Shown here: piece by piece, positions 1 to 64,000 of the stretch
How the letters are laid out: each line of letters begins with the position of its first letter
Position numbering within the stretch: position 1 is the stretch's first letter
Source of the DNA: Clostridia bacterium
GTDB taxonomy: Bacteria > Bacillota > Clostridia > Oscillospirales > Acutalibacteraceae
Direction: 5' to 3'
Length of the DNA stretch: 64,000 nt
NCBI GenBank assembly: GCA_017625095.1
Contig: JAGALQ010000019.1
Location: forward strand, 1-64,000
Notes under the pieces: generated by a model
The model's input: the letters and a program-made list of their open reading frames with translations, nothing else
Told to the model about the DNA's origin: nothing
Databases searched by the model: none
Position numbers and translations under genes: made by a program

Positions 1-130
1 CGCTCAGAATGACAAAAGCTCCCTTTGAAGGGAGCTGGATTTGCCGCAAGGCAAAGACTGAGGGTTGCGAAATATTTCACACAATCCTCCGTCACGGCTT
101 CGCCGCGCCACCTCCTTTCCAAAGGAGGTT
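1..130. repeat. Composite palindromic intergenic repeat
   Basis: Several short palindromes follow one another: AGCTCCCTT/AAGGGAGCT around 17-36, a TTTGCC/GGCAAA unit near 40-56, and CCTCCTTT/AAAGGAGG at 111-128. The first bases read as the reverse complement of a TGTCATTCTGAGCG motif. I recall this kind of unit as dispersed, multi-copy intergenic DNA in Oscillospiraceae genomes; only one copy is seen here. The 99-codon open frame across it is judged non-coding. Confidence 0.65.
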
Positions 131-137
131 TTTATAT

Positions 138-240
138 TGTCATCCTGAACGTCGTAGGGGCGACCATCGGTCGTCCGAAAAAGTAATATGTATAATAAAA
201 TATACGGGCGGCGGATTGCCGCCCCTACATTGCAATGACA
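138..240. repeat. Small inverted-repeat (MITE-like) element
   Basis: Outer 6-base inverted ends TGTCAT (138-143) and ATGACA (235-240) flank inner 9-base inverted ends GTAGGGGCG (154-162) and CGCCCCTAC (220-228). Between them are GC-rich arms (GGGCGACC near 158, GGGCGGCGG near 206) and an AT-rich centre. The structure resembles a short non-autonomous element or a REP-like unit inserted beside the first repeat. There is no coding content. The rest of the stretch up to the promoter at 442 shows nothing I can name. Confidence 0.55.
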
Positions 241-441
241 TTTTTAATGTCGCTGTAAATTGCCTTGTCATAAGTTTCTTTTTAAAGGAGTTGTTATTTC
301 AAAGGTGACTGAGAATTGAAAAACGCAATATCCGGCAAAATAAAAAAGCTGTGAACAATGAAATGCAGTGGATAAAACAACATAATTCCCGACAGTAAAT
401 ATCGGCTTATTCGTATGAATTACCGAAATATTGAAAATCGC

Positions 442-470
442 TTTACTTTAATGTATTAATATGTTAAAAT
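442..470 (+). promoter_or_regulatory. Candidate sigma-A promoter of the amino-acid ABC operon
   Basis: TTTACT at 442-447, a 17-base spacer and TAAAAT at 465-470 lie 38 bases before the first gene of the operon. The -35 matches four of six consensus bases and the -10 five of six. Confidence 0.5.
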
Positions 471-507
471 GCTAACACATTAAAGAATACGAAAGGATGT
501 ATTTATT

Positions 508-1341
508 ATGAAAAAGTTTTTAGCACTTCTTCTCGCACTTTCAATGGTATTCTGTTTTGCAGCATGCGGCGGCAACACTGCTCCCGAAGGTGCAACAGAT
601 GCTGTTACAGATGCAGCTGATACAGGCGATAAGACAATCGTTGTCGGCTACACAATCTATGAGCCGATGAACTATCTTGATGAAAACGGTAAGCTTGTCG
701 GCTACGACACTGAGCTTGCAGAGAAGGTTTTCGGCAACCTTGGCTACAAGGTTATCTTCCAGGAGATCGAGTGGAGCAGCAAGTACACTGATCTTGATTC
801 AGGCACAATCGACTGCGTATGGAACGGCTTTACCTGCAACACAGCAGATGATGACGGTGTTCAGCGTGCAGAAAAGGTAGACTTCTCCTACAACTATATG
901 GAGAACCGTCAGGTTGTCGTTGTTAAGGCTGATTCAGGCATCAAGACAGCAGCTGACCTCAACGGTAAGTTCGGCGTTGCTGAAAGCGGTTCAGCAGGCG
1001 AAACATATGCTAAGGAGTTCGAAGGCACATCCTTCAAGGGCTTCATCAAGCAGACAGATTGCCTTACAGAGATCAAGGCAGGCACAGCTGATTTCGCAGT
1101 TGTTGACGCACAGCTTGCAAAGAGCTATGTCGGCAATGGTGACTATGCTGACCTCGCAATCGTTGAAGATCTTTCAAGCGAAGTTGAGTACTACGGTATC
1201 GGCTTCAAGAAGGGCAGCGAGCTCACAGCACAGGTTAATGCACAGCTTGAGGCTCTCGGCGCTGACGGCACAATCGCAGCTCTTGCTGAGAAGTACGGCG
1301 TAGCTAACACAGCTATCAAGGATTTCTCTGACCAGAAATAA
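508..1341 (+). CDS. Amino-acid ABC transporter substrate-binding lipoprotein
   Basis: 277 residues, family 3 extracellular solute-binding protein (SBP_bac_3). A signal peptide with a lipobox ends in FAAC, so Cys20 should be lipidated and the protein tethered outside the membrane. The mature protein opens with the family's IVVGYTIYEPMNY-type first strand and then alternates the two lobes of a periplasmic-binding fold; length is normal. The ATG follows AAAGGATG at about 8 bases. It is followed by a permease and an ATPase in the same direction, completing a polar amino-acid importer (His/Glu/Gln/Arg/cystine class). The exact substrate cannot be read from the sequence. Confidence 0.93.
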   Translation: MKKFLALLLALSMVFCFAACGGNTAPEGATDAVTDAADTGDKTIVVGYTIYEPMNYLDENGKLVGYDTELAEKVFGNLGYKVIFQEIEWSSKYTDLDSGTIDCVWNGFTCNTADDDGVQRAEKVDFSYNYMENRQVVVVKADSGIKTAADLNGKFGVAESGSAGETYAKEFEGTSFKGFIKQTDCLTEIKAGTADFAVVDAQLAKSYVGNGDYADLAIVEDLSSEVEYYGIGFKKGSELTAQVNAQLEALGADGTIAALAEKYGVANTAIKDFSDQK

Positions 1342-1384
1342 TCGTTTCCCATTTCTTAAAGATATAATTAACCGGAGTTAAAGT

Positions 1385-2080
1385 ATGACCTTTTTAGAAG
1401 TCACGGCTTTTTTGTTCGACGGCTTTAAAATATCTTTGCTTATCTTTGCGGTGACGCTGCTTTGCGGCGCACCGCTTGGTTTGCCTATAGCCTTTTGTTC
1501 AATGAGCCGTTTTAAAATTGTTAAGTCAATCACTAAGGTAATTGTCTGGGTTGTAAGAGGTATTCCGCTTATGCTTCAGATATTTATCATCTATTATGTG
1601 CCGGGTCTGCTGTTTGATTATCAGATTTTCGGAAAGATAGACAGGTTTATGTTTATCGAATACGGTCTTCCCGATATGGGGCGAATTACAGCGGTACTTA
1701 TTGCGTTTACAATCAACTACGCTTGCTACTTCTCTGAAATATACCGCGGCGGTATCGAATCAATTTCAAAAGGTCAGTATGAGGCAGGTTATGTGCTCGG
1801 TCTGACCAAGTCGCAGATTTTCAGAAAGATTATCCTCAAGCAGGTTGTTCAGCGCATTGTTCCGCCTATGTCCAATGAGATAATCACACTTATCAAAGAC
1901 ACCGCACTTGCAAACTGTATTATGGTTTGCGAAATCATCAAAAACGCTAAGGAGCTTGCGGCAACAAAGGCAATGATATGGCCGCTGTTCTTTACAGGCG
2001 TGTTCTATCTTGTCTTTGTCGGCATCCTTACGGTTGTTCTCGGCAAGGCTGAAAAGAAGTTAAGTTATTTCAGGAGTTAA
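1385..2080 (+). CDS. Polar amino-acid ABC transporter permease (HisM/GlnP type)
   Basis: 231 residues with about five hydrophobic membrane segments. The cytoplasmic EAA loop that docks on the ATPase is clear near residues 138-165: EAGYVLGLTKSQIF, then a downstream P-P-M-S-N-E helix. Family length is about 215-235. It lies 43 bases after the binding-protein gene and 3 bases before the ATPase gene, with an AACCGGAG-type ribosome site, so the three are co-transcribed. A single permease gene implies a homodimeric channel. Confidence 0.92.
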   Translation: MTFLEVTAFLFDGFKISLLIFAVTLLCGAPLGLPIAFCSMSRFKIVKSITKVIVWVVRGIPLMLQIFIIYYVPGLLFDYQIFGKIDRFMFIEYGLPDMGRITAVLIAFTINYACYFSEIYRGGIESISKGQYEAGYVLGLTKSQIFRKIILKQVVQRIVPPMSNEIITLIKDTALANCIMVCEIIKNAKELAATKAMIWPLFFTGVFYLVFVGILTVVLGKAEKKLSYFRS

Positions 2081-2083
2081 GCT

Positions 2084-2833
2084 ATGTCGATATTAAAGGT
2101 TAGTAACATAAGAAAGAGCTTCGGCAAAACCGAGGTTCTCAAAGATATCAGCTTCACTCTTGAGAAAGGTGAGGTTCTCTCGATTATCGGTTCATCGGGA
2201 AGCGGTAAGACAACTCTTCTCAGATGCCTCAATTTTCTTGAAACAATCAACAACGGTAAGATTGAGGTTGACGACGAGATTCTTTACGACAGCGGTAGTA
2301 ACGTTCGTATGACGGATGAGAAAATCAGAGAAAACAGACTGAACTTCGGTCTTGTGTTTCAGAATTTTAATCTCTTCCCTCAATACACCGTGCTTCAGAA
2401 TCTGACTCTCGCACCGACTCTTCTCAAGAAGGGGACACCCGAAGAAATTGAGAATAAGGCACGCGAAATTATCAAAAGCGTCGGTCTTGAGGAAAAGGTT
2501 GATTTCTATCCTTGCCAGCTTTCGGGCGGTCAGCAGCAGCGTGTGGCAATTGCACGTGCACTTGCGCTCAATCCGAAAATTCTCTTTTTTGATGAGCCTA
2601 CATCTGCGCTCGATCCTGAGCTTACTCAGGAGGTTCTCAACGTAATCAGAGAGCTTAAGGATAAGGGCTGCACAATGGTTATTGTCACCCACGAAATGGA
2701 TTTTGCAAGACACGTATCCGATAAGGTCATCTTTATGGCTGACGGTGTTATCGAAGAGCAGGGTACACCTGAGGACGTTCTTGTTAACCCGAAATCGGAA
2801 AGAACGAAGGCTTTCCTCAACAAGTTAGGCTGA
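2084..2833 (+). CDS. Polar amino-acid ABC transporter ATP-binding protein
   Basis: 249 residues. Walker [10 protein letters not shown] at 36-44, a Q-loop in [10 protein letters not shown], signature LSGGQQQR, Walker [15 protein letters not shown] and a switch histidine in IVTHEMDFA are all intact, so it should be an active ATPase powering uptake with the two upstream genes. The family is GlnQ/HisP/ArtP-like. The start follows the permease stop by 3 bases. A strong stem-loop follows the stop and closes the operon. Confidence 0.95.
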
Positions 2834-2854
2834 TTTACAGTAAAATAATTTTAC

Positions 2855-2916
2855 GCACACTTTACCTCGTGTTCAGGCGAAAAAAGCCTATACAGAGCGG
2901 AAGTGTGCATTTTTTC
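2855..2916 (+). terminator. Rho-independent terminator of the ABC operon
   Basis: GCACACTT (2855-2862) pairs with AAGTGTGC (2901-2908), with an inner AGGC/GCCT stem, followed by ATTTTTTC. It separates the ABC operon from the rpoB promoter region. Confidence 0.8.
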
Positions 2917-2995
2917 TGTTTGTGAATAAATTTGCAAAAGTAAAGAAAAATAGAAAAATAAAGCAAAAAACTTAACAAAATCCACCTGAAAGCCC

Positions 2996-3024
2996 TTGAC
3001 AACAGGAAAAATATGCTCTATAAT
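2996..3024 (+). promoter_or_regulatory. Consensus sigma-A promoter of rpoB-rpoC
   Basis: Exact TTGACA (2996-3001), 17-base spacer, exact TATAAT (3019-3024). Transcription would start near 3031, giving an untranslated leader of about 145 bases. That leader can form a hairpin (3084-3093 with 3105-3114, one mismatch). No other gene or site is seen between 2917 and 3174. Confidence 0.9.
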
Positions 3025-3174
3025 ACCTAATTACAATTAAAATGGATTTATAGTGGTTTAATAGCGACTTAACTAAAATCCGCGATTTTTGGTTGTGCAA
3101 TATGACTAAAAATCACAGCGAATTCCGGTCAAATTTCTAACTGCGATATAGAAAAAGAATGGAGTGATTTGCCT

Positions 3175-6100
3175 ATGGCAAAAGCAGCCAAAATGATCAA
3201 GCATGGCAAGATCGAACGATTGAGCTACGGCAGGAACAATGAGGTTATGGGTATGCCCAACTTCATCGAGATCCAGAAGAATTCCTACAAATGGTTCCTT
3301 GAAAAGGGAATGAAAGAGGTATTCCGTGATATCGATGAAATCACTGATTACACAGGCAACCTTGTCCTCACCTTTGTCGACTTCCGCATGGAAGACAAGC
3401 CCAAGTACACAATTGCCGAGTGTAAGAAGCGTGACGCAAGCTACTCTGCACCCATGCGTGTAACCGCCCGTCTTTACAACAAAGAGACAGGCGAAATCAA
3501 AGAGAACGAGGTCTTTATGGGTGACTTCCCCATTATGACCGACAGCGGCACTTTCGTTATCAACGGTGCTGAGCGTGTTATCGTTTCACAGCTCGTACGT
3601 TCTCCCGGTGTTTACTTCGATATCGACCACGATAAGGTTGGTAAGGAGCTTTACACAACACAGATCATTCCCAACAGAGGTGCATGGCTCGAGTTTGAGA
3701 CAGACCAGAACGACCTCTACTACGTCAGAATTGACAAGAACAGAAAGATTTTTGTTACAACCTTCATCCGTGCTCTCTTCTGCGGAACTGAGCTTGGCGA
3801 GGGTACAAATCAGGATATTCTCGATATGTTCGGTGATGATGTCAGAATCAACGCAACACTCGAGAAGGATGAGAAGCAGAATGCAGCTGAGGCTCTTCTC
3901 GAAGTATATCGCAAGCTTCGTCCGGGCGAGCCGCCTTCAATCGAGACAGCTCAGACTCACCTCGACAATCTCTTCTTCGATCCTCACCGTTACGACCTTT
4001 CACGCGTAGGCCGTTACAAGTACAACAAGAAACTTGCTATCTCCGACAGACTTGCAGGCTGCACAGCTGCTGATATGATCATCAGCGAGGCAACAGGTGA
4101 GATTCTTGCAGAGCCCGGCGAGTTTATCACAAAAGAAAAAGCATACGAGATTGAGCAGGCAGGTGTAAGTAAGGCTTACGTTGATCTTGACGGTCAGCGC
4201 ATCTGCATCATCTCAAACGGTATGGTCGACATCGGCACATACTTCCCGCAGTTCACAAAGGAACAGCTCGAGGATGCCGCAATCAACGAGAAGGTCAGCT
4301 TCACAGCTCTTAAGCCCATCGTTGACGCTGCAGCTGAAGAGGGCTGGTCAGACGAGGAGATTCTTGCAAAGCTCCTTGAGAATTGCGACAGCCTTATTCC
4401 CAAGCACATTGTCCGCGAGGATATCTTCGCATCCATCAACTACCTCAACTGCCTTGCAAACGGTCTTGGCAGCAAGGATGACATCGACCATCTCGGTAAC
4501 AGACGTATCCGCTGCGTAGGTGAGCTGCTTCAGAATCAGTTCAGAATCGGCTTCACAAGAATGGAGAGAGTTGTCCGCGAGCGTATGTCAATCCAGGCTC
4601 AGGACAGCGATAAGCTCACTCCTCAGTCACTTATCAGCATCCGTCCCGTTGTTGCGGCTATCAAAGAGTTCTTCGGTTCTTCACCGCTCTCACAGTTCAT
4701 GGATCAGACCAACCCGCTTTCCGAGCTGACTCACAAGCGTCGTCTTTCAGCTCTCGGCCCCGGCGGTCTTTCACGTGACCGTGCAGGTTTCGAAGTCCGT
4801 GACGTTCACTACAGCCACTACGGCCGTATGTGCCCCATCGAGACTCCTGAAGGTCCCAACATCGGTCTTATCTCTTACCTTGCAACATTTGCAAGAATCA
4901 ACGATTACGGCTTTATCGAGGCTCCCTACCGCAAGGTAGATAAGGAGACCGGTATTGTTTCCGATGAAGTTGTTTATATGACAGCTGATGTCGAAGATAA
5001 CTACATCGTTGCTCAGGCTAACGAGCCCCTCGACGAGAACAACCGCTTCAAGAATCCCAGAGTCAATGCACGTCACCGTGATGAGTTCCTTGACATCGAG
5101 AACAACAGAGTTGACTATATGGACGTTTCGCCCAAGATGGTTGTTTCTGTTGCAACAGCAATGATTCCCTTCCTTGAGAACGATGACGCCAACCGTGCGC
5201 TCATGGGATCCAACATGCAGAAGCAGGCTGTTCCGCTCCTCAAGACAGATGCTCCCATCGTTGCAACAGGTATGGAATACAAGGCTGCTGTTGACTCAGG
5301 TGTTTCACTTGTAGCACGCAACGCAGGTACCGTTACCTATGTCAGCGCTGATAAGATTGAGATCCTCACCAACGAAGGCGAGATCGATACCTACGAGCTT
5401 ATCAAGTTCCAGCGCTCCAACCAGGGCACCTGCATCAACCAGCGTCCCGTCGTCAAGGCAGGTCAGAAGGTTGAATATATGGAGGTTATCGCAGACGGTC
5501 CCGCAACCGATCTTGGTGAAATCAGCCTCGGTAAGAACGCACTCATCGGCTTCATGACCTGGGAAGGTTACAACTACGAGGATGCTGTTCTTATTAACGA
5601 AAAGCTTGTCCGTAATGATGTTTACACATCTATCCATATCGAAAAGTACGAGCTTGAAGCACGTGATACAAAGCTCGGACCGGAAGATATCACAAGAGAT
5701 ATTCCCAACGTCGGCGAAGATGTACTCAAGGATCTTGATGAAGAGGGTATCATCCGCGTCGGCGCAGAGGTTCACTCAGGTGATATCCTTGTAGGTAAGG
5801 TTACACCCAAGGGTGAGACCGAGCTTACAGCTGAAGAGAGACTTCTCCGTGCTATCTTCGGCGAAAAGGCAAGAGAGGTCAGAGATACTTCTCTTCGCGT
5901 ACCTCACGGCGAATACGGTATCGTTGTTGACGTTGAAGTATTCACACGTGAAAACAGTGACGAACTCAACCCCGGTGTTAACAAGGTTGTCCGCTGCTAC
6001 ATCGCTCAGAAGCGTAAGCTCTCTGTCGGTGATAAGATGGCCGGTCGCCACGGTAACAAGGGTGTTGTTTCCAGAATTCTTCCTCAGGAAGATATGCCCT

Positions 6101-7023
6101 TCCTTCCCGACGGTACTCCGCTTGATATCGTTCTTAACCCCCTCGGCGTTCCCAGCCGTATGAATATCGGTCAGGTTCTCGAGGTTCACCTCGGCTTTGC
6201 AGCCAAGTCAATGGGTGTCAAGGTTATGACTCCCGTATTTGACGGCGCAGACGAAGGCGATATCATCGAAGCATTCAAAATGGCAAACGAAAAGCTTATG
6301 GAAGCTGCAAGAGCAAAGGCTCTTGAGAACGGCGAAGAGTTCAACGAAGAGAACGTATTCCAGCTTCGCAGCGACTGTAAGTCAATCCTCAGAGACGGCA
6401 GAACAGGTAAGCAGTTTGATAACCCCGTAACAGTCGGTATCATGTATTACCTCAAGCTTCTCCATCTCGTTGACGACAAGATTCACGCCCGTTCAACAGG
6501 CCCGTACTCACTCATCACTCAGCAGCCCCTCGGCGGTAAAGCTCAGTTCGGCGGCCAGAGATTCGGTGAAATGGAAGTCTGGGCACTTGAAGCATACGGC
6601 GCAGCTTATACTCTTCAGGAAATTCTCACCGTCAAGTCAGACGACGTTGTCGGCCGTGTAAACACATACAAGGCAATCGTCAAGGGTCTTAACGTACCCA
6701 AGCCCGGTGTTCCCGAATCATTCAAGGTTCTTATCAAGGAACTTCAGTCACTCGGTCTTGACGTTAAGGTTCTCGATGGCGACAAAAACGAAATTGACCT
6801 CAGACAGACATTTGACGATGATGATGTCGGTCTCCACCTTGTTGACAGCGAAGCATTCTCAACCGTAAACGATGCGGGTGATGCTCAGGGCTACTCACAG
6901 GAGGGCGAAGGCATATTTGAAAACGGCGATGCTCAGTCAGATGAGAATGACGATTGGGGCGAGGAAATACTCGAGCTTGATTTCTTCTCAGACGATGCTG
7001 CGGATGACAGCTACGACGAATAA
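3175..7023 (+). CDS. rpoB: DNA-directed RNA polymerase subunit beta
   Basis: About 1282 residues; forms with beta' the catalytic core of RNA polymerase. The rifampicin-binding segment is clear near residues 498-530 ([29 protein letters not shown]), followed by [13 protein letters not shown]. Asp, His and Ser at the positions of E. coli D516, H526 and S531 are the usual sensitive residues, while the position of E. coli Q510 is Pro. Later blocks include [25 protein letters not shown] and [21 protein letters not shown]. The ATG at 3175 is preferred over an in-frame TTG at 3169 because GGAGTGA ends 7 bases before the ATG. A strongly acidic C-terminal tail follows the conserved core. rplJ/rplL, the usual upstream neighbours, are absent. 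Confidence 0.98.
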
Positions 7024-7066
7024 TCAAACCGTTCTTCAAAATTAATTAAGAAAAGAGGTCGTTTTA

Positions 7067-10000
7067 ATGGATAACAACACAAATGAAATCACCTTTGAAT
7101 CTATACAGATAGCGCTTGCCTCTCCCGAAAAGATCAGAAACTGGTCACACGGTGAAGTCAAGAAGCCCGAAACAATCAACTACAGAACACTCAAGCCCGA
7201 AAGAGACGGTCTTTTCTGTGAGAGAATTTTCGGACCTATGAAGGATTGGGAGTGCCACTGCGGTAAGTATAAGAGAATCCGCTATAAGGGCAAGGTCTGT
7301 GACCGTTGCGGTGTTGAAATCACAAAGGCAAAGGTCCGCCGTGAGCGTATGGGTCACATCGAGCTTGCAGCTCCCGTTTCCCACATCTGGTACTTCAAGG
7401 GTATCCCCTCAAGAATGGGTCTTATCCTTGATATCTCACCCAGAAATCTTGAAAAAGTTCTTTACTTTGCAATGTATATTGTCATCGATCCCGGTGACAC
7501 TCCTCTTAACAAATATCAGACTCTTTCCGAGAAAGAGTACGGCGATTGGTACGAAAAGTACGGCGACAGCTTCCGTGCAGGCATGGGTGCTGAAGCTATC
7601 AAAGAGCTTCTCGCTGAGATTGATATTGATGAGCTTGATGATCAGCTTCGCAATGACCTTGCAAACGCAAGCGGTCAGAAGCGTGCAAGAATCCTCAAGA
7701 GACTTGAGGTTGTCGATGCTTTCAAGCATTCAGGCAACAAGCCCGAGTGGATGATTATGGATGTTATTCCCGTCATCCCGCCCGATATCCGTCCTATGGT
7801 TCAGCTCGATGGCGGCAGATTTGCAACATCTGACCTCAACGATCTTTACCGCAGAGTTATCAACAGAAACAACCGTCTTAAGAAGCTCCTCGAGCTCGGT
7901 GCTCCCGACATCATTGTCCGCAACGAGAAGAGAATGCTTCAGGAGGCTGTTGACGCACTTATCGACAACGGCAGAAGAGGCAGACCCGTTACAGGTCCCA
8001 ACAACCGTCCTCTCAAGTCACTTTCCGATATGCTCAAGGGTAAGCAGGGTCGCTTCCGTCAGAACCTTCTCGGTAAGCGTGTTGACTACTCAGGACGTTC
8101 GGTTATCGTTGTCGGTCCCGAGCTTAAGATTTATCAGTGCGGTCTTCCCAAGGAGATGGCTCTTGAGCTCTTCAAGCCTTTCGTTATGAAGCGCCTTTTC
8201 GAAACAAAGGTTGCTCTCAATATCAAAACAGCACGTAAGATGGTAGAACGTGCAAATCCCGAAGTATGGGATGCACTTGAGATCGTTATCAAGGATCATC
8301 CTGTTATGCTCAACCGTGCTCCTACACTTCACAGACTCGGTATTCAGGCTTTCGAACCCGTCCTTGTTGAGGGCAGAGCTATCAAGCTTCATCCCCTCGT
8401 ATGTACAGCTTTCAACGCTGACTTCGACGGTGACCAGATGGCTGTTCACGTACCGCTTTCAGCAGAGGCACAGGCAGAGGCACGTTTCCTTATGCTTGCT
8501 GCAAACAACCTTCTCAAGCCCTCCGACGGTAAACCCGTTGCAGTTCCCACACAGGATATGATCCTCGGTTCATACTACATGACTCTTGTCAAGAAGGATG
8601 AACCCGGACAGGGTAAGGTGTTCCGCGATGTCAACGAGGCTATGATGGCTTATGATGAAGGCGATATCACCCTTCATTCAATCATCAAGATCCGTATGAC
8701 AAAGGAAATCAACGGCAAGCTCTGCACAAAGTTCCTTCAGACAACACTTGGTCGTGTTATCTTCAACAATCCCATTCCTCAGGATCTCGGACTTATCGAG
8801 CGTAAGACTGAGGATGATATGTTCAAGCTTGAGTTCGGTGATATCAGCGACGTTGACTTCGAGGCAATCAAGGACGACGACAAGGCGTTCAAGGCTGCTG
8901 TCGGTATGATTGCAAAGAAGAAGACAATCGGCAGAGTTATCGAGAGCTGTATCAAGAAGCACGGCACATCCGTAACAGCTGAGGTTCTTGACAAGATCAA
9001 GGCTCAGGGCTACAAGTACTCAACAATTTCCGGTCTCACGGTTTCTGTTTTCGATGCTACAATTCCGCAGGAGAAGGCAGATTACCTTGCAGAGGCTGAA
9101 GCTAAGATTGATAAGATCACAAAGAAGTATAAGAAGGGTCTTATCAGTAACGAGAGACGTTCAAAGGACGTTATCTCAACATGGGAAGAGTGTACGTCCA
9201 AGGTTGCCAAGGCTCTTAAAGAGGGCTTTGACCCGTACAACCCCATCAACATGATGCTTGACTCCGGTGCCCGTGGTAACGATAGCCAGCTTCGTCAGCT
9301 CGCAGGTATGCGTGGTCTTATCGCTAACACAGCAGGTAAGACAATCGAAATTCCGATTCGTGCAAACTACAGAGAGGGTCTTAATATCCTCGAGTACTTC
9401 ATTTCATCACGTGGTGCCCGTAAGGGTCTTGCCGATACCGCTCTTCGTACAGCTGACTCGGGTTACCTCACACGTCGTCTTGTTGACGTTTCTCAGGATG
9501 TTATCATTCACGATGAGGATTGCCACTGCCACGATGGTGTTTATGTCTACGATATCGATGACGGACACAGAGTTATTGAAGACCTTTCTGAGCGTCTTAC
9601 AGGCAGATATCTGCTTGAGGATCTCGTCGATGCTGAAACAGGCGAGCTTGTAATGAGCTGCGACGCTATGATGACAGAGGAAGACGGCAAGAAGGTTGCA
9701 GACTATGTCCGTTCACACACACCCGCAGGCGAGCGTGCACAGATCAAGATCCGTTCACTTCTCACCTGTGAGGCAGAGCACGGCGTATGTATCAAGTGCT
9801 ACGGCTCCAACCTTGCAACAGGTGATCCCGTTACAGTCGGTGAGGCTGTCGGTATCATCGCTGCTCAGTCAATCGGTGAACCCGGTACACAGCTTACAAT
9901 GAGAACGTTCCACACCGGTGGTGTCGCTTCTCAGGCCGATATTACACAGGGTCTTCCCAGAGTTGAAGAGCTCTTCGAAGCACGTAAGCCCAAGACACTC

Positions 10001-10720
10001 GCTATCATCAGTGAGATTGACGGTGTCGTTTCTCTTGAGAAGGTCAAGAACAGCCAGTATGTTGTTGTCCGCAATCAGGAGGAAGGCGAGGAGCGCAGCT
10101 ACCTCATCACTTACGGTCTGCGTATCTGTGTTCAGGACGGTCAGCGCATCAAGAAGGGCGACGATATTACAGAGGGTTCACGCAATCCGCACGATATCCT
10201 TGCAGTTCTCGGTATTGAGGCTGTTCACGATTATCTCATCAAGGAAGTTCAGCGCACATACCGCGGACAGGGTGTTGATATCAACGATAAGCATATCGAG
10301 GTTATCGTACGCCAGATGATGAGAAAGACAAAGGTTGTCGAAGAGGGCGACACACATCTTCTTCCCGGCACAACAGTCGATGCTCGTGAAATCATCGAAG
10401 CTAACAACAAGATCCGCGATCTTGAGCGTGAGACAGGCGAGAAGCTCCGTGAAGCAACAGGTACAACAATGCTTCTCGGTATCACAAAGGCTTCACTTGC
10501 AACAGATTCGTTTATGTCTGCCGCATCATTCCAGGAAACAACAAGAGTTCTCACGGATGCTGCAATCAAGGGTAAGACAGATAACCTTATGGGTCTTAAG
10601 GAGAATGTTATCATCGGTAAGCTTCTTCCCTCAGGTACAGGTATGAAGTGCTACAGCGATGTTGAAATCTACTCCACAGGCGCAGAGGAAGAAACTGTTC
10701 TCACAATTGACGCTGAGTGA
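7067..10720 (+). CDS. rpoC: DNA-directed RNA polymerase subunit beta'
   Basis: 1217 residues. The N-terminal zinc-binding domain starts at Cys63 (C-H-C-G, then CDRCG). The catalytic magnesium motif [12 protein letters not shown] places its three aspartates at 452, 454 and 456. Further blocks include [18 protein letters not shown], a second Cys cluster ([11 protein letters not shown]) and the trigger-loop region [20 protein letters not shown]. Length fits Clostridia without a large insertion. It lies 43 bases after rpoB with an AGAGG ribosome site and shares its promoter. Confidence 0.98.
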
Positions 10721-10741
10721 TAAAAACTTAATTTAAGAATC

Positions 10742-10811
10742 AGGAGGGTGTTTGCGAAATCCGGAAATTCAAGCAGTTTTCGGATAGCATAATATCCTCC
10801 TTGTTTTTTTG
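10742..10811 (+). terminator. Likely terminator after rpoC
   Basis: AGGAGGGTGTT at 10743 pairs (with G-T wobbles) with AATATCCTCCT ending near 10801. An inner ATCCG/CGGAT stem and a T-rich run TTGTTTTTTT follow. Confidence 0.7.
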
Positions 10812-10818
10812 TTACGGT

Positions 10819-10863
10819 GGCATAAATTTATTGCTAAGATGAATAAACCGGTGCATTTATGCC
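10819..10863. other. Unassigned inverted repeat in the rpoC-rpsL gap
   Basis: GGCATAAAT (10819-10827) is perfectly repeated in inverted form as ATTTATGCC (10855-10863), with an inner TTATT/AATAA pair. No T-run follows. Its role is unknown. Apart from this, the terminator and the promoter, the 375-base rpoC-rpsL gap shows no gene; the L7Ae-family gene often found here in Firmicutes is not present. Confidence 0.45.
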
Positions 10864-10958
10864 GATATTGCGATACGGATGTGTGCTCGGGACAGATTCT
10901 TACCGTTTTTTCTTTTGGTCAAATTTACAAAATTTTATACAAAACTTTGTGAAAACTG

Positions 10959-10988
10959 TTGACAAAAAGCGATAGATAATGCTAAAAT
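10959..10988 (+). promoter_or_regulatory. Promoter of the rpsL-rpsG-fusA-tuf operon
   Basis: Exact TTGACA (10959-10964), 18-base spacer, TAAAAT (10983-10988). It leaves a leader of about 100 bases before rpsL that contains a GC-rich stretch and a run of six T at 11059-11064, possibly an attenuator. Confidence 0.8.
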
Positions 10989-11095
10989 AGTAAACTGTGC
11001 CATGTTAGAGAAGTCTGCTGGTCGGTCCTCACAAAAAGGAACGGTCGGCGTAAGGCTTTTTTATAAAAAATACACAAGAAAGGAGATGCTAACTG

Positions 11096-11518
11096 TTGCC
11101 AACCTTTAATCAGCTTGTTCGCAACGGCAGAGAAACTATCGAAAAGAAGCCGAAGGCTCCTGCTCTTCTTAAGGGTCTCAACTCCCATAAGAATGTTATG
11201 ACCGATAAGGATTCTCCGCAGAAGAGAGGCGTTTGCACAGCAGTTAAGACAGCTACACCCAAGAAGCCGAACTCAGCTCTTCGTAAGATCGCCAGAGTAC
11301 GTCTTACAAACGGTATCGAAGTTTCAGCTTACATTCCCGGTGTAGGTCACAACCTGCAGGAGCACAGCGTTGTTCTTATTCGTGGCGGCCGTGTTAAGGA
11401 CCTTCCCGGTGTTCGTTACCACATTATCCGTGGTACACTTGATACCCAGGGTGTTAACGGCAGAATGCAGTCCCGTTCAAAGTACGGTGCAAAGCGTCCG
11501 AAGGCAGCCAAAAAGTAA
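11096..11518 (+). CDS. rpsL: 30S ribosomal protein S12
   Basis: 140 residues, the normal Firmicute length. It begins MPTFNQLVR from a TTG codon set 10 bases after GGAGATG. The decoding-centre loop [10 protein letters not shown] is present, with lysine at the position equivalent to E. coli K42, as is the [11 protein letters not shown] block, so the classical streptomycin-resistance positions look wild type. It is the first gene of the translation operon rpsL-rpsG-fusA-tuf. Confidence 0.97.
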
Positions 11519-11546
11519 TTCCGTTTTTGTCAGACGGAGCAATTAA

Positions 11547-12185
<639 letters not shown>

Positions 12186-12242
12186 TCTTACTGAAAACCT
12201 ACTTTCAGCGTAAACCATTTTACGCGGCAAACGGAGGATAAT

Positions 12243-14318
12243 ATGCCAAGACAGGTATCTTTGGAAATGACCAGAAATATCGGTATCATGGCTCACATCG
12301 ATGCCGGTAAAACTACAACCACCGAGCGTATTCTTTTCTACACAGGAAAGACACACAAGATCGGTGAAACACACGACGGTACAGCAACAATGGACTGGAT
12401 GGAGCAGGAGCAGGAGCGTGGTATCACTATCACATCTGCTGCTACAACTTGCTTCTGGAGAGATCACAGAGTCAATATCATTGACACACCCGGTCACGTT
12501 GACTTTACTGTTGAAGTTGAGCGTTCGCTCAGAGTTCTCGATGGTTCCGTTACTGTTATGTGCGCTAAGGGCGGTGTTGAGCCCCAGTCTGAGACTGTTT
12601 GGCGTCAGGCAGACAAGTACCGTGTTCCGAGAATGATTTACGTCAATAAGATGGACATCACAGGCGCAGACTTCTACAACGTTCTTGATATGATCAAGGA
12701 CAGACTGAAGTGTAATGCTGTTCCGATTCAGCTCCCCATCGGTTCTGAATCAAGCTTCAAGGGCATGATTGACCTTGTTGAAATGCGCGCTTTTGTCTAC
12801 TATGACGATAAGGGACTCGACGAGAGAATCGAAGAGATCCCCGATGATCTCAAAGAGATTGCTCAGAAGTATCACGATGAGCTCATCGAAAAGGTTGCAG
12901 AGCAGGATGAAGATCTTATGATGAAGTTCTTCGACGGTGAAGAGCTCACTGTTGAAGAGATCAAGACCTGCATCCGTAAGGCAACAATCAACAACGAGAT
13001 GGTTCCCGTCGTTTGCGGTACATCCTACCGTAACAAGGGCGTTCAGCAGGTTCTCGATGCTATCATCGACTACATGCCCGCTCCCACAGACGTTGAGGAC
13101 ATCAAGGGTGTAAATCCCGACACAGACGAAGAGGAAGTCAGAGTTTCATCTGATGACGGTCCCTTTGCAGCTCTTGCATTCAAGATTGCTACAGACCCCT
13201 TCGTCGGTAAGCTCTGCTTCTTCAGAGTTTACTCAGGTAAGATCAATGCCGGTGAAACTGTTTATAACTCTGTTAAGGGTAACAACGAGCGTATGGGCAG
13301 AATTCTGCAGATGCACTCAAACAAGAGAGAAGAGATTGAAACTTGCTACGCAGGCGATATCGCTGCAGCTGTAGGTCTCAAGAACACAACTACCGGTGAT
13401 ACACTTTGCGACAAAAATCATCCGATTATTCTCGAATCAATGGAATTCCCGGAGCCTGTTATCCGTGTCGCAATCGAGCCCAAGACCAGAGCGGGTCAGG
13501 AGAAGATGGGTATTGCCCTTCAGAAGCTGGCTGAGGAAGACCCGACCTTCAAGTGCTACACTGATGAAGAGACAGGTCAGACCATTATCGCAGGTATGGG
13601 TGAGCTTCACCTTGAAATCATCGTTGACAGACTTCTTCGTGAGTTTAAGGTTGAGGCAAACATCGGTAAGCCTCAGGTTGCTTACCGTGAGACAATTACT
13701 GCAGCAGCTGACCAGGATACTAAGTATAAGCGTCAGTCAGGCGGTAGTGGTCAGTACGGCCACGTTAAGATCAAGATCGAGCCCAACCCCGGCAAGGGTT
13801 ACGAGTTCGTCAACGCTGTTGTCGGCGGTTCTATTCCGAAGGAATATATCGGACCGGCAGAAGCAGGTATCAAGGGCGCTATGCAGACCGGTGTACTTGC
13901 AGGTTACAACGTTGTTGACGTTAAGGTAACACTTTACGACGGTTCATACCACGAGGTTGACTCCTCTGAAATGGCCTTCAAGATTGCAGGTTCAATGGCA
14001 TTCAAGGATGCTATGCGTAAAGCAAGTCCCATCCTTATGGAGCCCATGATGAAGCTCGCAATCATCGTTCCGGACGAGTATCTTGGTGATGTTATCGGTG
14101 ATGTTAACTCTCGCCGTGGTATCATGCAGGGTATGGAAACACGTCTGGGCACAACACAGGTTAACGCATTCGTACCGCTTTCATCAATGTTCGGCTATGC
14201 TACAGACCTTCGTTCCAAGACACAGGGCCGTGGTCAGTATGCAATGGAGCCCAGCCACTATGAGGCTGTTCCGAAGTCAATTTCCGAAGCAATTGTTAAG
14301 GAAAGAAGCGGAAACTGA
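12243..14318 (+). CDS. fusA: Elongation factor G
   Basis: 691 residues. The GTPase domain shows G1 AHIDAGKT at 17-24, the switch-region [10 protein letters not shown]3 DTPGHVDFT and G4 NKMD. Domains II-V follow, including PQVAYRET and [15 protein letters not shown]. It drives ribosomal translocation. AACGGAGGATAATATG gives a strong start, 57 bases after rpsG. The order rpsL-rpsG-fusA-tuf is the classical str operon. Confidence 0.98.
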
Positions 14319-14351
14319 TTATTTAACCTATAATTTTCAGTAAAACACTTG

Positions 14352-14396
14352 CAATTCCTCAGAGGAATTGTTAAAATGAATCTGCTATATGCAGAT
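14352..14396 (+). promoter_or_regulatory. Tandem hairpins in the fusA-tuf spacer
   Basis: CAATTCCTC/GAGGAATTG (14352-14370, one central base) is followed by ATCTGC/GCAGAT (14380-14396, 5-base loop). No T-run follows, so they look like RNA processing or stability elements rather than a terminator. They could uncouple the high expression of tuf from that of fusA. Confidence 0.45.
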
Positions 14397-14439
14397 GACC
14401 TAATTTTAAAATTTATTTCCAAAAAGGAGGAAATTTCCA

Positions 14440-15636
14440 ATGGCAAAGGCAAAATTCGAAAGAACCAAACCCCACGTAAACATTGGTACCATCGGTCACG
14501 TTGACCATGGTAAGACCACTCTTACAGCTGCTATCACAAAGACACTCGCTTCTAAGGGTCAGGCTGACTTCGTTGATTATGCAAACATCGATAAGGCTCC
14601 CGAAGAGAGAGAGCGTGGTATCACAATCAACACAGCTCACGTTGAGTACGAGACAGCAACACGTCACTACGCTCACGTTGACTGCCCCGGTCACGCTGAC
14701 TATATCAAGAACATGATCACTGGTGCTGCTCAGATGGACGGCGCTATCCTTGTTATCGCTTCTACAGACGGCCCCATGGCTCAGACAAAGGAGCATCTCC
14801 TTCTTGCACGTCAGGTTGGCGTTCCCTACATCATTGTTTTCATGAACAAGGTTGACCAGGTTGACGACGAAGAGCTTCTTGAGCTCGTTGAGATGGAAAT
14901 ACGTGAGACTCTTTCTGAGTACGAGTTCCCCGGCGATGATACACCCATCATCAAGGGCTCCGCTCTTAAGGCTCTCGAGGCTACATCTCCTGACGATCCC
15001 GCATGTGCACCCATCTGGGAGCTCATGGATGCTGTTGACAGCTACATCCCCACACCCGACCGTAAGGCAGACCTTCCCTTCATCATGCCCGTCGAAGACG
15101 TTTTCACAATCACAGGCCGTGGTACAGTTGCTACAGGTAGAGTTGAGCGTGGTCAGCTCAAGACCGGTGAGGAAGTTGAAATCATTGGTCTTACAGACGA
15201 GAGAAGAAAGACTGTTGTTACAGGTATCGAAATGTTCCGTAAGCTCCTCGACTATGCAGAGGCTGGCGACAACATCGGTGCTCTTCTTCGTGGTGTTCAG
15301 AGATCTGAGATCGAGCGTGGACAGGTTCTTGCAAAGCCCGGCTCAATCAACCCCCACACAAAGTTCTCCGGTCAGGTTTACGTCCTTTCAAAGGATGAAG
15401 GCGGCCGTCACACACCTTTCTTCAACAACTACCGTCCTCAGTTCTACTTCAGAACAACAGACGTTACAGGTGTTATCAGCCTTCCCGAAGGCACTGAGAT
15501 GTGCATGCCCGGCGACAACGTTGTTATGAACGTTGAGCTCATCACTCCCATCGCTATCGAAGAGGGTCTTCGTTTCGCTATCCGTGAGGGTGGCCGTACA
15601 GTTGGTTCAGGCGTTGTTATCTCTATCAACGAATAA
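14440..15636 (+). CDS. tuf: Elongation factor Tu
   Basis: 398 residues. G1 GHVDHGKT at 19-26, [15 protein letters not shown]3 DCPGHADY and G4 NKVD are intact, and the beta-barrel domains follow to the C-terminal [10 protein letters not shown]. It delivers aminoacyl-tRNA to the ribosome. AAAAGGAGG precedes the ATG at a normal distance. It is last in the operon and followed by a strong terminator. Confidence 0.98.
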
Positions 15637-15657
15637 TTAACTGTTTAACTAACCTAC

Positions 15658-15696
15658 AAAAGCCGAAAGCAGTGAAAGCTGTTTTCGGCTTTTTTC
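15658..15696 (+). terminator. Terminator after tuf
   Basis: AAAGCCGAAA pairs with TTTTCGGCTTT and is followed by an uninterrupted T run. Confidence 0.92.
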
Positions 15697-15720
15697 TTTT
15701 TAATTTTTTGGCTGAAATAC

Positions 15721-15749
15721 TTGCAAAAGGGCAGGATATATATTATAAT
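15721..15749 (+). promoter_or_regulatory. Promoter of the SRP RNA gene
   Basis: TTGCAA (15721-15726), 17-base spacer, exact TATAAT (15744-15749). Transcription should start near 15756, about 25 bases before the SRP hairpin. Confidence 0.8.
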
Positions 15750-15780
15750 ATCTCTTGTTCAGTATAAATATCTGTTCACT

Positions 15781-15924
15781 ACAGCTTTGTTTTGGTCATG
15801 TGGTGTGTGGGTTCTGTGCGACGGTGCACTGCGAACCATGTCAGGCGGGGAACCGAGCAGCATTAAGCAGACCGCACGGTGCGCCACAGTCCGCCTGCAC
15901 ACTGCATGACCAAGGCAAAGCTGT
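15781..15924 (+). ncRNA. ffs: Signal recognition particle RNA
   Basis: A 144-base stretch folds into one long rod: ACAGCTTTG at 15781 pairs with CAAAGCTGT ending at 15924, with further pairing inward (GGTCATG with CATGACC). At the tip lies the universally conserved helix 8, GTCAGG ... GGAA ... GAGCAGC (15840-15861), which binds Ffh. Position immediately upstream of dnaX matches other Firmicutes. I do not see an Alu domain like that of the Bacillus long form, so this may be a small-type SRP RNA with a lengthened helix. The trailing TTTTATT may end transcription. Exact 5' and 3' ends are uncertain. Confidence 0.88.
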
Positions 15925-15961
15925 TTTATTAAACAAAAACGAAAGGGTGGCGAGAATATTG

Positions 15962-17539
15962 ATGTACCGTGCGCTTTACCGCAAATGGCGTCCGCAGACA
16001 TTCAGCGACGTTGTCGGTCAGAATCACATAACTGTTACACTTCAGAATGAACTGAAGGCAGGCAAGCTCGCTCACGCTTATCTTTTTACAGGCTCAAGAG
16101 GAACGGGTAAGACAAGCTGTGCAAAAATACTTGCAAAGGCAGTAAATTGCGAGAATCTGATTGACGGCAATCCCTGTAACGAATGTGAGGTTTGCCGCGG
16201 TATTGATTCGGGTGCAATACTCGACGTAGTTGAAATTGACGCTGCAAGTAACAACGGCGTTGACAATATCCGTGATCTGCGTGAGGAGGCTAACTATACT
16301 CCCGTTCGTGCAAAGTACAGGGTTTATATCATTGACGAGGTGCATATGCTCTCAGTCGGCGCATTTAATGCTCTGCTCAAAACCCTCGAAGAGCCGCCTG
16401 AACACGTCAAATTTATCCTTGCTACAACAGAGGTGCACAAGCTTCCTGCCACAATTCTTTCACGTTGCCAGCGCTTCGATTTCAAACGTATCGAGCCTGA
16501 TGACATTGCGGGCAGAATCAACGAGGTTGCCGCAGGTGAAGGCTTTACCGTTGATAACGAGGCGGCGATGCTTATCGCGCGCGTTGCAGACGGCGGTATG
16601 CGTGATGCGCTTTCTCTGCTTGATCAGTGTGTCGGTCAGAGTGAGAATATTACGGCTCAGCTTGTCAGCAACGTTGCAGGCTTTACCGGCAGAGACCACT
16701 TGTTTGCGCTTGCTGATTGCATCAAAAAAGGTGACTGTGCGCGTGCTCTTGCTATAATCAATGAGCTTCATAATTCCTCCTGCGATATGGAGCGTCTTTG
16801 CAATCAGTTGATTGAGCATTACAGAAATCTGATGATTATCCGCTCTGTCAATGAGCCTGCAGGTCTGATTGTCTGTACCGCTTCTGAGCTTAAACAGATG
16901 GAAGATCAGGCACTCAGCTACACGCTTGAGCATATTATGTATATCCTCGGTGTGCTCGAATCCACTTCGGGCAACCTTCGCAGAGGTCTTAACCGCAGGG
17001 TTGAAACAGAGATGGCGTTTGTCCGTCTTTGCTCTCCAAACCTTGACAGCAGCATAGATGCGCTTTTGAAGCGTGTTTCTGCTCTTGAAAATTCTGTGCG
17101 CTCCGGCGTTGTTGCTGCTAAGCCTGTTGCACAGCCGGGTGAAACGCAGGCGGAAGAAGTTGCAACACCTGCTGCACCCGAAATGCTTCCTGACGGTGAA
17201 ATGGGTTGCTGGCCTGATGTGCTTGAAAATCTTAAAAACCTCAACCGTCCGCTTGCAGGTATACTCGGCAACTCGACAGCGTGCGTTCAGGGTAACCATA
17301 TCGTTATTTATTCCGATAACGATTCGCTTATGTCGATTCTTAAAACAAATAATAATTCTGTTGACCTTCGTCATGCGATATTCAACATAACGGGTATCAA
17401 GTATAAAATAGGTGTCAATAAGATAAGCGGTCAGCCTGCTCAGGCACCGCCTCCTCCCGAGGAGCCTGCGCCACCTGCAGACCCGTTGGCATCCTTTATC
17501 GCTCAGGCAGAGGGATACGGAATAAAGATAACAAACTAA
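15962..17539 (+). CDS. dnaX: DNA polymerase III subunits gamma and tau
   Basis: 525 residues from ATG 15962, which starts with the family's MYRALYRKWRPQTF and follows AAAGGGTGG; a TTG one codon upstream is also possible. The clamp-loader ATPase has Walker A GSRGTGKT at 44-51, zinc ligands Cys63/72/75/78, Walker B IIDEVHML and the arginine-finger SRC motif. A Pro/Ala-rich linker and a tau-like C-terminus follow. An open frame continues upstream in phase, but it runs through the SRP RNA and is rejected. I saw no clear slippery site for a programmed gamma frameshift. Confidence 0.95.
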   Translation: MYRALYRKWRPQTFSDVVGQNHITVTLQNELKAGKLAHAYLFTGSRGTGKTSCAKILAKAVNCENLIDGNPCNECEVCRGIDSGAILDVVEIDAASNNGVDNIRDLREEANYTPVRAKYRVYIIDEVHMLSVGAFNALLKTLEEPPEHVKFILATTEVHKLPATILSRCQRFDFKRIEPDDIAGRINEVAAGEGFTVDNEAAMLIARVADGGMRDALSLLDQCVGQSENITAQLVSNVAGFTGRDHLFALADCIKKGDCARALAIINELHNSSCDMERLCNQLIEHYRNLMIIRSVNEPAGLIVCTASELKQMEDQALSYTLEHIMYILGVLESTSGNLRRGLNRRVETEMAFVRLCSPNLDSSIDALLKRVSALENSVRSGVVAAKPVAQPGETQAEEVATPAAPEMLPDGEMGCWPDVLENLKNLNRPLAGILGNSTACVQGNHIVIYSDNDSLMSILKTNNNSVDLRHAIFNITGIKYKIGVNKISGQPAQAPPPPEEPAPPADPLASFIAQAEGYGIKITN

Positions 17540-17563
17540 AACAATTTGAAAGGATAGATTAAA

Positions 17564-17902
17564 ATGAAAGCAAGAATTCCCGGTGCACCTCAGGGTGGTC
17601 AGGCAGCAATGCTCCAGAGACTTCAGGATATGCAGGATCAGATGCAGAGAACTCAGGAAGAGGTAGAGGCAACTGATTTTGTTGCTTCTGCAGGTGGCGG
17701 CGTTGTTGAGGCAACCGTTACAGGCGCAAAGGTTGTTAAAGATATTAAAATCAGTCCCGAAGCTGTTGATCCGGAAGAGGTTGAGATGCTTCAGGATCTC
17801 GTAATTGCCGCTGTAAATGAGGCTCTCCGCAAGGCAGAGGACGCAATGGTACAGGGTATGGAAAAGGCTAAGGGTGGCCTCAATATCCCCGGTCTGTTCT
17901 GA
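17564..17902 (+). CDS. ebfC: YbaB/EbfC family nucleoid-associated protein
   Basis: 112 residues. It has a Gln/Met-rich N-terminal helix (LQRLQDMQDQMQRTQEE), the beta segment VEATVTGAKVVKDIKISP and a C-terminal helix, which is the standard small YbaB fold that dimerises and binds DNA. It sits between dnaX and recR, its conserved place in bacteria, with AAAGGATAG before the ATG. Its stop and the recR start are two bases apart. Confidence 0.93.
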   Translation: MKARIPGAPQGGQAAMLQRLQDMQDQMQRTQEEVEATDFVASAGGGVVEATVTGAKVVKDIKISPEAVDPEEVEMLQDLVIAAVNEALRKAEDAMVQGMEKAKGGLNIPGLF

Positions 17903-17904
17903 TT

Positions 17905-18504
17905 ATGGGCTACGAAGTTGCAAGCCTTGCGCGGCTTATTGAGCAGTTTGAGCGTATGCCGAGCATAGGCCATAAAACGGCACAGCGCCTTGCTTTTCAC
18001 GTGCTTAATATGAGTGATGATCAGGCACAGAGCTTTGCAAAGGCAATACTTGACGCTCACGAAAAGATTCACCGTTGCTCGGTGTGCTGTAACCTTTCGG
18101 AGGAAGAACTTTGTCCTATATGCTCACGCGCTGACAGAGATGTTTCCGTCATCTGTGTTGTTGAAGACCCGAGAGACGTTATTGCTATTGAACGCACACA
18201 CGAATTCAACGGCACATATCACGTGCTTGGCGGTGTTATTTCTCCGCTTAACGGTATCGGTCCGGAGCAGTTGAGCATCAAAGAGCTTATCGCCAGAATG
18301 GGCAGCGGCGAGGTTAAAGAGGTAATTATGGCGACTAACCCGACGGTTGAGGGTGAAGCCACGGCGATGTATATATCCCGTCTTCTCAAGCCTATGGGTA
18401 TCGAAACAAGCCGCCTTGCTTATGGTGTGCCTGTCGGTGCTGACCTTGAGTATGCCGATGAGGTAACTCTGCTCAGAGCACTTGAGGGAAGACAGAAAAT
18501 ATAA
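17905..18504 (+). CDS. recR: Recombination mediator protein RecR
   Basis: 199 residues. The N-terminal helix-hairpin-helix has the family's MPSIGHKTAQRLAFH. A four-cysteine zinc finger uses Cys58, 61, 70 and 73. The Toprim domain begins VICVVEDPRDV and contains YHVLGGVISPLNGIGP. It works with RecO and RecF to load RecA at gaps. It is translated from the dnaX-ebfC message and followed by a shared terminator. Confidence 0.96.
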   Translation: MGYEVASLARLIEQFERMPSIGHKTAQRLAFHVLNMSDDQAQSFAKAILDAHEKIHRCSVCCNLSEEELCPICSRADRDVSVICVVEDPRDVIAIERTHEFNGTYHVLGGVISPLNGIGPEQLSIKELIARMGSGEVKEVIMATNPTVEGEATAMYISRLLKPMGIETSRLAYGVPVGADLEYADEVTLLRALEGRQKI

Positions 18505-18507
18505 AAC

Positions 18508-18546
18508 AAACGTCATTTCAACATCCAACGTTGAAATGACGTTTTT
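18508..18546. terminator. Bidirectional terminator between recR and the convergent acyltransferase gene
   Basis: A perfect 15-bp stem (AAACGTCATTTCAAC with its complement) with a 7-base loop, flanked by A-rich and T-rich sides, so it can act on both strands. Confidence 0.92.
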
Positions 18547-18549
18547 AGT

Positions 18550-19836
18550 TTATTCTTTTGTTGCAGGCTTTTTCTTCTTGTTGCTTTTGGCGAGTTTATA
18601 AAGCTCCTCTGCTGCCATCCTTGTTTTTGCAACGGGTGTGTTATCCTGCGGAAAGCAGTAATAAAGCGCATCTTTGTTGCCGATGCATATTATATCGCCG
18701 ATTTCGTACCAGAAATAATCGGAGTACAGTCCGTAGTTTGCGAGCGGTGTCTGTTCATAATTCAGCTTGCCGTCACATCCCGTAAGCCGAAAACCGTCGC
18801 TGCCGTGGCTCAGATGACCTTCACCGACCATATAGATAGCTTTGTAGTCAACCATCATACCGATTTTTACATCTGTTTCGAGGCTGTATGTGCCGCTTTC
18901 AAGCTCATCACGCACACAGCTGCGTTCCCACGCATACCAATCAGGGATATGGCTGAATTTTGAAGTGAAACCGAGCGGCTTTAATTCGCCTAATGATGTC
19001 AGCTCCCATTCTTTGCCGCAATGCTTACAGATTAATTTTGTGCCTTTGCCTTCTGTTTTGCCCTCCGTGCCGCATTCGGGACACTTATAAAGAATACGGT
19101 GGAGTCCGTCGGCGCGGAACGGCTCGTTGATTTCAATTTTGTTGTCCTTTTGCCATCTGAAGTTGTCAAAGCTGAATTCTTTGTCGAGCATTTCGTCAAT
19201 TTCAGCGGTGGATTTTTCTTTGATTTCCTCGGCGGTCAGCAGACATCTGACGTGTGCGCTGACGTTTGTTTTGCGTCGCTGAAGCATATTGTAGAGCGGA
19301 TCGCGGGTAAATGCGCCTTTGGTAATGATTGTGACGACGGGCACGTTGATTCTTTTAAGGAGCACGCCCATCTTCCGTGGTAGTGCTGTTGCCGTGCCGT
19401 CGAATGAATAACTCGCTTCCGGATACATAAGCACACTTGTGTTGTTTTCGTGGAGCATATATTTAATATCATTTATCAGTGTAACGTCGCTCACGAACTT
19501 TTGCGTCGGAATACAGCCTATCATTCGCATAAGTTGCCTTTTTCCGATGAATCCGTCAGAGGTGCATACAATTCCGTACTGCTTCGGATAAAAGATTTTT
19601 GAGGCTATTTTAAGGTCAATAAAGCTGGAATGATTCATCAGGATAAGGCAGGGCTTATCTTTGACCTCATCCATTCTTTCTTCTGTGTATTTGAAATTTG
19701 TTGCCATTGTATCGGCAATGGAATAGAGCCGTATAATTCCCGTCAGCAGCATATTCGGCTTTCTCGGAAGCTTGTGCTCTGGTCTGGGCAGTGCCATAAC
19801 CTCATCATAGCTGAGTTTTTTTGTTTTTATTTTCAT
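18550..19836 (-). CDS. PlsC-like acyltransferase with a zinc ribbon
   Basis: 428 residues. The glycerophosphate acyltransferase motif H-x4-D is at His69-Asp74 (NHSSFID), and a second block YPEASYSFDG resembles the FPEG motif of 1-acylglycerol-3-phosphate acyltransferases. Near residues 255-283 a CPECG ... CKHCG zinc ribbon is inserted, followed by a long C-terminal region without a recognised domain; standard PlsC proteins are only about 200-250 residues. It probably transfers an acyl chain in phospholipid or glycolipid synthesis; the substrate is unknown. The start follows AAAGGTG on the minus strand. It converges on recR. Confidence 0.82.
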   Translation of the reverse strand: MKIKTKKLSYDEVMALPRPEHKLPRKPNMLLTGIIRLYSIADTMATNFKYTEERMDEVKDKPCLILMNHSSFIDLKIASKIFYPKQYGIVCTSDGFIGKRQLMRMIGCIPTQKFVSDVTLINDIKYMLHENNTSVLMYPEASYSFDGTATALPRKMGVLLKRINVPVVTIITKGAFTRDPLYNMLQRRKTNVSAHVRCLLTAEEIKEKSTAEIDEMLDKEFSFDNFRWQKDNKIEINEPFRADGLHRILYKCPECGTEGKTEGKGTKLICKHCGKEWELTSLGELKPLGFTSKFSHIPDWYAWERSCVRDELESGTYSLETDVKIGMMVDYKAIYMVGEGHLSHGSDGFRLTGCDGKLNYEQTPLANYGLYSDYFWYEIGDIICIGNKDALYYCFPQDNTPVAKTRMAAEELYKLAKSNKKKKPATKE

Positions 19837-19885
19837 TGGTGTTCACCTTTGGATATTGATATTTAATACATATTCTATCTTTTTA

Positions 19886-20260
19886 TCATTTTTCTGCTTT
19901 GCCGTAATATTGGCTTTTAGTTTTTTTCTGCACAAGAACAGGAGCGATGGTGTCTTTTTCTGTCATTTCTGCCCCTGCTGTAGTTTCGGCTTTAAGAACT
20001 GTGACTGTAATTTCTTCGCTTATAACAGCGTTGTCGGATGTTTTAACATAAATAGTTGTTGCTTCGGTTGCGGTTGCTTTTTCGTCGCCACCAACACAGG
20101 ACTTAATAAGCGAAATCGGCACATGGATAACCGGAAGAGCCAAAATAATCAAGCCACAACCCGTGCTGCCTTTTGATGAAGAATTCTATTTTCTTCCTTC
20201 GCCGGTACTTGCGCCGATTCGAATTCTGTCAGTGAGTTTGAAACTGCCAAATAATTTCAT
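19886..20260 (-). pseudogene. Small membrane-protein gene interrupted by an in-frame TAG
   Basis: From ATG 20260 (preceded by AAAAGGATAT at a normal distance) the frame reads 24 codons (MKLFGSFKLTDRIRIG...), meets TAG at 20186-20188, and continues in the same frame without another stop for 99 more codons to TGA at 19886. Past the TAG it encodes a Ser/Gly-rich linker, one hydrophobic segment (CGLIILALPVIHVPISLI) and a Thr/Glu-rich external tail, a coherent single-pass protein of about 124 residues. It is either a nonsense pseudogene, a readthrough gene, or a base-call error. Alternatively only the 88-codon part from TTG 20152 is translated. Family not recognised. Confidence 0.6.
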
Positions 20261-20447
20261 TTTAATATATCCTTTTTGATTTTATTCAGCCAAAACAACA
20301 AATTTGACAGCTTTATTCTACTATATGAATTAATTTGCGTCAACAACAAAATGTTTACAGTTTTGTATTTTGTTGTGTGTACGATTGGAAACGGTTTGAT
20401 TTGACATTTTGGATTTATGAAGGTAAAATAACTTCGGAGATGATTTG

Positions 20448-20978
20448 ATGAAAACATATAAAAGGAATATCGGACTTACTCTTGCTTCGGCCGCAGTGTC
20501 GCTCGTGCTGATGTTTTTGCTGCTTGGTATCATTTATTATTTTGTGCCAAATGCAGGCGAAAGCAGGGTTTTTCTGTATGCAATTGTTGTGTTGATTGTG
20601 CTGTTTTTGCTTATGTTTGTGCCTTCACTCAAAGAAAAAGTGTCGGTAACGCAGACTGCTTTTATACTCAAAGGCTTTCGTGTTAAGGACAAAAGCTCGG
20701 TAGATTCGGGCAAAAAAACGCCTTTCGGCTCGCAGGGGAGTGACCCCGGAAAAGAGATAATAGTGCCGTATTCAACTGTCACACGCCTTGAGCTTTCGAG
20801 GGATATTCTCTTCTGGCGGTGTAATCTCCGCATACTTGCGGATGACTTCTATCAGCCTGCGCTTATCGGCTGTGTTATGAATGATCATAAACAGCTTTTC
20901 GGTGAAATTGTCGAGGCTGTAAAACGGGAAAATCCGAACGCTTTTATCGACCCGAAAATAGAAAAATATCTTGGCTGA
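20448..20978 (+). CDS. Small membrane protein with a PH-like cytoplasmic domain
   Basis: 176 residues from ATG 20448; GGAGA ends 7 bases before it, which favours it over the in-frame TTG at 20445. Two membrane segments lie near residues 10-30 and 39-60. The rest reads like a bacterial PH-domain beta-sandwich (VTQTAFILKGF, VPYSTVTRLELSRD, LRILADDF) ending in a helix. The function is unknown. It is divergent from the interrupted gene at 19886-20260. Confidence 0.7.
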   Translation: MKTYKRNIGLTLASAAVSLVLMFLLLGIIYYFVPNAGESRVFLYAIVVLIVLFLLMFVPSLKEKVSVTQTAFILKGFRVKDKSSVDSGKKTPFGSQGSDPGKEIIVPYSTVTRLELSRDILFWRCNLRILADDFYQPALIGCVMNDHKQLFGEIVEAVKRENPNAFIDPKIEKYLG

Positions 20979-20986
20979 TTTGTATT

Positions 20987-21018
20987 AAGCTCCCTGCATC
21001 TGCAATGGGAGCTTTTTT
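20987..21018 (+). terminator. Rho-independent terminator
   Basis: AAGCTCCC pairs with GGGAGCTT and is followed by TTTTT. Confidence 0.88.
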
Positions 21019-21105
21019 GATGCGAAAGAGGGAATTTTTAATGAAATTTCTCTCAAAAACAAGCGTAATTTATACATAAAATTTCGATTTTTTTTCGGTT
21101 TTCTC

Positions 21106-21134
21106 TTTATTATATTATTATAATGTGTTATAAT
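21106..21134 (+). promoter_or_regulatory. Candidate promoter of hom
   Basis: An exact TATAAT at 21129-21134 sits 17 bases after a weak TTTATT (21106-21111) in an AT-rich region. No T-box or riboswitch-like structure was seen in the 67-base leader. Confidence 0.4.
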
Positions 21135-21201
21135 AGCAAAGTATTATTGGGTCAGTATATATTTTTGAAAAAACAAACTAATCCCTTCGGAGGAATTTCA
21201 G

Positions 21202-22422
21202 ATGAATATAGCGGTTATGGGCTACGGCGTCGTCGGTTCAGGCGTTGCCGAAGTGCTCAAAAAGAATCACTCAAGCATTGTTAAAAAGAGCATGCAGGAG
21301 TCACTCGAGCTTACTCGTATTCTCGATCTGCGAGATTTTCCCGGTGATGAGAATGAAGCTCTTCTCACAAAGGATTTCAATGACATCCTCAACGATGAAA
21401 CAATAGGCATCGTTGTTGAAACAATGGGCGGTGTTAATCCTGCTTATGATTTTGTTCTCAAGTGTCTCAAGGCAGGCAAAAGCGTTGTTACCTCAAACAA
21501 GGAGCTTGTTGCCGCAAAGGGTAATGAACTTCTCAAGGTAGCAGAAGAAAAGAACGTCAACTTCATGTTCGAGGCAAGCGTAGGCGGCGGTATCCCGATA
21601 ATCCGTCCTATTATCAGCTGCCTTGCAGCTAACGAAATAGATGAGATTGCAGGTATTCTCAACGGCACAACAAACTTTATCCTCACAAAGATGATCAACG
21701 ACGGTATGTCCTTTGAAGATGCACTCAAGATTGCCCAGGATCTCGGTTATGCCGAGCGTGATCCTTCCGCTGATGTCGACGGTCACGATGCTTGCAGAAA
21801 GATCTGCATTCTTGCTTCTCTCTGCTTCGGTAAGCACGTTTACCCCGACTCAGTCTACACAGAGGGCATCACAAAGATTGCTCTTGCCGACGTTGAATAC
21901 GCAAAGGCATGGGGCGGCGTAATCAAGCTCATCGGCCGTGCAACACGCTACGGTGACGGTAAGATCAGCGCAATGGTTTCTCCCGCATTTATTCAGAGCC
22001 ACAGCCAGCTTGCAGGTGTTGACGATGTGTTCAATGCAATCCTCGTCAGAGGCGATGCAATCGGCGATGTTGTGTTCTACGGCAGAGGTGCAGGCAAGCT
22101 CCCGACAGCAAGTGCTGTTGTTGCTGACGTTATCGACTGTGCAAGACACACTCAGCGCAGAAAGTTCTTCGGCTGGGAAGACAGTGTTGAAGATTATGTT
22201 GTTGATTATCTCGACATCAAGCATCCCTTCTTTGTTCGCGCAAAGGCTGATAAGCAGGCTGTTGCCGAACACTTCGGTGAGGTTCAGTATCTGACATACG
22301 AGGGTGCTGCAGCAGACGAGATCGGCTTTATCACTGCTGCTCTCACTCAGCGTGAGTTCGATGCAAAGATTGCTGCATCAGGTATTGATGTCGGCAGCGT
22401 TATCCGTGTAACGGATTATTGA
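21202..22422 (+). CDS. hom: Homoserine dehydrogenase
   Basis: 406 residues. It has a Rossmann nucleotide-binding start with GYGVVG at 7-12, the VVTSNKELVA loop, and the catalytic-domain signatures GGGIPIIRP, GILNGTTNFIL and a K-I-x-I-L-A-type block with the DVDGHDA segment. About 60 residues at the C-terminus look like a shortened ACT-type regulatory domain. It reduces aspartate semialdehyde to homoserine for threonine and methionine synthesis. CGGAGGAATTTCAG precedes the ATG. Aspartate kinase follows 86 bases later, so the first and third steps of the pathway are linked here. Confidence 0.94.
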   Translation: MNIAVMGYGVVGSGVAEVLKKNHSSIVKKSMQESLELTRILDLRDFPGDENEALLTKDFNDILNDETIGIVVETMGGVNPAYDFVLKCLKAGKSVVTSNKELVAAKGNELLKVAEEKNVNFMFEASVGGGIPIIRPIISCLAANEIDEIAGILNGTTNFILTKMINDGMSFEDALKIAQDLGYAERDPSADVDGHDACRKICILASLCFGKHVYPDSVYTEGITKIALADVEYAKAWGGVIKLIGRATRYGDGKISAMVSPAFIQSHSQLAGVDDVFNAILVRGDAIGDVVFYGRGAGKLPTASAVVADVIDCARHTQRRKFFGWEDSVEDYVVDYLDIKHPFFVRAKADKQAVAEHFGEVQYLTYEGAAADEIGFITAALTQREFDAKIAASGIDVGSVIRVTDY

Positions 22423-22508
22423 TTTTGGCAATAATATAAAATAAAACGGTTCAATTTACTTTTGAAGGCTGTCGTAAAAGCGGCAGTTACCACAGGAGGT
22501 TATCATAA

Positions 22509-23717
22509 ATGGGATTGATAGTACAGAAATTCGGCGGCAGCTCTGTTGCTGATGCAGCCCGTGTACGTAACGTAGCTTCAATCATCATCGACACCTACAA
22601 GCAGGGCAATGATGTTGTTGCTGTAGTTTCAGCACAGGGTGACACAACAGACGACCTTATCGAAAAGGCAGCTGAGCTTAACCCGAAGGCATCAAAGCGC
22701 GAGATGGACTCACTCCTCAGCGCAGGCGAGCAGATGTCAAGCGCACTGCTTGCAATGGCAATTGAAGCAGAAGGCTATCCGGTTGTTTCTCTTCTCGGCT
22801 GGCAGGCAGGCTTCAGAACAGACAACGTTCACGGTTCGGCAAGAATCAAGACGGTTCAGCCCGAAAGACTCAAGAACGAAATCGGCAAGGGAAATATCGT
22901 TATTGTTGCAGGCTTCCAGGGTCTCAACGGTTTTGATGATATCACAACACTCGGCAGAGGCGGCTCCGACACAAGTGCGGTTGCAATTGCAGCAGCTCTT
23001 CACGCAGACCGTTGCCAGATCTTCACCGACGTTGAGGGTGTCTACACAGCTGACCCCCGCAAGGTAGAAGGCACAAAGAAACTTGCAGAAATCACATACG
23101 ATGAAATGCTCGAGCTTGCAACGCTCGGCGCACAGGTTCTCAACAACCGTTCGGTCGAAATGGCCAAGAAATACAACGTCGAGGTAGAGGTTCTTTCAAG
23201 CCTCAAGAGAGTACCCGGCACAATCGTTAAGGAGGTAGCTAAAATGGAAAAAATGTTGATCAGAGGTGTCACTAAGGACACTGATGTTGCCCGTGTATCA
23301 GTTATCGGTGTTCCCAACACACCCGGTATTGCTTTCAAACTCTTCTCAAAACTTGCTGCTAAGAATATCAATGTCGATATCATTCTTCAGTCTGTCGGCA
23401 GAAACGACACCAAGGATATCACATTCACAGTTGCTAAGTCCAACGGTGATCTTGCAGTTGAAACAATCAAGAACTCATTTGATCTTGAGGATGGCAGCAT
23501 TGTTTGCGACACAAATGTTGCAAAGGTTTCTGTTGTCGGCGCAGGTATGGAAACACACCCCGGCACAGCTTCAAAGATGTTTGAGGCTCTCTATGAGAAG
23601 GATATCAACATCCAGATGATTTCCACAAGCGAGATCAAGATCTCTGTTCTTATCGATGCAGCAGATGCAGACAAGGCAGTTTCTGCTGTCCACAAGGCAT
23701 TCTTCCCTGCAGATTAA
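22509..23717 (+). CDS. lysC: Aspartate kinase, alpha chain
   Basis: 402 residues, monofunctional. The kinase domain opens with VQKFGGSSVADA, has the GRGGSDTSAVA phosphate-binding block and the FTDVEGVYTADPR segment. Two ACT domains follow from about residue 262 (VSVIGVPNTPG and VSVVGAGMETHPG). It phosphorylates aspartate, the entry step to lysine, threonine and methionine. ACAGGAGGTTATCATAA precedes the ATG. The length matches Bacillus aspartokinase II, which is an alpha2-beta2 enzyme. Confidence 0.95.
   Translation: MGLIVQKFGGSSVADAARVRNVASIIIDTYKQGNDVVAVVSAQGDTTDDLIEKAAELNPKASKREMDSLLSAGEQMSSALLAMAIEAEGYPVVSLLGWQAGFRTDNVHGSARIKTVQPERLKNEIGKGNIVIVAGFQGLNGFDDITTLGRGGSDTSAVAIAAALHADRCQIFTDVEGVYTADPRKVEGTKKLAEITYDEMLELATLGAQVLNNRSVEMAKKYNVEVEVLSSLKRVPGTIVKEVAKMEKMLIRGVTKDTDVARVSVIGVPNTPGIAFKLFSKLAAKNINVDIILQSVGRNDTKDITFTVAKSNGDLAVETIKNSFDLEDGSIVCDTNVAKVSVVGAGMETHPGTASKMFEALYEKDINIQMISTSEIKISVLIDAADADKAVSAVHKAFFPAD
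23244..23717 (+). CDS. Aspartate kinase beta chain from an internal start in lysC
   Basis: Inside lysC, AAGGAGG (23229-23235) lies 8 bases before an in-frame ATG at 23244 (codon 246). Initiation there would give a 157-residue protein made almost only of the two ACT domains. Bacillus subtilis aspartokinase II makes such a beta chain from an in-phase internal start, and the split point here is at the same place, between the kinase and ACT domains. The quality of this site inside a coding region makes chance unlikely, but translation is inferred. Confidence 0.72.
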   Translation: MEKMLIRGVTKDTDVARVSVIGVPNTPGIAFKLFSKLAAKNINVDIILQSVGRNDTKDITFTVAKSNGDLAVETIKNSFDLEDGSIVCDTNVAKVSVVGAGMETHPGTASKMFEALYEKDINIQMISTSEIKISVLIDAADADKAVSAVHKAFFPAD

Positions 23718-23733
23718 AAGGTCGATGATGTAA

Positions 23734-23852
23734 AAGCTTGAACAAGCTTACCAACGGTTGTTTTTCTGTCATGCTTTGCGAAAATGCTCGGCAATACACA
23801 AAGTATTACCTGCGCTTTTCACTTTGCCTGACGAAAAAAGCACCTCGTCGTT
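23734..23852. repeat. Long imperfect hairpin element between lysC and gyrA
   Basis: A small palindrome (AAGCTTG/CAAGCTT, 23734-23749) is followed by two arms of about 45 bases (23753-23797 and 23803-23852) that are imperfect inverted copies around a 5-base centre ACAAA, including TTTTTCTGTCA against TGACGAAAAA. It could be a degenerate dispersed palindromic element; it may also help to stop lysC transcription. Confidence 0.55.
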
Positions 23853-23926
23853 AAACTTATTCCGCTTTTAATCATCTCCTCCGGTTGATGATATTAATTT
23901 TTGAACCAAATATTTAGATAAGGAAT

Positions 23927-23957
23927 GCGGTTGCGTCAGGAAACCCGACTCAGCCGC
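23927..23957 (+). promoter_or_regulatory. Hairpin just upstream of the gyrA start
   Basis: GCGGTTGCGTC pairs with GACTCAGCCGC (11 positions, one mismatch, one G-T) around a 9-base loop AGGAAACCC. It ends one base before the GGTGA ribosome site and 13 bases before the ATG. It may control gyrA translation or mRNA stability. Confidence 0.45.
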
Positions 23958-23970
23958 ACGGTGAATAAAT

Positions 23971-26481
23971 ATGGGTTTTGATGCAGAATCGGTTGCTAAC
24001 CAAAAAATAATTAACGTTGAAATCAACAACGAAATGCGCTCATCGTTCCTGAGCTACTCAATGTCGGTTATCACCTCGCGTGCGCTGCCTGATGTCAGGG
24101 ACGGTATGAAGCCTGTTCACAGAAGAATCCTCTATACAATGTACGAGAACAATCTCTATCCCGATAAGGCATACCGTAAGTGTGCCGATACGGTCGGTTC
24201 TGTTCTCGGCCGTTATCATCCTCACGGTGACGCTTCTGTTTACGATGCGATGGTTCGTCTTGCGCAGAGCTTCTCAATGCGTTACACACTCGTTGACGGC
24301 CACGGTAACTTCGGTTCAATAGACGGTGACCCGCCTGCTGCTTACCGATATACCGAGTCGAGAATGAGTAAGATTTCGCTTGAGATGCTTGCTGATATCG
24401 ATAAGGACACGGTTGATTTCGTGCCCAACTACGATGACCGTCTTAAGGAGCCTACGGTTCTTCCTTCAAGAATCCCGAACCTCCTTGTAAACGGTTCAAC
24501 GGGTATCGCTGTCGGTATGGCTACAAATATTCCGCCTCACAATCTCGGCGAGGTTGTTGACGGTATGTGCTGTCTTATCGACAATCCCGAAGCTGACCTG
24601 CCTGAGCTTATGGAGCATATCAAAGGCCCCGACTTCCCGACAGCAGGTCTTATTATGGGCAAATCGGGCATCCGTGCCGCTTATGCAACAGGCAGAGGTA
24701 AGATTACCGTCAGAGCAAAGGCAGAGATTGAAGAGGATAAGAACGGACGCTTCCGTATCAGCGTTACTGAAATTCCCTATATGGTCAACAAGGCAAGACT
24801 TATTGAGAGCATTGCCGACCTTGTAAGGGACAAGCGTGTAGAGGGAATTTCCGATATCAATGACTACTCCGCTATCGAGGGTATGCATATTGTTATCGAC
24901 CTCAAGCGTGATGCTAATCCGCAGGTTGTTCTCAACCAACTTTATAATTATACTCAGATGCAGTCCACCTTCGGCGTAATTATGCTCGCACTTGTTGACG
25001 GTGTTCCGAGAATCCTTACACTCAAGGAAATGCTCGAGAATTATATCAAGTTCCAGTGCGAAGTTATTGTGCGCCGTACACAGTTCAATCTGAAGAAGGC
25101 TCAGGACCGTGCACATATCCTTGAAGGCTATCTGATTGCCCTCGATTTTATCGACGAGGTTATCAGCATCCTGCGTTCATCTCCCGATCAGCAGACAGGT
25201 AAATCCCGTCTTATGGATCGCTTCGGCCTTGATGATATTCAGGCTCAGAAGATTGTTGAGATGCGTCTTGGTCAGTTGACAGGTATGGAACGTCAGAAGA
25301 TCGAGGAAGAGATGGCTGCTCTCAAGGCAAAGATTGCTGAATATACAGAGATTCTCGGTAGTGAAGAGAAGATCCGCGGCGTTGTCAAGGCAGAGGCTCT
25401 TGCAGCAAAAGAGCGTTTTGCAGACGAAAGACGCACGGAAATCTGTAACGTCAGCGGTGAGGTCGATATCGAAGACCTCATTCCCGAAGAGGAGAGCGTT
25501 TATACCCTCACCAATAAGGGTTACCTTAAGCGTATGCCTGCCGATACTTATCGCAGCCAGCGCAGAGGCGGCAGAGGTGTTATGGGTATGACCCGCCGTG
25601 AGGAGGACTTTGTTCAGACGATGTTCACCTGCTCCACTCACGACTACATTATGTTCTTTACCAATTTCGGTAGAGCATACAAGCTCAAGGGCTACGAAAT
25701 TCCCGAAAGCTCACGTACAGGCAAGGGTATGAATGCCGTTAATATTCTTCCGCTTGATGCAGAAGAAAAGATTTCGGCGATGATCCGTGTTCCTGCCGAG
25801 GCAGACGGAGAATACCTCTGCATGGTTACACGCAACGGTATTATCAAGCGTACGCTTCTTGATGCTTACAAAAATATACGTAAGAACGGTGTTATCGCAA
25901 TCAACCTTGATGATGATGACGAGCTTGCATGGGTTAAGCTGACAATGGGCGATGATGACCTCCTTGTTGCAACACGTGACGGCTACTCAATCCGCTTCAA
26001 TGAAAACGATGCCCGTCCCATCGGCAGAACAGCACGCGGCGTTAAGGCTATTGAGCTTCGCGGCGATGATAAGGTTGTCGGTATGGATGTTGTATCTGAT
26101 GACAGCTTTGTTCTTACGGTTACCGAAACAGGCTACGGCAGAAGAAGTCCCGGTGACGAATACCGTCAGCAGACAAGAGGCGGTAAGGGTGTTACAAACT
26201 ACAAGACCGAGAAATACGGCAAGGTTGCCGCACTTATGACGGTTAAGGATGAAGAAGATATTATCCTTATTTCTTCTGAGGGTATTGTTATACGTATGCC
26301 TGCTGATTCAATCAGCCTTTTCTCAAGAACATCAAAGGGTGTCAGAGTAATGCGTGTAGGTGAGAGCGACAAGCTTGTCACTGTCACCACAGCAGAGCGA
26401 GAAGCGGAAGGTGAAGAAGCAGAAGACAGGGATGAATCTGCTGCCGAGGTTGATGAAGACTCGATTCAGGCAGAGTCATAA
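23971..26481 (+). CDS. gyrA: DNA gyrase subunit A
   Basis: 836 residues. The breakage-reunion domain has [15 protein letters not shown], the quinolone-binding segment [13 protein letters not shown] and the active tyrosine Tyr127 in AAYRYTE. The GyrA box QRRGGRG marks the C-terminal wrapping domain, separating it from ParC, and a second QTRGGKG lies in a later blade. Ala88 takes the place of E. coli Ser83, while Asp92 keeps the Asp87 position. gyrB is not in the window. The start is set by GGTGA 6 bases before the ATG; there is no stronger site nearby. An acidic tail ends the protein. Confidence 0.95.
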
Positions 26482-26518
26482 AAGGGTATGACTCTTTAAT
26501 TTGTAAGGAAAGAGATAT

Positions 26519-28129
26519 ATGGAAGATAACAAAAAGATGGAATTTGAAGATGTTTATTCCGACAGCAAAAAGAAACCGACTTATAAAAAGGGACATAAAC
26601 CTCTTGAAGAAAGAGATATTTATTATCCCAATAAGTTCATTAAATTTTTGTTTAAGAATAACAGAAGAAACACAAAGATTCTTCTTGTCATTATGATAAT
26701 CATTTTGTTGCTTGCTGCAGGTGCCGGCGTTTATATGCTCTATTCAGGTATGTTCGACCAGATATTATCGGAAGATGAGGGCTGGCAGGGTTCTGAAGAA
26801 ATCATAGAAGATTATGACGAGAACCAGTTTGCAGCAATGCACGAGGTATCCGATGCCGCATCGCTTGATGATCTTCTTAAAAAGTGGTATACCAATAATG
26901 GCAGCATTATGGATCAGGAATATGTCACAAATATTCTCCTGCTTGGTATTGACGGCGAAAACGGTGTCAAAAAAGGCGGTAACTCCGACTCTATGATTCT
27001 GGTTTCGGTAAACGATAAAACCAAGCAGATTACAATGGTTTCGTTTATGCGTGACAGCCGAACCTACTTTGATGTCAACGGCAGGGAATATTGGACGAAG
27101 GCAAATGCGGCATTTGCAAGAGGCGGTGCAAGAGCTACCGTAAAAATGATAGAGAACAACTATAAAGTTGATATCGATTATTATGTTGCGGTAGACTTTA
27201 CAACCTTCTCTGATCTTGTTGATGCTTTGGGCGGTGTAACTCTCGAAATCGAAGAATACGAGCAGAAATATATCAACCGCACAACGAAAAAGATTAAAAA
27301 GATTCCCAACTACGGCACTGTAACGCTTGACGGTGATCAGGCACTGGTTTATTGCCGTATCCGTAAGAGTGATGCCGACAGCGACGTTTCAAGAACACGC
27401 CGTCAGCGTAACTTTGTTTCATCGCTTATCAGAAGCGCCAAGGGTGCTACACTCAATCAGCTCACTGACGCAGTCAACGCTGTTTTGCCGCATCTTTCGA
27501 CTGATTGCTCCAAAAACAAGGTGCTCGGTTATGCAGGGCAGGCTCTTACAAAGGGCTGGATGAATTATGAAATTGTTCAGTTGACAATGCCTGATGAGGA
27601 AACACGTAAAGACGCGAATTTCAGCGGCGTATCATACTGGGTTGTGGACTATCCGCTTGCTGCGCAGAAGGTTCAGACGGCTATTTACGGTACCTCAAAT
27701 ATTCAACTGGATGCTGACCGCGAATCAGCTCTTGACTATGTAAGGTACAACAACAGCAGCGGAAGCAGCAGTAGCGGCGGCAACAATAGTAGCGGCAACA
27801 GCAGCTACAACGATAACGATGACAACGTTAATGATAGCAGCAGCTATACTGAAAACGAATATACCGCTGATGAATACCGTACAGGTTATGACGATGTTAC
27901 CGGTGGCGAAACAGAAGAAACCACAACAAGAATAGGCGTCCATATACCTTCGTTGGATGATTTGTTCACAACAGCTCCGGACGATGATGCAACAACTGCC
28001 GGCGATAAAAAGCCGACGGAGAAAACAACTGCATCAAATCAGGATGACAACTCGGATGATGAGCCGGAAGAAGAACCGGCCACTACGGCAAGGCAGTTCG
28101 GATGGAATTCGTTTACAGAGGCTGCGTAA
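26519..28129 (+). CDS. LytR-CpsA-Psr (LCP) family cell-wall ligase
   Basis: 536 residues. A basic cytoplasmic head is followed by one membrane helix near 55-77 and an extracellular LCP domain from about 137 to 290, with NILLLGIDG, GNSDSMILVSV, the arginine-containing SFMRDSRTY and VALGGVTLEI-like segments. LCP enzymes attach teichoic-acid-like or capsular polymers from lipid carriers to peptidoglycan. The last 130 residues are low-complexity: a Ser/Gly/Asn run, then Asp/Glu/Thr-rich sequence, probably a wall-spanning linker. AAGGAAAGAG precedes the ATG, 37 bases after gyrA, so the two may be co-transcribed. Confidence 0.92.
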   Translation: MEDNKKMEFEDVYSDSKKKPTYKKGHKPLEERDIYYPNKFIKFLFKNNRRNTKILLVIMIIILLLAAGAGVYMLYSGMFDQILSEDEGWQGSEEIIEDYDENQFAAMHEVSDAASLDDLLKKWYTNNGSIMDQEYVTNILLLGIDGENGVKKGGNSDSMILVSVNDKTKQITMVSFMRDSRTYFDVNGREYWTKANAAFARGGARATVKMIENNYKVDIDYYVAVDFTTFSDLVDALGGVTLEIEEYEQKYINRTTKKIKKIPNYGTVTLDGDQALVYCRIRKSDADSDVSRTRRQRNFVSSLIRSAKGATLNQLTDAVNAVLPHLSTDCSKNKVLGYAGQALTKGWMNYEIVQLTMPDEETRKDANFSGVSYWVVDYPLAAQKVQTAIYGTSNIQLDADRESALDYVRYNNSSGSSSSGGNNSSGNSSYNDNDDNVNDSSSYTENEYTADEYRTGYDDVTGGETEETTTRIGVHIPSLDDLFTTAPDDDATTAGDKKPTEKTTASNQDDNSDDEPEEEPATTARQFGWNSFTEAA

Positions 28130-28146
28130 AACCAAAATTATTTTTC

Positions 28147-28197
28147 GGCTGTATCAGAACTTGAACTTAAAATTAAGTTTTGATGCGGCCTTTTTTT
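28147..28197 (+). terminator. Rho-independent terminator
   Basis: GGCTGTATCAGAACTT pairs (with G-T wobbles) with AAGTTTTGATGCGGCC and is followed by seven T. Confidence 0.9.
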
Positions 28198-28249
28198 AAA
28201 ACTAACCAAGAAAGGGCAGGGGAAGTTTCCCTTGTGCGGGTGTGAAAAT

Positions 28250-31237
28250 ATGCCTTATTCCGAAAGATATATGCTTCGCAAAATTTCTGATGCAATAAAC
28301 ACCGTCAAGCCTGCCGTATATACAAAGATTGCTCCGCTTTCAGTGAAAGCTTACGTTACGGATGAACCCGTTAAGTTTGCTGATCGTTTTTCAGGTACAG
28401 AGAAAACAGTCAATGTCGGTGACTCCTGGGGCAAGCTCTGGGACTGTGCTTGGTTCTGCTTTGAGGGCAGGATTCCAGAATCGGAGCGAGGAAAAAATCT
28501 TGTTCTGATGCTCGATGTGAGCGGCGAAATGTGCGTTGTTGATAAAGCAGGTGTTCCGATTGCCTGCTTGACAAATGTCAGCTCCGATTATGATACGACC
28601 CTCGGTAAGCCGGGTAAGCGCATATTTATCCTCGACAAGCAAACCAAGCAGAGCGGTGAGGTTACTCTCTGGGCTGATGCGGGCTGTAACGATCTTTTCG
28701 GAAAATATCATAACAGCGGCAGCCTTATTGAGGCGGATATTGCTGTCTGTGACAGCGGTCTCAGAGATATTTATTACGATCTTGCCGTCGCTTACGATAT
28801 GCTTGAGTGTCTTGATAAAAACACAGCACGCTATAAGCGTCTGCTAGGCAGAGTTTACGATGCTGCTTGTTATATTACATCTCCCGATTTTGACAGAGAT
28901 ATTGTTAGAAGAATACTTTCTGCAGAGCTTGAACGTAAGGGCGGTGACAGCTCGCTTAAGGTTACGGCTATAGGTCACGCACATATTGATCTTGCATGGC
29001 TTTGGCCTATCCGTGAAACAAAACGTAAGGGTGCACGCACATTCTCTAACGTTATCTCACTTATGGAGCGTTATCCCGATTTTGTTTTCGGTGCAAGCCA
29101 GCCTCAGCTTTATAAGTGGGTGAAAGAGGATTATCCCGAGCTCTACGCAAAAATCAAGCAGAAAGTCAAAGAAAACCGTTGGGAATGTCAGGGCGGTATG
29201 TGGGTTGAGGCTGATACTAATGTCAGTGGTGCTGAGCCGCTTGTACGTCAGTTCCTTTACGGCAAGAAGTTCTTTATGGACGAGTTCGGTGTTGACGCAC
29301 GCTCACTCTGGTTGCCTGATGTTTTCGGCTACAGTGCAGCACTTCCGCAGATTCTCAAGCTCAGCGGTGTTGACTACTTTGTAACACAGAAACTTTCATG
29401 GAGCGAACATAACGTTTATCCGCACCACACATTCAACTGGGTCGGAATTGACGGCACAAGTGTATTGGCTCACCTCCTCCCTGAGGATACATATAACGGC
29501 TCTGCAATGCCCTGTGCACTCAAGAAAATGGAGCGCAACTATAAGGATAACGCCGTGTGTGAAGAGGCACTTATGCTTTATGGCATCGGTGACGGTGGCG
29601 GCGGACCGAGCGCATTCCACCTTGAAAGTCTGAAGAGAATAAAGAATTCCGACGGACTTGTTCCCTGTGAGCAGGGCTATTCAATCGATATGCTCGACAG
29701 AATCAATGCCGATAAGGATAGCTACAGCAAGTGGGTCGGTGAGCTTTATCTTGAAAGACATCAGGGCACTTATACAACTCAATCAAGAATCAAGCGCTAT
29801 AACCGCCGCATTGAATTTGCTCTTCGTGAGACCGAGTTTGCCTGCGTATGGGCAAAGCTTGCCGCAAACGTAACCTATCCCAAGGCTGAGCTTGATAAAA
29901 TCTGGGAGGAGTATCTGCTCTATCAGTTCCACGATATTCTGCCCGGTTCATCAATCAACCGCGTCTATAAAGAGGCTGAAGAGGGCTACAAGACTATGCT
30001 CAAGCGCCTGACGGAAATCAAGAAATCAGCTTTCGGTGCTGTTGCCGCATCAATCGGCAGAATGAACGAGAGCATTGTCTTCAACGCTCTTCCTTTCGAA
30101 GTTACGGAGCAGTTCAAGACAACAGGCGGTTACAGAACAATTACCGTTCCCGCAATGGGTATGAAGAGCCTTGATGAAAGCACGGATAATTTTGAACGCT
30201 GCACATCAGACGAGAGCGGACTTGAAAACGCAAAGCTTTCCGTAACCTTCGGCAGTAACGGCGAAATCAAAGAGATTTTTGATAAGGTCAACGGCAGACA
30301 GGTGCTTCTTGCAGGCAAAGCGGCTAATGTTATGAGCATATATACCGACCGCGGAGATGCCTGGGATATGCGCTTCGACTATATGAATGACGTCAGCGAA
30401 ACGATGAAGCTCGAGAGTGTTGAGAGCAGTGTTGAGGGTGGCAATGCTGTCAGAGTGCAGACGTTCAGCTACGGCTCATCGATTCTCAGGCAGAAGATTT
30501 CACTCACACCTGCAGGTATTATCCGCTTTGACACTGAGGTTGACTGGCGCGAAAAGCGCAGAATGCTCCGCACAGCATTCCCGATAAATGTTGTAACGGA
30601 TAAGGTTGAGTGTGATATTCAGTTCGGATCAATTGAACGCTCCACAACAGAAAACACAAGCTGGCAGTACGCTCAGTTCGAAATCTGTGCCCAGAAGTGG
30701 GTTGACGTTTCTCAGTACAATTACGGTGCGGCTGTGCTTAATAACGGCAAATACGGCTACCGTGTTAAGGATACGACAATTGACGTCAATCTTCTCCGCA
30801 GCTCAACATATCCTGACACTAATGCCGATTACGGTAAGCACGCATTTACTTACGCTCTCTATCCGCATAAGGGTGGCAGAGTCGAGGCGAAGGTAAACGA
30901 GCACGCTTATGCGCTCAATATGCCGCTTACGGTTGTCAAGGTTGGCGGTGAAGGTCAGATTGAATCAAGACCTGCTGCGGAAATGATCAAGTTTGATAAC
31001 GGCGGCAGTGCTGTAATTGAGAGCATCAAGGCTGCTGAAGACGGCAGAGGAATCATTGTGCGTTTGTATGAAAGCGCAGGTGCTGACTGCAGCTTTACGC
31101 TCAAGCCGAATTTCCGTTTCCAACGCGCAAGTGTTGTTGATCTGATGGAAAACGCAATTACAGAGTGCTCGGTTATGTCAGGTGTTATTTCTGCTGACCT
31201 CAAACCTTTCCAGATCCTTTCAATCAGAATCAACTGA
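28250..31237 (+). CDS. Alpha-mannosidase, glycoside hydrolase family 38
   Basis: 995 residues from ATG 28250. After an N-terminal beta region comes the GH38 catalytic domain: zinc ligands in HAHIDLAWLWP (His243, Asp247), the GGMWVEAD segment, and the nucleophile Asp357 in LPDVFG. The mid domain and large beta-sandwich C-terminus of the family follow. No signal peptide, so it should act in the cytoplasm on imported manno-oligosaccharides or N-glycan fragments. The start is uncertain: GGGTG lies 7 bases before ATG 28250, but AGGGGAAG lies before an in-frame TTG at 28232, which would add six residues. It seems to be a single-gene unit between two terminators. Confidence 0.93.
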   Translation: MPYSERYMLRKISDAINTVKPAVYTKIAPLSVKAYVTDEPVKFADRFSGTEKTVNVGDSWGKLWDCAWFCFEGRIPESERGKNLVLMLDVSGEMCVVDKAGVPIACLTNVSSDYDTTLGKPGKRIFILDKQTKQSGEVTLWADAGCNDLFGKYHNSGSLIEADIAVCDSGLRDIYYDLAVAYDMLECLDKNTARYKRLLGRVYDAACYITSPDFDRDIVRRILSAELERKGGDSSLKVTAIGHAHIDLAWLWPIRETKRKGARTFSNVISLMERYPDFVFGASQPQLYKWVKEDYPELYAKIKQKVKENRWECQGGMWVEADTNVSGAEPLVRQFLYGKKFFMDEFGVDARSLWLPDVFGYSAALPQILKLSGVDYFVTQKLSWSEHNVYPHHTFNWVGIDGTSVLAHLLPEDTYNGSAMPCALKKMERNYKDNAVCEEALMLYGIGDGGGGPSAFHLESLKRIKNSDGLVPCEQGYSIDMLDRINADKDSYSKWVGELYLERHQGTYTTQSRIKRYNRRIEFALRETEFACVWAKLAANVTYPKAELDKIWEEYLLYQFHDILPGSSINRVYKEAEEGYKTMLKRLTEIKKSAFGAVAASIGRMNESIVFNALPFEVTEQFKTTGGYRTITVPAMGMKSLDESTDNFERCTSDESGLENAKLSVTFGSNGEIKEIFDKVNGRQVLLAGKAANVMSIYTDRGDAWDMRFDYMNDVSETMKLESVESSVEGGNAVRVQTFSYGSSILRQKISLTPAGIIRFDTEVDWREKRRMLRTAFPINVVTDKVECDIQFGSIERSTTENTSWQYAQFEICAQKWVDVSQYNYGAAVLNNGKYGYRVKDTTIDVNLLRSSTYPDTNADYGKHAFTYALYPHKGGRVEAKVNEHAYALNMPLTVVKVGGEGQIESRPAAEMIKFDNGGSAVIESIKAAEDGRGIIVRLYESAGADCSFTLKPNFRFQRASVVDLMENAITECSVMSGVISADLKPFQILSIRIN

Positions 31238-31239
31238 AC

Positions 31240-31287
31240 ATAACAAAAAAACGCTTGTACAGGTTACTGTACAAGCGTTTTGTTATC
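31240..31287. terminator. Bidirectional terminator between GH38 and nrdG
   Basis: A 15-bp perfect stem (AAAACGCTTGTACAG and its complement) with a GTTA loop, flanked by A-rich and T-rich sides. It serves both converging genes; its right end overlaps the last bases of nrdG. Confidence 0.92.
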
Positions 31288-31813
31288 TGTTTATTTTGTC
31301 CCAGAGCACTATCTTGCCCGATTCAAGGGTTTTGGGCAGATCGATGATGCGTTGATTTTCCGAGCCTCGGAATTTGAGCATAAGGTTTTTCTTATCCTTC
31401 TCAAATCTGCCGTCTACAAGTATGTCGATAAGGCTCAGCAGCTCATCTGTCGCTTCGCATCTCGGGTGAGGCTCCTTTGTCTGAAGCTGCTCGAGTGTGA
31501 ATCCTGTGAAAGCCCAGATGTTTTTGCTGGGGTAAGTTTCTTTTACCCTTTTGACAAACGGGAGAAGTGCACGCTGATTTTCAGGCTCAAACGGTTCACC
31601 GCCGAGGAGTGTAAGACCGTTGATATAGCTCGGAGAGAGCATGTCAATTATCTGCTGCTCGGTTTCACGCGTGAATTCCTGACCGTAGCAGAAATCCCAC
31701 GTCTGCGGCTGAAAACAACCCTCGCATCTGTTTGTGCAGCCTGAAACGAAAAGGGTGACACGCACCCCTTCGCCGTCAGCTATATCGCAGTTTTTGATTT
31801 GTCCGTAATACAT
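31283..31813 (-). CDS. nrdG: Anaerobic ribonucleotide reductase activating protein
   Basis: 176 residues from ATG 31813 (MYYGQIKNCDIADGEG), the family's usual start; the open frame extends 30 codons further up inside nrdD and that part is rejected. Radical-SAM cysteines are Cys26, Cys30 and Cys33 (C-x3-C-x2-C) binding the [4Fe-4S] cluster that cleaves S-adenosylmethionine to place the glycyl radical on NrdD. FTGFTLEQL and LLGGEPFEP segments fit the family. It begins one base after the nrdD stop, so the two are translationally linked. Confidence 0.94.
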   Translation of the reverse strand: MYYGQIKNCDIADGEGVRVTLFVSGCTNRCEGCFQPQTWDFCYGQEFTRETEQQIIDMLSPSYINGLTLLGGEPFEPENQRALLPFVKRVKETYPSKNIWAFTGFTLEQLQTKEPHPRCEATDELLSLIDILVDGRFEKDKKNLMLKFRGSENQRIIDLPKTLESGKIVLWDKINR

Positions 31814-31814
31814 A

Positions 31815-33989
31815 TTACAGGTGAAGAACCCTTTCCTTGATTTCCTGGGTGCGTCCCTGGTTCCAGTACTGTGTGCCGATGTAACCGCATGTGCGGCGGG
31901 CAACGTTCATCTTGTCCTGGTCGGTGTTGCCGCAGTTGGGACATTTCCAGATGAGCTTTCCGTCCTCTTCGACAATCTCGATCTCGCCGTCAAAGCCGCA
32001 TTCCTGACAGTAGTCAGACTTTGTGTTGAGCTCAGCGTAAATGATGTTATCGTAGATGAACTTCATAACCTGGAGGACAGCTTCAATGTTGTTCTGCATA
32101 TCGGGAACTTCAATGTAGCTGATTGCACCGCCGGGTGAAAGATGCTGGAACTGTGCTTCGAAACGAAGCTTTTCGAATGCATCAATCTCTTCGGAAACGT
32201 GAACGTGGTAGCTGTTTGTGATGTAGCCCTTGTCCGTAACGCCGGGGATGATACCGAAACGGCGCTGGAGACACTTGGCAAACTTATAGGTTGTTGACTC
32301 GAGCGGAGTGCCGTAGAGTGAGAAGTCGATGTTGTGTTCTGCCTTCCATACACGGCAGGCAGCGTTCATAAGATCCATAACCTCAAGTGCAAACGGTGTT
32401 GCCTCGGGGTCTGTGTGGCTCTTACCTGTCATATACTTGACACACTCGTAAAGACCTGCATAGCCGAGTGAGATTGTTGAGTAGCCGCCGAAGAGGAGCT
32501 TATCAATCGGTTCGCCCTTTTCAAGTCTTGCAAGTGCACCGTACTGCCAGAGAATGGGAGCAGCATCGGAAAGTGTGCCCTTAAGTCTTTCGTGGCGGCA
32601 GAGAAGTGCCTGATGGCAAAGCTCAAGTCGCTCTTCGAATATCTTCCAGAATTTTTCCTTGTCACCGCCGGATGAGAGTGCGATATCAACAAGGTTGATT
32701 GTTACAACGCCCTGATTGAAGCGGCCGTAGTACTTTGCCTTGCCGTTTTCGTCAACGTAAGGTGTGAGGAAGCTGCGGCAACCCATACAGGTGTAGCAGT
32801 GACCTTCACCGTTTTTGTCAACCTTGAGCTCGAGCATCTTCTTTTCGGAGATGTAGTCGGGTACCATACGCTTTGCTGTGCACTTTGCTGCAAGCTGTGT
32901 GAGGTACCAGTATTTGGAATCCTCGTGGATGTTATCCTCTTCGAGAACATAGATAAGCTTGGGGAATGCGGGTGTGACCCAAATGCCCTTTTCGTTCTTG
33001 ACACCCTGGCAACGCTGAAGAAGAACTTCTTCAATGATGAGAGCAAGGTCTTCCTTTTCCTGCTCGTTCTTTGCTTCGCCGAGATACATAAATACTGTTA
33101 TGAAAGGTGCCTGACCGTTTGTTGTCAGGAGTGTGACAACCTGATACTGGATTATCTGAACACCGCGGCTGATTTCTTCGCGGAGTCTCTTTTCAGTCAT
33201 TTCCTTGAGCTTTTCTTCGCTGATTTCAGCGCCGATATCCTTCATCTCTTCGATGATTGCTTTGCGGATTTTCTCACGTGAAACCTGAACGAAGGGAGCA
33301 AGATGTGTGAGTGAAATTGACTGACCGCCGTACTGGTTCGAAGCAACCTGTGCGATGATCTGTGTTGCGATGTTACAGGCTGTTGAGAAGCTGTGAGGTC
33401 TCTCAATAAGTGTGCCTGTGATTACCGTGCCGTTCTGAAGCATATCCTCGAGGTTGACAAGGTCGCAGTTGTGCATATGCTGTGCGAAATAGTCAGAATC
33501 GTGGAAGTGGATAATGCCCTCATTATGTGCGTCAACTATCTCCTTGGGGAGGAGGATACGGTTGGTGATGTCCTTTGAAACTTCACCTGCCATATAGTCA
33601 CGCTGTGTGGAGTTGACAACGGGATTCTTGTTGGAGTTTTCCTGCTTTACTTCCTCGTTGTTGCACTCGATAAGGGAAAGGATCTTGTCGTCTGTTGTGT
33701 TGCTCTTTCTGACAAGTGAACGTGTGTATCTGTAGGTGATGTAGTTCTTTGCAACCTCAAATGCACCGTGAGCCATAATCTTCTTTTCAACAAGGTCCTG
33801 GATTTCCTCAACCGTGGGTGCGCGGCCGAGAGCTTCGCACGAAATAACAACCGACTCTGTAATTCTCTTGATCTGCAGGTCGGTCATGCGGATGTCTTCG
33901 TCGACGGATTCATTAGCTTTTGTGATGGCGAGGAGAATCTTTTCTTCGTTAAAATTCTCTTCGGCACCGTTTCTCTTGATGATCCTCAT
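31815..33989 (-). CDS. nrdD: Anaerobic (class III) ribonucleoside-triphosphate reductase
   Basis: 724 residues. An N-terminal ATP-cone allosteric domain (about 1-95) precedes the ten-stranded barrel. Near the C-terminus are a zinc site (CQECG ... CPNCG) and the glycyl-radical loop RTCGYIG, in which Gly702 should carry the radical. It makes deoxyribonucleotides under strict anoxia. The leader contains a consensus promoter overlapped by NrdR-like boxes, so repression by NrdR is likely; nrdR itself is not in the window. No aerobic reductase is present here. Confidence 0.96.
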   Translation of the reverse strand: MRIIKRNGAEENFNEEKILLAITKANESVDEDIRMTDLQIKRITESVVISCEALGRAPTVEEIQDLVEKKIMAHGAFEVAKNYITYRYTRSLVRKSNTTDDKILSLIECNNEEVKQENSNKNPVVNSTQRDYMAGEVSKDITNRILLPKEIVDAHNEGIIHFHDSDYFAQHMHNCDLVNLEDMLQNGTVITGTLIERPHSFSTACNIATQIIAQVASNQYGGQSISLTHLAPFVQVSREKIRKAIIEEMKDIGAEISEEKLKEMTEKRLREEISRGVQIIQYQVVTLLTTNGQAPFITVFMYLGEAKNEQEKEDLALIIEEVLLQRCQGVKNEKGIWVTPAFPKLIYVLEEDNIHEDSKYWYLTQLAAKCTAKRMVPDYISEKKMLELKVDKNGEGHCYTCMGCRSFLTPYVDENGKAKYYGRFNQGVVTINLVDIALSSGGDKEKFWKIFEERLELCHQALLCRHERLKGTLSDAAPILWQYGALARLEKGEPIDKLLFGGYSTISLGYAGLYECVKYMTGKSHTDPEATPFALEVMDLMNAACRVWKAEHNIDFSLYGTPLESTTYKFAKCLQRRFGIIPGVTDKGYITNSYHVHVSEEIDAFEKLRFEAQFQHLSPGGAISYIEVPDMQNNIEAVLQVMKFIYDNIIYAELNTKSDYCQECGFDGEIEIVEEDGKLIWKCPNCGNTDQDKMNVARRTCGYIGTQYWNQGRTQEIKERVLHL

Positions 33990-34041
33990 ACCGATTTCTC
34001 ACTTTCTTATATTTATTCAACTAAACTGCATAAAACTTTGC

Positions 34042-34057
34042 ACACAAGATATTGTGC
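34042..34057. promoter_or_regulatory. NrdR-type box downstream of the nrdD start site
   Basis: ACACAAGATATTGTGC, close to the known palindromic NrdR box ACAC-WATATAT-TGTGT. It lies about 14-29 bases downstream of the predicted nrdD transcription start. Confidence 0.6.
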
Positions 34058-34077
34058 TGTAAAAGTCGTGTACTCAC

Positions 34078-34106
34078 ATTATAAGCTACCAGATATATTG
34101 TGTCAA
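34078..34106 (-). promoter_or_regulatory. Consensus promoter of nrdD-nrdG
   Basis: On the minus strand, exact TTGACA (34106-34101), 17-base spacer, exact TATAAT (34083-34078). The leader to the nrdD start is about 80 bases. Confidence 0.88.
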
Positions 34107-34186
34107 TATGGAATAGTGTACAAAAAAAACACAATATTTTGTTGAATAAATCTCTTTTTGCCGATTGACAACACAATTTGTGCTGT
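34088..34186. promoter_or_regulatory. Tandem NrdR-like operator boxes over and upstream of the nrdD promoter
   Basis: ACCAGATATATTGTGT (34088-34103) lies between -10 and -35. ACACAATATTTTGTTG (34129-34144) and a weaker ACACAATTTGTGCTGT (34171-34186) follow at intervals of 41 and 42 bases, close to four helical turns. Helically phased pairs of boxes are characteristic of NrdR, which represses nrd genes when dATP is plentiful. The first two are good matches, the last is doubtful. Confidence 0.65.
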
Positions 34187-34204
34187 TTTTACACAAAATG
34201 AGGA

Positions 34205-34240
34205 CAAAAACAGAGCCGAAACCGTAAGGAATCGACTCTG
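34205..34240 (-). terminator. Terminator of the PI-PLC-like gene
   Basis: Read on the minus strand, CAGAGTCG pairs with CGGCTCTG (one wobble) and TTTTTG follows. Confidence 0.8.
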
Positions 34241-34263
34241 ATTTTAAATCTTGTAAAGATGTA

Positions 34264-35397
34264 TTACTTTACAGCTTTGACTGTTTTATTGTCGCCGAAG
34301 CAAACAGTGTATGAAAATTCATACAAATCGTCACGCGCAGGATAATCGGTTGAAACTATCTGTGAACCGCTATATATTGCGTTTTCTCTGTTTTCATCAC
34401 TGATTGAACCGTATGTGTCAGCCCTTGTTCTGACGATCAAATTGAGTTTGTCAAGTATTTCTGCTTTACGGTCGCGTATCCGTTCGGGATTATTTATGAT
34501 AAGAAATGATGCACAATCACGAGTGGCGTCCTTTTCTCTGAGCATCGGGAACATCGCCTGCGTACTAAATGTAGTATCCATAGATATATAATCCTCGGTT
34601 ACACCTGTTTCGTGGAGCAGGATAAGTACCTTGCCGAGCATACCGTCAACACGGCACCAATCGTCAGCAGACCTCATTTCGCCGAATGAATTATAATCGC
34701 GCAGCATATCTGCAGGGGTGAAAAGTTTGTCACCAAGATTGTCGCGGATAACTTGGTCGAGCACTTTTACATAGTCCATATTAAAGAATTCCATATCTTC
34801 AATAGGCAGGAATACGGATTTAGGCTCTACAATTACTGTGATGGGGAGGTGGTCAGGATTGTTTTCGGACCAGAGCGATATCTCTTTGAGTGCCAACGCA
34901 AAATCATAGCAAGTGGTTGTCATATCGATTGAAGGCGAGTGCATACAGGTGAATGTAATGGCATCTCCCTTTACAAAGGTTTCGATATCCATCTCTATGC
35001 TGCGTATTCCGCAGTTGAACTGCTGCGTGAGAGTCTGGCTTTCGAACTGTCCTGTTTCACTGCTGACAAGACCGAATGTAAGGTCTGACAAGTTTTTATA
35101 TATCTTCTGAATACCCGGAACGGATTTTTTCTGGTAGCTGTTGTGTGTTGCAATAAATGCAATTTCGTTGAATTTAAGCCCTTCATCAAGCTCTGCGGCA
35201 AGGTTGCCGTCGAAGAAATCAGCCTCGTTTACAGGCGGAATCTCACCGTTGCGGTAAGCTTCTTCGAGCGCAGCAATACGCTTGGGATGTTCTTCAATAT
35301 CGATTTTCAGTTGTTCTGCACTTTCACCGAAGACGCCGAAGAACAAAACGATAACAGATATCAACAGCGGAATAAAACGGATAATATACCTGATCAT
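34264..35397 (-). CDS. Ca2+-dependent phosphoinositide phospholipase C-like protein
   Basis: 377 residues. An N-terminal hydrophobic segment (about 5-23) serves as signal or anchor, so the enzyme acts outside the membrane. The PLC-like barrel shows the first catalytic histidine His85 in IATHNSYQ, the metal-binding pair in RSIEMDIE (Glu135, Asp137) and the second histidine His153 in CMHSPSID. This fits the bacterial Ca2+-dependent PI-PLC family better than the short Bacillus-type PI-PLC. Lipid or glycerophosphodiester substrates are likely; which one cannot be told. It is transcribed alone, divergent from the patatin gene. Confidence 0.8.
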   Translation of the reverse strand: MIRYIIRFIPLLISVIVLFFGVFGESAEQLKIDIEEHPKRIAALEEAYRNGEIPPVNEADFFDGNLAAELDEGLKFNEIAFIATHNSYQKKSVPGIQKIYKNLSDLTFGLVSSETGQFESQTLTQQFNCGIRSIEMDIETFVKGDAITFTCMHSPSIDMTTTCYDFALALKEISLWSENNPDHLPITVIVEPKSVFLPIEDMEFFNMDYVKVLDQVIRDNLGDKLFTPADMLRDYNSFGEMRSADDWCRVDGMLGKVLILLHETGVTEDYISMDTTFSTQAMFPMLREKDATRDCASFLIINNPERIRDRKAEILDKLNLIVRTRADTYGSISDENRENAIYSGSQIVSTDYPARDDLYEFSYTVCFGDNKTVKAVK

Positions 35398-35471
35398 AAA
35401 AGTATACCGCCTTTACATAATGTGTACTTATTGAATTATAACATCATTTGACAATAAAGCAATATTAATTG

Positions 35472-35500
35472 TTTACTTTATTCTTTTTTTGTGGTAATAT
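35472..35500 (+). promoter_or_regulatory. Candidate promoter of the patatin gene
   Basis: TTTACT (35472-35477), 17-base spacer, TAATAT (35495-35500). Confidence 0.4.
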
Positions 35501-35541
35501 CCTGATAATGAAATATAAACATATTATTAGGAGATGAGTTT

Positions 35542-36384
35542 ATGCCTGCACTTGTGCTTGAGGGTGGAACTTTCCGACCGCTTTTTTCCTGCGGTGTTAT
35601 GGATGCACTGCTTGACAGCGGTGTGGAATTTCCGTACGTTGTCGGTGTTTCAGCAGGAATTTCCGATGCCACATCATATATAGCTAAGCAAAAGGGTCGC
35701 GACCTCGAGATAATTAAACGGTTCAGACACGATAAAAGATATGTTGGTTTCAGAAATATTTTTACGGATAAGTCCATATTTGGCAGAAAGTTTATTTACG
35801 AAACTATTCCGCGCGAGCTGGTGCTGTTTGATAACGATACTTTTTACAGCAATCCAGCACAGCTTGTTGTCGGTATAACGAATGCCAAGACAGGCGAGAT
35901 GGAATATATCGACAAGAAAGACCCTGTCAACGGACATATACTTCTGCAGGCTACCTGTGCTCTGCCGGTTATATTCCCGCCCATTATTTATAACGGCAAG
36001 CAGTATTACGACGGTGGCCTTGTTGATTCGATACCCGCTAAAAAGGCGATGAAAGACGGACACGAAAAAATGCTTATAGTTCTTACCAGAACAAAGGATT
36101 ATGTCAAAACCGAATCGAGTGCGTACAAAATTGCGGCTGCCGTGCTGAAGAAAAAATATCCGAAGGTTGCGGAGCGTCTTCTTACAAGACATATCCGATA
36201 CAATAAAGAGGTTGAGTTCTGCAATCAGCTTGAGCGTGAGGGCAAGGCGGTTATTCTCCGCCCGAGTGCTGAAACTCAGATCGAGTCGCTTGAGAAGGAT
36301 ATTGCAAAAATAGAGCGTGTATATCAATACGGCTATGACCTTGCAATGGAAAATATGGATAAAATAAAAGCTTTGTTTGACTGA
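35542..36384 (+). CDS. Patatin-like phospholipase
   Basis: 280 residues. The Ser-Asp dyad is complete: nucleophile Ser37 in GVSAG and Asp157 in YYDGGLVDSIP. An oxyanion-type glycine-rich start (VLEGGTFRP) is present, though with a Thr-Phe where many family members have Gly-Xaa-Arg. There is no signal peptide, so this is a cytoplasmic or membrane-surface lipid hydrolase of the YjjU/RssA type. ATTAGGAGATGAG precedes the ATG. A membrane acyltransferase gene follows in the same operon. Confidence 0.9.
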   Translation: MPALVLEGGTFRPLFSCGVMDALLDSGVEFPYVVGVSAGISDATSYIAKQKGRDLEIIKRFRHDKRYVGFRNIFTDKSIFGRKFIYETIPRELVLFDNDTFYSNPAQLVVGITNAKTGEMEYIDKKDPVNGHILLQATCALPVIFPPIIYNGKQYYDGGLVDSIPAKKAMKDGHEKMLIVLTRTKDYVKTESSAYKIAAAVLKKKYPKVAERLLTRHIRYNKEVEFCNQLEREGKAVILRPSAETQIESLEKDIAKIERVYQYGYDLAMENMDKIKALFD

Positions 36385-36405
36385 TTGGTTTAAGGAGGAC
36401 AAGAC

Positions 36406-37449
36406 TTGGTTTTTGTATATGCGGCGCTGCTTGTGCTTGCGCTGATCGGCGCAAAGTTCAGCTTCAGGTCGTTTAACACAAAAGAATATCTGTCAATGGA
36501 TTCGACCAATGCTGTACGTGGCGTGTTTATTCTTCTCGTATTTTTAAGCCATATGATGCAGTATTACGTTTACACCGAAGAAATTGATGTGCTCGGCGGT
36601 GCTGTATCCAGAGCACTCGGTCAGATGATAGTGGTTATGTTTATGTTCTATTCCGGTTACGGAATAGGCGAATCCGTTAAACGTAAGGGTCCGGCTTACA
36701 TCAAGTCTTTCCCTGTTAACAGAGTGCTTAAAACGTGGCTTCACTTTGCTATTGGTGTTTTTATCTATTATATTATCAGTTTGATTCTGGGGCTGAAATA
36801 TCCTGCAAGTCAGGTCTGGCTTGCCTTTATCGGCTGGACAAGCATCGGCAACAGCAACTGGTATATTTTTGCTGTCATTATTCTTTATATTATCACGTGG
36901 ATTGCGTTCACGGCTGCCAAAAAGAACAGGTATATTGCGGCAGGTATAGTCACCGCACTCACTGTAGTGTACATAGTTGTTATGTATTTCTTCAAGGAAA
37001 ACTGGTGGTTTGATACATCGCTGTGCTACGTGGCAGGTCTTTGGTATTCACTCTTCAGAGAAAAAATCGAAAAACTGCTGACGAAGAACAATATCATCTG
37101 GATTATTGTGCTTGTTGTTTCTGCTGTCGGCTGGTGGTATTCGCATTTTTGCCGTACAATTCCCGCAATGCGTATTCTTGAAGCTGTGCTGTTCTCGCTG
37201 TTTGTCGTTACGCTTTCGCTTAAGATTTCGATACGCTGCAAACCTCTTGTATGGGTCGGCAAATATACTTTTGAAATCTACATCCTTATGCGCATTCCCA
37301 TGAAGCTGTTCGGTATATGGGGCTTGAGTGCGTATAACTTATACGTTTATTTTGCGGTGATACTTGCGACAACGCTGTTGTTAAGCTTTCTTTTTTCGAA
37401 GCTGCTCGGCGTTATCGACAAACTGCTGTTCAAAACCAAAAAAGCATAA
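36406..37449 (+). CDS. Membrane acyltransferase, acyltransferase-3 family
   Basis: 347 residues with about ten membrane helices, typical of the OafA/NolL/YrhL-type fold. A conserved histidine after the first helix (VFLSHMMQYY) and the FYSGYGIGESVKRKG segment fit the family, which O-acetylates or succinylates cell-surface polysaccharides or lipids. TTG is the start, 7 bases after AAGGAGG and 21 bases after the patatin stop. The acceptor cannot be deduced. Confidence 0.85.
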   Translation: MVFVYAALLVLALIGAKFSFRSFNTKEYLSMDSTNAVRGVFILLVFLSHMMQYYVYTEEIDVLGGAVSRALGQMIVVMFMFYSGYGIGESVKRKGPAYIKSFPVNRVLKTWLHFAIGVFIYYIISLILGLKYPASQVWLAFIGWTSIGNSNWYIFAVIILYIITWIAFTAAKKNRYIAAGIVTALTVVYIVVMYFFKENWWFDTSLCYVAGLWYSLFREKIEKLLTKNNIIWIIVLVVSAVGWWYSHFCRTIPAMRILEAVLFSLFVVTLSLKISIRCKPLVWVGKYTFEIYILMRIPMKLFGIWGLSAYNLYVYFAVILATTLLLSFLFSKLLGVIDKLLFKTKKA

Positions 37450-37566
37450 ATGTGAGACTTCGAGAAAGTCGACGAGATGCCGTGTTCTTTGCCCCGAAGC
37501 TGTACAGAGGTACCGCGAGAGGGCAAAAACACAGCAAACGCATAAAATCTGATATAATAAAATGAG

Positions 37567-37603
37567 AAACAGGAAGATTTGCTTGAAATCCTCCTGTTTT
37601 TTT
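37567..37603 (+). terminator. Terminator 1 after the acyltransferase gene
   Basis: AACAGGA.GATT pairs with AATC.TCCTGTT, followed by TTTTT. The stretch 37450-37566 before it holds only a small GACTT/AAGTC hairpin. Confidence 0.85.
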
Positions 37604-37615
37604 GCTTCATTTTGC

Positions 37616-37648
37616 GGAACGTTCTAAGATCGTTCCCTGAATTTTTTT
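37616..37648 (+). terminator. Terminator-like hairpin 2
   Basis: GGAACG/CGTTCC with a 9-base loop, then a run of seven T five bases later. Confidence 0.6.
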
Positions 37649-37682
37649 CGCGTGTTCTCGGTGGCTTTGTCGACAGTCTGAG

Positions 37683-37710
37683 ACTGCAGGGGAGACCCTG
37701 CAGTTTTTTT
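37683..37710 (+). terminator. Terminator 3 before cotJ
   Basis: ACTGCAGGG/CCCTGCAGT, a perfect 9-bp stem with a GAGA loop, then a run of T. Confidence 0.88.
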
Positions 37711-37711
37711 A

Positions 37712-37738
37712 ACATCCTGAGCCGTGGGTGCATAGTAT
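37712..37738 (+). promoter_or_regulatory. Possible mother-cell sigma promoter of cotJABC
   Basis: AC at 37712-37713 and CATAGTAT at 37731-37738 are 17 bases apart, resembling the sigma-K/sigma-E pattern AC...CATAnnnT. The match is short and speculative. No sigma-A promoter is evident here, which would suit a sporulation operon. Confidence 0.3.
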
Positions 37739-37798
37739 GTACAAGAGCGGCAGATGTAGCTGTTGCCGCTTGAGTATACTGTAAAGGGGAAATGCTTT

Positions 37799-38020
37799 AT
37801 GCGTATGAACGAGCGTCCGGGCGCTGTCTGCGAAATGTGCAAACGGCAGGAAATTCAATTCCGTCGCAATGAGCAGCCGTTTCCGGAGCATTACAGCGTT
37901 GCAATGGCTTATGTGCCTATGCAGACCGACACAACGGTTTATGATGAAATGCAGGCGCTGTGCGAAGGCACGCTTTTTACTGCACTTAATAAGCCCTTTA
38001 TGAGAGGGTGTAAGTCATGA
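37799..38020 (+). CDS. cotJA: Spore coat-associated protein CotJA
   Basis: 73 residues. The start is ATG 37799, 8 bases after AAAGGGGA; the frame is open further upstream but without a ribosome site. The C-terminal half, with AYVPMQ, an MQALCEGTLFTALNKPF segment and a final MRGC, matches CotJA proteins. Cysteine-rich and small, it belongs to the inner spore coat laid down with CotJB and CotJC. It overlaps cotJB by 4 bases. Confidence 0.88.
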   Translation: MRMNERPGAVCEMCKRQEIQFRRNEQPFPEHYSVAMAYVPMQTDTTVYDEMQALCEGTLFTALNKPFMRGCKS

Positions 38021-38265
38021 ATAAAAAAGAAATTCTAAAAAAGCTCTCTGCGGCTGAGTTTGCACTGTGGGATCTGCATCTTTATCTCGATACACATCCC
38101 GGTGATCTTACAGCCGTAGGGCTTTATAATAAGTATCACAAAAAATATATGCTTCTGCGCGAGGAGTATGAGGCAACCTGCGGCAAGCTTTCACCGAGAA
38201 GTGCGCAGGGTGTAGAATGGCTCAAAGATCCCTGGCCGTGGGAGAAAGGCTGGTGTGACTGCTGA
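38017..38265 (+). CDS. cotJB: Spore coat protein CotJB
   Basis: 82 residues. The LSAAEFALWDLHLYLDTHP motif and the WPWEKGW end are typical of CotJB. It overlaps cotJA by 4 bases and cotJC by 1 base, a fully coupled three-gene operon. Role in the coat is structural and poorly defined. Confidence 0.92.
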   Translation: MNKKEILKKLSAAEFALWDLHLYLDTHPGDLTAVGLYNKYHKKYMLLREEYEATCGKLSPRSAQGVEWLKDPWPWEKGWCDC

Positions 38266-38873
38266 TGTTTATGTATGAGAAAAAGTTGCAGTATCCCGTA
38301 AAGATTGCAACACCAAACGCAAAGCTCGCACAGGTAATCATCACACAGTTCGGCGGACCTGACGGCGAACTCGGCGCATCAATGCGCTACCTAAGTCAGC
38401 GTTTTGCAATGCCCTGGGGTGAGCTTAAAGGCCTCTTGACTGACATCGGTACAGAAGAGCTTTCTCATATAGAGATGGTTTGTGCGGTTGTTTATCAGTT
38501 GACAAGAAATCTTTCAATTGACGAAATCAAGCGGCAAGGCTTTGACAAATATTTTGTTGACCACACAACGGGTATTTACCCTGTAGCTGCAAGCGGTGAG
38601 CCGTGGACAGCTGCGACAATTCAGTCTACGGGCGATGTAATCGCAGACCTTAGTGAAGACCTTGCTGCAGAGCAGAAGGCGCGAAAGACCTATGATAACA
38701 TTCTTCGCCTATCAGATGACCCTGATGTAAACGATGTCATAAGATTCCTGCGTGCACGCGAAATTGTTCACTTCCAACGCTTTGGTGAAGGTTTACGCTT
38801 TGTGACCGATAAGCTTGATTGCAAGAATTATTACGCCTGCAATCCCGGTTTTGACAAAAACTGCGGCTGCTGA
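38265..38873 (+). CDS. cotJC: Spore coat protein CotJC (manganese catalase family)
   Basis: 202 residues. It belongs to the di-manganese catalase family, as shown by YEKKLQYPVKI, GGPDGELGASMRYL, TDIGTEELSHIEM (metal ligands Glu-x2-His) and a second REIVHFQRFGE site. Family length for CotJC is about 190-205. The C-terminal LDCKNYYACNPGFDKNCGC is Cys-rich and probably cross-links in the coat. A displaced copy of the last 29 codons lies at 41577-41666. Confidence 0.93.
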   Translation: MFMYEKKLQYPVKIATPNAKLAQVIITQFGGPDGELGASMRYLSQRFAMPWGELKGLLTDIGTEELSHIEMVCAVVYQLTRNLSIDEIKRQGFDKYFVDHTTGIYPVAASGEPWTAATIQSTGDVIADLSEDLAAEQKARKTYDNILRLSDDPDVNDVIRFLRAREIVHFQRFGEGLRFVTDKLDCKNYYACNPGFDKNCGC

Positions 38874-38894
38874 AAAACAGAATAATATAAAAAT

Positions 38895-38924
38895 CGGTGT
38901 GCGGATAATCCGTGCACCGGTTTC
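38895..38924 (+). terminator. Weak terminator after cotJC
   Basis: CGGTGTGCGGA pairs (one wobble) with TCCGTGCACCG; only TTTC follows, so its strength is doubtful. Confidence 0.5.
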
Positions 38925-38942
38925 TTAATGTGTAAATATAAG

Positions 38943-38970
38943 TTGTTTTTTGTTGTGTTTATGATATAAT
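38943..38970 (+). promoter_or_regulatory. Candidate promoter of the GH-A hydrolase gene
   Basis: TTGTTT (38943-38948), 16-base spacer, exact TATAAT (38965-38970), about 130 bases before the gene. Confidence 0.45.
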
Positions 38971-39100
38971 TAATCTGATAAGAATTGAATGAGGTGAGCT
39001 GATAAAAAAGTTCATTTCTTTTTTAATTTCGGCATCAATTATCCTGACTGTAATTATCCTGCAATAAATCAGCTTTCTGTCAGAAAAGGGGAGACGCTTT

Positions 39101-41545
39101 ATGATGAAAATTATCAGTTTCTTTATTTCGCTCATTATCTTTTTTGATTTTATACCTTTCTTTAATCAACCCGTTCTTACAGTTGATGCTTCCGGGATAC
39201 TGGGCGAGAGTACAACCAGAGCAACCGGATTTCTTTACGGCTTTGCCGAAAGGGAAGTGCCCTCATCAGCTGTTACAAATGCGCTTAAGGTTTCGTCGGT
39301 TTCTCAGAAAGTGCCCGACGGACTTCAGCATCCCACGGGCGATATTGATCATGTTAAAGACCAGCTTCAGAGTTGTGACTATATAGTGGTTTATCTTCAG
39401 GATGCCTTTGATACGTGGTACTACTGCCATGACGAGATAATGCAGATGCGTGAAAACGGCACCTATGATTGGAAAGAGTTTATCGGCGAGAGATACCTTC
39501 CGATCGTTGAAGAAAAGGTGAAATATCTCGAATCTCAGGATTATAGCGACAGAATCGTTTACTGTATTTATAACGAATGCGACAATGCCGTATGGTTCGG
39601 TAATTATATTGACGGTGTCTGCCACTATGATGACATCGGCAGGCAGAACTTCTATGAAGCCTGGAAAATTACATATGACCTTGTCAAGTCAATAGCTCCC
39701 GGGGCTAAAATCGGAGGGCCGGGTTTCTGCGACTATGAAACAACAAAGTTTGAAGGCTTTATTAAGTATACTGCAGAAAATGACTGTGTACCTGAGATTG
39801 TGATATGGCATGAGCTTGCTTATTGGTCAATCCCGGACTGGCATAAGCACTATGAGGATTATCGCCGTATTGAAAAAGAAAACGGTATAGATGAACTTAA
39901 TATTATTGTAACGGAATACGGTGAACCCGAAGAGTGCGGTAATCCTGCCGATATGCTTCATTATATTATTGCGATGGAAAAAACAGGTATCTGGGGTAAT
40001 ATGGCTTATTGGAGGCTTTCCAATAACCTTAATGATACTGCAGCTGATGACAATTCTCCCAACTCAAACTGGTGGCTTTACAGAAAATACGCTGAAATGA
40101 AAGGGCAGCGCAGGCTTAAGGTGAGCAGCAAAACACAGGATAAATACAACCCGAAAGAGAGGTTCGATGCTCACGCTACGCTTACCAATGACGGCAATCA
40201 AATCAATATGATTGTCACAGGCAGTGACAAGAATGCTTTTGTAAAGATTGCAAATCTTGACACAACAAACCTTGCAGGTGATGTAGACGTAAAGATTGAA
40301 TGTGTATATTACGAAGGACTTACAGGTATCGTGTCTGAACCTACGGTATTAAGACAGTATACGGTAAAGTCAGATAAGAACCTTAATATAGTTCTTCCGG
40401 CAACGGATGCGGATGCGGTATATTTTGTAACTCTCAGCGAGCATAATGACAGCTTTGAAGCTGTAAGAAATACAAACATCCCCGTGAGATATGAATTTGA
40501 AGACGGTAGGCTTTTGGGCGACGCATATACCTATGACAGCTGGTATGCCACAACCGGCGAAACTGAAGGTATGGTTGGCGGTATGGAAAAAGACGGCGAT
40601 GGTGTTAAGCTTAATTTTTGGACATCCCAAAAGGGCAGCTACGACCTTGATATTATCTTTGGCAAATCAAACGATGCCCATGGTAATCCTCAGGGCAGAG
40701 ATTATGCAAAGGTTAAAGTTATCATCAACGGCAAAGAAGAAATTATAAATCTTGAAAATACAATCAAGAGCGAATACACATCAAAACTTACTCTCACCAG
40801 AGAGTTTTCAGCCGGCATAAACACTATTGCATTCTGTAACCTTGACGGCACTTATGTGCTTGACAGTATGCTGGTAGCCCTTCACGAAGAGAGCGCGGAT
40901 ATTGCCGTGCTCGAAGACGGCGGAAACAAATATCTTGCTGTCGCCCCATACGACGGCTTTTATAAGATAATCTCAGACAGTTCAGGTGAAATTTCCGTAG
41001 ACGGTGCTACAGGTAATGTTCAGAGTGGTGATGTCGTTTATCTCAGACGAGGTGTTAATGAAATTATTTTCGGCGGTAAATTTAGTTTTGTCAAAACGGA
41101 TGTAACGGGATTCACAAAGACAGTCAATGCAAGCGGAATTTCTCTGACAGGTAAGGCAGAACTTCTTACTGACAAATACGGTGTAACTTATATAGACGGT
41201 ATCTCCAACCTTGGAGGCAAGGGCACATTTAACGTAACCGTACCTGAAAGCGGTGACTATAGAGTGACTCTGCTTTATGCCAATAACTCGGAGGGCGGTG
41301 TGCACTCTTATAATGTTGACCTTATTGAAAATTATCTGACAGTTTCAGCTAACGGTAAAAGCCATGATGTATTTACCCGTAATACCTACAGTAAATACAC
41401 TTATAAAACTATGACATTTAATATGACTCTTACAAAAGGCGATAATGTGATTGAGCTTTCAAACAGCGGTAACACTGTTTTTCACGATATGGAAGCTTAT
41501 GCTCCGCAGATTGCACGGATCAGCGTAAATTCATTAACTGAATAA
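39101..41545 (+). CDS. Secreted clan GH-A glycoside hydrolase (GH39-like) with C-terminal sugar-binding domains
   Basis: 814 residues. A signal peptide (about 1-30) directs export. The first 340 residues read as a TIM-barrel hydrolase: the acid/base pair is in CIYNECDN and the nucleophile in IIVTEYGEPEE, spaced as in clan GH-A families such as GH39 or GH5; the exact family is not certain. From about 470 to 600 and 690 to 810 there are beta-sandwich modules resembling CBM6/CBM35 (VRYEFEDGRL ... GSYDLDIIFGKS; GDYRVTLLYANNSEGG). It should attack a plant or host glycan outside the cell. AAAAGGGGAGACG precedes the ATG; a TTG-free MM start leaves two choices. It is flanked by the two cotJC 3' ends. 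Confidence 0.75.
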   Translation: MMKIISFFISLIIFFDFIPFFNQPVLTVDASGILGESTTRATGFLYGFAEREVPSSAVTNALKVSSVSQKVPDGLQHPTGDIDHVKDQLQSCDYIVVYLQDAFDTWYYCHDEIMQMRENGTYDWKEFIGERYLPIVEEKVKYLESQDYSDRIVYCIYNECDNAVWFGNYIDGVCHYDDIGRQNFYEAWKITYDLVKSIAPGAKIGGPGFCDYETTKFEGFIKYTAENDCVPEIVIWHELAYWSIPDWHKHYEDYRRIEKENGIDELNIIVTEYGEPEECGNPADMLHYIIAMEKTGIWGNMAYWRLSNNLNDTAADDNSPNSNWWLYRKYAEMKGQRRLKVSSKTQDKYNPKERFDAHATLTNDGNQINMIVTGSDKNAFVKIANLDTTNLAGDVDVKIECVYYEGLTGIVSEPTVLRQYTVKSDKNLNIVLPATDADAVYFVTLSEHNDSFEAVRNTNIPVRYEFEDGRLLGDAYTYDSWYATTGETEGMVGGMEKDGDGVKLNFWTSQKGSYDLDIIFGKSNDAHGNPQGRDYAKVKVIINGKEEIINLENTIKSEYTSKLTLTREFSAGINTIAFCNLDGTYVLDSMLVALHEESADIAVLEDGGNKYLAVAPYDGFYKIISDSSGEISVDGATGNVQSGDVVYLRRGVNEIIFGGKFSFVKTDVTGFTKTVNASGISLTGKAELLTDKYGVTYIDGISNLGGKGTFNVTVPESGDYRVTLLYANNSEGGVHSYNVDLIENYLTVSANGKSHDVFTRNTYSKYTYKTMTFNMTLTKGDNVIELSNSGNTVFHDMEAYAPQIARISVNSLTE

Positions 41546-41576
41546 GGGTTTGCAGAGAATAAAACTATCACAGAAC

Positions 41577-41666
41577 GGTGAAGGATTGATATTTGTAACC
41601 AATAAGCTTGATTGCAAGAATTATTACGCCTGCAACCCGGCTTTTGACAAAAACTGCGGTTGCTGA
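41577..41666 (+). pseudogene. Displaced copy of the cotJC 3' end
   Basis: Twenty-nine codons plus stop read GEGLIFVTNKLDCKNYYACN-PAFDKNCGC, differing from the end of CotJC at only three residues (R/I, D/N, G/A) while synonymous sites also differ. No start codon or ribosome site precedes it and upstream similarity stops abruptly. It is a relic of a second cotJC or a target-site copy left by an insertion. Confidence 0.85.
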
Positions 41667-41684
41667 AAAATGTGAAGAAATAAA

Positions 41685-41727
41685 TGAACAGACTGCTTCG
41701 TTTGGCGGAGTGGTCTATTGTTCTTTT
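41685..41727 (+). terminator. Imperfect terminator after the cotJC relic
   Basis: GAACAGACTGCTTCG pairs imperfectly with CGGAGTGGTCTATTGTTC, followed by TTTT. No strong promoter was seen in the remaining 150 AT-rich bases before the next gene. Confidence 0.5.
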
Positions 41728-41880
41728 ATGATTGGGTTAAAGGTATATTAAACAAAATCAGAAACGTTTTTTTGTGCGATTATACAAGAACAAATTCTTT
41801 ATTTATTAGCAAAGATATGGTACTATTTATTATGTATAGATATATTCGTAAGCACCTGTGTTTTCGGGAGGTAAAAGATT

Positions 41881-44800
41881 ATGAAAAAAACGTTTGTCAG
41901 GTTGTTATATGTGGCTATGTGCGTTGTTATGACGCTGACCGCAGCACCGCTCGGCGGATTTGTCGGACTTGATTTGCCGGGTCTGTTTGATATTCAAGCA
42001 GAGGCTGAGGAAAATATAAGTGGTGTAAAAAGAAGTGGAGACGGCTGGACAATTTATAATGACGGTGAATTGGTTATTACAAAAAACCTAACTTTCAGTG
42101 CAAATTATTACGATAACTCTTTTGATCAACATTATTTATATAAGTGGCCTTGGTGTAGTGCAGCTTATTATACTGATGGAGATTACAGTTGGGCAGGTGA
42201 AGGTATAAATTTTTATGGAATAACGAAGGTTACTATTAAGGAAGGTGTAACAGCTATTGGTAACTTTTTGTTTGCCGGACAACATGATATTAAGTCCATT
42301 ACAATTCCAAGTACGGTTACTTCTATAGGTGCAGGTGCATTCTACAGATGCACATCTCTTGAAACAATAAATATGGACTCGCCATTTTTGTCTTTAAATA
42401 CTTATGATCCTATTGGTCCGGCATATGGCGGTATGTTTCAAGAGTGTAGCTCGCTGAAAGAAATAGTTATAAGCAATAAAGTTACATCTATAGGCGATTC
42501 TTGCTTTAGCGGTTGTACCTCCCTTGAAAATGTAATGTTTGAAGAAGGTACAAACATTACCTCAATTGGAAGCAGTGCTTTTAGTTCTTGTTCTTTGCTT
42601 GAAAGAATTGCTGTTCCCGGTAACTATACTGAAATTAAGTCAAGCACATTCAGGGACTGCACATCTCTTAAAGATGTATTGTTGTCATCTACGGTTACAT
42701 CTTTGGGAGAAGGATGTTTTAAAAATTGCACTTCTGTTGAAGAAATAAATGTACCACCGAGGCTTAATAGCATTGGTCCCAGCGCTTTTAGCGGGTGTGA
42801 GTCTTTGATAACTCTTGAATTGCCGGATTCTCTTCAAACCATCAATAAAAATGCTTTTTTAAGTAGTGGAATAAGGCATATCGAAATACCTGGCGGGGTA
42901 ACAACTATTTTAAATACCGTTTTCTCAAACTGTTTGAATTTGGAAACTGTTATAATTAATGAAGGCACAACTACAATCAGCACCGATGCATTCAAACAAT
43001 GTGCCCGACTTAAATATATTGCAATCCCCTCAACATTAACAAATATTGCCCAAAATTCATTTACTGACTGCGTAAGCATTGGTTTAGTAATCTATCCCGG
43101 AGCGGAAGATTATTGGAATCAGATTAATGTTGTAACAACAGGTAATGAGTATTTTATTGCTGCTAACAGATTCTATAACCACTGGCACGGTGAACATACA
43201 CAGTTTTATCTCAGAGATTTTGTTCAGGTTACCTGCGAATCTTCGGGCTACACCGGCGATAAATGTTGTGCTGATTGCGGCTGGGTGTTTGAAATGGGCG
43301 AGCATCAGGATGCACTCGGTCACAATTACAGCCAGACTATAATTGATGCTACCTGTGTAAGCAACGGCTTCAAGTACACTGTTTGTCTTAACTGTAAGCA
43401 GAGCACAATTGATGAAATGTATGCTGCAACAGGTCACAGCTACAAGAGCAAGGTTACAAAGCCAACCTGTACAGACGGCGGTTATACACTCAATGTCTGC
43501 TCCAAGTGCGGACTTTCAACAATTACAAATGAAACCGAACCTCTCGGTCACGATTATGAAGAAACGGTAATTGAATCAACCTGTACAAGAGACGGATATA
43601 CTGTTCATAAGTGCAAACGTTGTAATTCGTCTTATATCGACGGTGAAAATCCCGCTTTCGGTCACAGCTATGTTGATACAGAGGTTAAGTCAACCTGTAC
43701 CGGTGTCGGTTACACTTCACATAAGTGCTCAACCTGCGGCGATGAGTATGTCACAAACGAAATTCCGGCAAAGGGACACAGCTATGAACCCATTGTTATT
43801 GCCGCTGACTGTACGAATACAGGTTATACAATCTTCATTTGCTCCGATTGCGGTATAGCATACAAGGGCGATGAAATCCCTGCAAAGGGTCACAGCTATA
43901 AAGATACTGTTATTAAGCCTACCTGTACAGAGGGTGGTCAGACGGTTCACGAATGTGCAGCCTGTGGAGAGACTTACATAGACTCTTATACAGAAAAACT
44001 CGGTCATAACTACGGTGAAACGGTTGTTGCACCGACTTGTGAAACCGAAGGCTACACAAAGCATGAATGTTCGAATTGCCACGATTGTTACGATACAGAT
44101 GTTGTACCGGCTACCGGACACGAGATGAAATCTGCAGTTGTCGAAGCAACATGTACATCAGACGGCTTTACTGTCAATTCCTGTACAAAATGCGGCTATT
44201 CATCAATCACAAATGAAACAAAAGCTTACGGACACAACTATCAGAAAGCGGTCGAAATAAAGCATACCTGTATCCAGGACGGTTGCACTCTCAACATCTG
44301 TGCAAATTGTAACGGCGTATCCAAAACAGACGGTACACCCGCAACAGGTCACTCATTCGGCGAATGGGGTGTTGTGAGCGAAGCGGGAGAAGATACCGAG
44401 GGCTTACAGACACGCACCTGTAAAAACTGCGGCTATACCGAAGAAAAAATCATATCAATGATTCAGCGCACCACATTCAACGTCACATTTAAAGCGGATG
44501 GTGAAACCGTTGCTGTTGTAGAGTACCTCAAGGGTGCGACAGAGATTGAAGAACCGCCCGTTCCTCACAAGGCAAGACATAACGGCAGATGGAGCGATTA
44601 CAGCCTTAATGACAGCGACATTACCGTTGAGGCGATTTATGATGTTATTGATCTTGATACTCTTGATGGTATAGATTACGGAAAATCATCTGTTTATAAT
44701 CCCAATACGGGTGTTGCAACTATTAACGTTTATGCCGCATCAAGCGGTAAAACCGTTATTTCAACCACTACCACGCAGACTCCGCTTGATATTGTACTTG

Positions 44801-47800
44801 TCGTTGATCAGAGCGGCAGTATGGATTATAAGCTCGGCGGCAGCACAACAAAGAAGCAGGCACTTATCAATGCGGCTAACAACTTTGTAAATGCTGTTTA
44901 TGATGATGCGGCCGAACATTCTGTTGACCACCGCATTGCTGTGGTAGGCTTCGGTATGGGCAACAAGTCGAGCGGAGCACAGTATCCCGCTTTTCTTAAT
45001 ACTGAAATCCTGACAACCGGCGGAAATCCCGTTCAGTTTAACAAAGCATCAGCAGAAGATTATACAAATGCACTTATGAGCGTATGCGTTGACGGCAGCC
45101 TTAATAAATCTGTTACAAAAGCTGTTAACAATATTGATGCAAACGGTGCTACCGCTGCCGATTACGGTCTGTCGATGGCAAACAGCATATTCGCAAACAA
45201 CAGCGATGCTTCAGGCAGAGAGCGTATTGTTGTATTTATGACTGACGGCGCTCCGACATATTCAAGCGACTTCAGCGTTGACGTTGCTAACTCTGCTATT
45301 CTTCAGTCAAATGAACTCAAAAATACATACGGAGCAAGCGTATACAGCATAGGTGTAATGAGTAACGATGACATAAATCAGCAGAATGTAGGCAGATTTA
45401 TGGAGTATGTTTCATCAAATTACGGTAACGCTCAGAATGTAAATAAAAAGTATACCGCTGTCAGCGATAAGTACTATATGCACGTCAATAATACAAATGC
45501 GCTTAACGATATATTTACCGGAATCGTAACGGAGAATATTACCAGAACTACAGATTTCGATAATATTACAATAATCGATACCGTATCCGAGTATTTCACT
45601 CTTACCTCACAGCAGGAAAAGGCTTTGAGAATCAACCTGATCGAAACATTCGGCATAAGAAATTCGGACATTGTTGTTGATCGCCAATCAGACGGAACAA
45701 CCGCAATTACAGTTAAAAATCTCTCACCTGTTGATAATGGAGAGAAGTTTGTTATAGATTTCAGCTTTGAAGTTTCGGCCAACCAAAAAGCCGCAAACGC
45801 TGGCGTTTATCCGACAAATACTTCCGATTCTGGTATTCTGATTGACGGTGCAGAAAACTATGAATGTGTATTCACTGTTCCGAATATCACAGTGCCTGCA
45901 GACCGTAAAACCGCCGTATTCAGAATCAACGGCGAGATTTATGAAATCAGCACATGCTTCTCAAACAATATAACGGCTCCCAAAACAGATTTCATCGGTG
46001 ATTATCAGTTTACCGGTTGGGATCTTAAAGCTGATGACCTTTCAGACGGATATGCAGAATATGATTCAACCTATGTAACTCAGTCTTATGTTGTAATCTG
46101 GAACATTGACGGTGAGAAGAAAACTGTTGAATATGAACCGGGTCAGGTTATTGACGAGCCTGTTGTTTTTCCTGACGGCAACGGAAATGCATTCAGAAGA
46201 TGGAACGGAAAAGTGCCGCTTACAATGCCTGCTGAAAGTATAGAATTTACTGCTGTTTACGGTGACCACGAGCACATTTATGTAACGGAAACTGTTACAC
46301 AGGTAACATGCACATCAGACGGAGTACTCAGGCATACCTGCAGCATTTGCGGTGACAGTTACAGTGAAACCGTAAAGTGCATAGGTGAACACAGCTGGCA
46401 GGCTATTGCGGGTTCATCCGGAAATGAAACATCATACGAAACCTTTGAGTGTGAGTATTGCGGTGAGCATAACGGATATTCTCTTGAGTATACCGAAAAA
46501 GAAAACAACGGAAACGCATACGGACACGTCAATAAGAAACAAAAGGTTAATGAGTTCAATTATGTTGACGGTGACGGCAATAAGGCTCAGCCTGACGGCG
46601 ACATTAATATAACATCAACGGTTTATGACGATTTTGCCGATGCGGAAGATGTTTATGTTTACCGTGTTAATGAGAACGGCGAAAATGTACTGTGTGATTC
46701 GGAATATGAAAACGGAGTAGTTTCTTTTGAAACCAATCATTTTAGTACATACATTTTTGTTCCGATATATAAATGTACAACTACGGGCAATCACACAGAT
46801 TCTGAATCGGATAATTACTGTGATGTTTGCGGTTCTCAGATTGAAAAAGAGGTTACAGTTAACTGGTATGTTGACGGAAAAACCGTAAAAGCAGACACAT
46901 ACCGTAAGGGTGACTTAATAAACGCACCTGAGAATCCGACAAAAGACGGAGCTGATTTCGTTGGCTGGAATCCGGATGTTCCGACTTATGCTGAAGATGA
47001 TGACCTCAACTTTGTTGCGATGTGGAACGTTGCAGAGCATGAGCACAGCAGCGTTATAATAGGAGCGTATGATCCTACTTATACACAGCCCGGATATACA
47101 GGCGATGAATACTGTTCTATATGCGGCGAATTACTTAAATCGGGTGAAAAGGTTTCGGCAACTGTAGTTTATGCTAACGGAAACACCGTGATAGATTCGG
47201 AAAGCAACACAATTTACGGCTTGTCAGCAGGCGTTAACTCGATTGACGGACATCTGACAGTTGCTGATGATAAGTACTCAATCAGCTGTCAGTCGGTTGA
47301 ATCCGGTCTGGGAACAGGTTCAAAGGTTGTTGTCAACAACGGTGAAGCTGTTATTGCTAAATATACTGTCATCATCTTCGGTGATATAGACGGTAACGGT
47401 TGGTACGATGCAAACGATGCATTTATAGTCAATATGATTGCGAGCGGTCTTATTTCAGCTGACAGACTCAGTGCCGCACAGTTCAGAGCGGCAGACTGTA
47501 ACCACGACGGTGATGTTGACGATGCTGACTTTTATCTGCTCAATCAGGCAAGTCTTATGATTGAAGACATCGACCAGTCTGCAACTCAGGCAGAACTTGC
47601 AACAAACGCAATGTATATCAGCTATTGCTCACTGATTGATCAGACAGCAGGAGAGGAGACAAACCTTGTTCCCGAGCCTGAAAATAATGAAGCACCGTCA
47701 GACAATACGGCAGACGTAGAGCAAAGCGAATCTGCAGATACAACTGATTTTGAAGCAATCTTTATAAAGATTATTGATTTCTTCAAAAAGATTTTCACTT

Positions 47801-47826
47801 TTCTGTTCTCGTTCATAATCAAATAA
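41881..47826 (+). CDS. Giant secreted BspA/LRR-VWA-dockerin surface protein
   Basis: 1981 residues, exported by an N-terminal signal peptide. In order: BspA-type leucine-rich repeats (about 125-410, e.g. SIGDSCFSGCTSLENV); ten units of about 38 residues with C-x10-C-x2-C and GHxY (about 450-850), which look like repeated zinc-ribbon-like beta modules; a Listeria-Bacteroides (Flg_new) type repeat; a von Willebrand A domain with MIDAS Asp976-x-Ser978-x-Ser980 and MTDGAPT; a beta-rich, possibly isopeptide domain; further Cys units and Flg_new repeats; and a dockerin type I-like pair of Ca2+ loops (GDIDGNGWYDANDAF from Asp1835; DCNHDGDVDDADF). The last 25 residues are hydrophobic and basic. An adhesin or scaffold role is inferred. 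TTCGGGAGGTAAAAGATT precedes the ATG. Confidence 0.87.
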   Translation: MKKTFVRLLYVAMCVVMTLTAAPLGGFVGLDLPGLFDIQAEAEENISGVKRSGDGWTIYNDGELVITKNLTFSANYYDNSFDQHYLYKWPWCSAAYYTDGDYSWAGEGINFYGITKVTIKEGVTAIGNFLFAGQHDIKSITIPSTVTSIGAGAFYRCTSLETINMDSPFLSLNTYDPIGPAYGGMFQECSSLKEIVISNKVTSIGDSCFSGCTSLENVMFEEGTNITSIGSSAFSSCSLLERIAVPGNYTEIKSSTFRDCTSLKDVLLSSTVTSLGEGCFKNCTSVEEINVPPRLNSIGPSAFSGCESLITLELPDSLQTINKNAFLSSGIRHIEIPGGVTTILNTVFSNCLNLETVIINEGTTTISTDAFKQCARLKYIAIPSTLTNIAQNSFTDCVSIGLVIYPGAEDYWNQINVVTTGNEYFIAANRFYNHWHGEHTQFYLRDFVQVTCESSGYTGDKCCADCGWVFEMGEHQDALGHNYSQTIIDATCVSNGFKYTVCLNCKQSTIDEMYAATGHSYKSKVTKPTCTDGGYTLNVCSKCGLSTITNETEPLGHDYEETVIESTCTRDGYTVHKCKRCNSSYIDGENPAFGHSYVDTEVKSTCTGVGYTSHKCSTCGDEYVTNEIPAKGHSYEPIVIAADCTNTGYTIFICSDCGIAYKGDEIPAKGHSYKDTVIKPTCTEGGQTVHECAACGETYIDSYTEKLGHNYGETVVAPTCETEGYTKHECSNCHDCYDTDVVPATGHEMKSAVVEATCTSDGFTVNSCTKCGYSSITNETKAYGHNYQKAVEIKHTCIQDGCTLNICANCNGVSKTDGTPATGHSFGEWGVVSEAGEDTEGLQTRTCKNCGYTEEKIISMIQRTTFNVTFKADGETVAVVEYLKGATEIEEPPVPHKARHNGRWSDYSLNDSDITVEAIYDVIDLDTLDGIDYGKSSVYNPNTGVATINVYAASSGKTVISTTTTQTPLDIVLVVDQSGSMDYKLGGSTTKKQALINAANNFVNAVYDDAAEHSVDHRIAVVGFGMGNKSSGAQYPAFLNTEILTTGGNPVQFNKASAEDYTNALMSVCVDGSLNKSVTKAVNNIDANGATAADYGLSMANSIFANNSDASGRERIVVFMTDGAPTYSSDFSVDVANSAILQSNELKNTYGASVYSIGVMSNDDINQQNVGRFMEYVSSNYGNAQNVNKKYTAVSDKYYMHVNNTNALNDIFTGIVTENITRTTDFDNITIIDTVSEYFTLTSQQEKALRINLIETFGIRNSDIVVDRQSDGTTAITVKNLSPVDNGEKFVIDFSFEVSANQKAANAGVYPTNTSDSGILIDGAENYECVFTVPNITVPADRKTAVFRINGEIYEISTCFSNNITAPKTDFIGDYQFTGWDLKADDLSDGYAEYDSTYVTQSYVVIWNIDGEKKTVEYEPGQVIDEPVVFPDGNGNAFRRWNGKVPLTMPAESIEFTAVYGDHEHIYVTETVTQVTCTSDGVLRHTCSICGDSYSETVKCIGEHSWQAIAGSSGNETSYETFECEYCGEHNGYSLEYTEKENNGNAYGHVNKKQKVNEFNYVDGDGNKAQPDGDINITSTVYDDFADAEDVYVYRVNENGENVLCDSEYENGVVSFETNHFSTYIFVPIYKCTTTGNHTDSESDNYCDVCGSQIEKEVTVNWYVDGKTVKADTYRKGDLINAPENPTKDGADFVGWNPDVPTYAEDDDLNFVAMWNVAEHEHSSVIIGAYDPTYTQPGYTGDEYCSICGELLKSGEKVSATVVYANGNTVIDSESNTIYGLSAGVNSIDGHLTVADDKYSISCQSVESGLGTGSKVVVNNGEAVIAKYTVIIFGDIDGNGWYDANDAFIVNMIASGLISADRLSAAQFRAADCNHDGDVDDADFYLLNQASLMIEDIDQSATQAELATNAMYISYCSLIDQTAGEETNLVPEPENNEAPSDNTADVEQSESADTTDFEAIFIKIIDFFKKIFTFLFSFIIK

Positions 47827-47827
47827 A

Positions 47828-47867
47828 AACAGCAGACAGTATCAATTGTTGATGCTGTCTGCTGTTT
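47828..47867. terminator. Bidirectional terminator
   Basis: AACAGCAGACAG.ATCAA pairs with TTGAT.CTGTCTGCTGTT, serving the giant surface-protein gene and the convergent oxidoreductase gene. Confidence 0.88.
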
Positions 47868-47884
47868 GGCTTTTATACAGTTAT

Positions 47885-49078
47885 TCAGATATCGAATTTA
47901 TCTGCGTCGTACTTAGTGCAGGGATAGTTGGCAACGCCGTTTTCATCGGGGAAGGGGGAAAGATTGTCGTTTTCATAAAGCTTTCTCTCTTCTTCGTTTG
48001 AGAAATCGGGGATTTTGTATTCTGCGCCGTTGTGAAGGCTGCTTCTCCAGCCGAGGATTGCAACCGCTGACATAGCGCATGAGCGGTAGGCATTGAAATA
48101 GGGCTGTCTGCCTTCAAGGATGCAGCTGAGGAATTCGTGTGCAACATAGTAGTCGCCGCCCGAATGTCCGCACTGGCTTGCTTTGTCCTTATCAAAGGGG
48201 AAACCGACGGTTGAGACCTTTTCGGGTTCAACGCCTTCGGGTACTTCCCAATCGTTATATACAATGCGGATTTTGCCGCCGTCGCCTCTGACTGTTTCTG
48301 CGCTGCCCTTTGCGCAGGCAAATCTGTACCAGTTGCCGTGACCGCCGAATTTTGCCCAGCCTGTTATTCTTGCAACAGCGCCGCGGCTCATTGTGCAAAG
48401 CATAATTGATGCAACGTCTTTAATGGGCTCACCCTCGCGCTCCTGACGCATACCGTCGGTGTAGATGCTTCTTGCATTAACCGAAACGGGGATGTCGTTT
48501 GTAACTCTCATAAGGGGAGCAAATGAATGGCTCAGGTAGAAGCCTGAAGGCATAAGTGCGCGCCAATGAGTTGTTGTGGGTGTGTAATGAACGTATTCCT
48601 CGTGGCTCATGGGATGAACATATTCACCCTCACAGTAGAGAGCTTCGCCGAGGGTGCCGCTCTGATAAATTTCGGTAAGCTTGCTTATAACGGCAAAGTA
48701 AGCGTAGTTTTCGGCAAGCATATAGATGGCACCGCTTTTTTCGGATGCACGGCAGATTGCAACACATTCTGCCATTGTGACTGCAGGCATTGTTTCGCTG
48801 AGAACGTGAATGCCTTTTTCAAGTGCCTTTACGGCATATTTTGCGTGCTGATGGAAAAAGTTTGTGAGAACAACAGCATCAAGTCCGCTGTCGATAAATT
48901 CATCAAAATCCTTGAAATATTTTGTTTCTTCGCAGCAGAATTTTGAGATGCGTTCGTATGTGCTTTCGTCATAGTCACATACTGCGCTTATGTACGCCTT
49001 TTCGGTAAGGGTCAGGCCCTGTGCTATACCGCAGCCTCTTCTTGCACCGAAAACACCGATTCTTAATTTTTTATCCAT
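47885..49078 (-). CDS. Gfo/Idh/MocA family oxidoreductase
   Basis: 397 residues from ATG 49078, which follows AAAAGGAGG by 8 bases; a longer frame with 19 more codons lacks a ribosome site. The Rossmann domain starts RIGVFGARRGCGIAQG, a variant of the usual GxGxxG with GARRGCG, and contains the family's E-x-P-like SETMPAVT. The C-terminal beta-sheet domain includes EYVHPMSHEEY and AHEFLSC. It should be a cytoplasmic NAD(P)-dependent sugar or inositol dehydrogenase; the substrate is unknown. The neighbouring DUF1349 gene is divergent from a shared control region. Confidence 0.88.
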   Translation of the reverse strand: MDKKLRIGVFGARRGCGIAQGLTLTEKAYISAVCDYDESTYERISKFCCEETKYFKDFDEFIDSGLDAVVLTNFFHQHAKYAVKALEKGIHVLSETMPAVTMAECVAICRASEKSGAIYMLAENYAYFAVISKLTEIYQSGTLGEALYCEGEYVHPMSHEEYVHYTPTTTHWRALMPSGFYLSHSFAPLMRVTNDIPVSVNARSIYTDGMRQEREGEPIKDVASIMLCTMSRGAVARITGWAKFGGHGNWYRFACAKGSAETVRGDGGKIRIVYNDWEVPEGVEPEKVSTVGFPFDKDKASQCGHSGGDYYVAHEFLSCILEGRQPYFNAYRSCAMSAVAILGWRSSLHNGAEYKIPDFSNEEERKLYENDNLSPFPDENGVANYPCTKYDADKFDI

Positions 49079-49106
49079 AGTTATGCCTCCTTTTAGGTCT
49101 TGTTTG

Positions 49107-49135
49107 ATTTTAGCACTTTGACACCGTGAAATCAA
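49107..49135 (-). promoter_or_regulatory. Promoter of the Gfo/Idh/MocA gene
   Basis: On the minus strand, TTGATT (49135-49130), 17-base spacer, TAAAAT (49112-49107). Confidence 0.6.
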
Positions 49136-49249
49136 TACGAAAACAGAAGATTAATTATAAGTTGTCGGATTATTTCCGGTGAGCTTTTACTCAGGCTTGA
49201 GTATGGTTGTAAACGGATATAAAATAAACGGAATAATCGGTTTGTTATC

Positions 49250-49279
49250 TTGAAAATATTTATACAGATGTGTTAGAAT
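49250..49279 (+). promoter_or_regulatory. Promoter of the DUF1349 gene
   Basis: TTGAAA (49250-49255), 18-base spacer, TAGAAT (49274-49279). Confidence 0.55.
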
Positions 49280-49325
49280 AGACCCAAAATATACCGCTTG
49301 AATTTATTAGGGGAGGTAAAACACA

Positions 49326-49934
49326 ATGAATCTTGATATAAACCATATGCAGTGGACAAGAGAGCCTGCAAGCTGCAAAATTGATGACGGCAGAATTGAA
49401 GTTGTAACTGCGCCCAATACGGATTTGTGGCAGAGGACATACTACCATTTCAGAAACGACAATGCACCTGTTTTTCAGACAGAGACAGAGGAAAAATACT
49501 TCTCATTTGTTGTCAGAACAGACTTTGACAGCAAACACAGGTTTGACCAGTGCGGAGTTGTGATGTATCTTGACAGCGATAACTGGCTCAAGGCATCCAT
49601 CGAATATGAGAATGAAGAGTTTCAGCATCTCGGCTCTGTTGTCACAAACAACGGCTATTCCGACTGGGCGACTACTCAGCTTGATGCTTCGGTTAAATCA
49701 ATGTGGTACAGGTTCAGTCGCAGAGAAGACGATTACTGTGTTGAATGCTCCGAAGACGGTGAGGTTTTTAAGCAGATGCGCGTGTGCCATATGTTCAACG
49801 GCGCAGGAAAAATCCGCTTCGGTATTTATGCCTGCAGCCCCGAAAATTCATCGTTTAAAGCAACTTTCACCAATCTGCAGGTTACTGAGTGCAAATGGTT
49901 GGCTCACGACGGACAGCAGCCCGATGAGGACTGA
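49326..49934 (+). CDS. DUF1349 family concanavalin-like protein
   Basis: 202 residues, no signal peptide. It reads as one jelly-roll beta-sandwich: MQWTREPASCKI, DLWQRTYYHF, FDQCGVVMYLDSDNWLKASIEYE, GSVVTNNGYSDWAT, and a final GIYACSPENSSFKATFTNL. These blocks match the DUF1349 family, to which yeast-like Ree1 regulators belong; carbohydrate binding or hydrolysis is suspected but unproven. TTAGGGGAGG precedes the ATG. It is paired divergently with a sugar-type dehydrogenase, which hints at carbohydrate metabolism. Confidence 0.85.
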   Translation: MNLDINHMQWTREPASCKIDDGRIEVVTAPNTDLWQRTYYHFRNDNAPVFQTETEEKYFSFVVRTDFDSKHRFDQCGVVMYLDSDNWLKASIEYENEEFQHLGSVVTNNGYSDWATTQLDASVKSMWYRFSRREDDYCVECSEDGEVFKQMRVCHMFNGAGKIRFGIYACSPENSSFKATFTNLQVTECKWLAHDGQQPDED

Positions 49935-49960
49935 TTTAACGGTTAAGAAAAACAAATATA

Positions 49961-50003
49961 AAAACAACCGCTTTGCCTTTGCTGAAGGTAAAGCGGTTGT
50001 TAT
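49961..50003. terminator. Bidirectional terminator
   Basis: AACAACCGCTTT.CCTT pairs with AAGG.AAAGCGGTTGTT, between the DUF1349 gene and the convergent end of the dehydratase-like operon. Confidence 0.88.
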
Positions 50004-50004
50004 A

Positions 50005-50688
50005 TTATCTGTCAGCTTTGTTGAAGTGAAGCTCTTTCATTCCCTCGACCTCGTCGCAGATTGCTTTGAGGTTGCAGGTGTCACAGTCAAAATTAACGCT
50101 GTTCATAATGTGGTTGAGCGTTTCGGTTATTGCGTAATTCTTTTCGGCAATTCTCTCGGCTTCGTTGTAGTCTGCTTCTTTTGCCGTTATAAATATAACC
50201 TTAACACCTTTGACAGCAGGGATTTCCTTATACTTTTCAATCAGCAGTGAGCCGATTTTTTTGAAATCAGCACCGTCGTTCAACGCTTGCTTTGAAACAC
50301 GCACAGCCTCTTTGTGTGAGCGTGAGGTGCTGCGCATCATATAGCCGTCGGGGAAACAGTGGTATTTGACATAGTCAATCTTTTTTATAAGGGAATATGC
50401 TTTCTGCTCGTCGTCACTGTCCTCAATCTGCACAAGTGTGATGCGTGCAAATCTGCGGCTGTCTTTTATTTCTCCGAGATCATCACCGACAACAACAATT
50501 GAGTCGCAAACATCGTCGGAAGTGACAAGGTTAAAGCCGACACCCTCAAGCTCGTATGCGGTATCGCGCCGCATTATCACCTGTGCCTGCTGTGCATCTT
50601 GCCACGGCTTGCATAACTCAAATTCCTTTTTCGGAAAAGCAGAAATTAACTTTTCGGTTTTAAGAATCAACGGATCGAAGAATTTCAT
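50005..50688 (-). CDS. Acetyl-CoA synthase-like (AcsB/CdhC middle-domain) protein
   Basis: 227 residues, not a full enzyme. From recall, residues 60-190 resemble the central part of acetyl-CoA synthase: VVVGDDLGEI, the KKIDYVKYH segment, RVSKQALNDGADFKKIGSLL and VKVIFITAKEADYNEAERIA. The end carries Cys202-x2-Cys205-x5-Cys211; the classical A-cluster ligands of AcsB (C-x2-C-x8-C-x9-C plus a later C-G-C) are only partly represented, so a canonical Ni-Fe-S A-cluster is unlikely, though a simpler Fe-S or metal site is possible. Its start overlaps the preceding gene's stop by one base. It is the last gene of the operon. Confidence 0.6.
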   Translation of the reverse strand: MKFFDPLILKTEKLISAFPKKEFELCKPWQDAQQAQVIMRRDTAYELEGVGFNLVTSDDVCDSIVVVGDDLGEIKDSRRFARITLVQIEDSDDEQKAYSLIKKIDYVKYHCFPDGYMMRSTSRSHKEAVRVSKQALNDGADFKKIGSLLIEKYKEIPAVKGVKVIFITAKEADYNEAERIAEKNYAITETLNHIMNSVNFDCDTCNLKAICDEVEGMKELHFNKADR

Positions 50689-50843
50689 CAGAGCTTTTTA
50701 TCCCTCTTCATTGTGTCATAGTGCTTGCCGAGCAGGTCATAAACCTTGCGGATAAGCTTCATATCGAGATTGAAAAAATAGATTGCGAACGTAATAACAA
50801 AAAGTGCAAGGATAACACCGAGAATTATCAGAATAATTTCCAT
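50688..50843 (-). CDS. 51-residue single-pass membrane protein
   Basis: The start is ATG 50843, two bases after the activase stop; a longer frame lies inside the activase gene and is rejected. One membrane helix (about 2-26, IILIILGVILALFVITFAIY) is followed by a basic amphipathic tail ending KRDKKL. No family is recognised. Its position inside the operon, coupled on both sides, suggests a membrane anchor or electron-transfer partner for the Fe-S proteins. Confidence 0.7.
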   Translation of the reverse strand: MEIILIILGVILALFVITFAIYFFNLDMKLIRKVYDLLGKHYDTMKRDKKL

Positions 50844-50844
50844 A

Positions 50845-51639
50845 TTACTTATCCAGTCCCTTCTGTCGTGCATATTCTGCCGCACCGAGTGCGCCCATAA
50901 GCTGCGGGTCTGTAGCAAGCTCGACAACCTTTATTTTGAGCACCTTTTCGATTGCTTTTTTCAGTCCGTCATTTTTTGCACATCCGCCTGTGAGTGTTAT
51001 GCTGTCGGTTGCACCTGCTTTTTTAGCCATAACAAAGCATCTCTTTGCAACGGCAAGCTGAATACCTGCCGCGATTTCATCCATCGGCTTGCCCTCACCG
51101 ACAAGTGAGATAACCTCGCTCTCAGCAAAAACAGTGCACTGTGCAGTGATCGGAATTGTGTTTTTAGCTTCAAGTGAAAGCTTCGAAAACTCGGGCAGAG
51201 TCATTTCAAATGCGTTTGCCATAGCTTCGTAAAATCTGCCTGTGCCGGCGGCACATTTGTCGTTCATAGCAAAGTTTTTGACTGTGCCGTCTGTGTCGAT
51301 TGAAATGCCCTTTACGTCCTGACCGCCGATGTCAATAATAGCCTTGACTTCGGGGTTTGTAACGTGAACACCCATTGCGTGACAGCTGATTTCAGAAATG
51401 TTTTCATCGGCAAAGGGAACCTTGTTTCTGCCGTAGCCGGTACCGATGAGGTATGTAAGCTCCTCGGCTGAATTAAGTCCTTCTACCTGAGCAACAGCGT
51501 CGTTGAGTGCGATTTCAGCACTTGCAACGGGATTGATTTTGCTTCTGTTTGTGACGCTTGCAACAATTTTGCCTTTTTCATCAAGAATAACACATTTTGT
51601 GTATGTTGAGCCGACGTCACATCCGCCGAAATATTTCAT
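50845..51639 (-). CDS. 2-hydroxyacyl-CoA dehydratase activase (HgdC/BadF family)
   Basis: 264 residues. The ASKHA ATPase fold is clear: GGCDVGSTYTKCVI phosphate-1 loop, IIDIGGQDVKGI phosphate-2 and TGGCAKNDG adenosine motif. Cys129 (CAAGTGRF) and Cys168 (QCTVFAESEV) match the two cysteines per subunit that hold a bridging [4Fe-4S] cluster between two protomers in HgdC. It uses ATP to inject a low-potential electron into the partner Fe-S enzyme. The gene is 14 bases after the large subunit gene. Confidence 0.9.
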   Translation of the reverse strand: MKYFGGCDVGSTYTKCVILDEKGKIVASVTNRSKINPVASAEIALNDAVAQVEGLNSAEELTYLIGTGYGRNKVPFADENISEISCHAMGVHVTNPEVKAIIDIGGQDVKGISIDTDGTVKNFAMNDKCAAGTGRFYEAMANAFEMTLPEFSKLSLEAKNTIPITAQCTVFAESEVISLVGEGKPMDEIAAGIQLAVAKRCFVMAKKAGATDSITLTGGCAKNDGLKKAIEKVLKIKVVELATDPQLMGALGAAEYARQKGLDK

Positions 51640-51653
51640 AGTTTATTTCTCCT

Positions 51654-53186
51654 TTACCAAGCTAAATCGTCTTCGAAATCAACAAGTGAGGGGTCGAGCG
51701 GCTCCTCCTGAAGAACGGTCTGCATATATTTGTTGACCTGCTCGCGCATATCGCGTCTTGATATTGTTCTGGGGTCCATCAGGTCTTGTTTGACCCAGAT
51801 AAAGTTGATGTTTCTCTCTCTTGCCTGGTCATCGAAGATGCCTGCAAGTCCGTCCATACCCTTGCACGAAATCTGATCATACATAATAACCGTATCGGCA
51901 CCGTATTCTTCAACAATTCTCCACAGCTCGTCAACAACGTTTCTGTAGCCGCCCTTTGTGTGCTTACGCATAATTGAACGCTGATATGTTTTGGCAACGT
52001 CTTTAAGTGCCTGTTCTTTGTCGGAAGTATCGTACTTGATATAGGAAATCATTGTTTCCATATCCATAACAACGTTCATACCCCAGCAGTTTTCGAGCCA
52101 GTTTGCAAAGCTTGTATAGTAGTTGGCAGGACAGCTCCATACAACCGCACGGTGGCGCATTTCTTTTGAAACCGCTTCTTTGTTTTCATAGCCCTTGAGC
52201 ATAAGCTTGTTGACTTTTTTGTCAACTTTGAGGAATCGCTTGTCTGCACCGCCCGAAAGGTTGAAATAGTAGATTCTGTAAAGCCAGAATGCGGCACCCG
52301 TCATCTGCGGATATTTTGTTTTGTTTATATCCCACTTTTCAAGCTCATATTCAAGCTGTTTGTTTGATGTTTCAAGTGCTTTGAAAAATACGTCCCAGTC
52401 AAACTTTTCGCCTGTGTGTTCTTCAATAAACTTTATAAGCTCCTTGACCTCTTCAACCGCGTATTCCTGAACATCCTCATCATTATAACGAAGCGGAATG
52501 TTGAACAGATGAACGGGCAGATTAAGCCTTCTGTCAAGGAAGGTTGAGTTCATAACAGAGCCGTCACACGGCATATTTGTAGCCACCATACAGCAGCCCA
52601 TCTTCGGGTAATCGTCATCAATCGCAACGCCTGCCTCAGCAGAGGGAAGGGGACATACGTCGGCAGGTACACCGAAGCTTTCCGTAACCTCGAGATAGGG
52701 CGGAGTTATCTGCTGGTCAACCATTGAGGTGAGGAAAATCGGAATTGTCTGCAGCGGAACAACCTTGAGATTCGGGAAACCTGAGAAAATCTCATTCGGA
52801 ATGATTTCGTCTGTAAGAACGATTTTCTTTGAAAGCTTGTTTTTGGGGTTGATTTTCTCATCCGCAACAAAGGATGTGTTGATAAGTCCCGTTGCGTGCT
52901 TGACTATCATATTGAAATGCAGGTGAACAATGCGAAGGTGTGTGCCGCGAAGACCTGCGGTGTGTCTGTCGATAAAAGAAGGTGTTGAAAGGTAGGAAGC
53001 CATCCAACGGTATTTCCATAAACCTCTGACAGTTGAGATTGGTGCCTTGAGCACCATAACTATCATATCTTTCCACGTTACAAGCCAGCGGTAATAGTCA
53101 TACATCGTGTCTTTGAAACCGCGCCATTCTCTGTGCTTAAGAACAGCTTTGCGGTCTTCTGAATAGAGCTTTCCGAGGTCAGCCAT
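51654..53186 (-). CDS. 2-hydroxyacyl-CoA dehydratase-type large subunit
   Basis: 510 residues from ATG 53186, which overlaps the end of the preceding gene by 8 bases; a 43-codon upstream extension inside that gene is rejected. It belongs to the HgdA/HgdB, BcrB/C and double-cubane-cluster family. Candidate cluster cysteines are Cys178 (DVCPLPSAEAG) or Cys207 (MPCDGS), one in VWSCPANYY, and Cys441 (ISCKGMDG). It lacks the PEEL(I) start seen in many family members and carries about 100 extra N-terminal residues rich in Trp/Tyr. Probably half of a heterodimeric Fe-S reductase with the next gene. Confidence 0.8.
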   Translation of the reverse strand: MADLGKLYSEDRKAVLKHREWRGFKDTMYDYYRWLVTWKDMIVMVLKAPISTVRGLWKYRWMASYLSTPSFIDRHTAGLRGTHLRIVHLHFNMIVKHATGLINTSFVADEKINPKNKLSKKIVLTDEIIPNEIFSGFPNLKVVPLQTIPIFLTSMVDQQITPPYLEVTESFGVPADVCPLPSAEAGVAIDDDYPKMGCCMVATNMPCDGSVMNSTFLDRRLNLPVHLFNIPLRYNDEDVQEYAVEEVKELIKFIEEHTGEKFDWDVFFKALETSNKQLEYELEKWDINKTKYPQMTGAAFWLYRIYYFNLSGGADKRFLKVDKKVNKLMLKGYENKEAVSKEMRHRAVVWSCPANYYTSFANWLENCWGMNVVMDMETMISYIKYDTSDKEQALKDVAKTYQRSIMRKHTKGGYRNVVDELWRIVEEYGADTVIMYDQISCKGMDGLAGIFDDQARERNINFIWVKQDLMDPRTISRRDMREQVNKYMQTVLQEEPLDPSLVDFEDDLAW

Positions 53187-54384
53187 TGTTTTTCGCCTGC
53201 CTTTCCTTCTGTATTTTCTTGATTTCAAGGCTTTCAACAAAAGCCTGAACACGGGTGCGCAGCTGACCCGAAGCAGAAGCTGTGTACTGCCTGTCAACCG
53301 CAGCTGTGGGTACACCGTAGTCGTTGCTCATAACGTAGGATGCGAGCGCTCTTTCGTAGCCCCAGTATTCGCAGAATTTGAGCTGTTCGTACATGACGCC
53401 GTCTGCGTGATATTCGTCAACAAGACGCTTTACATAATCTCTGCGCTCCTGAACCTTTTCGTGACTCATATATCTTGGGCACTGACTTGTTCTCAGATAG
53501 TGCATACAAATCTGCGTCAGAACATCTTCATCGGGATTTATTGTTATTTCCTCTCTGCCGGGCATTGCGCCGAAGCAGTATCTGTCAGCAACAACAAGTG
53601 CACCACTGTCTTCAATAAGTGCAGTGAAATCGGGATCGTCCATTTCAGAACCGACAACAACGATTTTTGCTCTGAAGTTTTTCTTTGCGTCAGGCTCGCG
53701 TGTCTTAAGCTCTTCTGCTGTTTCACGCAGCTTTGGCAGAATAAGGCTCTTCGGGCAGCAGTATGTAACAAGGTTGAGTATGTGGTATTCGTAGCCTGTG
53801 ATGCGCGGGTTATCCTCTTTGCGGTAGTTGCCGATTTCCGTCATAATACGGCATACCTCGTTATGCTCCTCAACAGCCTTCAGCAGTGCCTCATCTGATG
53901 TATCGATGCCGTAGACTTCAGACATTTTGTCAAGTATCTTAAGTCTTGTCTGCTTGACATAGTGTCTTACCGTGTGGTCTGCAATTTTAAAAGGCATATC
54001 AAGAAAAGTCAGGAAGAACTTTTCGTTTTCAACAAGGTTGAGCAGCTCAAAGTGCTCTGCCGCTCTGTTCATTTCGGAGCAGGTTTCGCTTGCGAGCAAT
54101 GCGTCAAGGAAATTGTAGCCGCCTTCAATCGCTCTTTCGAGTATTGCCTTTGAGTAGCCGCAGAGGAAATTGCTCATATAGTATGTTGCAATATCCAGCG
54201 AGCCTGTGCGAGGTGCTCTGAGTCTGACGGAAAAGCAGTTGCCGCAGTTGAGCAGAACCTCGGGTATGTGGTAGCAGGTGTAGCCAAGGGCTATACCGCC
54301 GTCTTTTTTAGCTTGCTGAACAAGTGTGTTGTTTGCTTCCTGCAGCAGATTTTCAAATTCATAAAGGTGTTTTAAATCTCTCAC
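53179..54384 (-). CDS. 2-hydroxyacyl-CoA dehydratase-type small subunit
   Basis: 401 residues. It keeps the three expected cluster ligands: Cys37 (GYTCYHIPEVLLN), Cys102 (ETCSEMNRA) and Cys338 (LKFCEYWGYE). The C-terminal segment PTAAVDRQYTASASGQLRTR is characteristic of the family. This subunit is closer to the family norm than its partner. Its start overlaps the CooC-like gene's stop (ATGA), so expression is coupled. The true substrate is unknown: no acyl-CoA-processing gene is nearby. Confidence 0.85.
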   Translation of the reverse strand: MRDLKHLYEFENLLQEANNTLVQQAKKDGGIALGYTCYHIPEVLLNCGNCFSVRLRAPRTGSLDIATYYMSNFLCGYSKAILERAIEGGYNFLDALLASETCSEMNRAAEHFELLNLVENEKFFLTFLDMPFKIADHTVRHYVKQTRLKILDKMSEVYGIDTSDEALLKAVEEHNEVCRIMTEIGNYRKEDNPRITGYEYHILNLVTYCCPKSLILPKLRETAEELKTREPDAKKNFRAKIVVVGSEMDDPDFTALIEDSGALVVADRYCFGAMPGREEITINPDEDVLTQICMHYLRTSQCPRYMSHEKVQERRDYVKRLVDEYHADGVMYEQLKFCEYWGYERALASYVMSNDYGVPTAAVDRQYTASASGQLRTRVQAFVESLEIKKIQKERQAKNNG

Positions 54385-55148
54385 TTCAGAATCCCCATTT
54401 CAACAAGAGCCTTTTTAGCTCCTTCAACAACGTTTGAATCGTCCGGTAGTTTTGTTATGTCTTTGCCTTCAATATCATAAATAGCAAGGTTTGAATCGGT
54501 CGGAATATATGACAGAACGGGTATGCCGTTTGTATCGATGTAGGGAATAACGCTTTCATCGGGAATGCGGTTGACTATTGCGCCGACTTTTTTGTACATC
54601 ACAAGCTCATCGGCAACGCTCTTGATTGTAGAAATAACCTGCGTGCCCTTTTTGCTTGCATCCGTTATGAGCAGAAGGTGAGTGACCTTTTCCATAACGC
54701 GGCGGTTAATCTGCTCAATGCCTGCCTCACCGTCAATTACGACGTAGTCAAATTCATCTGAAAGGATGCTGATAACTTCCTTGAGGTAGGAGTTTATTCT
54801 GCAGTAGCAGCCTGCACTTTCGGGTCTGCCTACAGCGATGAATGCAAAGCCGTCAGTTTCAACAAGTGCGTCAAAGATTTTGTATCTTGCGTCACCGAGC
54901 AGCTCGATTGCAGCCTTTGTCTGACCGTCTTCGACTGTTTCTACGATTTCCTTGCGGATGTCATCAATTGTCATTCTGACATCAATGCCGAGTGCTGTCG
55001 AAAGACCTACCGCAGGGTCAGCGTCAATTGCAAGTATCTTCTTGTCGGGATAAGCCTGCACAAGCAGCTTTACTATTGCGGCGGAAATTGACGTTTTGCC
55101 TACTCCGCCTTTGCCCGAAAGGGCTATGATTGTTGATTTTTCTTTCAA
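54381..55148 (-). CDS. CooC-like P-loop ATPase
   Basis: 255 residues, SIMIBI/MinD class. The deviant Walker A is SGKGGVGKT at 11-19 with the signature lysine, and DADP at 42-45. Cys114-x-Cys116 (GCYC) matches the metal-binding CxC of CooC, the nickel-insertion ATPase of CO dehydrogenase, and the flanking GRPESAGCYCRINSYL is also CooC-like. It probably matures the metal centre of an enzyme in this operon. The start is TTG 55148, 8 bases after AGGAGTGA. It is the first gene of the operon. Confidence 0.85.
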   Translation of the reverse strand: MKEKSTIIALSGKGGVGKTSISAAIVKLLVQAYPDKKILAIDADPAVGLSTALGIDVRMTIDDIRKEIVETVEDGQTKAAIELLGDARYKIFDALVETDGFAFIAVGRPESAGCYCRINSYLKEVISILSDEFDYVVIDGEAGIEQINRRVMEKVTHLLLITDASKKGTQVISTIKSVADELVMYKKVGAIVNRIPDESVIPYIDTNGIPVLSYIPTDSNLAIYDIEGKDITKLPDDSNVVEGAKKALVEMGILK

Positions 55149-55184
55149 AGAATTTCACTCCTGTTTCAGGATATTAATGAAAAT

Positions 55185-55213
55185 AGTATAACATTTTTAT
55201 CCGGTTTTTTCAA
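55185..55213 (-). promoter_or_regulatory. Promoter of the CooC/dehydratase-like operon
   Basis: On the minus strand, TTGAAA (55213-55208), 17-base spacer, TATACT (55190-55185). Confidence 0.65.
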
Positions 55214-55395
55214 TCTGATTTATGAATGCAAATCAATATTTTAAATTGCTTTTATCATAGCGGTAATCGGAATACATTAAGTGTTGCAAAAATAACAGCG
55301 TAGATTTATAATTGAATCTGTCATTTGTTATTCTGGCGGCAGAATGAATCAAAAGACGCATAAAAATCCATCCCTATATAATAACGGAGAACGGT

Positions 55396-56214
55396 ATGAG
55401 TAACATTATTCAAATAACGGATTTTCTTGCCCCTGAGCTTGATGTTTATGCAAGGCTGAGCGAGGTTCAGCTGCTGAACAGAGAGTTTCCTGAAAAGGGA
55501 TTGTTTATAGCGGAAAGCCCGAAGGTTATCGAGCGGGCACTTGATGCGGGATATGAGCCTGTTTCGTGCCTTATGGAAAAAAGACATATCGAGGGCGAAG
55601 GCAAGCGGATACTTGACAGAATAAAGGGCGTTCCCGTTTTTTGCGCGGAGTTTGATGTACTGACACAGCTGACGGGTTTCAAGCTCACAAGAGGTATGCT
55701 CTGCGCCATGAAGCGCAAGCCGCTGTGTGATGTAAAAGAAATCTGCAAAAACAAAAGCAGAATTGTTATACTCGACAGGGTTATGAACCCGACAAATGTC
55801 GGTGCAATAATCCGCTCTGCGGCAGCACTCGGAATGGATGCGGTGCTTCTCACACCCGGTTGTTCCGACCCGCTGTACAGACGCGCCGCAAGGGTGAGTA
55901 TGGGTACCGTATTTCAGATTGACTGGACGTTTTTATCCGATGACAGCCTTGACGAAATAAAAGCTCTCGGATTTAAAACGGTTGCTATGGCACTTAAGGA
56001 TGATTCTGTTCCCATCAGTGATCAGAGACTGGCAGGCGAAGAGAAGCTTGCAGTCATATTGGGTACGGAGGGTGACGGACTTTCCGACACCACAATTTCC
56101 GATTGCGATTATACCGTCAGGATACCGATGTATCACGGTGTTGATTCGCTCAACGTTGCGGCTGCTTCCGCGGTGGCTTTCTATCAGCTCGGCAATAAGC
56201 AGAGTAGTGAATGA
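55396..56214 (+). CDS. TrmH/SpoU family RNA 2'-O-methyltransferase
   Basis: 272 residues. An N-terminal RNA-binding (L30e-like) domain of about 100 residues precedes a SPOUT knot domain with all three motifs: NPTNVGAIIRSA, ILGTEGDGLS and IPMYHGVDSLNVAAASA. S-adenosylmethionine binds in the knot. It methylates a ribose in rRNA or tRNA; the site is unknown. AACGGAGAACGGT precedes the ATG. Confidence 0.93.
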   Translation: MSNIIQITDFLAPELDVYARLSEVQLLNREFPEKGLFIAESPKVIERALDAGYEPVSCLMEKRHIEGEGKRILDRIKGVPVFCAEFDVLTQLTGFKLTRGMLCAMKRKPLCDVKEICKNKSRIVILDRVMNPTNVGAIIRSAAALGMDAVLLTPGCSDPLYRRAARVSMGTVFQIDWTFLSDDSLDEIKALGFKTVAMALKDDSVPISDQRLAGEEKLAVILGTEGDGLSDTTISDCDYTVRIPMYHGVDSLNVAAASAVAFYQLGNKQSSE

Positions 56215-56231
56215 AATACGAATAAAATAAA

Positions 56232-56281
56232 AAACAACAGCCTTGCCTTTGTTATGTCATTACGAAGGCAAGGCTGTTTAT
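56232..56281. terminator. Bidirectional terminator
   Basis: AACAGCCTTGCCTT and its exact inverse AAGGCAAGGCTGTT (14 bp) close a 15-base loop between two converging genes. Confidence 0.92.
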
Positions 56282-56301
56282 TATCTGCGGTATGTTTATA
56301 T

Positions 56302-57126
56302 TCAGCTGAATTCTATTATGCGTATATCCGTGCAGCCGTTTACAATCTGCGGGATTCTGTCTGCGAATGTTCCTTCATAGGTGAAATGAAGATGACCTGT
56401 GAGAATCGCTTTTATTTTCGGCTCTTCGGCGATATATCTCAATGTTTCAAGTGTGATTTTGTCAGGCAGCTGCTGCTCATATCTTTCGGGCGGATAGCAT
56501 TCCATAAGCTCCTGAGGCACGCCTGTCAGATATGCGTTATCCCATTTTGTCATACAGATATCATATAACTCTTTATCAAACAGAGGAGTGTGAAAAGCCA
56601 GAACAATCGGCAGCCCCTTTTTTACTTCGTCTTTCAGAAACGAGAGCTGCTCTTCTTCAAAAAAATAATACCCGTTATCAAGTGCCACAAAATTAATCCC
56701 GTTAATTATCCGTGATGCGGCGCGGATATTGTTTTTGAAAGCTTTCTGTACCTTATCAAGGCTTCGGTTGCGGTAGGCGGCATCTTCCTTTTCTTCACCG
56801 AGGTACAGCGAAAACTCGTGGTTTCCTGCCGCCATAAAGCAGTCGTACTCATCGGTGAAAAGCTTTGCTCTTTCTATATTTGCAACCGAAACGAAATCTA
56901 TAAGGTCACCCGTGTGTATAATAGGTGCACCTTTTTCTTTTGCTGTTTTGCCTGCAAGATCAAGGCAGGTCTCAGCTTCGCTGAAACAGGTAAGCCGTTC
57001 TTTTGCCAGTAAAACCTTTCGATCTGTGTCACGCACATCAGCGAAGGTCAGGTGTGTATCGGAAAGATGTATTATTTCAAACGGTTTTTCTGATCCGACT
57101 TCAAGATTAGTGTTGATTATTTTCAT
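56302..57126 (-). CDS. Calcineurin-like metallophosphoesterase
   Basis: 274 residues. The metal-binding blocks appear in order: LSDTHL, HTGDLIDF, AAGNHEFSL, AFHTPLF and TGHLHF. No signal peptide, so it is cytoplasmic. The family hydrolyses many phosphomonoesters and diesters, so the substrate is open. It has its own promoter region and is divergent from the phosphodiesterase gene. Confidence 0.9.
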   Translation of the reverse strand: MKIINTNLEVGSEKPFEIIHLSDTHLTFADVRDTDRKVLLAKERLTCFSEAETCLDLAGKTAKEKGAPIIHTGDLIDFVSVANIERAKLFTDEYDCFMAAGNHEFSLYLGEEKEDAAYRNRSLDKVQKAFKNNIRAASRIINGINFVALDNGYYFFEEEQLSFLKDEVKKGLPIVLAFHTPLFDKELYDICMTKWDNAYLTGVPQELMECYPPERYEQQLPDKITLETLRYIAEEPKIKAILTGHLHFTYEGTFADRIPQIVNGCTDIRIIEFS

Positions 57127-57219
57127 TGTCTCACCCTCTTATCCTGAATAATAACATAACGGTATATAATTTTCCAATACAAACAGTTAAAATATACAAT
57201 AATCTTTCACAAAAGTATG

Positions 57220-57248
57220 TTGATTTGTGCAAAGCGTTGTATTATAAT
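57220..57248 (+). promoter_or_regulatory. Promoter of the 57297-64000 gene run
   Basis: TTGATT (57220-57225), 17-base spacer, exact TATAAT (57243-57248). Confidence 0.7.
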
Positions 57249-57296
57249 AGTAGTAATATATCTTTATTTAATATTTTAACAATCGGGGTGATGATA

Positions 57297-58217
57297 TTGC
57301 AAAAAAAGTATTCGCACGTAATTGTGCTTGGTATTGACGGTGCAGGTTCGTTTATAAAAGATGCCGATACGCCGAACTTTGACCGTATTTTTTCAGATGG
57401 TGCAGTTACATACGGTGCTTTGGCATCAAACCCGTCAATCAGCGCGGAATGCTGGGGCTCAATGCTGCTTGGTGTCGGCCCCGAGGTTCATAAGCTTACC
57501 AACTCAATAGTGAGCGCTGAACCGTATCCGTCTGATTCGCCGTTTCCGTCACTCTTCCGTAGAATAAGGGAGGCTTATCCCGATGCTGAGCTTGGCTCAT
57601 ATTGCGATTGGAATCCGATAACATACGGAATTGTTGAAAACAATATCGGCGTTTCTCACGATACGGCAAACGACGATGTGCTGGTCGATATTATCTGCGA
57701 ATATATCCTTGATAAAAAACCGAAATTTTTGTTTATTCAGTTTGACAGCGTAGATGGGGCAGGACACAAGCACGGTTACGGCACAGCTGAGCATTTAAAA
57801 CGTATCGGTGAAGTTGACGGGCTTGTCAACAAAGTTTATACTGCCGCAGAGAATGCGGAAATAATTGATGACACGCTGTTTATTGTTATTGCTGACCATG
57901 GCGGAACAAACCCCGGAAACGGTGAGGGCGGAAGCCACGGCGGATGGACAGATGCCGAAAAATACGTAACCTTTGCTGCGGCAGGTAAGGGCGTGAGTCA
58001 TACCCGTATAGAGGAAATGAACATACGCGACCTTGCGGCAATTGTACTGTATGCATTCGGTATCGGATTGCCCGTATTTGACGAGGCAGGCTGGACTTCG
58101 CAGATTCCCGAAGGTCTGTTTTCTGACGTGAATATTTCCCCATATCGTGATATATCCCATCTGACCGGTGCTGCACCGAGAGTTTCAAAAATCGCGCATA
58201 CATCAGAATTAATTTAA
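57297..58217 (+). CDS. Alkaline phosphatase-superfamily phosphodiesterase
   Basis: 306 residues from TTG 57297; GGGGTGAT lies a few bases upstream, whereas an ATG at 57291 overlaps that site. Metal-binding motifs are VLGIDGAG with Asp14, the DSVDGAGHKHGY block and IADHGGTNPG, as in type I phosphodiesterase/nucleotide pyrophosphatases. The expected nucleophile Thr/Ser lies in NPSISAECWGSML. It is cytoplasmic, and likely removes a phosphate from a small molecule. First gene of a co-directional run. Confidence 0.85.
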   Translation: MQKKYSHVIVLGIDGAGSFIKDADTPNFDRIFSDGAVTYGALASNPSISAECWGSMLLGVGPEVHKLTNSIVSAEPYPSDSPFPSLFRRIREAYPDAELGSYCDWNPITYGIVENNIGVSHDTANDDVLVDIICEYILDKKPKFLFIQFDSVDGAGHKHGYGTAEHLKRIGEVDGLVNKVYTAAENAEIIDDTLFIVIADHGGTNPGNGEGGSHGGWTDAEKYVTFAAAGKGVSHTRIEEMNIRDLAAIVLYAFGIGLPVFDEAGWTSQIPEGLFSDVNISPYRDISHLTGAAPRVSKIAHTSELI

Positions 58218-58229
58218 GGAGTGGTTATT

Positions 58230-59195
58230 TTGAAAACATGGCAAAAGGCAACGTTCATAACCGTGTTGGTGTTATTTATCGCCGCATCGGTTACAATTTC
58301 ATTTGTCTCAATGGCGCGTGCTCCGTTCGAATATGAATATCAAACCGAAATTGCCGAAATCCCCGGCAATGAGGGATGGGTGCTTTTCGGTTTTAACGGC
58401 AATACTTCCACGAAAGAGGTCTTTATCGACTACGTCCGTGATGAGAACGGCAACAATCCCGACGAATCAAAGCCGGTATCCGCTGTAGGCGATTTTACAA
58501 TGAATACGGATGAATACGTTGAGGTTATACATATCGGAAAAGATGTTAAACACATATATGAAACATCATTCTTTTATTGCAAGGAACTCAAGGCAATAGA
58601 GGTAGACGCACAGAACGAATACTACACCTCTGTTGACGGTGTGCTTTACACAAAGGATATGAAAACGCTGCTTGTTTATCCTATTAAGAAAGATGCGGTT
58701 GAGACAGCGGAAGAAACCGAAGAAGAGGTCAGGAGAGAGGTTTCGTTCACCATTCCCGAAGATGTTGAAAGAGTAGGCTCCTGCGCTTTCTATAAGAATG
58801 AAGTGCTGACAGAAATAAAACTTCCGTCAACACTTAATGAAATAGGTGATATGGCATTCTTCAAATGTCAGAATATCGCTCTTGTAACACTTCCTGAAGG
58901 TCTTGAAAAAATCGGTTCCGATGCATTCAGCTATTGTCATGGTATGGAGCACGTTATGTATATCCCTGCTTCAGTCAAGGAAATCGGCAGCTTTGCATTC
59001 TATAACTGCAAAAATTTAAAGGAATTTTATATGGGTGCACAGAGTAAAGACGGCATCGTCTTTGGAGATAGCTGGCTCCCCAAAAATATAGAAAAAGTTG
59101 TTGTTAATGTTGCCCCTGAAGAGGAGTACGGCAAGACTCGCGCTCAGGCAGAGCAGAGAATAAATGAACTTATTGCGGAAGGAGGAGAGAAGTAA
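58230..59195 (+). CDS. Membrane-anchored BspA-type leucine-rich protein
   Basis: 321 residues from TTG 58230, 8 bases after AAGGAG; a GTG three codons earlier overlaps the ribosome site. An uncleaved-looking hydrophobic segment at about 8-28 anchors it outside. Four or five LRR_5 repeats follow (VERVGSCAFYKNEVLTEIKLP, LNEIGDMAFFKCQ, LEKIGSDAFSYCHG, VKEIGSFAFYNCKN). It may bind a polymer at the surface for the transport system next to it. The stop overlaps the transporter start (TAATG). Confidence 0.85.
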   Translation: MKTWQKATFITVLVLFIAASVTISFVSMARAPFEYEYQTEIAEIPGNEGWVLFGFNGNTSTKEVFIDYVRDENGNNPDESKPVSAVGDFTMNTDEYVEVIHIGKDVKHIYETSFFYCKELKAIEVDAQNEYYTSVDGVLYTKDMKTLLVYPIKKDAVETAEETEEEVRREVSFTIPEDVERVGSCAFYKNEVLTEIKLPSTLNEIGDMAFFKCQNIALVTLPEGLEKIGSDAFSYCHGMEHVMYIPASVKEIGSFAFYNCKNLKEFYMGAQSKDGIVFGDSWLPKNIEKVVVNVAPEEEYGKTRAQAEQRINELIAEGGEK

Positions 59196-60982
59196 TGGCA
59201 AAATCCGGCAGCAAAGAGAAAATGAATATTTTTCAGGAAATGAAAAAATATTGGAACACTCCTGCCGAAGGCAAGTATGTTCCGTACAAAGAGTATTTTT
59301 CGATTTTCGCTGCAGTCGGCGGTGATTACACACTCAAATATCTTAAGAGCTTTCTCTCCTTCGGCACAGGCTGTTATTTGATTGCGTATTATTACGAAAT
59401 TCCTCTGCTGACGTTCAGCGCAATTAACGTATTTTTCCTTGCTTCTACATACTTCTGGAATCTTCTCAATATGGGCGTTGATGCCAACCTCGGCTTCTTG
59501 CCGCCTAAAATAGAGCGCAAATACAATGCGGTATATCTGTCTTTTGCAGTGCTCGGACTTATGATGTTGATTTTTGATTTGTCGTTCATTCTTCCCGACG
59601 GTGTTGCAAATATTATTGACACCCGTTGGAAGGGTATCAACAGCTTCAACATTTTCAAAATTTTCGGTGCGCATTTCCTCACAAACGGCTGGAGCGGCTT
59701 CAGAAACATTCTTATAAGAAAGAAGCTTCTCAAAAAGCTCGGCAGATACAAAATCTTTGCTTACGCAAACGTAATCCAATGCATTATCGTTGTTGTTCTT
59801 ATCTGTTCACTTCCGCTGTATAAGCTTCCGCTTACGGACAGAGTATGGACTCTTTATCTTCTTTTCCAGTTTTACACAATATTCAACTTTGTCGGCTTTT
59901 CACAGTCCGTTGCGGACAATATCAGCCCAAATGCACAGGAGAGGCTTTATGTTCGCTCCTTCCCCGTCAAAATCAGCCACTTTGTGCAGAATATTGTAAA
60001 CGTTCTTCTCCCCACAATTGCAGGTGCAATGTTTATTGACGGTATCAAGGACATCGGTATGTTCAGATATCTTCTGCCGATATTCTTCGTTGCTTCTTCG
60101 GGTGTTATGTTCCTGGGTCTTGGTAAGATCAAGGAGAGAATACCGATGCCTCCCATAGAAAACAGAGAGTACCTGTCATTCTGGCACTGTGTTTCAGGTG
60201 TTTTCAAAAACAAATATCTCTGGATATCGCAGATTGCAAGTCTTCTGGATTCGTTGGGCAACGGTATGCTCGATATGAAGAATATTCTTCTTATCTATAC
60301 CTGGCGTGAAACAGGTCTGTTCTTCTCGCTTGCAGAAATTCTCATTAAAATGGCAGGTAATCCGGGTCAGTTCCTTGCACCGTGGATAAGAAAACGCTTT
60401 GAATACAAGCAGATGATTATATTCAAGTATGTTGTACTTGCCATAAGAAATGCTATCTATATTCTGGCAATTCTGTTCCTTGGCAATACACATTTCCTTT
60501 GCGGTGTTGCTCTGTTCCTTGCTCTTTTCATGGCAGACGTGCTTCAGGCTGCGGTAAGTATTGCTCAGCAGGATACGGATGTACGAATCAAGGATTACCA
60601 GATGTATATTTCAGGCGAAAGACTTGAAGCATATCAGGGTATAGTCGGATGGTTCACTACACCGATTACAACGCTCGTATCTCTTATCATTCCGCTTATG
60701 TTCTACCGCGTCGGCTTCACGTCTGACTGGGACGTTCTTTATATGAACGATATAAGAGTAAAGTGTATGCTCATCGGTCTCGGCTTTGACCTTGCAGGTT
60801 ATATTCTTATGATTCTGCCTTATCTCTTCTTCTGGGATTACAGCGATGAAAAGCACGCTCACGTTATGGAGGTTCTCAAACAGAGAGCTGAGGCAGGAAA
60901 CGCAGCTGTCGACGGTGCTGCTGCAGTTGAAGCTCAGAGCGCACAGCCAACGGCAGAACACGTATGTGTTCAGAAGGAATGA
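59195..60982 (+). CDS. MFS/GPH-type multi-pass transporter
   Basis: 595 residues with about 12 membrane helices. The loop PIENREYLSFWHCVSGVFKNK and the two-bundle layout resemble the glycoside-pentoside-hexuronide branch of the major facilitator superfamily, though sequence motifs are weak. Members of that branch are near 450-500 residues; this one has longer loops and an Ala-rich cytoplasmic tail. Sugar or glycoside uptake is inferred. GGAGGAGAG precedes the ATG, and it is coupled to the LRR gene. Confidence 0.75.
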   Translation: MAKSGSKEKMNIFQEMKKYWNTPAEGKYVPYKEYFSIFAAVGGDYTLKYLKSFLSFGTGCYLIAYYYEIPLLTFSAINVFFLASTYFWNLLNMGVDANLGFLPPKIERKYNAVYLSFAVLGLMMLIFDLSFILPDGVANIIDTRWKGINSFNIFKIFGAHFLTNGWSGFRNILIRKKLLKKLGRYKIFAYANVIQCIIVVVLICSLPLYKLPLTDRVWTLYLLFQFYTIFNFVGFSQSVADNISPNAQERLYVRSFPVKISHFVQNIVNVLLPTIAGAMFIDGIKDIGMFRYLLPIFFVASSGVMFLGLGKIKERIPMPPIENREYLSFWHCVSGVFKNKYLWISQIASLLDSLGNGMLDMKNILLIYTWRETGLFFSLAEILIKMAGNPGQFLAPWIRKRFEYKQMIIFKYVVLAIRNAIYILAILFLGNTHFLCGVALFLALFMADVLQAAVSIAQQDTDVRIKDYQMYISGERLEAYQGIVGWFTTPITTLVSLIIPLMFYRVGFTSDWDVLYMNDIRVKCMLIGLGFDLAGYILMILPYLFFWDYSDEKHAHVMEVLKQRAEAGNAAVDGAAAVEAQSAQPTAEHVCVQKE

Positions 60983-61011
60983 GCAGTAACTTGTTTTGAG
61001 GTGAACTGATT

Positions 61012-61953
61012 ATGAGATTTATAAATGTATTGAAAAACAAAACGGTTTATGCGGATGGCGTTCACGATGACACAAAAGCTCTTCAGGCTTGTATTGATGA
61101 GCTCAAAGACGGGGGTACGGTATACTTTCCCGACGGCACATATCTTATTTCCGCCGCTCTCATTTTCTATTCGCATCAGCACCTTAAGTTTTCGGACAAT
61201 GCAGTAATTCTCCGAAGCGATAAGAGTGAGGAGATAACAAAATATCTGCTGGCATCATATTCTGAACCCGAATGGGGCGGATATGAGGGTACGCACGATG
61301 TTGTGGTTTCGGGCGGTATATTCGACGGCAACAAAGACCTCGATGAAAAATGTACGCTTGTTAATACCGTTCACTGCAGCAATATCACGGTTGAAAACAG
61401 CAGATTCTGCCATTGCTCACAGTGGCACTTTATCGAAATTAACGGAACGGAAAACGCAACCGTTCAGAACTGTGTTTTTGACGGTCCGTCGTATACGGTA
61501 AAAAGCGATATACTTTTCAATGAGCAGATTCAGCTTGATATGTCGCGCCACGGCTCATACGGCCCTGTTTATAACTGTGACGGTACGCTGATTGATTTCA
61601 AATCAGACGATACACCCTGTCGCAATATTCTGATCAGAAATAATATCTTCAAGTGTGACGGATTCCCCGGAGTCGGTCACCACGGCGATATTGACCACCA
61701 CGATATCGTTATTGAGAATAATATTTTTGACGGTCCTTCGGGCAGAATCGGCAAGAGCAGAGGATATATATTCTTCAGACCGATGGTTTATAATCTGACA
61801 GTCAGAAACAACGCGTTCCTCGCTCCCGAAGAAACCGATTCACCGAGCTACGGTATTATCCTCGAAAATCCCGATGCGTCCGCACTGACGGCACAGGATA
61901 ATGTTTTTGAGGGCAAGATCGATAAAGAAGTCATTATAGGAGCCGAGCAGTGA
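61012..61953 (+). CDS. Right-handed beta-helix protein (pectate lyase 3/GH28-like)
   Basis: 313 residues. It starts with the family's DGVHDDTKALQACID, then GGTVYFPDGTYLIS, and continues as parallel beta-helix coils with Asn ladders (VTVENSRFCHC, ATVQNCVFDGPS, NILIRNNIFKC, DIVIENNIFDGP). No signal peptide is present, so it acts inside the cell, perhaps on an imported pectin- or glycan-derived oligomer. GAGGTGA precedes the ATG, 29 bases after the transporter. No definite catalytic residues can be assigned. Confidence 0.83.
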   Translation: MRFINVLKNKTVYADGVHDDTKALQACIDELKDGGTVYFPDGTYLISAALIFYSHQHLKFSDNAVILRSDKSEEITKYLLASYSEPEWGGYEGTHDVVVSGGIFDGNKDLDEKCTLVNTVHCSNITVENSRFCHCSQWHFIEINGTENATVQNCVFDGPSYTVKSDILFNEQIQLDMSRHGSYGPVYNCDGTLIDFKSDDTPCRNILIRNNIFKCDGFPGVGHHGDIDHHDIVIENNIFDGPSGRIGKSRGYIFFRPMVYNLTVRNNAFLAPEETDSPSYGIILENPDASALTAQDNVFEGKIDKEVIIGAEQ

Positions 61954-62012
61954 GCTGAAACGGCTTGAACTGCTGAAACTAACACAAATTGCATTTTCGG
62001 AGGTAACGGTTG

Positions 62013-63914
62013 ATGAAAAAAGTTATAAGTATTGTGCTTTGTGCGGCGATTCTGTTTTCCTGCTGCACTGTCTGGGCATTTGCCGAGCGGGAGGAAGATT
62101 ATCCGCTTATAATTGTTCCCGGTTTCCTTCAGCCATATATGTTTATTGAGGGCGAAGACGGAGCAGAGGACGAGTACCTATGGCTTATGTCTATTGAAAC
62201 TCTTCTGTCAAGGATTGTTGCCGATTTGCCAACGTTGCTGCCTGCTGCTTTAGGTCTTGCATTCGGTAAGACTGAGCAGTTCGGTGCGGCAGTTGGTAAA
62301 ACGTTAACAGCTCTGGCTGATAAGCTCCGCTGCAATCCCGACGGCAGTTCGGTTTATCCCGTTACACATTATAAGAATGACCCTGCGTGGTCAAATGCCG
62401 AATATCTGAGGAACAATGTCAGCCGTGATGCCGAAAGAAAGAATTTCCTCTTTGAAAAATTTGTTGATTACGCTGTGTCAAACGGCTATACAAAGGCTGA
62501 GGATGTTTTCATCTTTGAGTTTGACTCGCGCCACGATGCAATTCAGATTGCTGAAGAACTCAGAACTTTTATAAAAGACGTTAAAGCATATAAAAACTGT
62601 GACAAGGTCAACCTTCTGACAATAAGCTACGGCGGTCTTATTACTGCGACATACTTCTACAACTATATGGATGAGTGCGACGTCAACAAGGCTGTGCTCA
62701 ACGTGCCGCCGCTTCAGGGCACGGATTTCATCGACAGACTTTTCCGTAAGAATGTTGATCTGCCGATGAGGAGTCTTGCTGACTTTGTCGAAAGTGTTCT
62801 CGGTGCAAGCACGGAAATTGCGGATATATTCGCAAACATTGATCCCGAGGCAATCGTCAGCGTTTTCGAAGGTGCTGTTGACGGTATGCTCGCTGTTGTA
62901 CAGAATTGGAGCTCAATGTATACAATTACGTCACCCGACCTTTATGATGACCTGAAAAACGATTTTCTGGATGCAGATAAAGCTGCTCAGATGATTGAGC
63001 GCAATGACATAATTCATTACGATATAATGCCATATACGGCGGAAATTTTTGAAAAATGCAAGGCACTCGGCACCGACGTTTCGATTGTTGCTTGTACAGG
63101 TGCGGATATGGTTTTCGGCGGTGAGTTTAACGGTGATCTGCTTGTGCCTGTCTACAGCGCATCGGGTGCTAAGGTTGCAAAGCTCGGTGAACGCTTTGCC
63201 GACGGATATACGGGCGAAAAATCAATCTGTGATAATCCGTCACACAACCACATTTCTCCCTCAATGGAGATTGATGCAACGTGTGCATTCCTGCCCGAAA
63301 ACACCTGGTTTATTGAGGATTCATATCACGCTCAGTTCGAGCTTGAAGATTACGCAAGTTCACTTTTTGCAAAGCTTGTTTTCACAGACGAGCTAAAGGA
63401 TGTTAATTCTGACCCGGATTATCCGCAGTTTGAAAATTCGGATAATCCGCATATGGGTCTTCACATCAGCTTTGACAGCAGTCCGACGGGTTATCTCAAC
63501 TCAAAAGTTAAGGCGGTTGTTATCAGAAACGTATTTGATGACACAACTGTCAGGATTCTCTCTGTTGTTGCAAACGGTGTCGATATTTCGTTTGACTGTG
63601 GTGGTGTGAAGGCAATTGCTCCCGGTGAAAGCGTTGAAATACCGTTCACGGGCGATGTTCCCGAGGTCAGTGCAAAACGCGGCGAGCTTACGGTGAACTA
63701 CGTTAAAACAGGCACAATTCCCGGTATGACTTCGAAGATTTTTGAGTTCACAGTCAATAACGGTGCACCTTGCGAGTATAGCGGCGGCACAGTTGAAAAC
63801 CGCTTTGAGTCTATGCTTGAAGCTGCTGTGCCCGAAAGTCTGTTCAATGTGCTTGTTAAGCTTTGTCTGCGCAAGATGGTTGAATGCGTTTTTGATACGC
63901 TTATGGTTGCTTAA
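62013..63914 (+). CDS. Secreted lipase-like alpha/beta hydrolase
   Basis: 633 residues from ATG 62013, 8 bases after GGAGGT (a TTG one codon earlier is less well placed). A signal peptide of about 24 residues is followed by the lipase-type oxyanion start LIIVPGFLQP. The nucleophile elbow reads TISYGG with Ser205; the usual first Gly is Thr. The active Asp and His are not certain, but a histidine in SHNHIS near residue 412 is a candidate. The last 150 residues form a beta-sandwich (SYLNSKVKAVVIRNV; NGVDISFDCGG). It probably cleaves lipid or acyl esters outside the cell. Confidence 0.8.
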   Translation: MKKVISIVLCAAILFSCCTVWAFAEREEDYPLIIVPGFLQPYMFIEGEDGAEDEYLWLMSIETLLSRIVADLPTLLPAALGLAFGKTEQFGAAVGKTLTALADKLRCNPDGSSVYPVTHYKNDPAWSNAEYLRNNVSRDAERKNFLFEKFVDYAVSNGYTKAEDVFIFEFDSRHDAIQIAEELRTFIKDVKAYKNCDKVNLLTISYGGLITATYFYNYMDECDVNKAVLNVPPLQGTDFIDRLFRKNVDLPMRSLADFVESVLGASTEIADIFANIDPEAIVSVFEGAVDGMLAVVQNWSSMYTITSPDLYDDLKNDFLDADKAAQMIERNDIIHYDIMPYTAEIFEKCKALGTDVSIVACTGADMVFGGEFNGDLLVPVYSASGAKVAKLGERFADGYTGEKSICDNPSHNHISPSMEIDATCAFLPENTWFIEDSYHAQFELEDYASSLFAKLVFTDELKDVNSDPDYPQFENSDNPHMGLHISFDSSPTGYLNSKVKAVVIRNVFDDTTVRILSVVANGVDISFDCGGVKAIAPGESVEIPFTGDVPEVSAKRGELTVNYVKTGTIPGMTSKIFEFTVNNGAPCEYSGGTVENRFESMLEAAVPESLFNVLVKLCLRKMVECVFDTLMVA

Positions 63915-63940
63915 TCTATAGGATGTTAAGGAGAATTTAT

Positions 63941-64000
63941 ATGCTTGAACGTATAACAGCTTTTCTTATCACCTGCATTCTGACAGTGTGCTCGTGGCTC
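63941..64000 (+). CDS. Start of a gene cut by the window edge
   Basis: AAGGAGAATTTAT precedes an ATG, and 20 codons are open to the end of the window, reading MLERITAFLITCILTVCSWL. This looks like a signal peptide or first membrane segment. It follows the lipase-like gene by 26 bases and so probably belongs to the same operon. Confidence 0.7.
   Translation, partial: MLERITAFLITCILTVCSWL

What the first reader, a model, noticed from the sequence alone, without database searches (positions are those of the whole stretch)
50005..55213. Unusual operon: CooC-like ATPase, two-subunit dehydratase/double-cubane-type Fe-S enzyme, activase, micro-membrane protein and truncated acetyl-CoA synthase-like protein
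Six genes in one direction are joined by overlaps or gaps of at most 14 bases behind one promoter. The activase and the two subunits carry the expected cluster cysteines, but the partners of amino-acid fermentation (CoA-transferase, electron-transfer flavoprotein, acyl-CoA dehydrogenase, decarboxylase) are absent. Instead there is a CxC-bearing CooC homologue, the class that inserts nickel in CO dehydrogenase, and a lone protein like the middle of acetyl-CoA synthase with a reduced Cys set. Known relatives of the subunits include benzoyl-CoA reductase and the double-cubane proteins that reduce small molecules such as acetylene. Together this suggests an ATP-driven, low-potential metalloenzyme with an unknown substrate, possibly with a heterometal or with a link to one-carbon or corrinoid chemistry.
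Basis: partly seen in the sequence, partly recalled or inferred. Interest (0 to 1): 0.85.

Follow-up and report, generated by a model that had tools for sequence, protein, structure and literature searches.

The report
Modular ATP-driven gut reductase with nickel-enzyme parts
A six-gene cluster found in many gut and rumen bacteria appears to encode an unstudied, membrane-tethered enzyme that uses ATP to drive very difficult reductions, carries parts related to nickel enzymes, and often sits beside enzymes that saturate carbon-carbon double bonds.

Summary
The operon is real (50005-55148, minus strand): CooC/AcsF-like ATPase, two HGD-D subunits, activase, 51-aa membrane protein, ACS-like protein. 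It is conserved: 70 of 73 loci holding both the ATPase and ACS-like genes keep the exact order, and in 391 Clostridia genomes subB and the ACS-like protein match strongly in the same 7. SubA keeps all six [8Fe-9S] cysteines of BzdN and the double-cubane protein (HadC has four, MbdN three); subB keeps the three of an open [4Fe-4S] site. I read this as a reductase rather than an amino-acid dehydratase. The ACS-like protein is the ACS middle domain plus three cysteines that may match its A-cluster. Subunit pairs also occur as satellites, so the system is modular. Double-bond reductases (OYE or isoprene-reductase type) lie beside 32 of 73 loci, though not in this window. A one-carbon link is not supported.

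The parts
54381..55148 (-). CooC/AcsF-like P-loop ATPase (P0006, 255 aa, TTG start) with CxC at C114/C116
   Evidence: CxC in 84 of 84 distinct sequences
53179..54384 (-). subA (P0005, 401 aa, GTG start): HGD-D subunit with the six cysteines of an [8Fe-9S] double-cubane site (C37, C75, C102, C270, C302, C338)
   Evidence: each Cys in 126 of 126
51654..53186 (-). subB (P0004 without its first residue, 510 aa, ATG start): HGD-D subunit with three cysteines of an open [4Fe-4S] site (C178, C207, C441), an extra C367, and an N-terminal part with an REWRGxKDT motif
   Evidence: 127, 127, 127 and (C367) 126 of 127 (where numbers are one higher)
50845..51639 (-). activase (P0003, 264 aa), BadF/HgdC-type ATPase with conserved C129 and C168
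50688..50843 (-). 51-aa single-pass membrane protein (P0002) with an NLDxK motif
   Evidence: 19-residue hydropathy above 1.6 in 113 of 115 relatives; D27 and K29 at least 97% conserved
50005..50688 (-). ACS-like protein (P0001, 227 aa): ACS middle (A2-type) domain plus C202-x2-C205-x5-C211
55185..55213 (-). promoter-like site TTGAAA-N17-TATACT with extended TG
   Evidence: consensus match only
49963..50001 (.). 18-pair hairpin just past the operon, possible terminator
   Evidence: listed on the + strand

Best explanation
A modular, ATP-driven, membrane-tethered reductase of the benzoyl-CoA reductase / double-cubane / 2-hydroxyacyl-CoA dehydratase superfamily. Shown by sequence: the six genes are a conserved unit; subA has the [8Fe-9S] ligand set, subB the three-cysteine open [4Fe-4S] set, the activase two conserved cysteines; subunit pairs, mostly with their membrane protein, also occur without the other genes. 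Inferred: the activase dimer hydrolyses ATP and passes one strongly reducing electron at a time to the double cubane of subA, which feeds the substrate-bound [4Fe-4S] of subB; the CooC-like ATPase and ACS-like protein mature a metal site or hand electrons to the activase and serve several subunit pairs; the 51-aa protein tethers the subunits to the membrane. Inferred from neighbours: the substrate is an unsaturated, aromatic or hydroxylated organic acceptor whose conversion is prepared or completed by a double-bond reductase (OYE/BaiCD type or isoprene-reductase type), giving the cell an electron sink or a detoxification route.
For: Ligand sets: six BzdN/double-cubane cysteines aligned in subA, present in 126 of 126; three MbdO cysteines aligned in subB, present in 127 of 127. 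The clusters of BzdNO are from PMC11971306 (abstract, section 5 part 1, section 9). Best NCBIfam hit of both subunits is the double-cubane reductase, ahead of the dehydratase models. Unit: 70 of 73 loci in exact order; same 7 of 391 genomes. Modules: 38 satellite subB genes, 38 with subA directly upstream, 32 with the membrane protein directly downstream; the core/satellite label changes at least 9 times over well supported branches; in L109 and L125 and L154 ATPase, activase and ACS-like genes stand together and subA, subB and membrane protein form another group. Neighbours: of 73 complete loci 25 have an OYE-type and 7 an IsrA-type gene within 2.5 kb; Oxidored_FMN in 14 of 105 nearest genes and Fer4_20 in 7 of 105, each in at most 1 of 115 genes further out. 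IsrA-type proteins have the domain order and the two CxC motifs 74 residues apart that are described for the putative isoprene reductase, in 15 of 15 examined. Satellites beside IsrA-type genes: L084, L085, L087, L153.
Against: The cysteine argument is not clean: HadC, a dehydratase subunit, keeps four of the six positions, MbdN, a reductase subunit, only three; the three-cysteine site of subB is shared with HadB as far as aligned, and on BzdO the second cysteine is off by one residue and the third lies in a separate weak match. 41 of 73 complete loci, 30 of them with at least 2.5 kb on both sides, and the window itself have no such reductase near. The gene samples were drawn unequally: near, 105 picked by hand, nearly all from 161 candidates; far, 115 of 169 drawn by script. 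The rate ratio is circular, its probes being near hits. L041, L042 and L082 lack parts of the unit. Genomes of satellites L084 and L085 gave no CdhC match, but the same search also missed the known ACS-like genes of L075 and L094, so it does not decide. BzdNO uses a two-protein activator BzdPQ; here there is one activase gene. No structure, activity or substrate evidence exists.
Confidence: 0.47

Rival explanations
1. A divergent 2-hydroxyacyl-CoA dehydratase: ATP is used once to start a radical dehydration of a 2-hydroxy acid, and the neighbouring OYE-type enzyme saturates the enoate, as in reductive amino-acid fermentation.
For: HGD-D fold in both subunits, single HgdC-type activase; HadC keeps four of the six subA cysteines and HadB the aligned subB cysteines; OYE-type genes beside 25 of 73 complete loci. 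That such enoate reductases pair with dehydratases in Clostridium sporogenes is recalled.
Against: HadC lacks counterparts of C37 and C270, which subA keeps in 126 of 126; dehydratase models score far below cut-off (subB 30.5 of 750, subA 85.9 of 700); no CoA-transferase, ETF or acyl-CoA dehydrogenase among the matched flanking window genes or the 25 commonest of 142 neighbour families.
Confidence: 0.2
2. A small-molecule reductase like the double-cubane protein, acting on acetylene- or azide-sized compounds rather than on an organic acceptor with its own ene-reductase.
For: Best NCBIfam score is double_cubane (142.3 bits subA, 59 subB, cut-off 350); single activase gene.
Against: The double-cubane protein has one kind of subunit (recalled); here there is a partner with a different three-cysteine site, and organic double-bond reductases recur next door.
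Confidence: 0.12
3. A replacement for CO dehydrogenase/acetyl-CoA synthase, i.e. one-carbon chemistry, which could explain acetogenic bacteria without the canonical complex such as Candidatus Galacturonibacter (PMC7000372, abstract and passages).
For: CooC-like and ACS-like genes; FTHFS in 38 of 40 genomes (no background measured); the best CooC-like relative in G184 (171.5 bits) lies next to what looks like acsV, against 70.3 bits for the one beside CO dehydrogenase (gene names by recall).
Against: True ACS in 3 of 40 genomes and strong CoFeSP in 4 of 40; the ACS-like protein ends before the later A-cluster ligands; no Wood-Ljungdahl gene among the recurrent neighbour clusters or the 25 commonest families. 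Whether Galacturonibacter has the operon, and whether these genomes have CO dehydrogenase, was not tested.
Confidence: 0.05
4. The operon mainly activates another protein, for example a corrinoid protein, with the subunits as an electron relay.
For: Related ASKHA ATPases activate corrinoid proteins (recalled); ATPase, activase and ACS-like form a separable module.
Against: subB has an open-site [4Fe-4S] set like the catalytic one of BzdO/MbdO, and subunit pairs have diversified; no corrinoid family among the 25 commonest neighbour families.
Confidence: 0.05

Closest known systems
Class I benzoyl-CoA reductase BzdNO (8s02) and 3-methylbenzoyl-CoA reductase MbdNO (9g87)
   Same: Pair of HGD-D subunits; six-cysteine [8Fe-9S] subunit as in BzdN; three-cysteine [4Fe-4S] subunit; ATP-driven activation.
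   Different: Far below the BCR model cut-offs; MbdN lacks three of the six cysteines; single activase gene; subB has its own N-terminal region and extra C367; CooC-like, membrane and ACS-like proteins added.
Double-cubane cluster protein (6eno, 7yyl)
   Same: Six-cysteine set in subA, single activase gene, highest NCBIfam score.
   Different: Two unlike subunits; 142.3 and 59 bits against a cut-off of 350.
2-hydroxyisocaproyl-CoA dehydratase HadBC (3o3m)
   Same: Fold, activase type, four of six subA cysteines.
   Different: Lacks counterparts of C37 and C270; far below cut-off.
CooC / AcsF ATPases (3kje)
   Same: GKGGVGKT P-loop and CxC motif.
   Different: No CO dehydrogenase or full ACS in the operon; true ACS in only 3 of 40 host genomes.
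Acetyl-CoA synthase (1oao, 7zkj)
   Same: Middle domain, residues about 330-490, and possibly the first three A-cluster cysteines.
   Different: 227 aa only; later A-cluster ligands absent.
Putative isoprene reductase IsrA of Acetobacterium wieringae (PMC10134865: abstract, section 9 and passages)
   Same: Genes beside 7 complete loci and several satellites; the 8 of these examined share its domain order or CxC pair.
   Different: A partner, not part of the six-gene unit; it also stands without the operon, usually with HypA.

Membership tests
Class I benzoyl-CoA reductase | two HGD-D subunits encoded together | tested here: met
Class I benzoyl-CoA reductase | six-Cys [8Fe-9S] subunit as in BzdN | tested here: met
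   alignment and invariance only; MbdN of a related reductase keeps only three of the six, so the feature is not universal in this family
Class I benzoyl-CoA reductase | three-Cys [4Fe-4S] catalytic subunit as in BzdO/MbdO | tested here: met
   exact on MbdO; on BzdO second Cys off by one and third in a weak separate match; 127 of 127; shared with HadB as far as aligned
Class I benzoyl-CoA reductase | curated equivalog score | tested here: not met
   subA 88.5 of 453.8 (bzdN), 52.2 of 421.15 (bcrC); subB 24.6 of 486.55 (bcrB)
Class I benzoyl-CoA reductase | two-protein activase | tested here: not met
   one activase gene in the six-gene unit; a second activase belongs to a satellite in L062
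Class I benzoyl-CoA reductase | reduces benzoyl-CoA | not testable with these tools
   needs enzyme assay
Double-cubane cluster protein | six-Cys site | tested here: met
   subA
Double-cubane cluster protein | curated equivalog score | tested here: not met
   142.3 and 59 against 350 bits
2-hydroxyacyl-CoA dehydratase | HadB/HadC equivalog score | tested here: not met
   30.5 of 750, 85.9 of 700
2-hydroxyacyl-CoA dehydratase | CoA-transferase partner | tested here: inconclusive
   absent among flanking window genes with a Pfam match and the 25 commonest of 142 neighbour families; rest of the genome not searched
CooC/AcsF | P-loop and CxC motif | tested here: met
   84 of 84
CooC/AcsF | inserts nickel | not testable with these tools
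   needs metal analysis
Acetyl-CoA synthase (CdhC) | middle domain | tested here: met
   PF03598 32.3 bits over 24
Acetyl-CoA synthase (CdhC) | complete A-cluster ligand set | tested here: not met
   three cysteines only; TIGR00316 33.3 of 355.95
Wood-Ljungdahl pathway component | co-occurs with ACS and CoFeSP | tested here: not met
   3 and 4 of 40 genomes with strong matches

The most novel reading that the evidence does not exclude
A nickel- or mixed-metal member of the benzoyl-CoA reductase superfamily: the CooC/AcsF-like ATPase loads metal onto the A-cluster remnant of the ACS-like protein, which then acts as metal donor or dedicated low-potential electron donor for a family of exchangeable, membrane-tethered subunit pairs that hydrogenate unactivated or aromatic double bonds in the gut, perhaps including steps of fatty-acid biohydrogenation in Butyrivibrio.
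Probability: 0.15. Interest if true: 0.93.

Novelty: new variant of a known kind. Interest (0 to 1): 0.7.

Why it matters
It would add a branch with its own assembly parts to a superfamily that does some of the hardest reductions known in biology, and the branch sits mainly in gut and rumen Clostridia. If the double-bond reading holds, it could supply missing enzymes for anaerobic saturation or dehydroxylation of dietary compounds. It also allows a direct test of whether acetyl-CoA synthase machinery was reused outside carbon monoxide chemistry.

Tried and rejected
One-carbon/acetogenesis role: tested with FTHFS, CdhC and CdhD in 40 genomes (7 G-handles and 33 of the 79 named loci, chosen by me; three of them, L055, L084 and L085, were reached through satellites). 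CdhD gave a match at E 1e-3 in 23 of 40 and over the Pfam cut-off in 14; I count as CoFeSP only the four with E below 1e-70 (G184, G296, G407, G413, the last at a contig edge). The other matches are short, mostly in frames of 770-911 aa, and I take them as methionine synthase (recalled).

HypA as a nickel partner of the operon: HypA sits near several loci. In G477, G486, G601 and G681 the only HypA found is beside the operon or a satellite, with no NiFe hydrogenase match. But in 8 of 10 other HypA places fetched, an IsrA-type gene lies in the same stretch without the operon (L133 and L135 have none). So HypA seems to go with the IsrA-type partner, and I do not count it as evidence for nickel in the operon.

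Plasmid carriage: no plasmid record matches P0001; four records match P0005 at 22-24% identity. Phage families: only a ParA-like match for the ATPase.

Literature: nine searches ran (61, 82 and 92 had other aims); none showed a description of the operon. Only open-licence PMC papers are covered. Of PMC11574389, a review of gut Fe-S enzymes, I saw passages: the dehydratases are covered, double-cubane is not mentioned.

A slip: I asked for activase positions 127 and 166, which are not cysteines; the conserved ones in the same output are C129 and C168.

Full report
What is in the window. Six minus-strand genes between 50005 and 55148 form a tight operon with a promoter-like site upstream and a hairpin downstream. 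Pfam and PDB sequence comparisons give a CooC-like ATPase, two HGD-D subunits (subA, subB), a BadF/HgdC-type activase, a 51-residue protein with one membrane helix, and a 227-residue protein matching the middle domain of acetyl-CoA synthase. The genome, 87% complete, shows only these two HGD-D genes. Flanking genes with Pfam matches are a BspA-type repeat protein, a GFO/IDH oxidoreductase, DUF1349, a SpoU methylase, phosphoesterase-type enzymes, another BspA-type protein and a pectate-lyase-like protein; two have no match.

Is the unit conserved? The loci are mainly from Clostridia of gut and rumen, with one spirochaete (L094) and two records titled Bacteroides or Bacteroidaceae (L045, L098). 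Of the 73, 70 keep the exact order ATPase-subA-subB-activase-membrane protein-ACS-like; the others are L109, L121 and L125. Of the 25 partial loci, 22 are cut by a contig end; L041 (no ATPase, no activase), L042 and L082 (no ATPase, no ACS-like gene) are not. The genome of L042 has a CdhC match in a 240-aa frame on another contig. The loci were found through subB, so its presence is given, that of the other five is not. Many loci are close relatives, so they are not independent.

An independent check used 391 Clostridia genomes: seven have a strong subB match (best E per genome 1.8e-219 or lower) and the same seven a strong ACS-like match (3.4e-71 or lower). Weaker subB matches (13 further genomes) are partial, in frames of 384-462 aa, and I take them as other HGD-D proteins; weaker ACS-like matches (10 further genomes) are in frames of 537-978 aa, as expected of acetyl-CoA synthase. 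The trait is patchy: 9 of 375 genomes in the order, absent from the one other species of the genus listed; 21 of 250 in family f31; 2 of 19 in genus g91.

Cluster sites. In BzdNO, BzdN carries an [8Fe-9S] cluster on six cysteines and BzdO a [4Fe-4S] on three cysteines plus water (PMC11971306, section 5 part 1). Reading the printed alignments: all six subA cysteines fall on cysteines of BzdN and of the double-cubane protein; HadC has four of the six (not C37, C270); MbdN, of a related reductase, has three (not C37, C270, C302). Each of the six is in 126 of 126 distinct subA sequences. In one search three subB cysteines fall on cysteines of MbdO; on BzdO the second is off by one and the third is in a separate weak match; HadB shares the two that are covered. 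They are in 127 of 127; a fourth, C367, is in 126 of 127. So the double-cubane reading of subA is well grounded, while the step from there to 'reductase, not dehydratase' is an inference. The ATPase CxC is in 84 of 84, the ACS-like C202, C205 and C211 in 78 of 78. A forced global profile alignment puts these three on the C-x2-C-x8-C stretch of acetyl-CoA synthase; the free local alignment stops before it. That this stretch holds the first A-cluster ligands is recalled. The match is suggestive, not proven.

Modules. There are 38 satellite subB genes without a following activase; 38 have subA directly upstream and 32 the membrane protein directly downstream. On a tree of 55 subB sequences the core/satellite label must change at least 9 times over well supported branches, and 11 satellites form one group on a long branch. 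In L109, L125 and L154 the ATPase, activase and ACS-like genes stand together while subA, subB and the membrane protein form another group. I read this as an activation module and an exchangeable catalytic module; it is the main argument that the ATPase and ACS-like protein serve assembly or electron delivery. Against it: the genomes of satellites L084 and L085 gave no CdhC match, though the search also missed known ACS-like genes in two genomes.

Neighbours and substrate. Within 2.5 kb of the 73 complete loci lie an OYE/BaiCD-type gene in 25, an IsrA-type gene in 7 and neither in 41, 30 of the latter with enough flank on both sides to tell. OYE genes of several types sit upstream or downstream, which suggests more than one origin of the pairing. 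Oxidored_FMN is in 14 of 105 nearest genes and Fer4_20 in 7 of 105; in 115 genes further out each is in at most 1; the two samples were drawn differently. The IsrA-type proteins match the putative isoprene reductase of Acetobacterium wieringae in domain order, in HypA, HypB or DUF5692 neighbours where they stand alone, and in two CxC motifs 74 residues apart, found in 15 of 15 examined, 8 of them beside the operon or a satellite. I did not hold the IsrA sequence itself, and IsrA activity is proposed, not proven, in that paper. Both partner types are double-bond reductases by family, which is why I favour an unsaturated, aromatic or hydroxylated acceptor. The window has neither.

What it is probably not. 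True acetyl-CoA synthase is in 3 of 40 genomes and strong CoFeSP in 4 of 40. The window genome shows no other CdhC match, no HypA and no NiFe hydrogenase. CO dehydrogenase was not searched. The idea that this operon supplies the missing carbonyl branch of Candidatus Galacturonibacter (PMC7000372, abstract and passages) is weak and untested.

Electron path, inferred. NAD(P)H by way of a flavoprotein, or reduced ferredoxin, gives electrons to the activase, perhaps through the three-cysteine site of the ACS-like protein; ATP lowers the potential; the electron passes to the double cubane and then to the catalytic cluster. Every step past the cysteine sets is inference.

Novelty. Nine searches of the open PMC library showed no description of the operon. 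Fold and ATP-driven chemistry are of a known kind; the gene set, the extra parts and the modular layout are, as far as I could find, undescribed. I rate it a new variant of a known kind.

Noticed in passing
   Followed up: partly
window 41881-47826: A 1981-aa protein with BspA-type leucine-rich repeats, a von Willebrand A domain and many repeated two-cysteine units.
   Followed up: no
window 15805-15903: Bacterial small SRP RNA (58.5 bits).
   Followed up: no
L045 and L098: Operon contigs from records titled Bacteroides/Bacteroidaceae group with Clostridia sequences on the subB tree; mislabelled, misbinned or recently transferred.
   Followed up: no
L062:3026-14900: Core and a second subA-subB pair with its own activase in one run of genes, followed by a 944-aa OYE-type fusion.
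   Followed up: partly
window 50688-50843 and relatives: The membrane protein has a nearly invariant NLDxK motif at the end of its helix; function unknown.
   Followed up: partly
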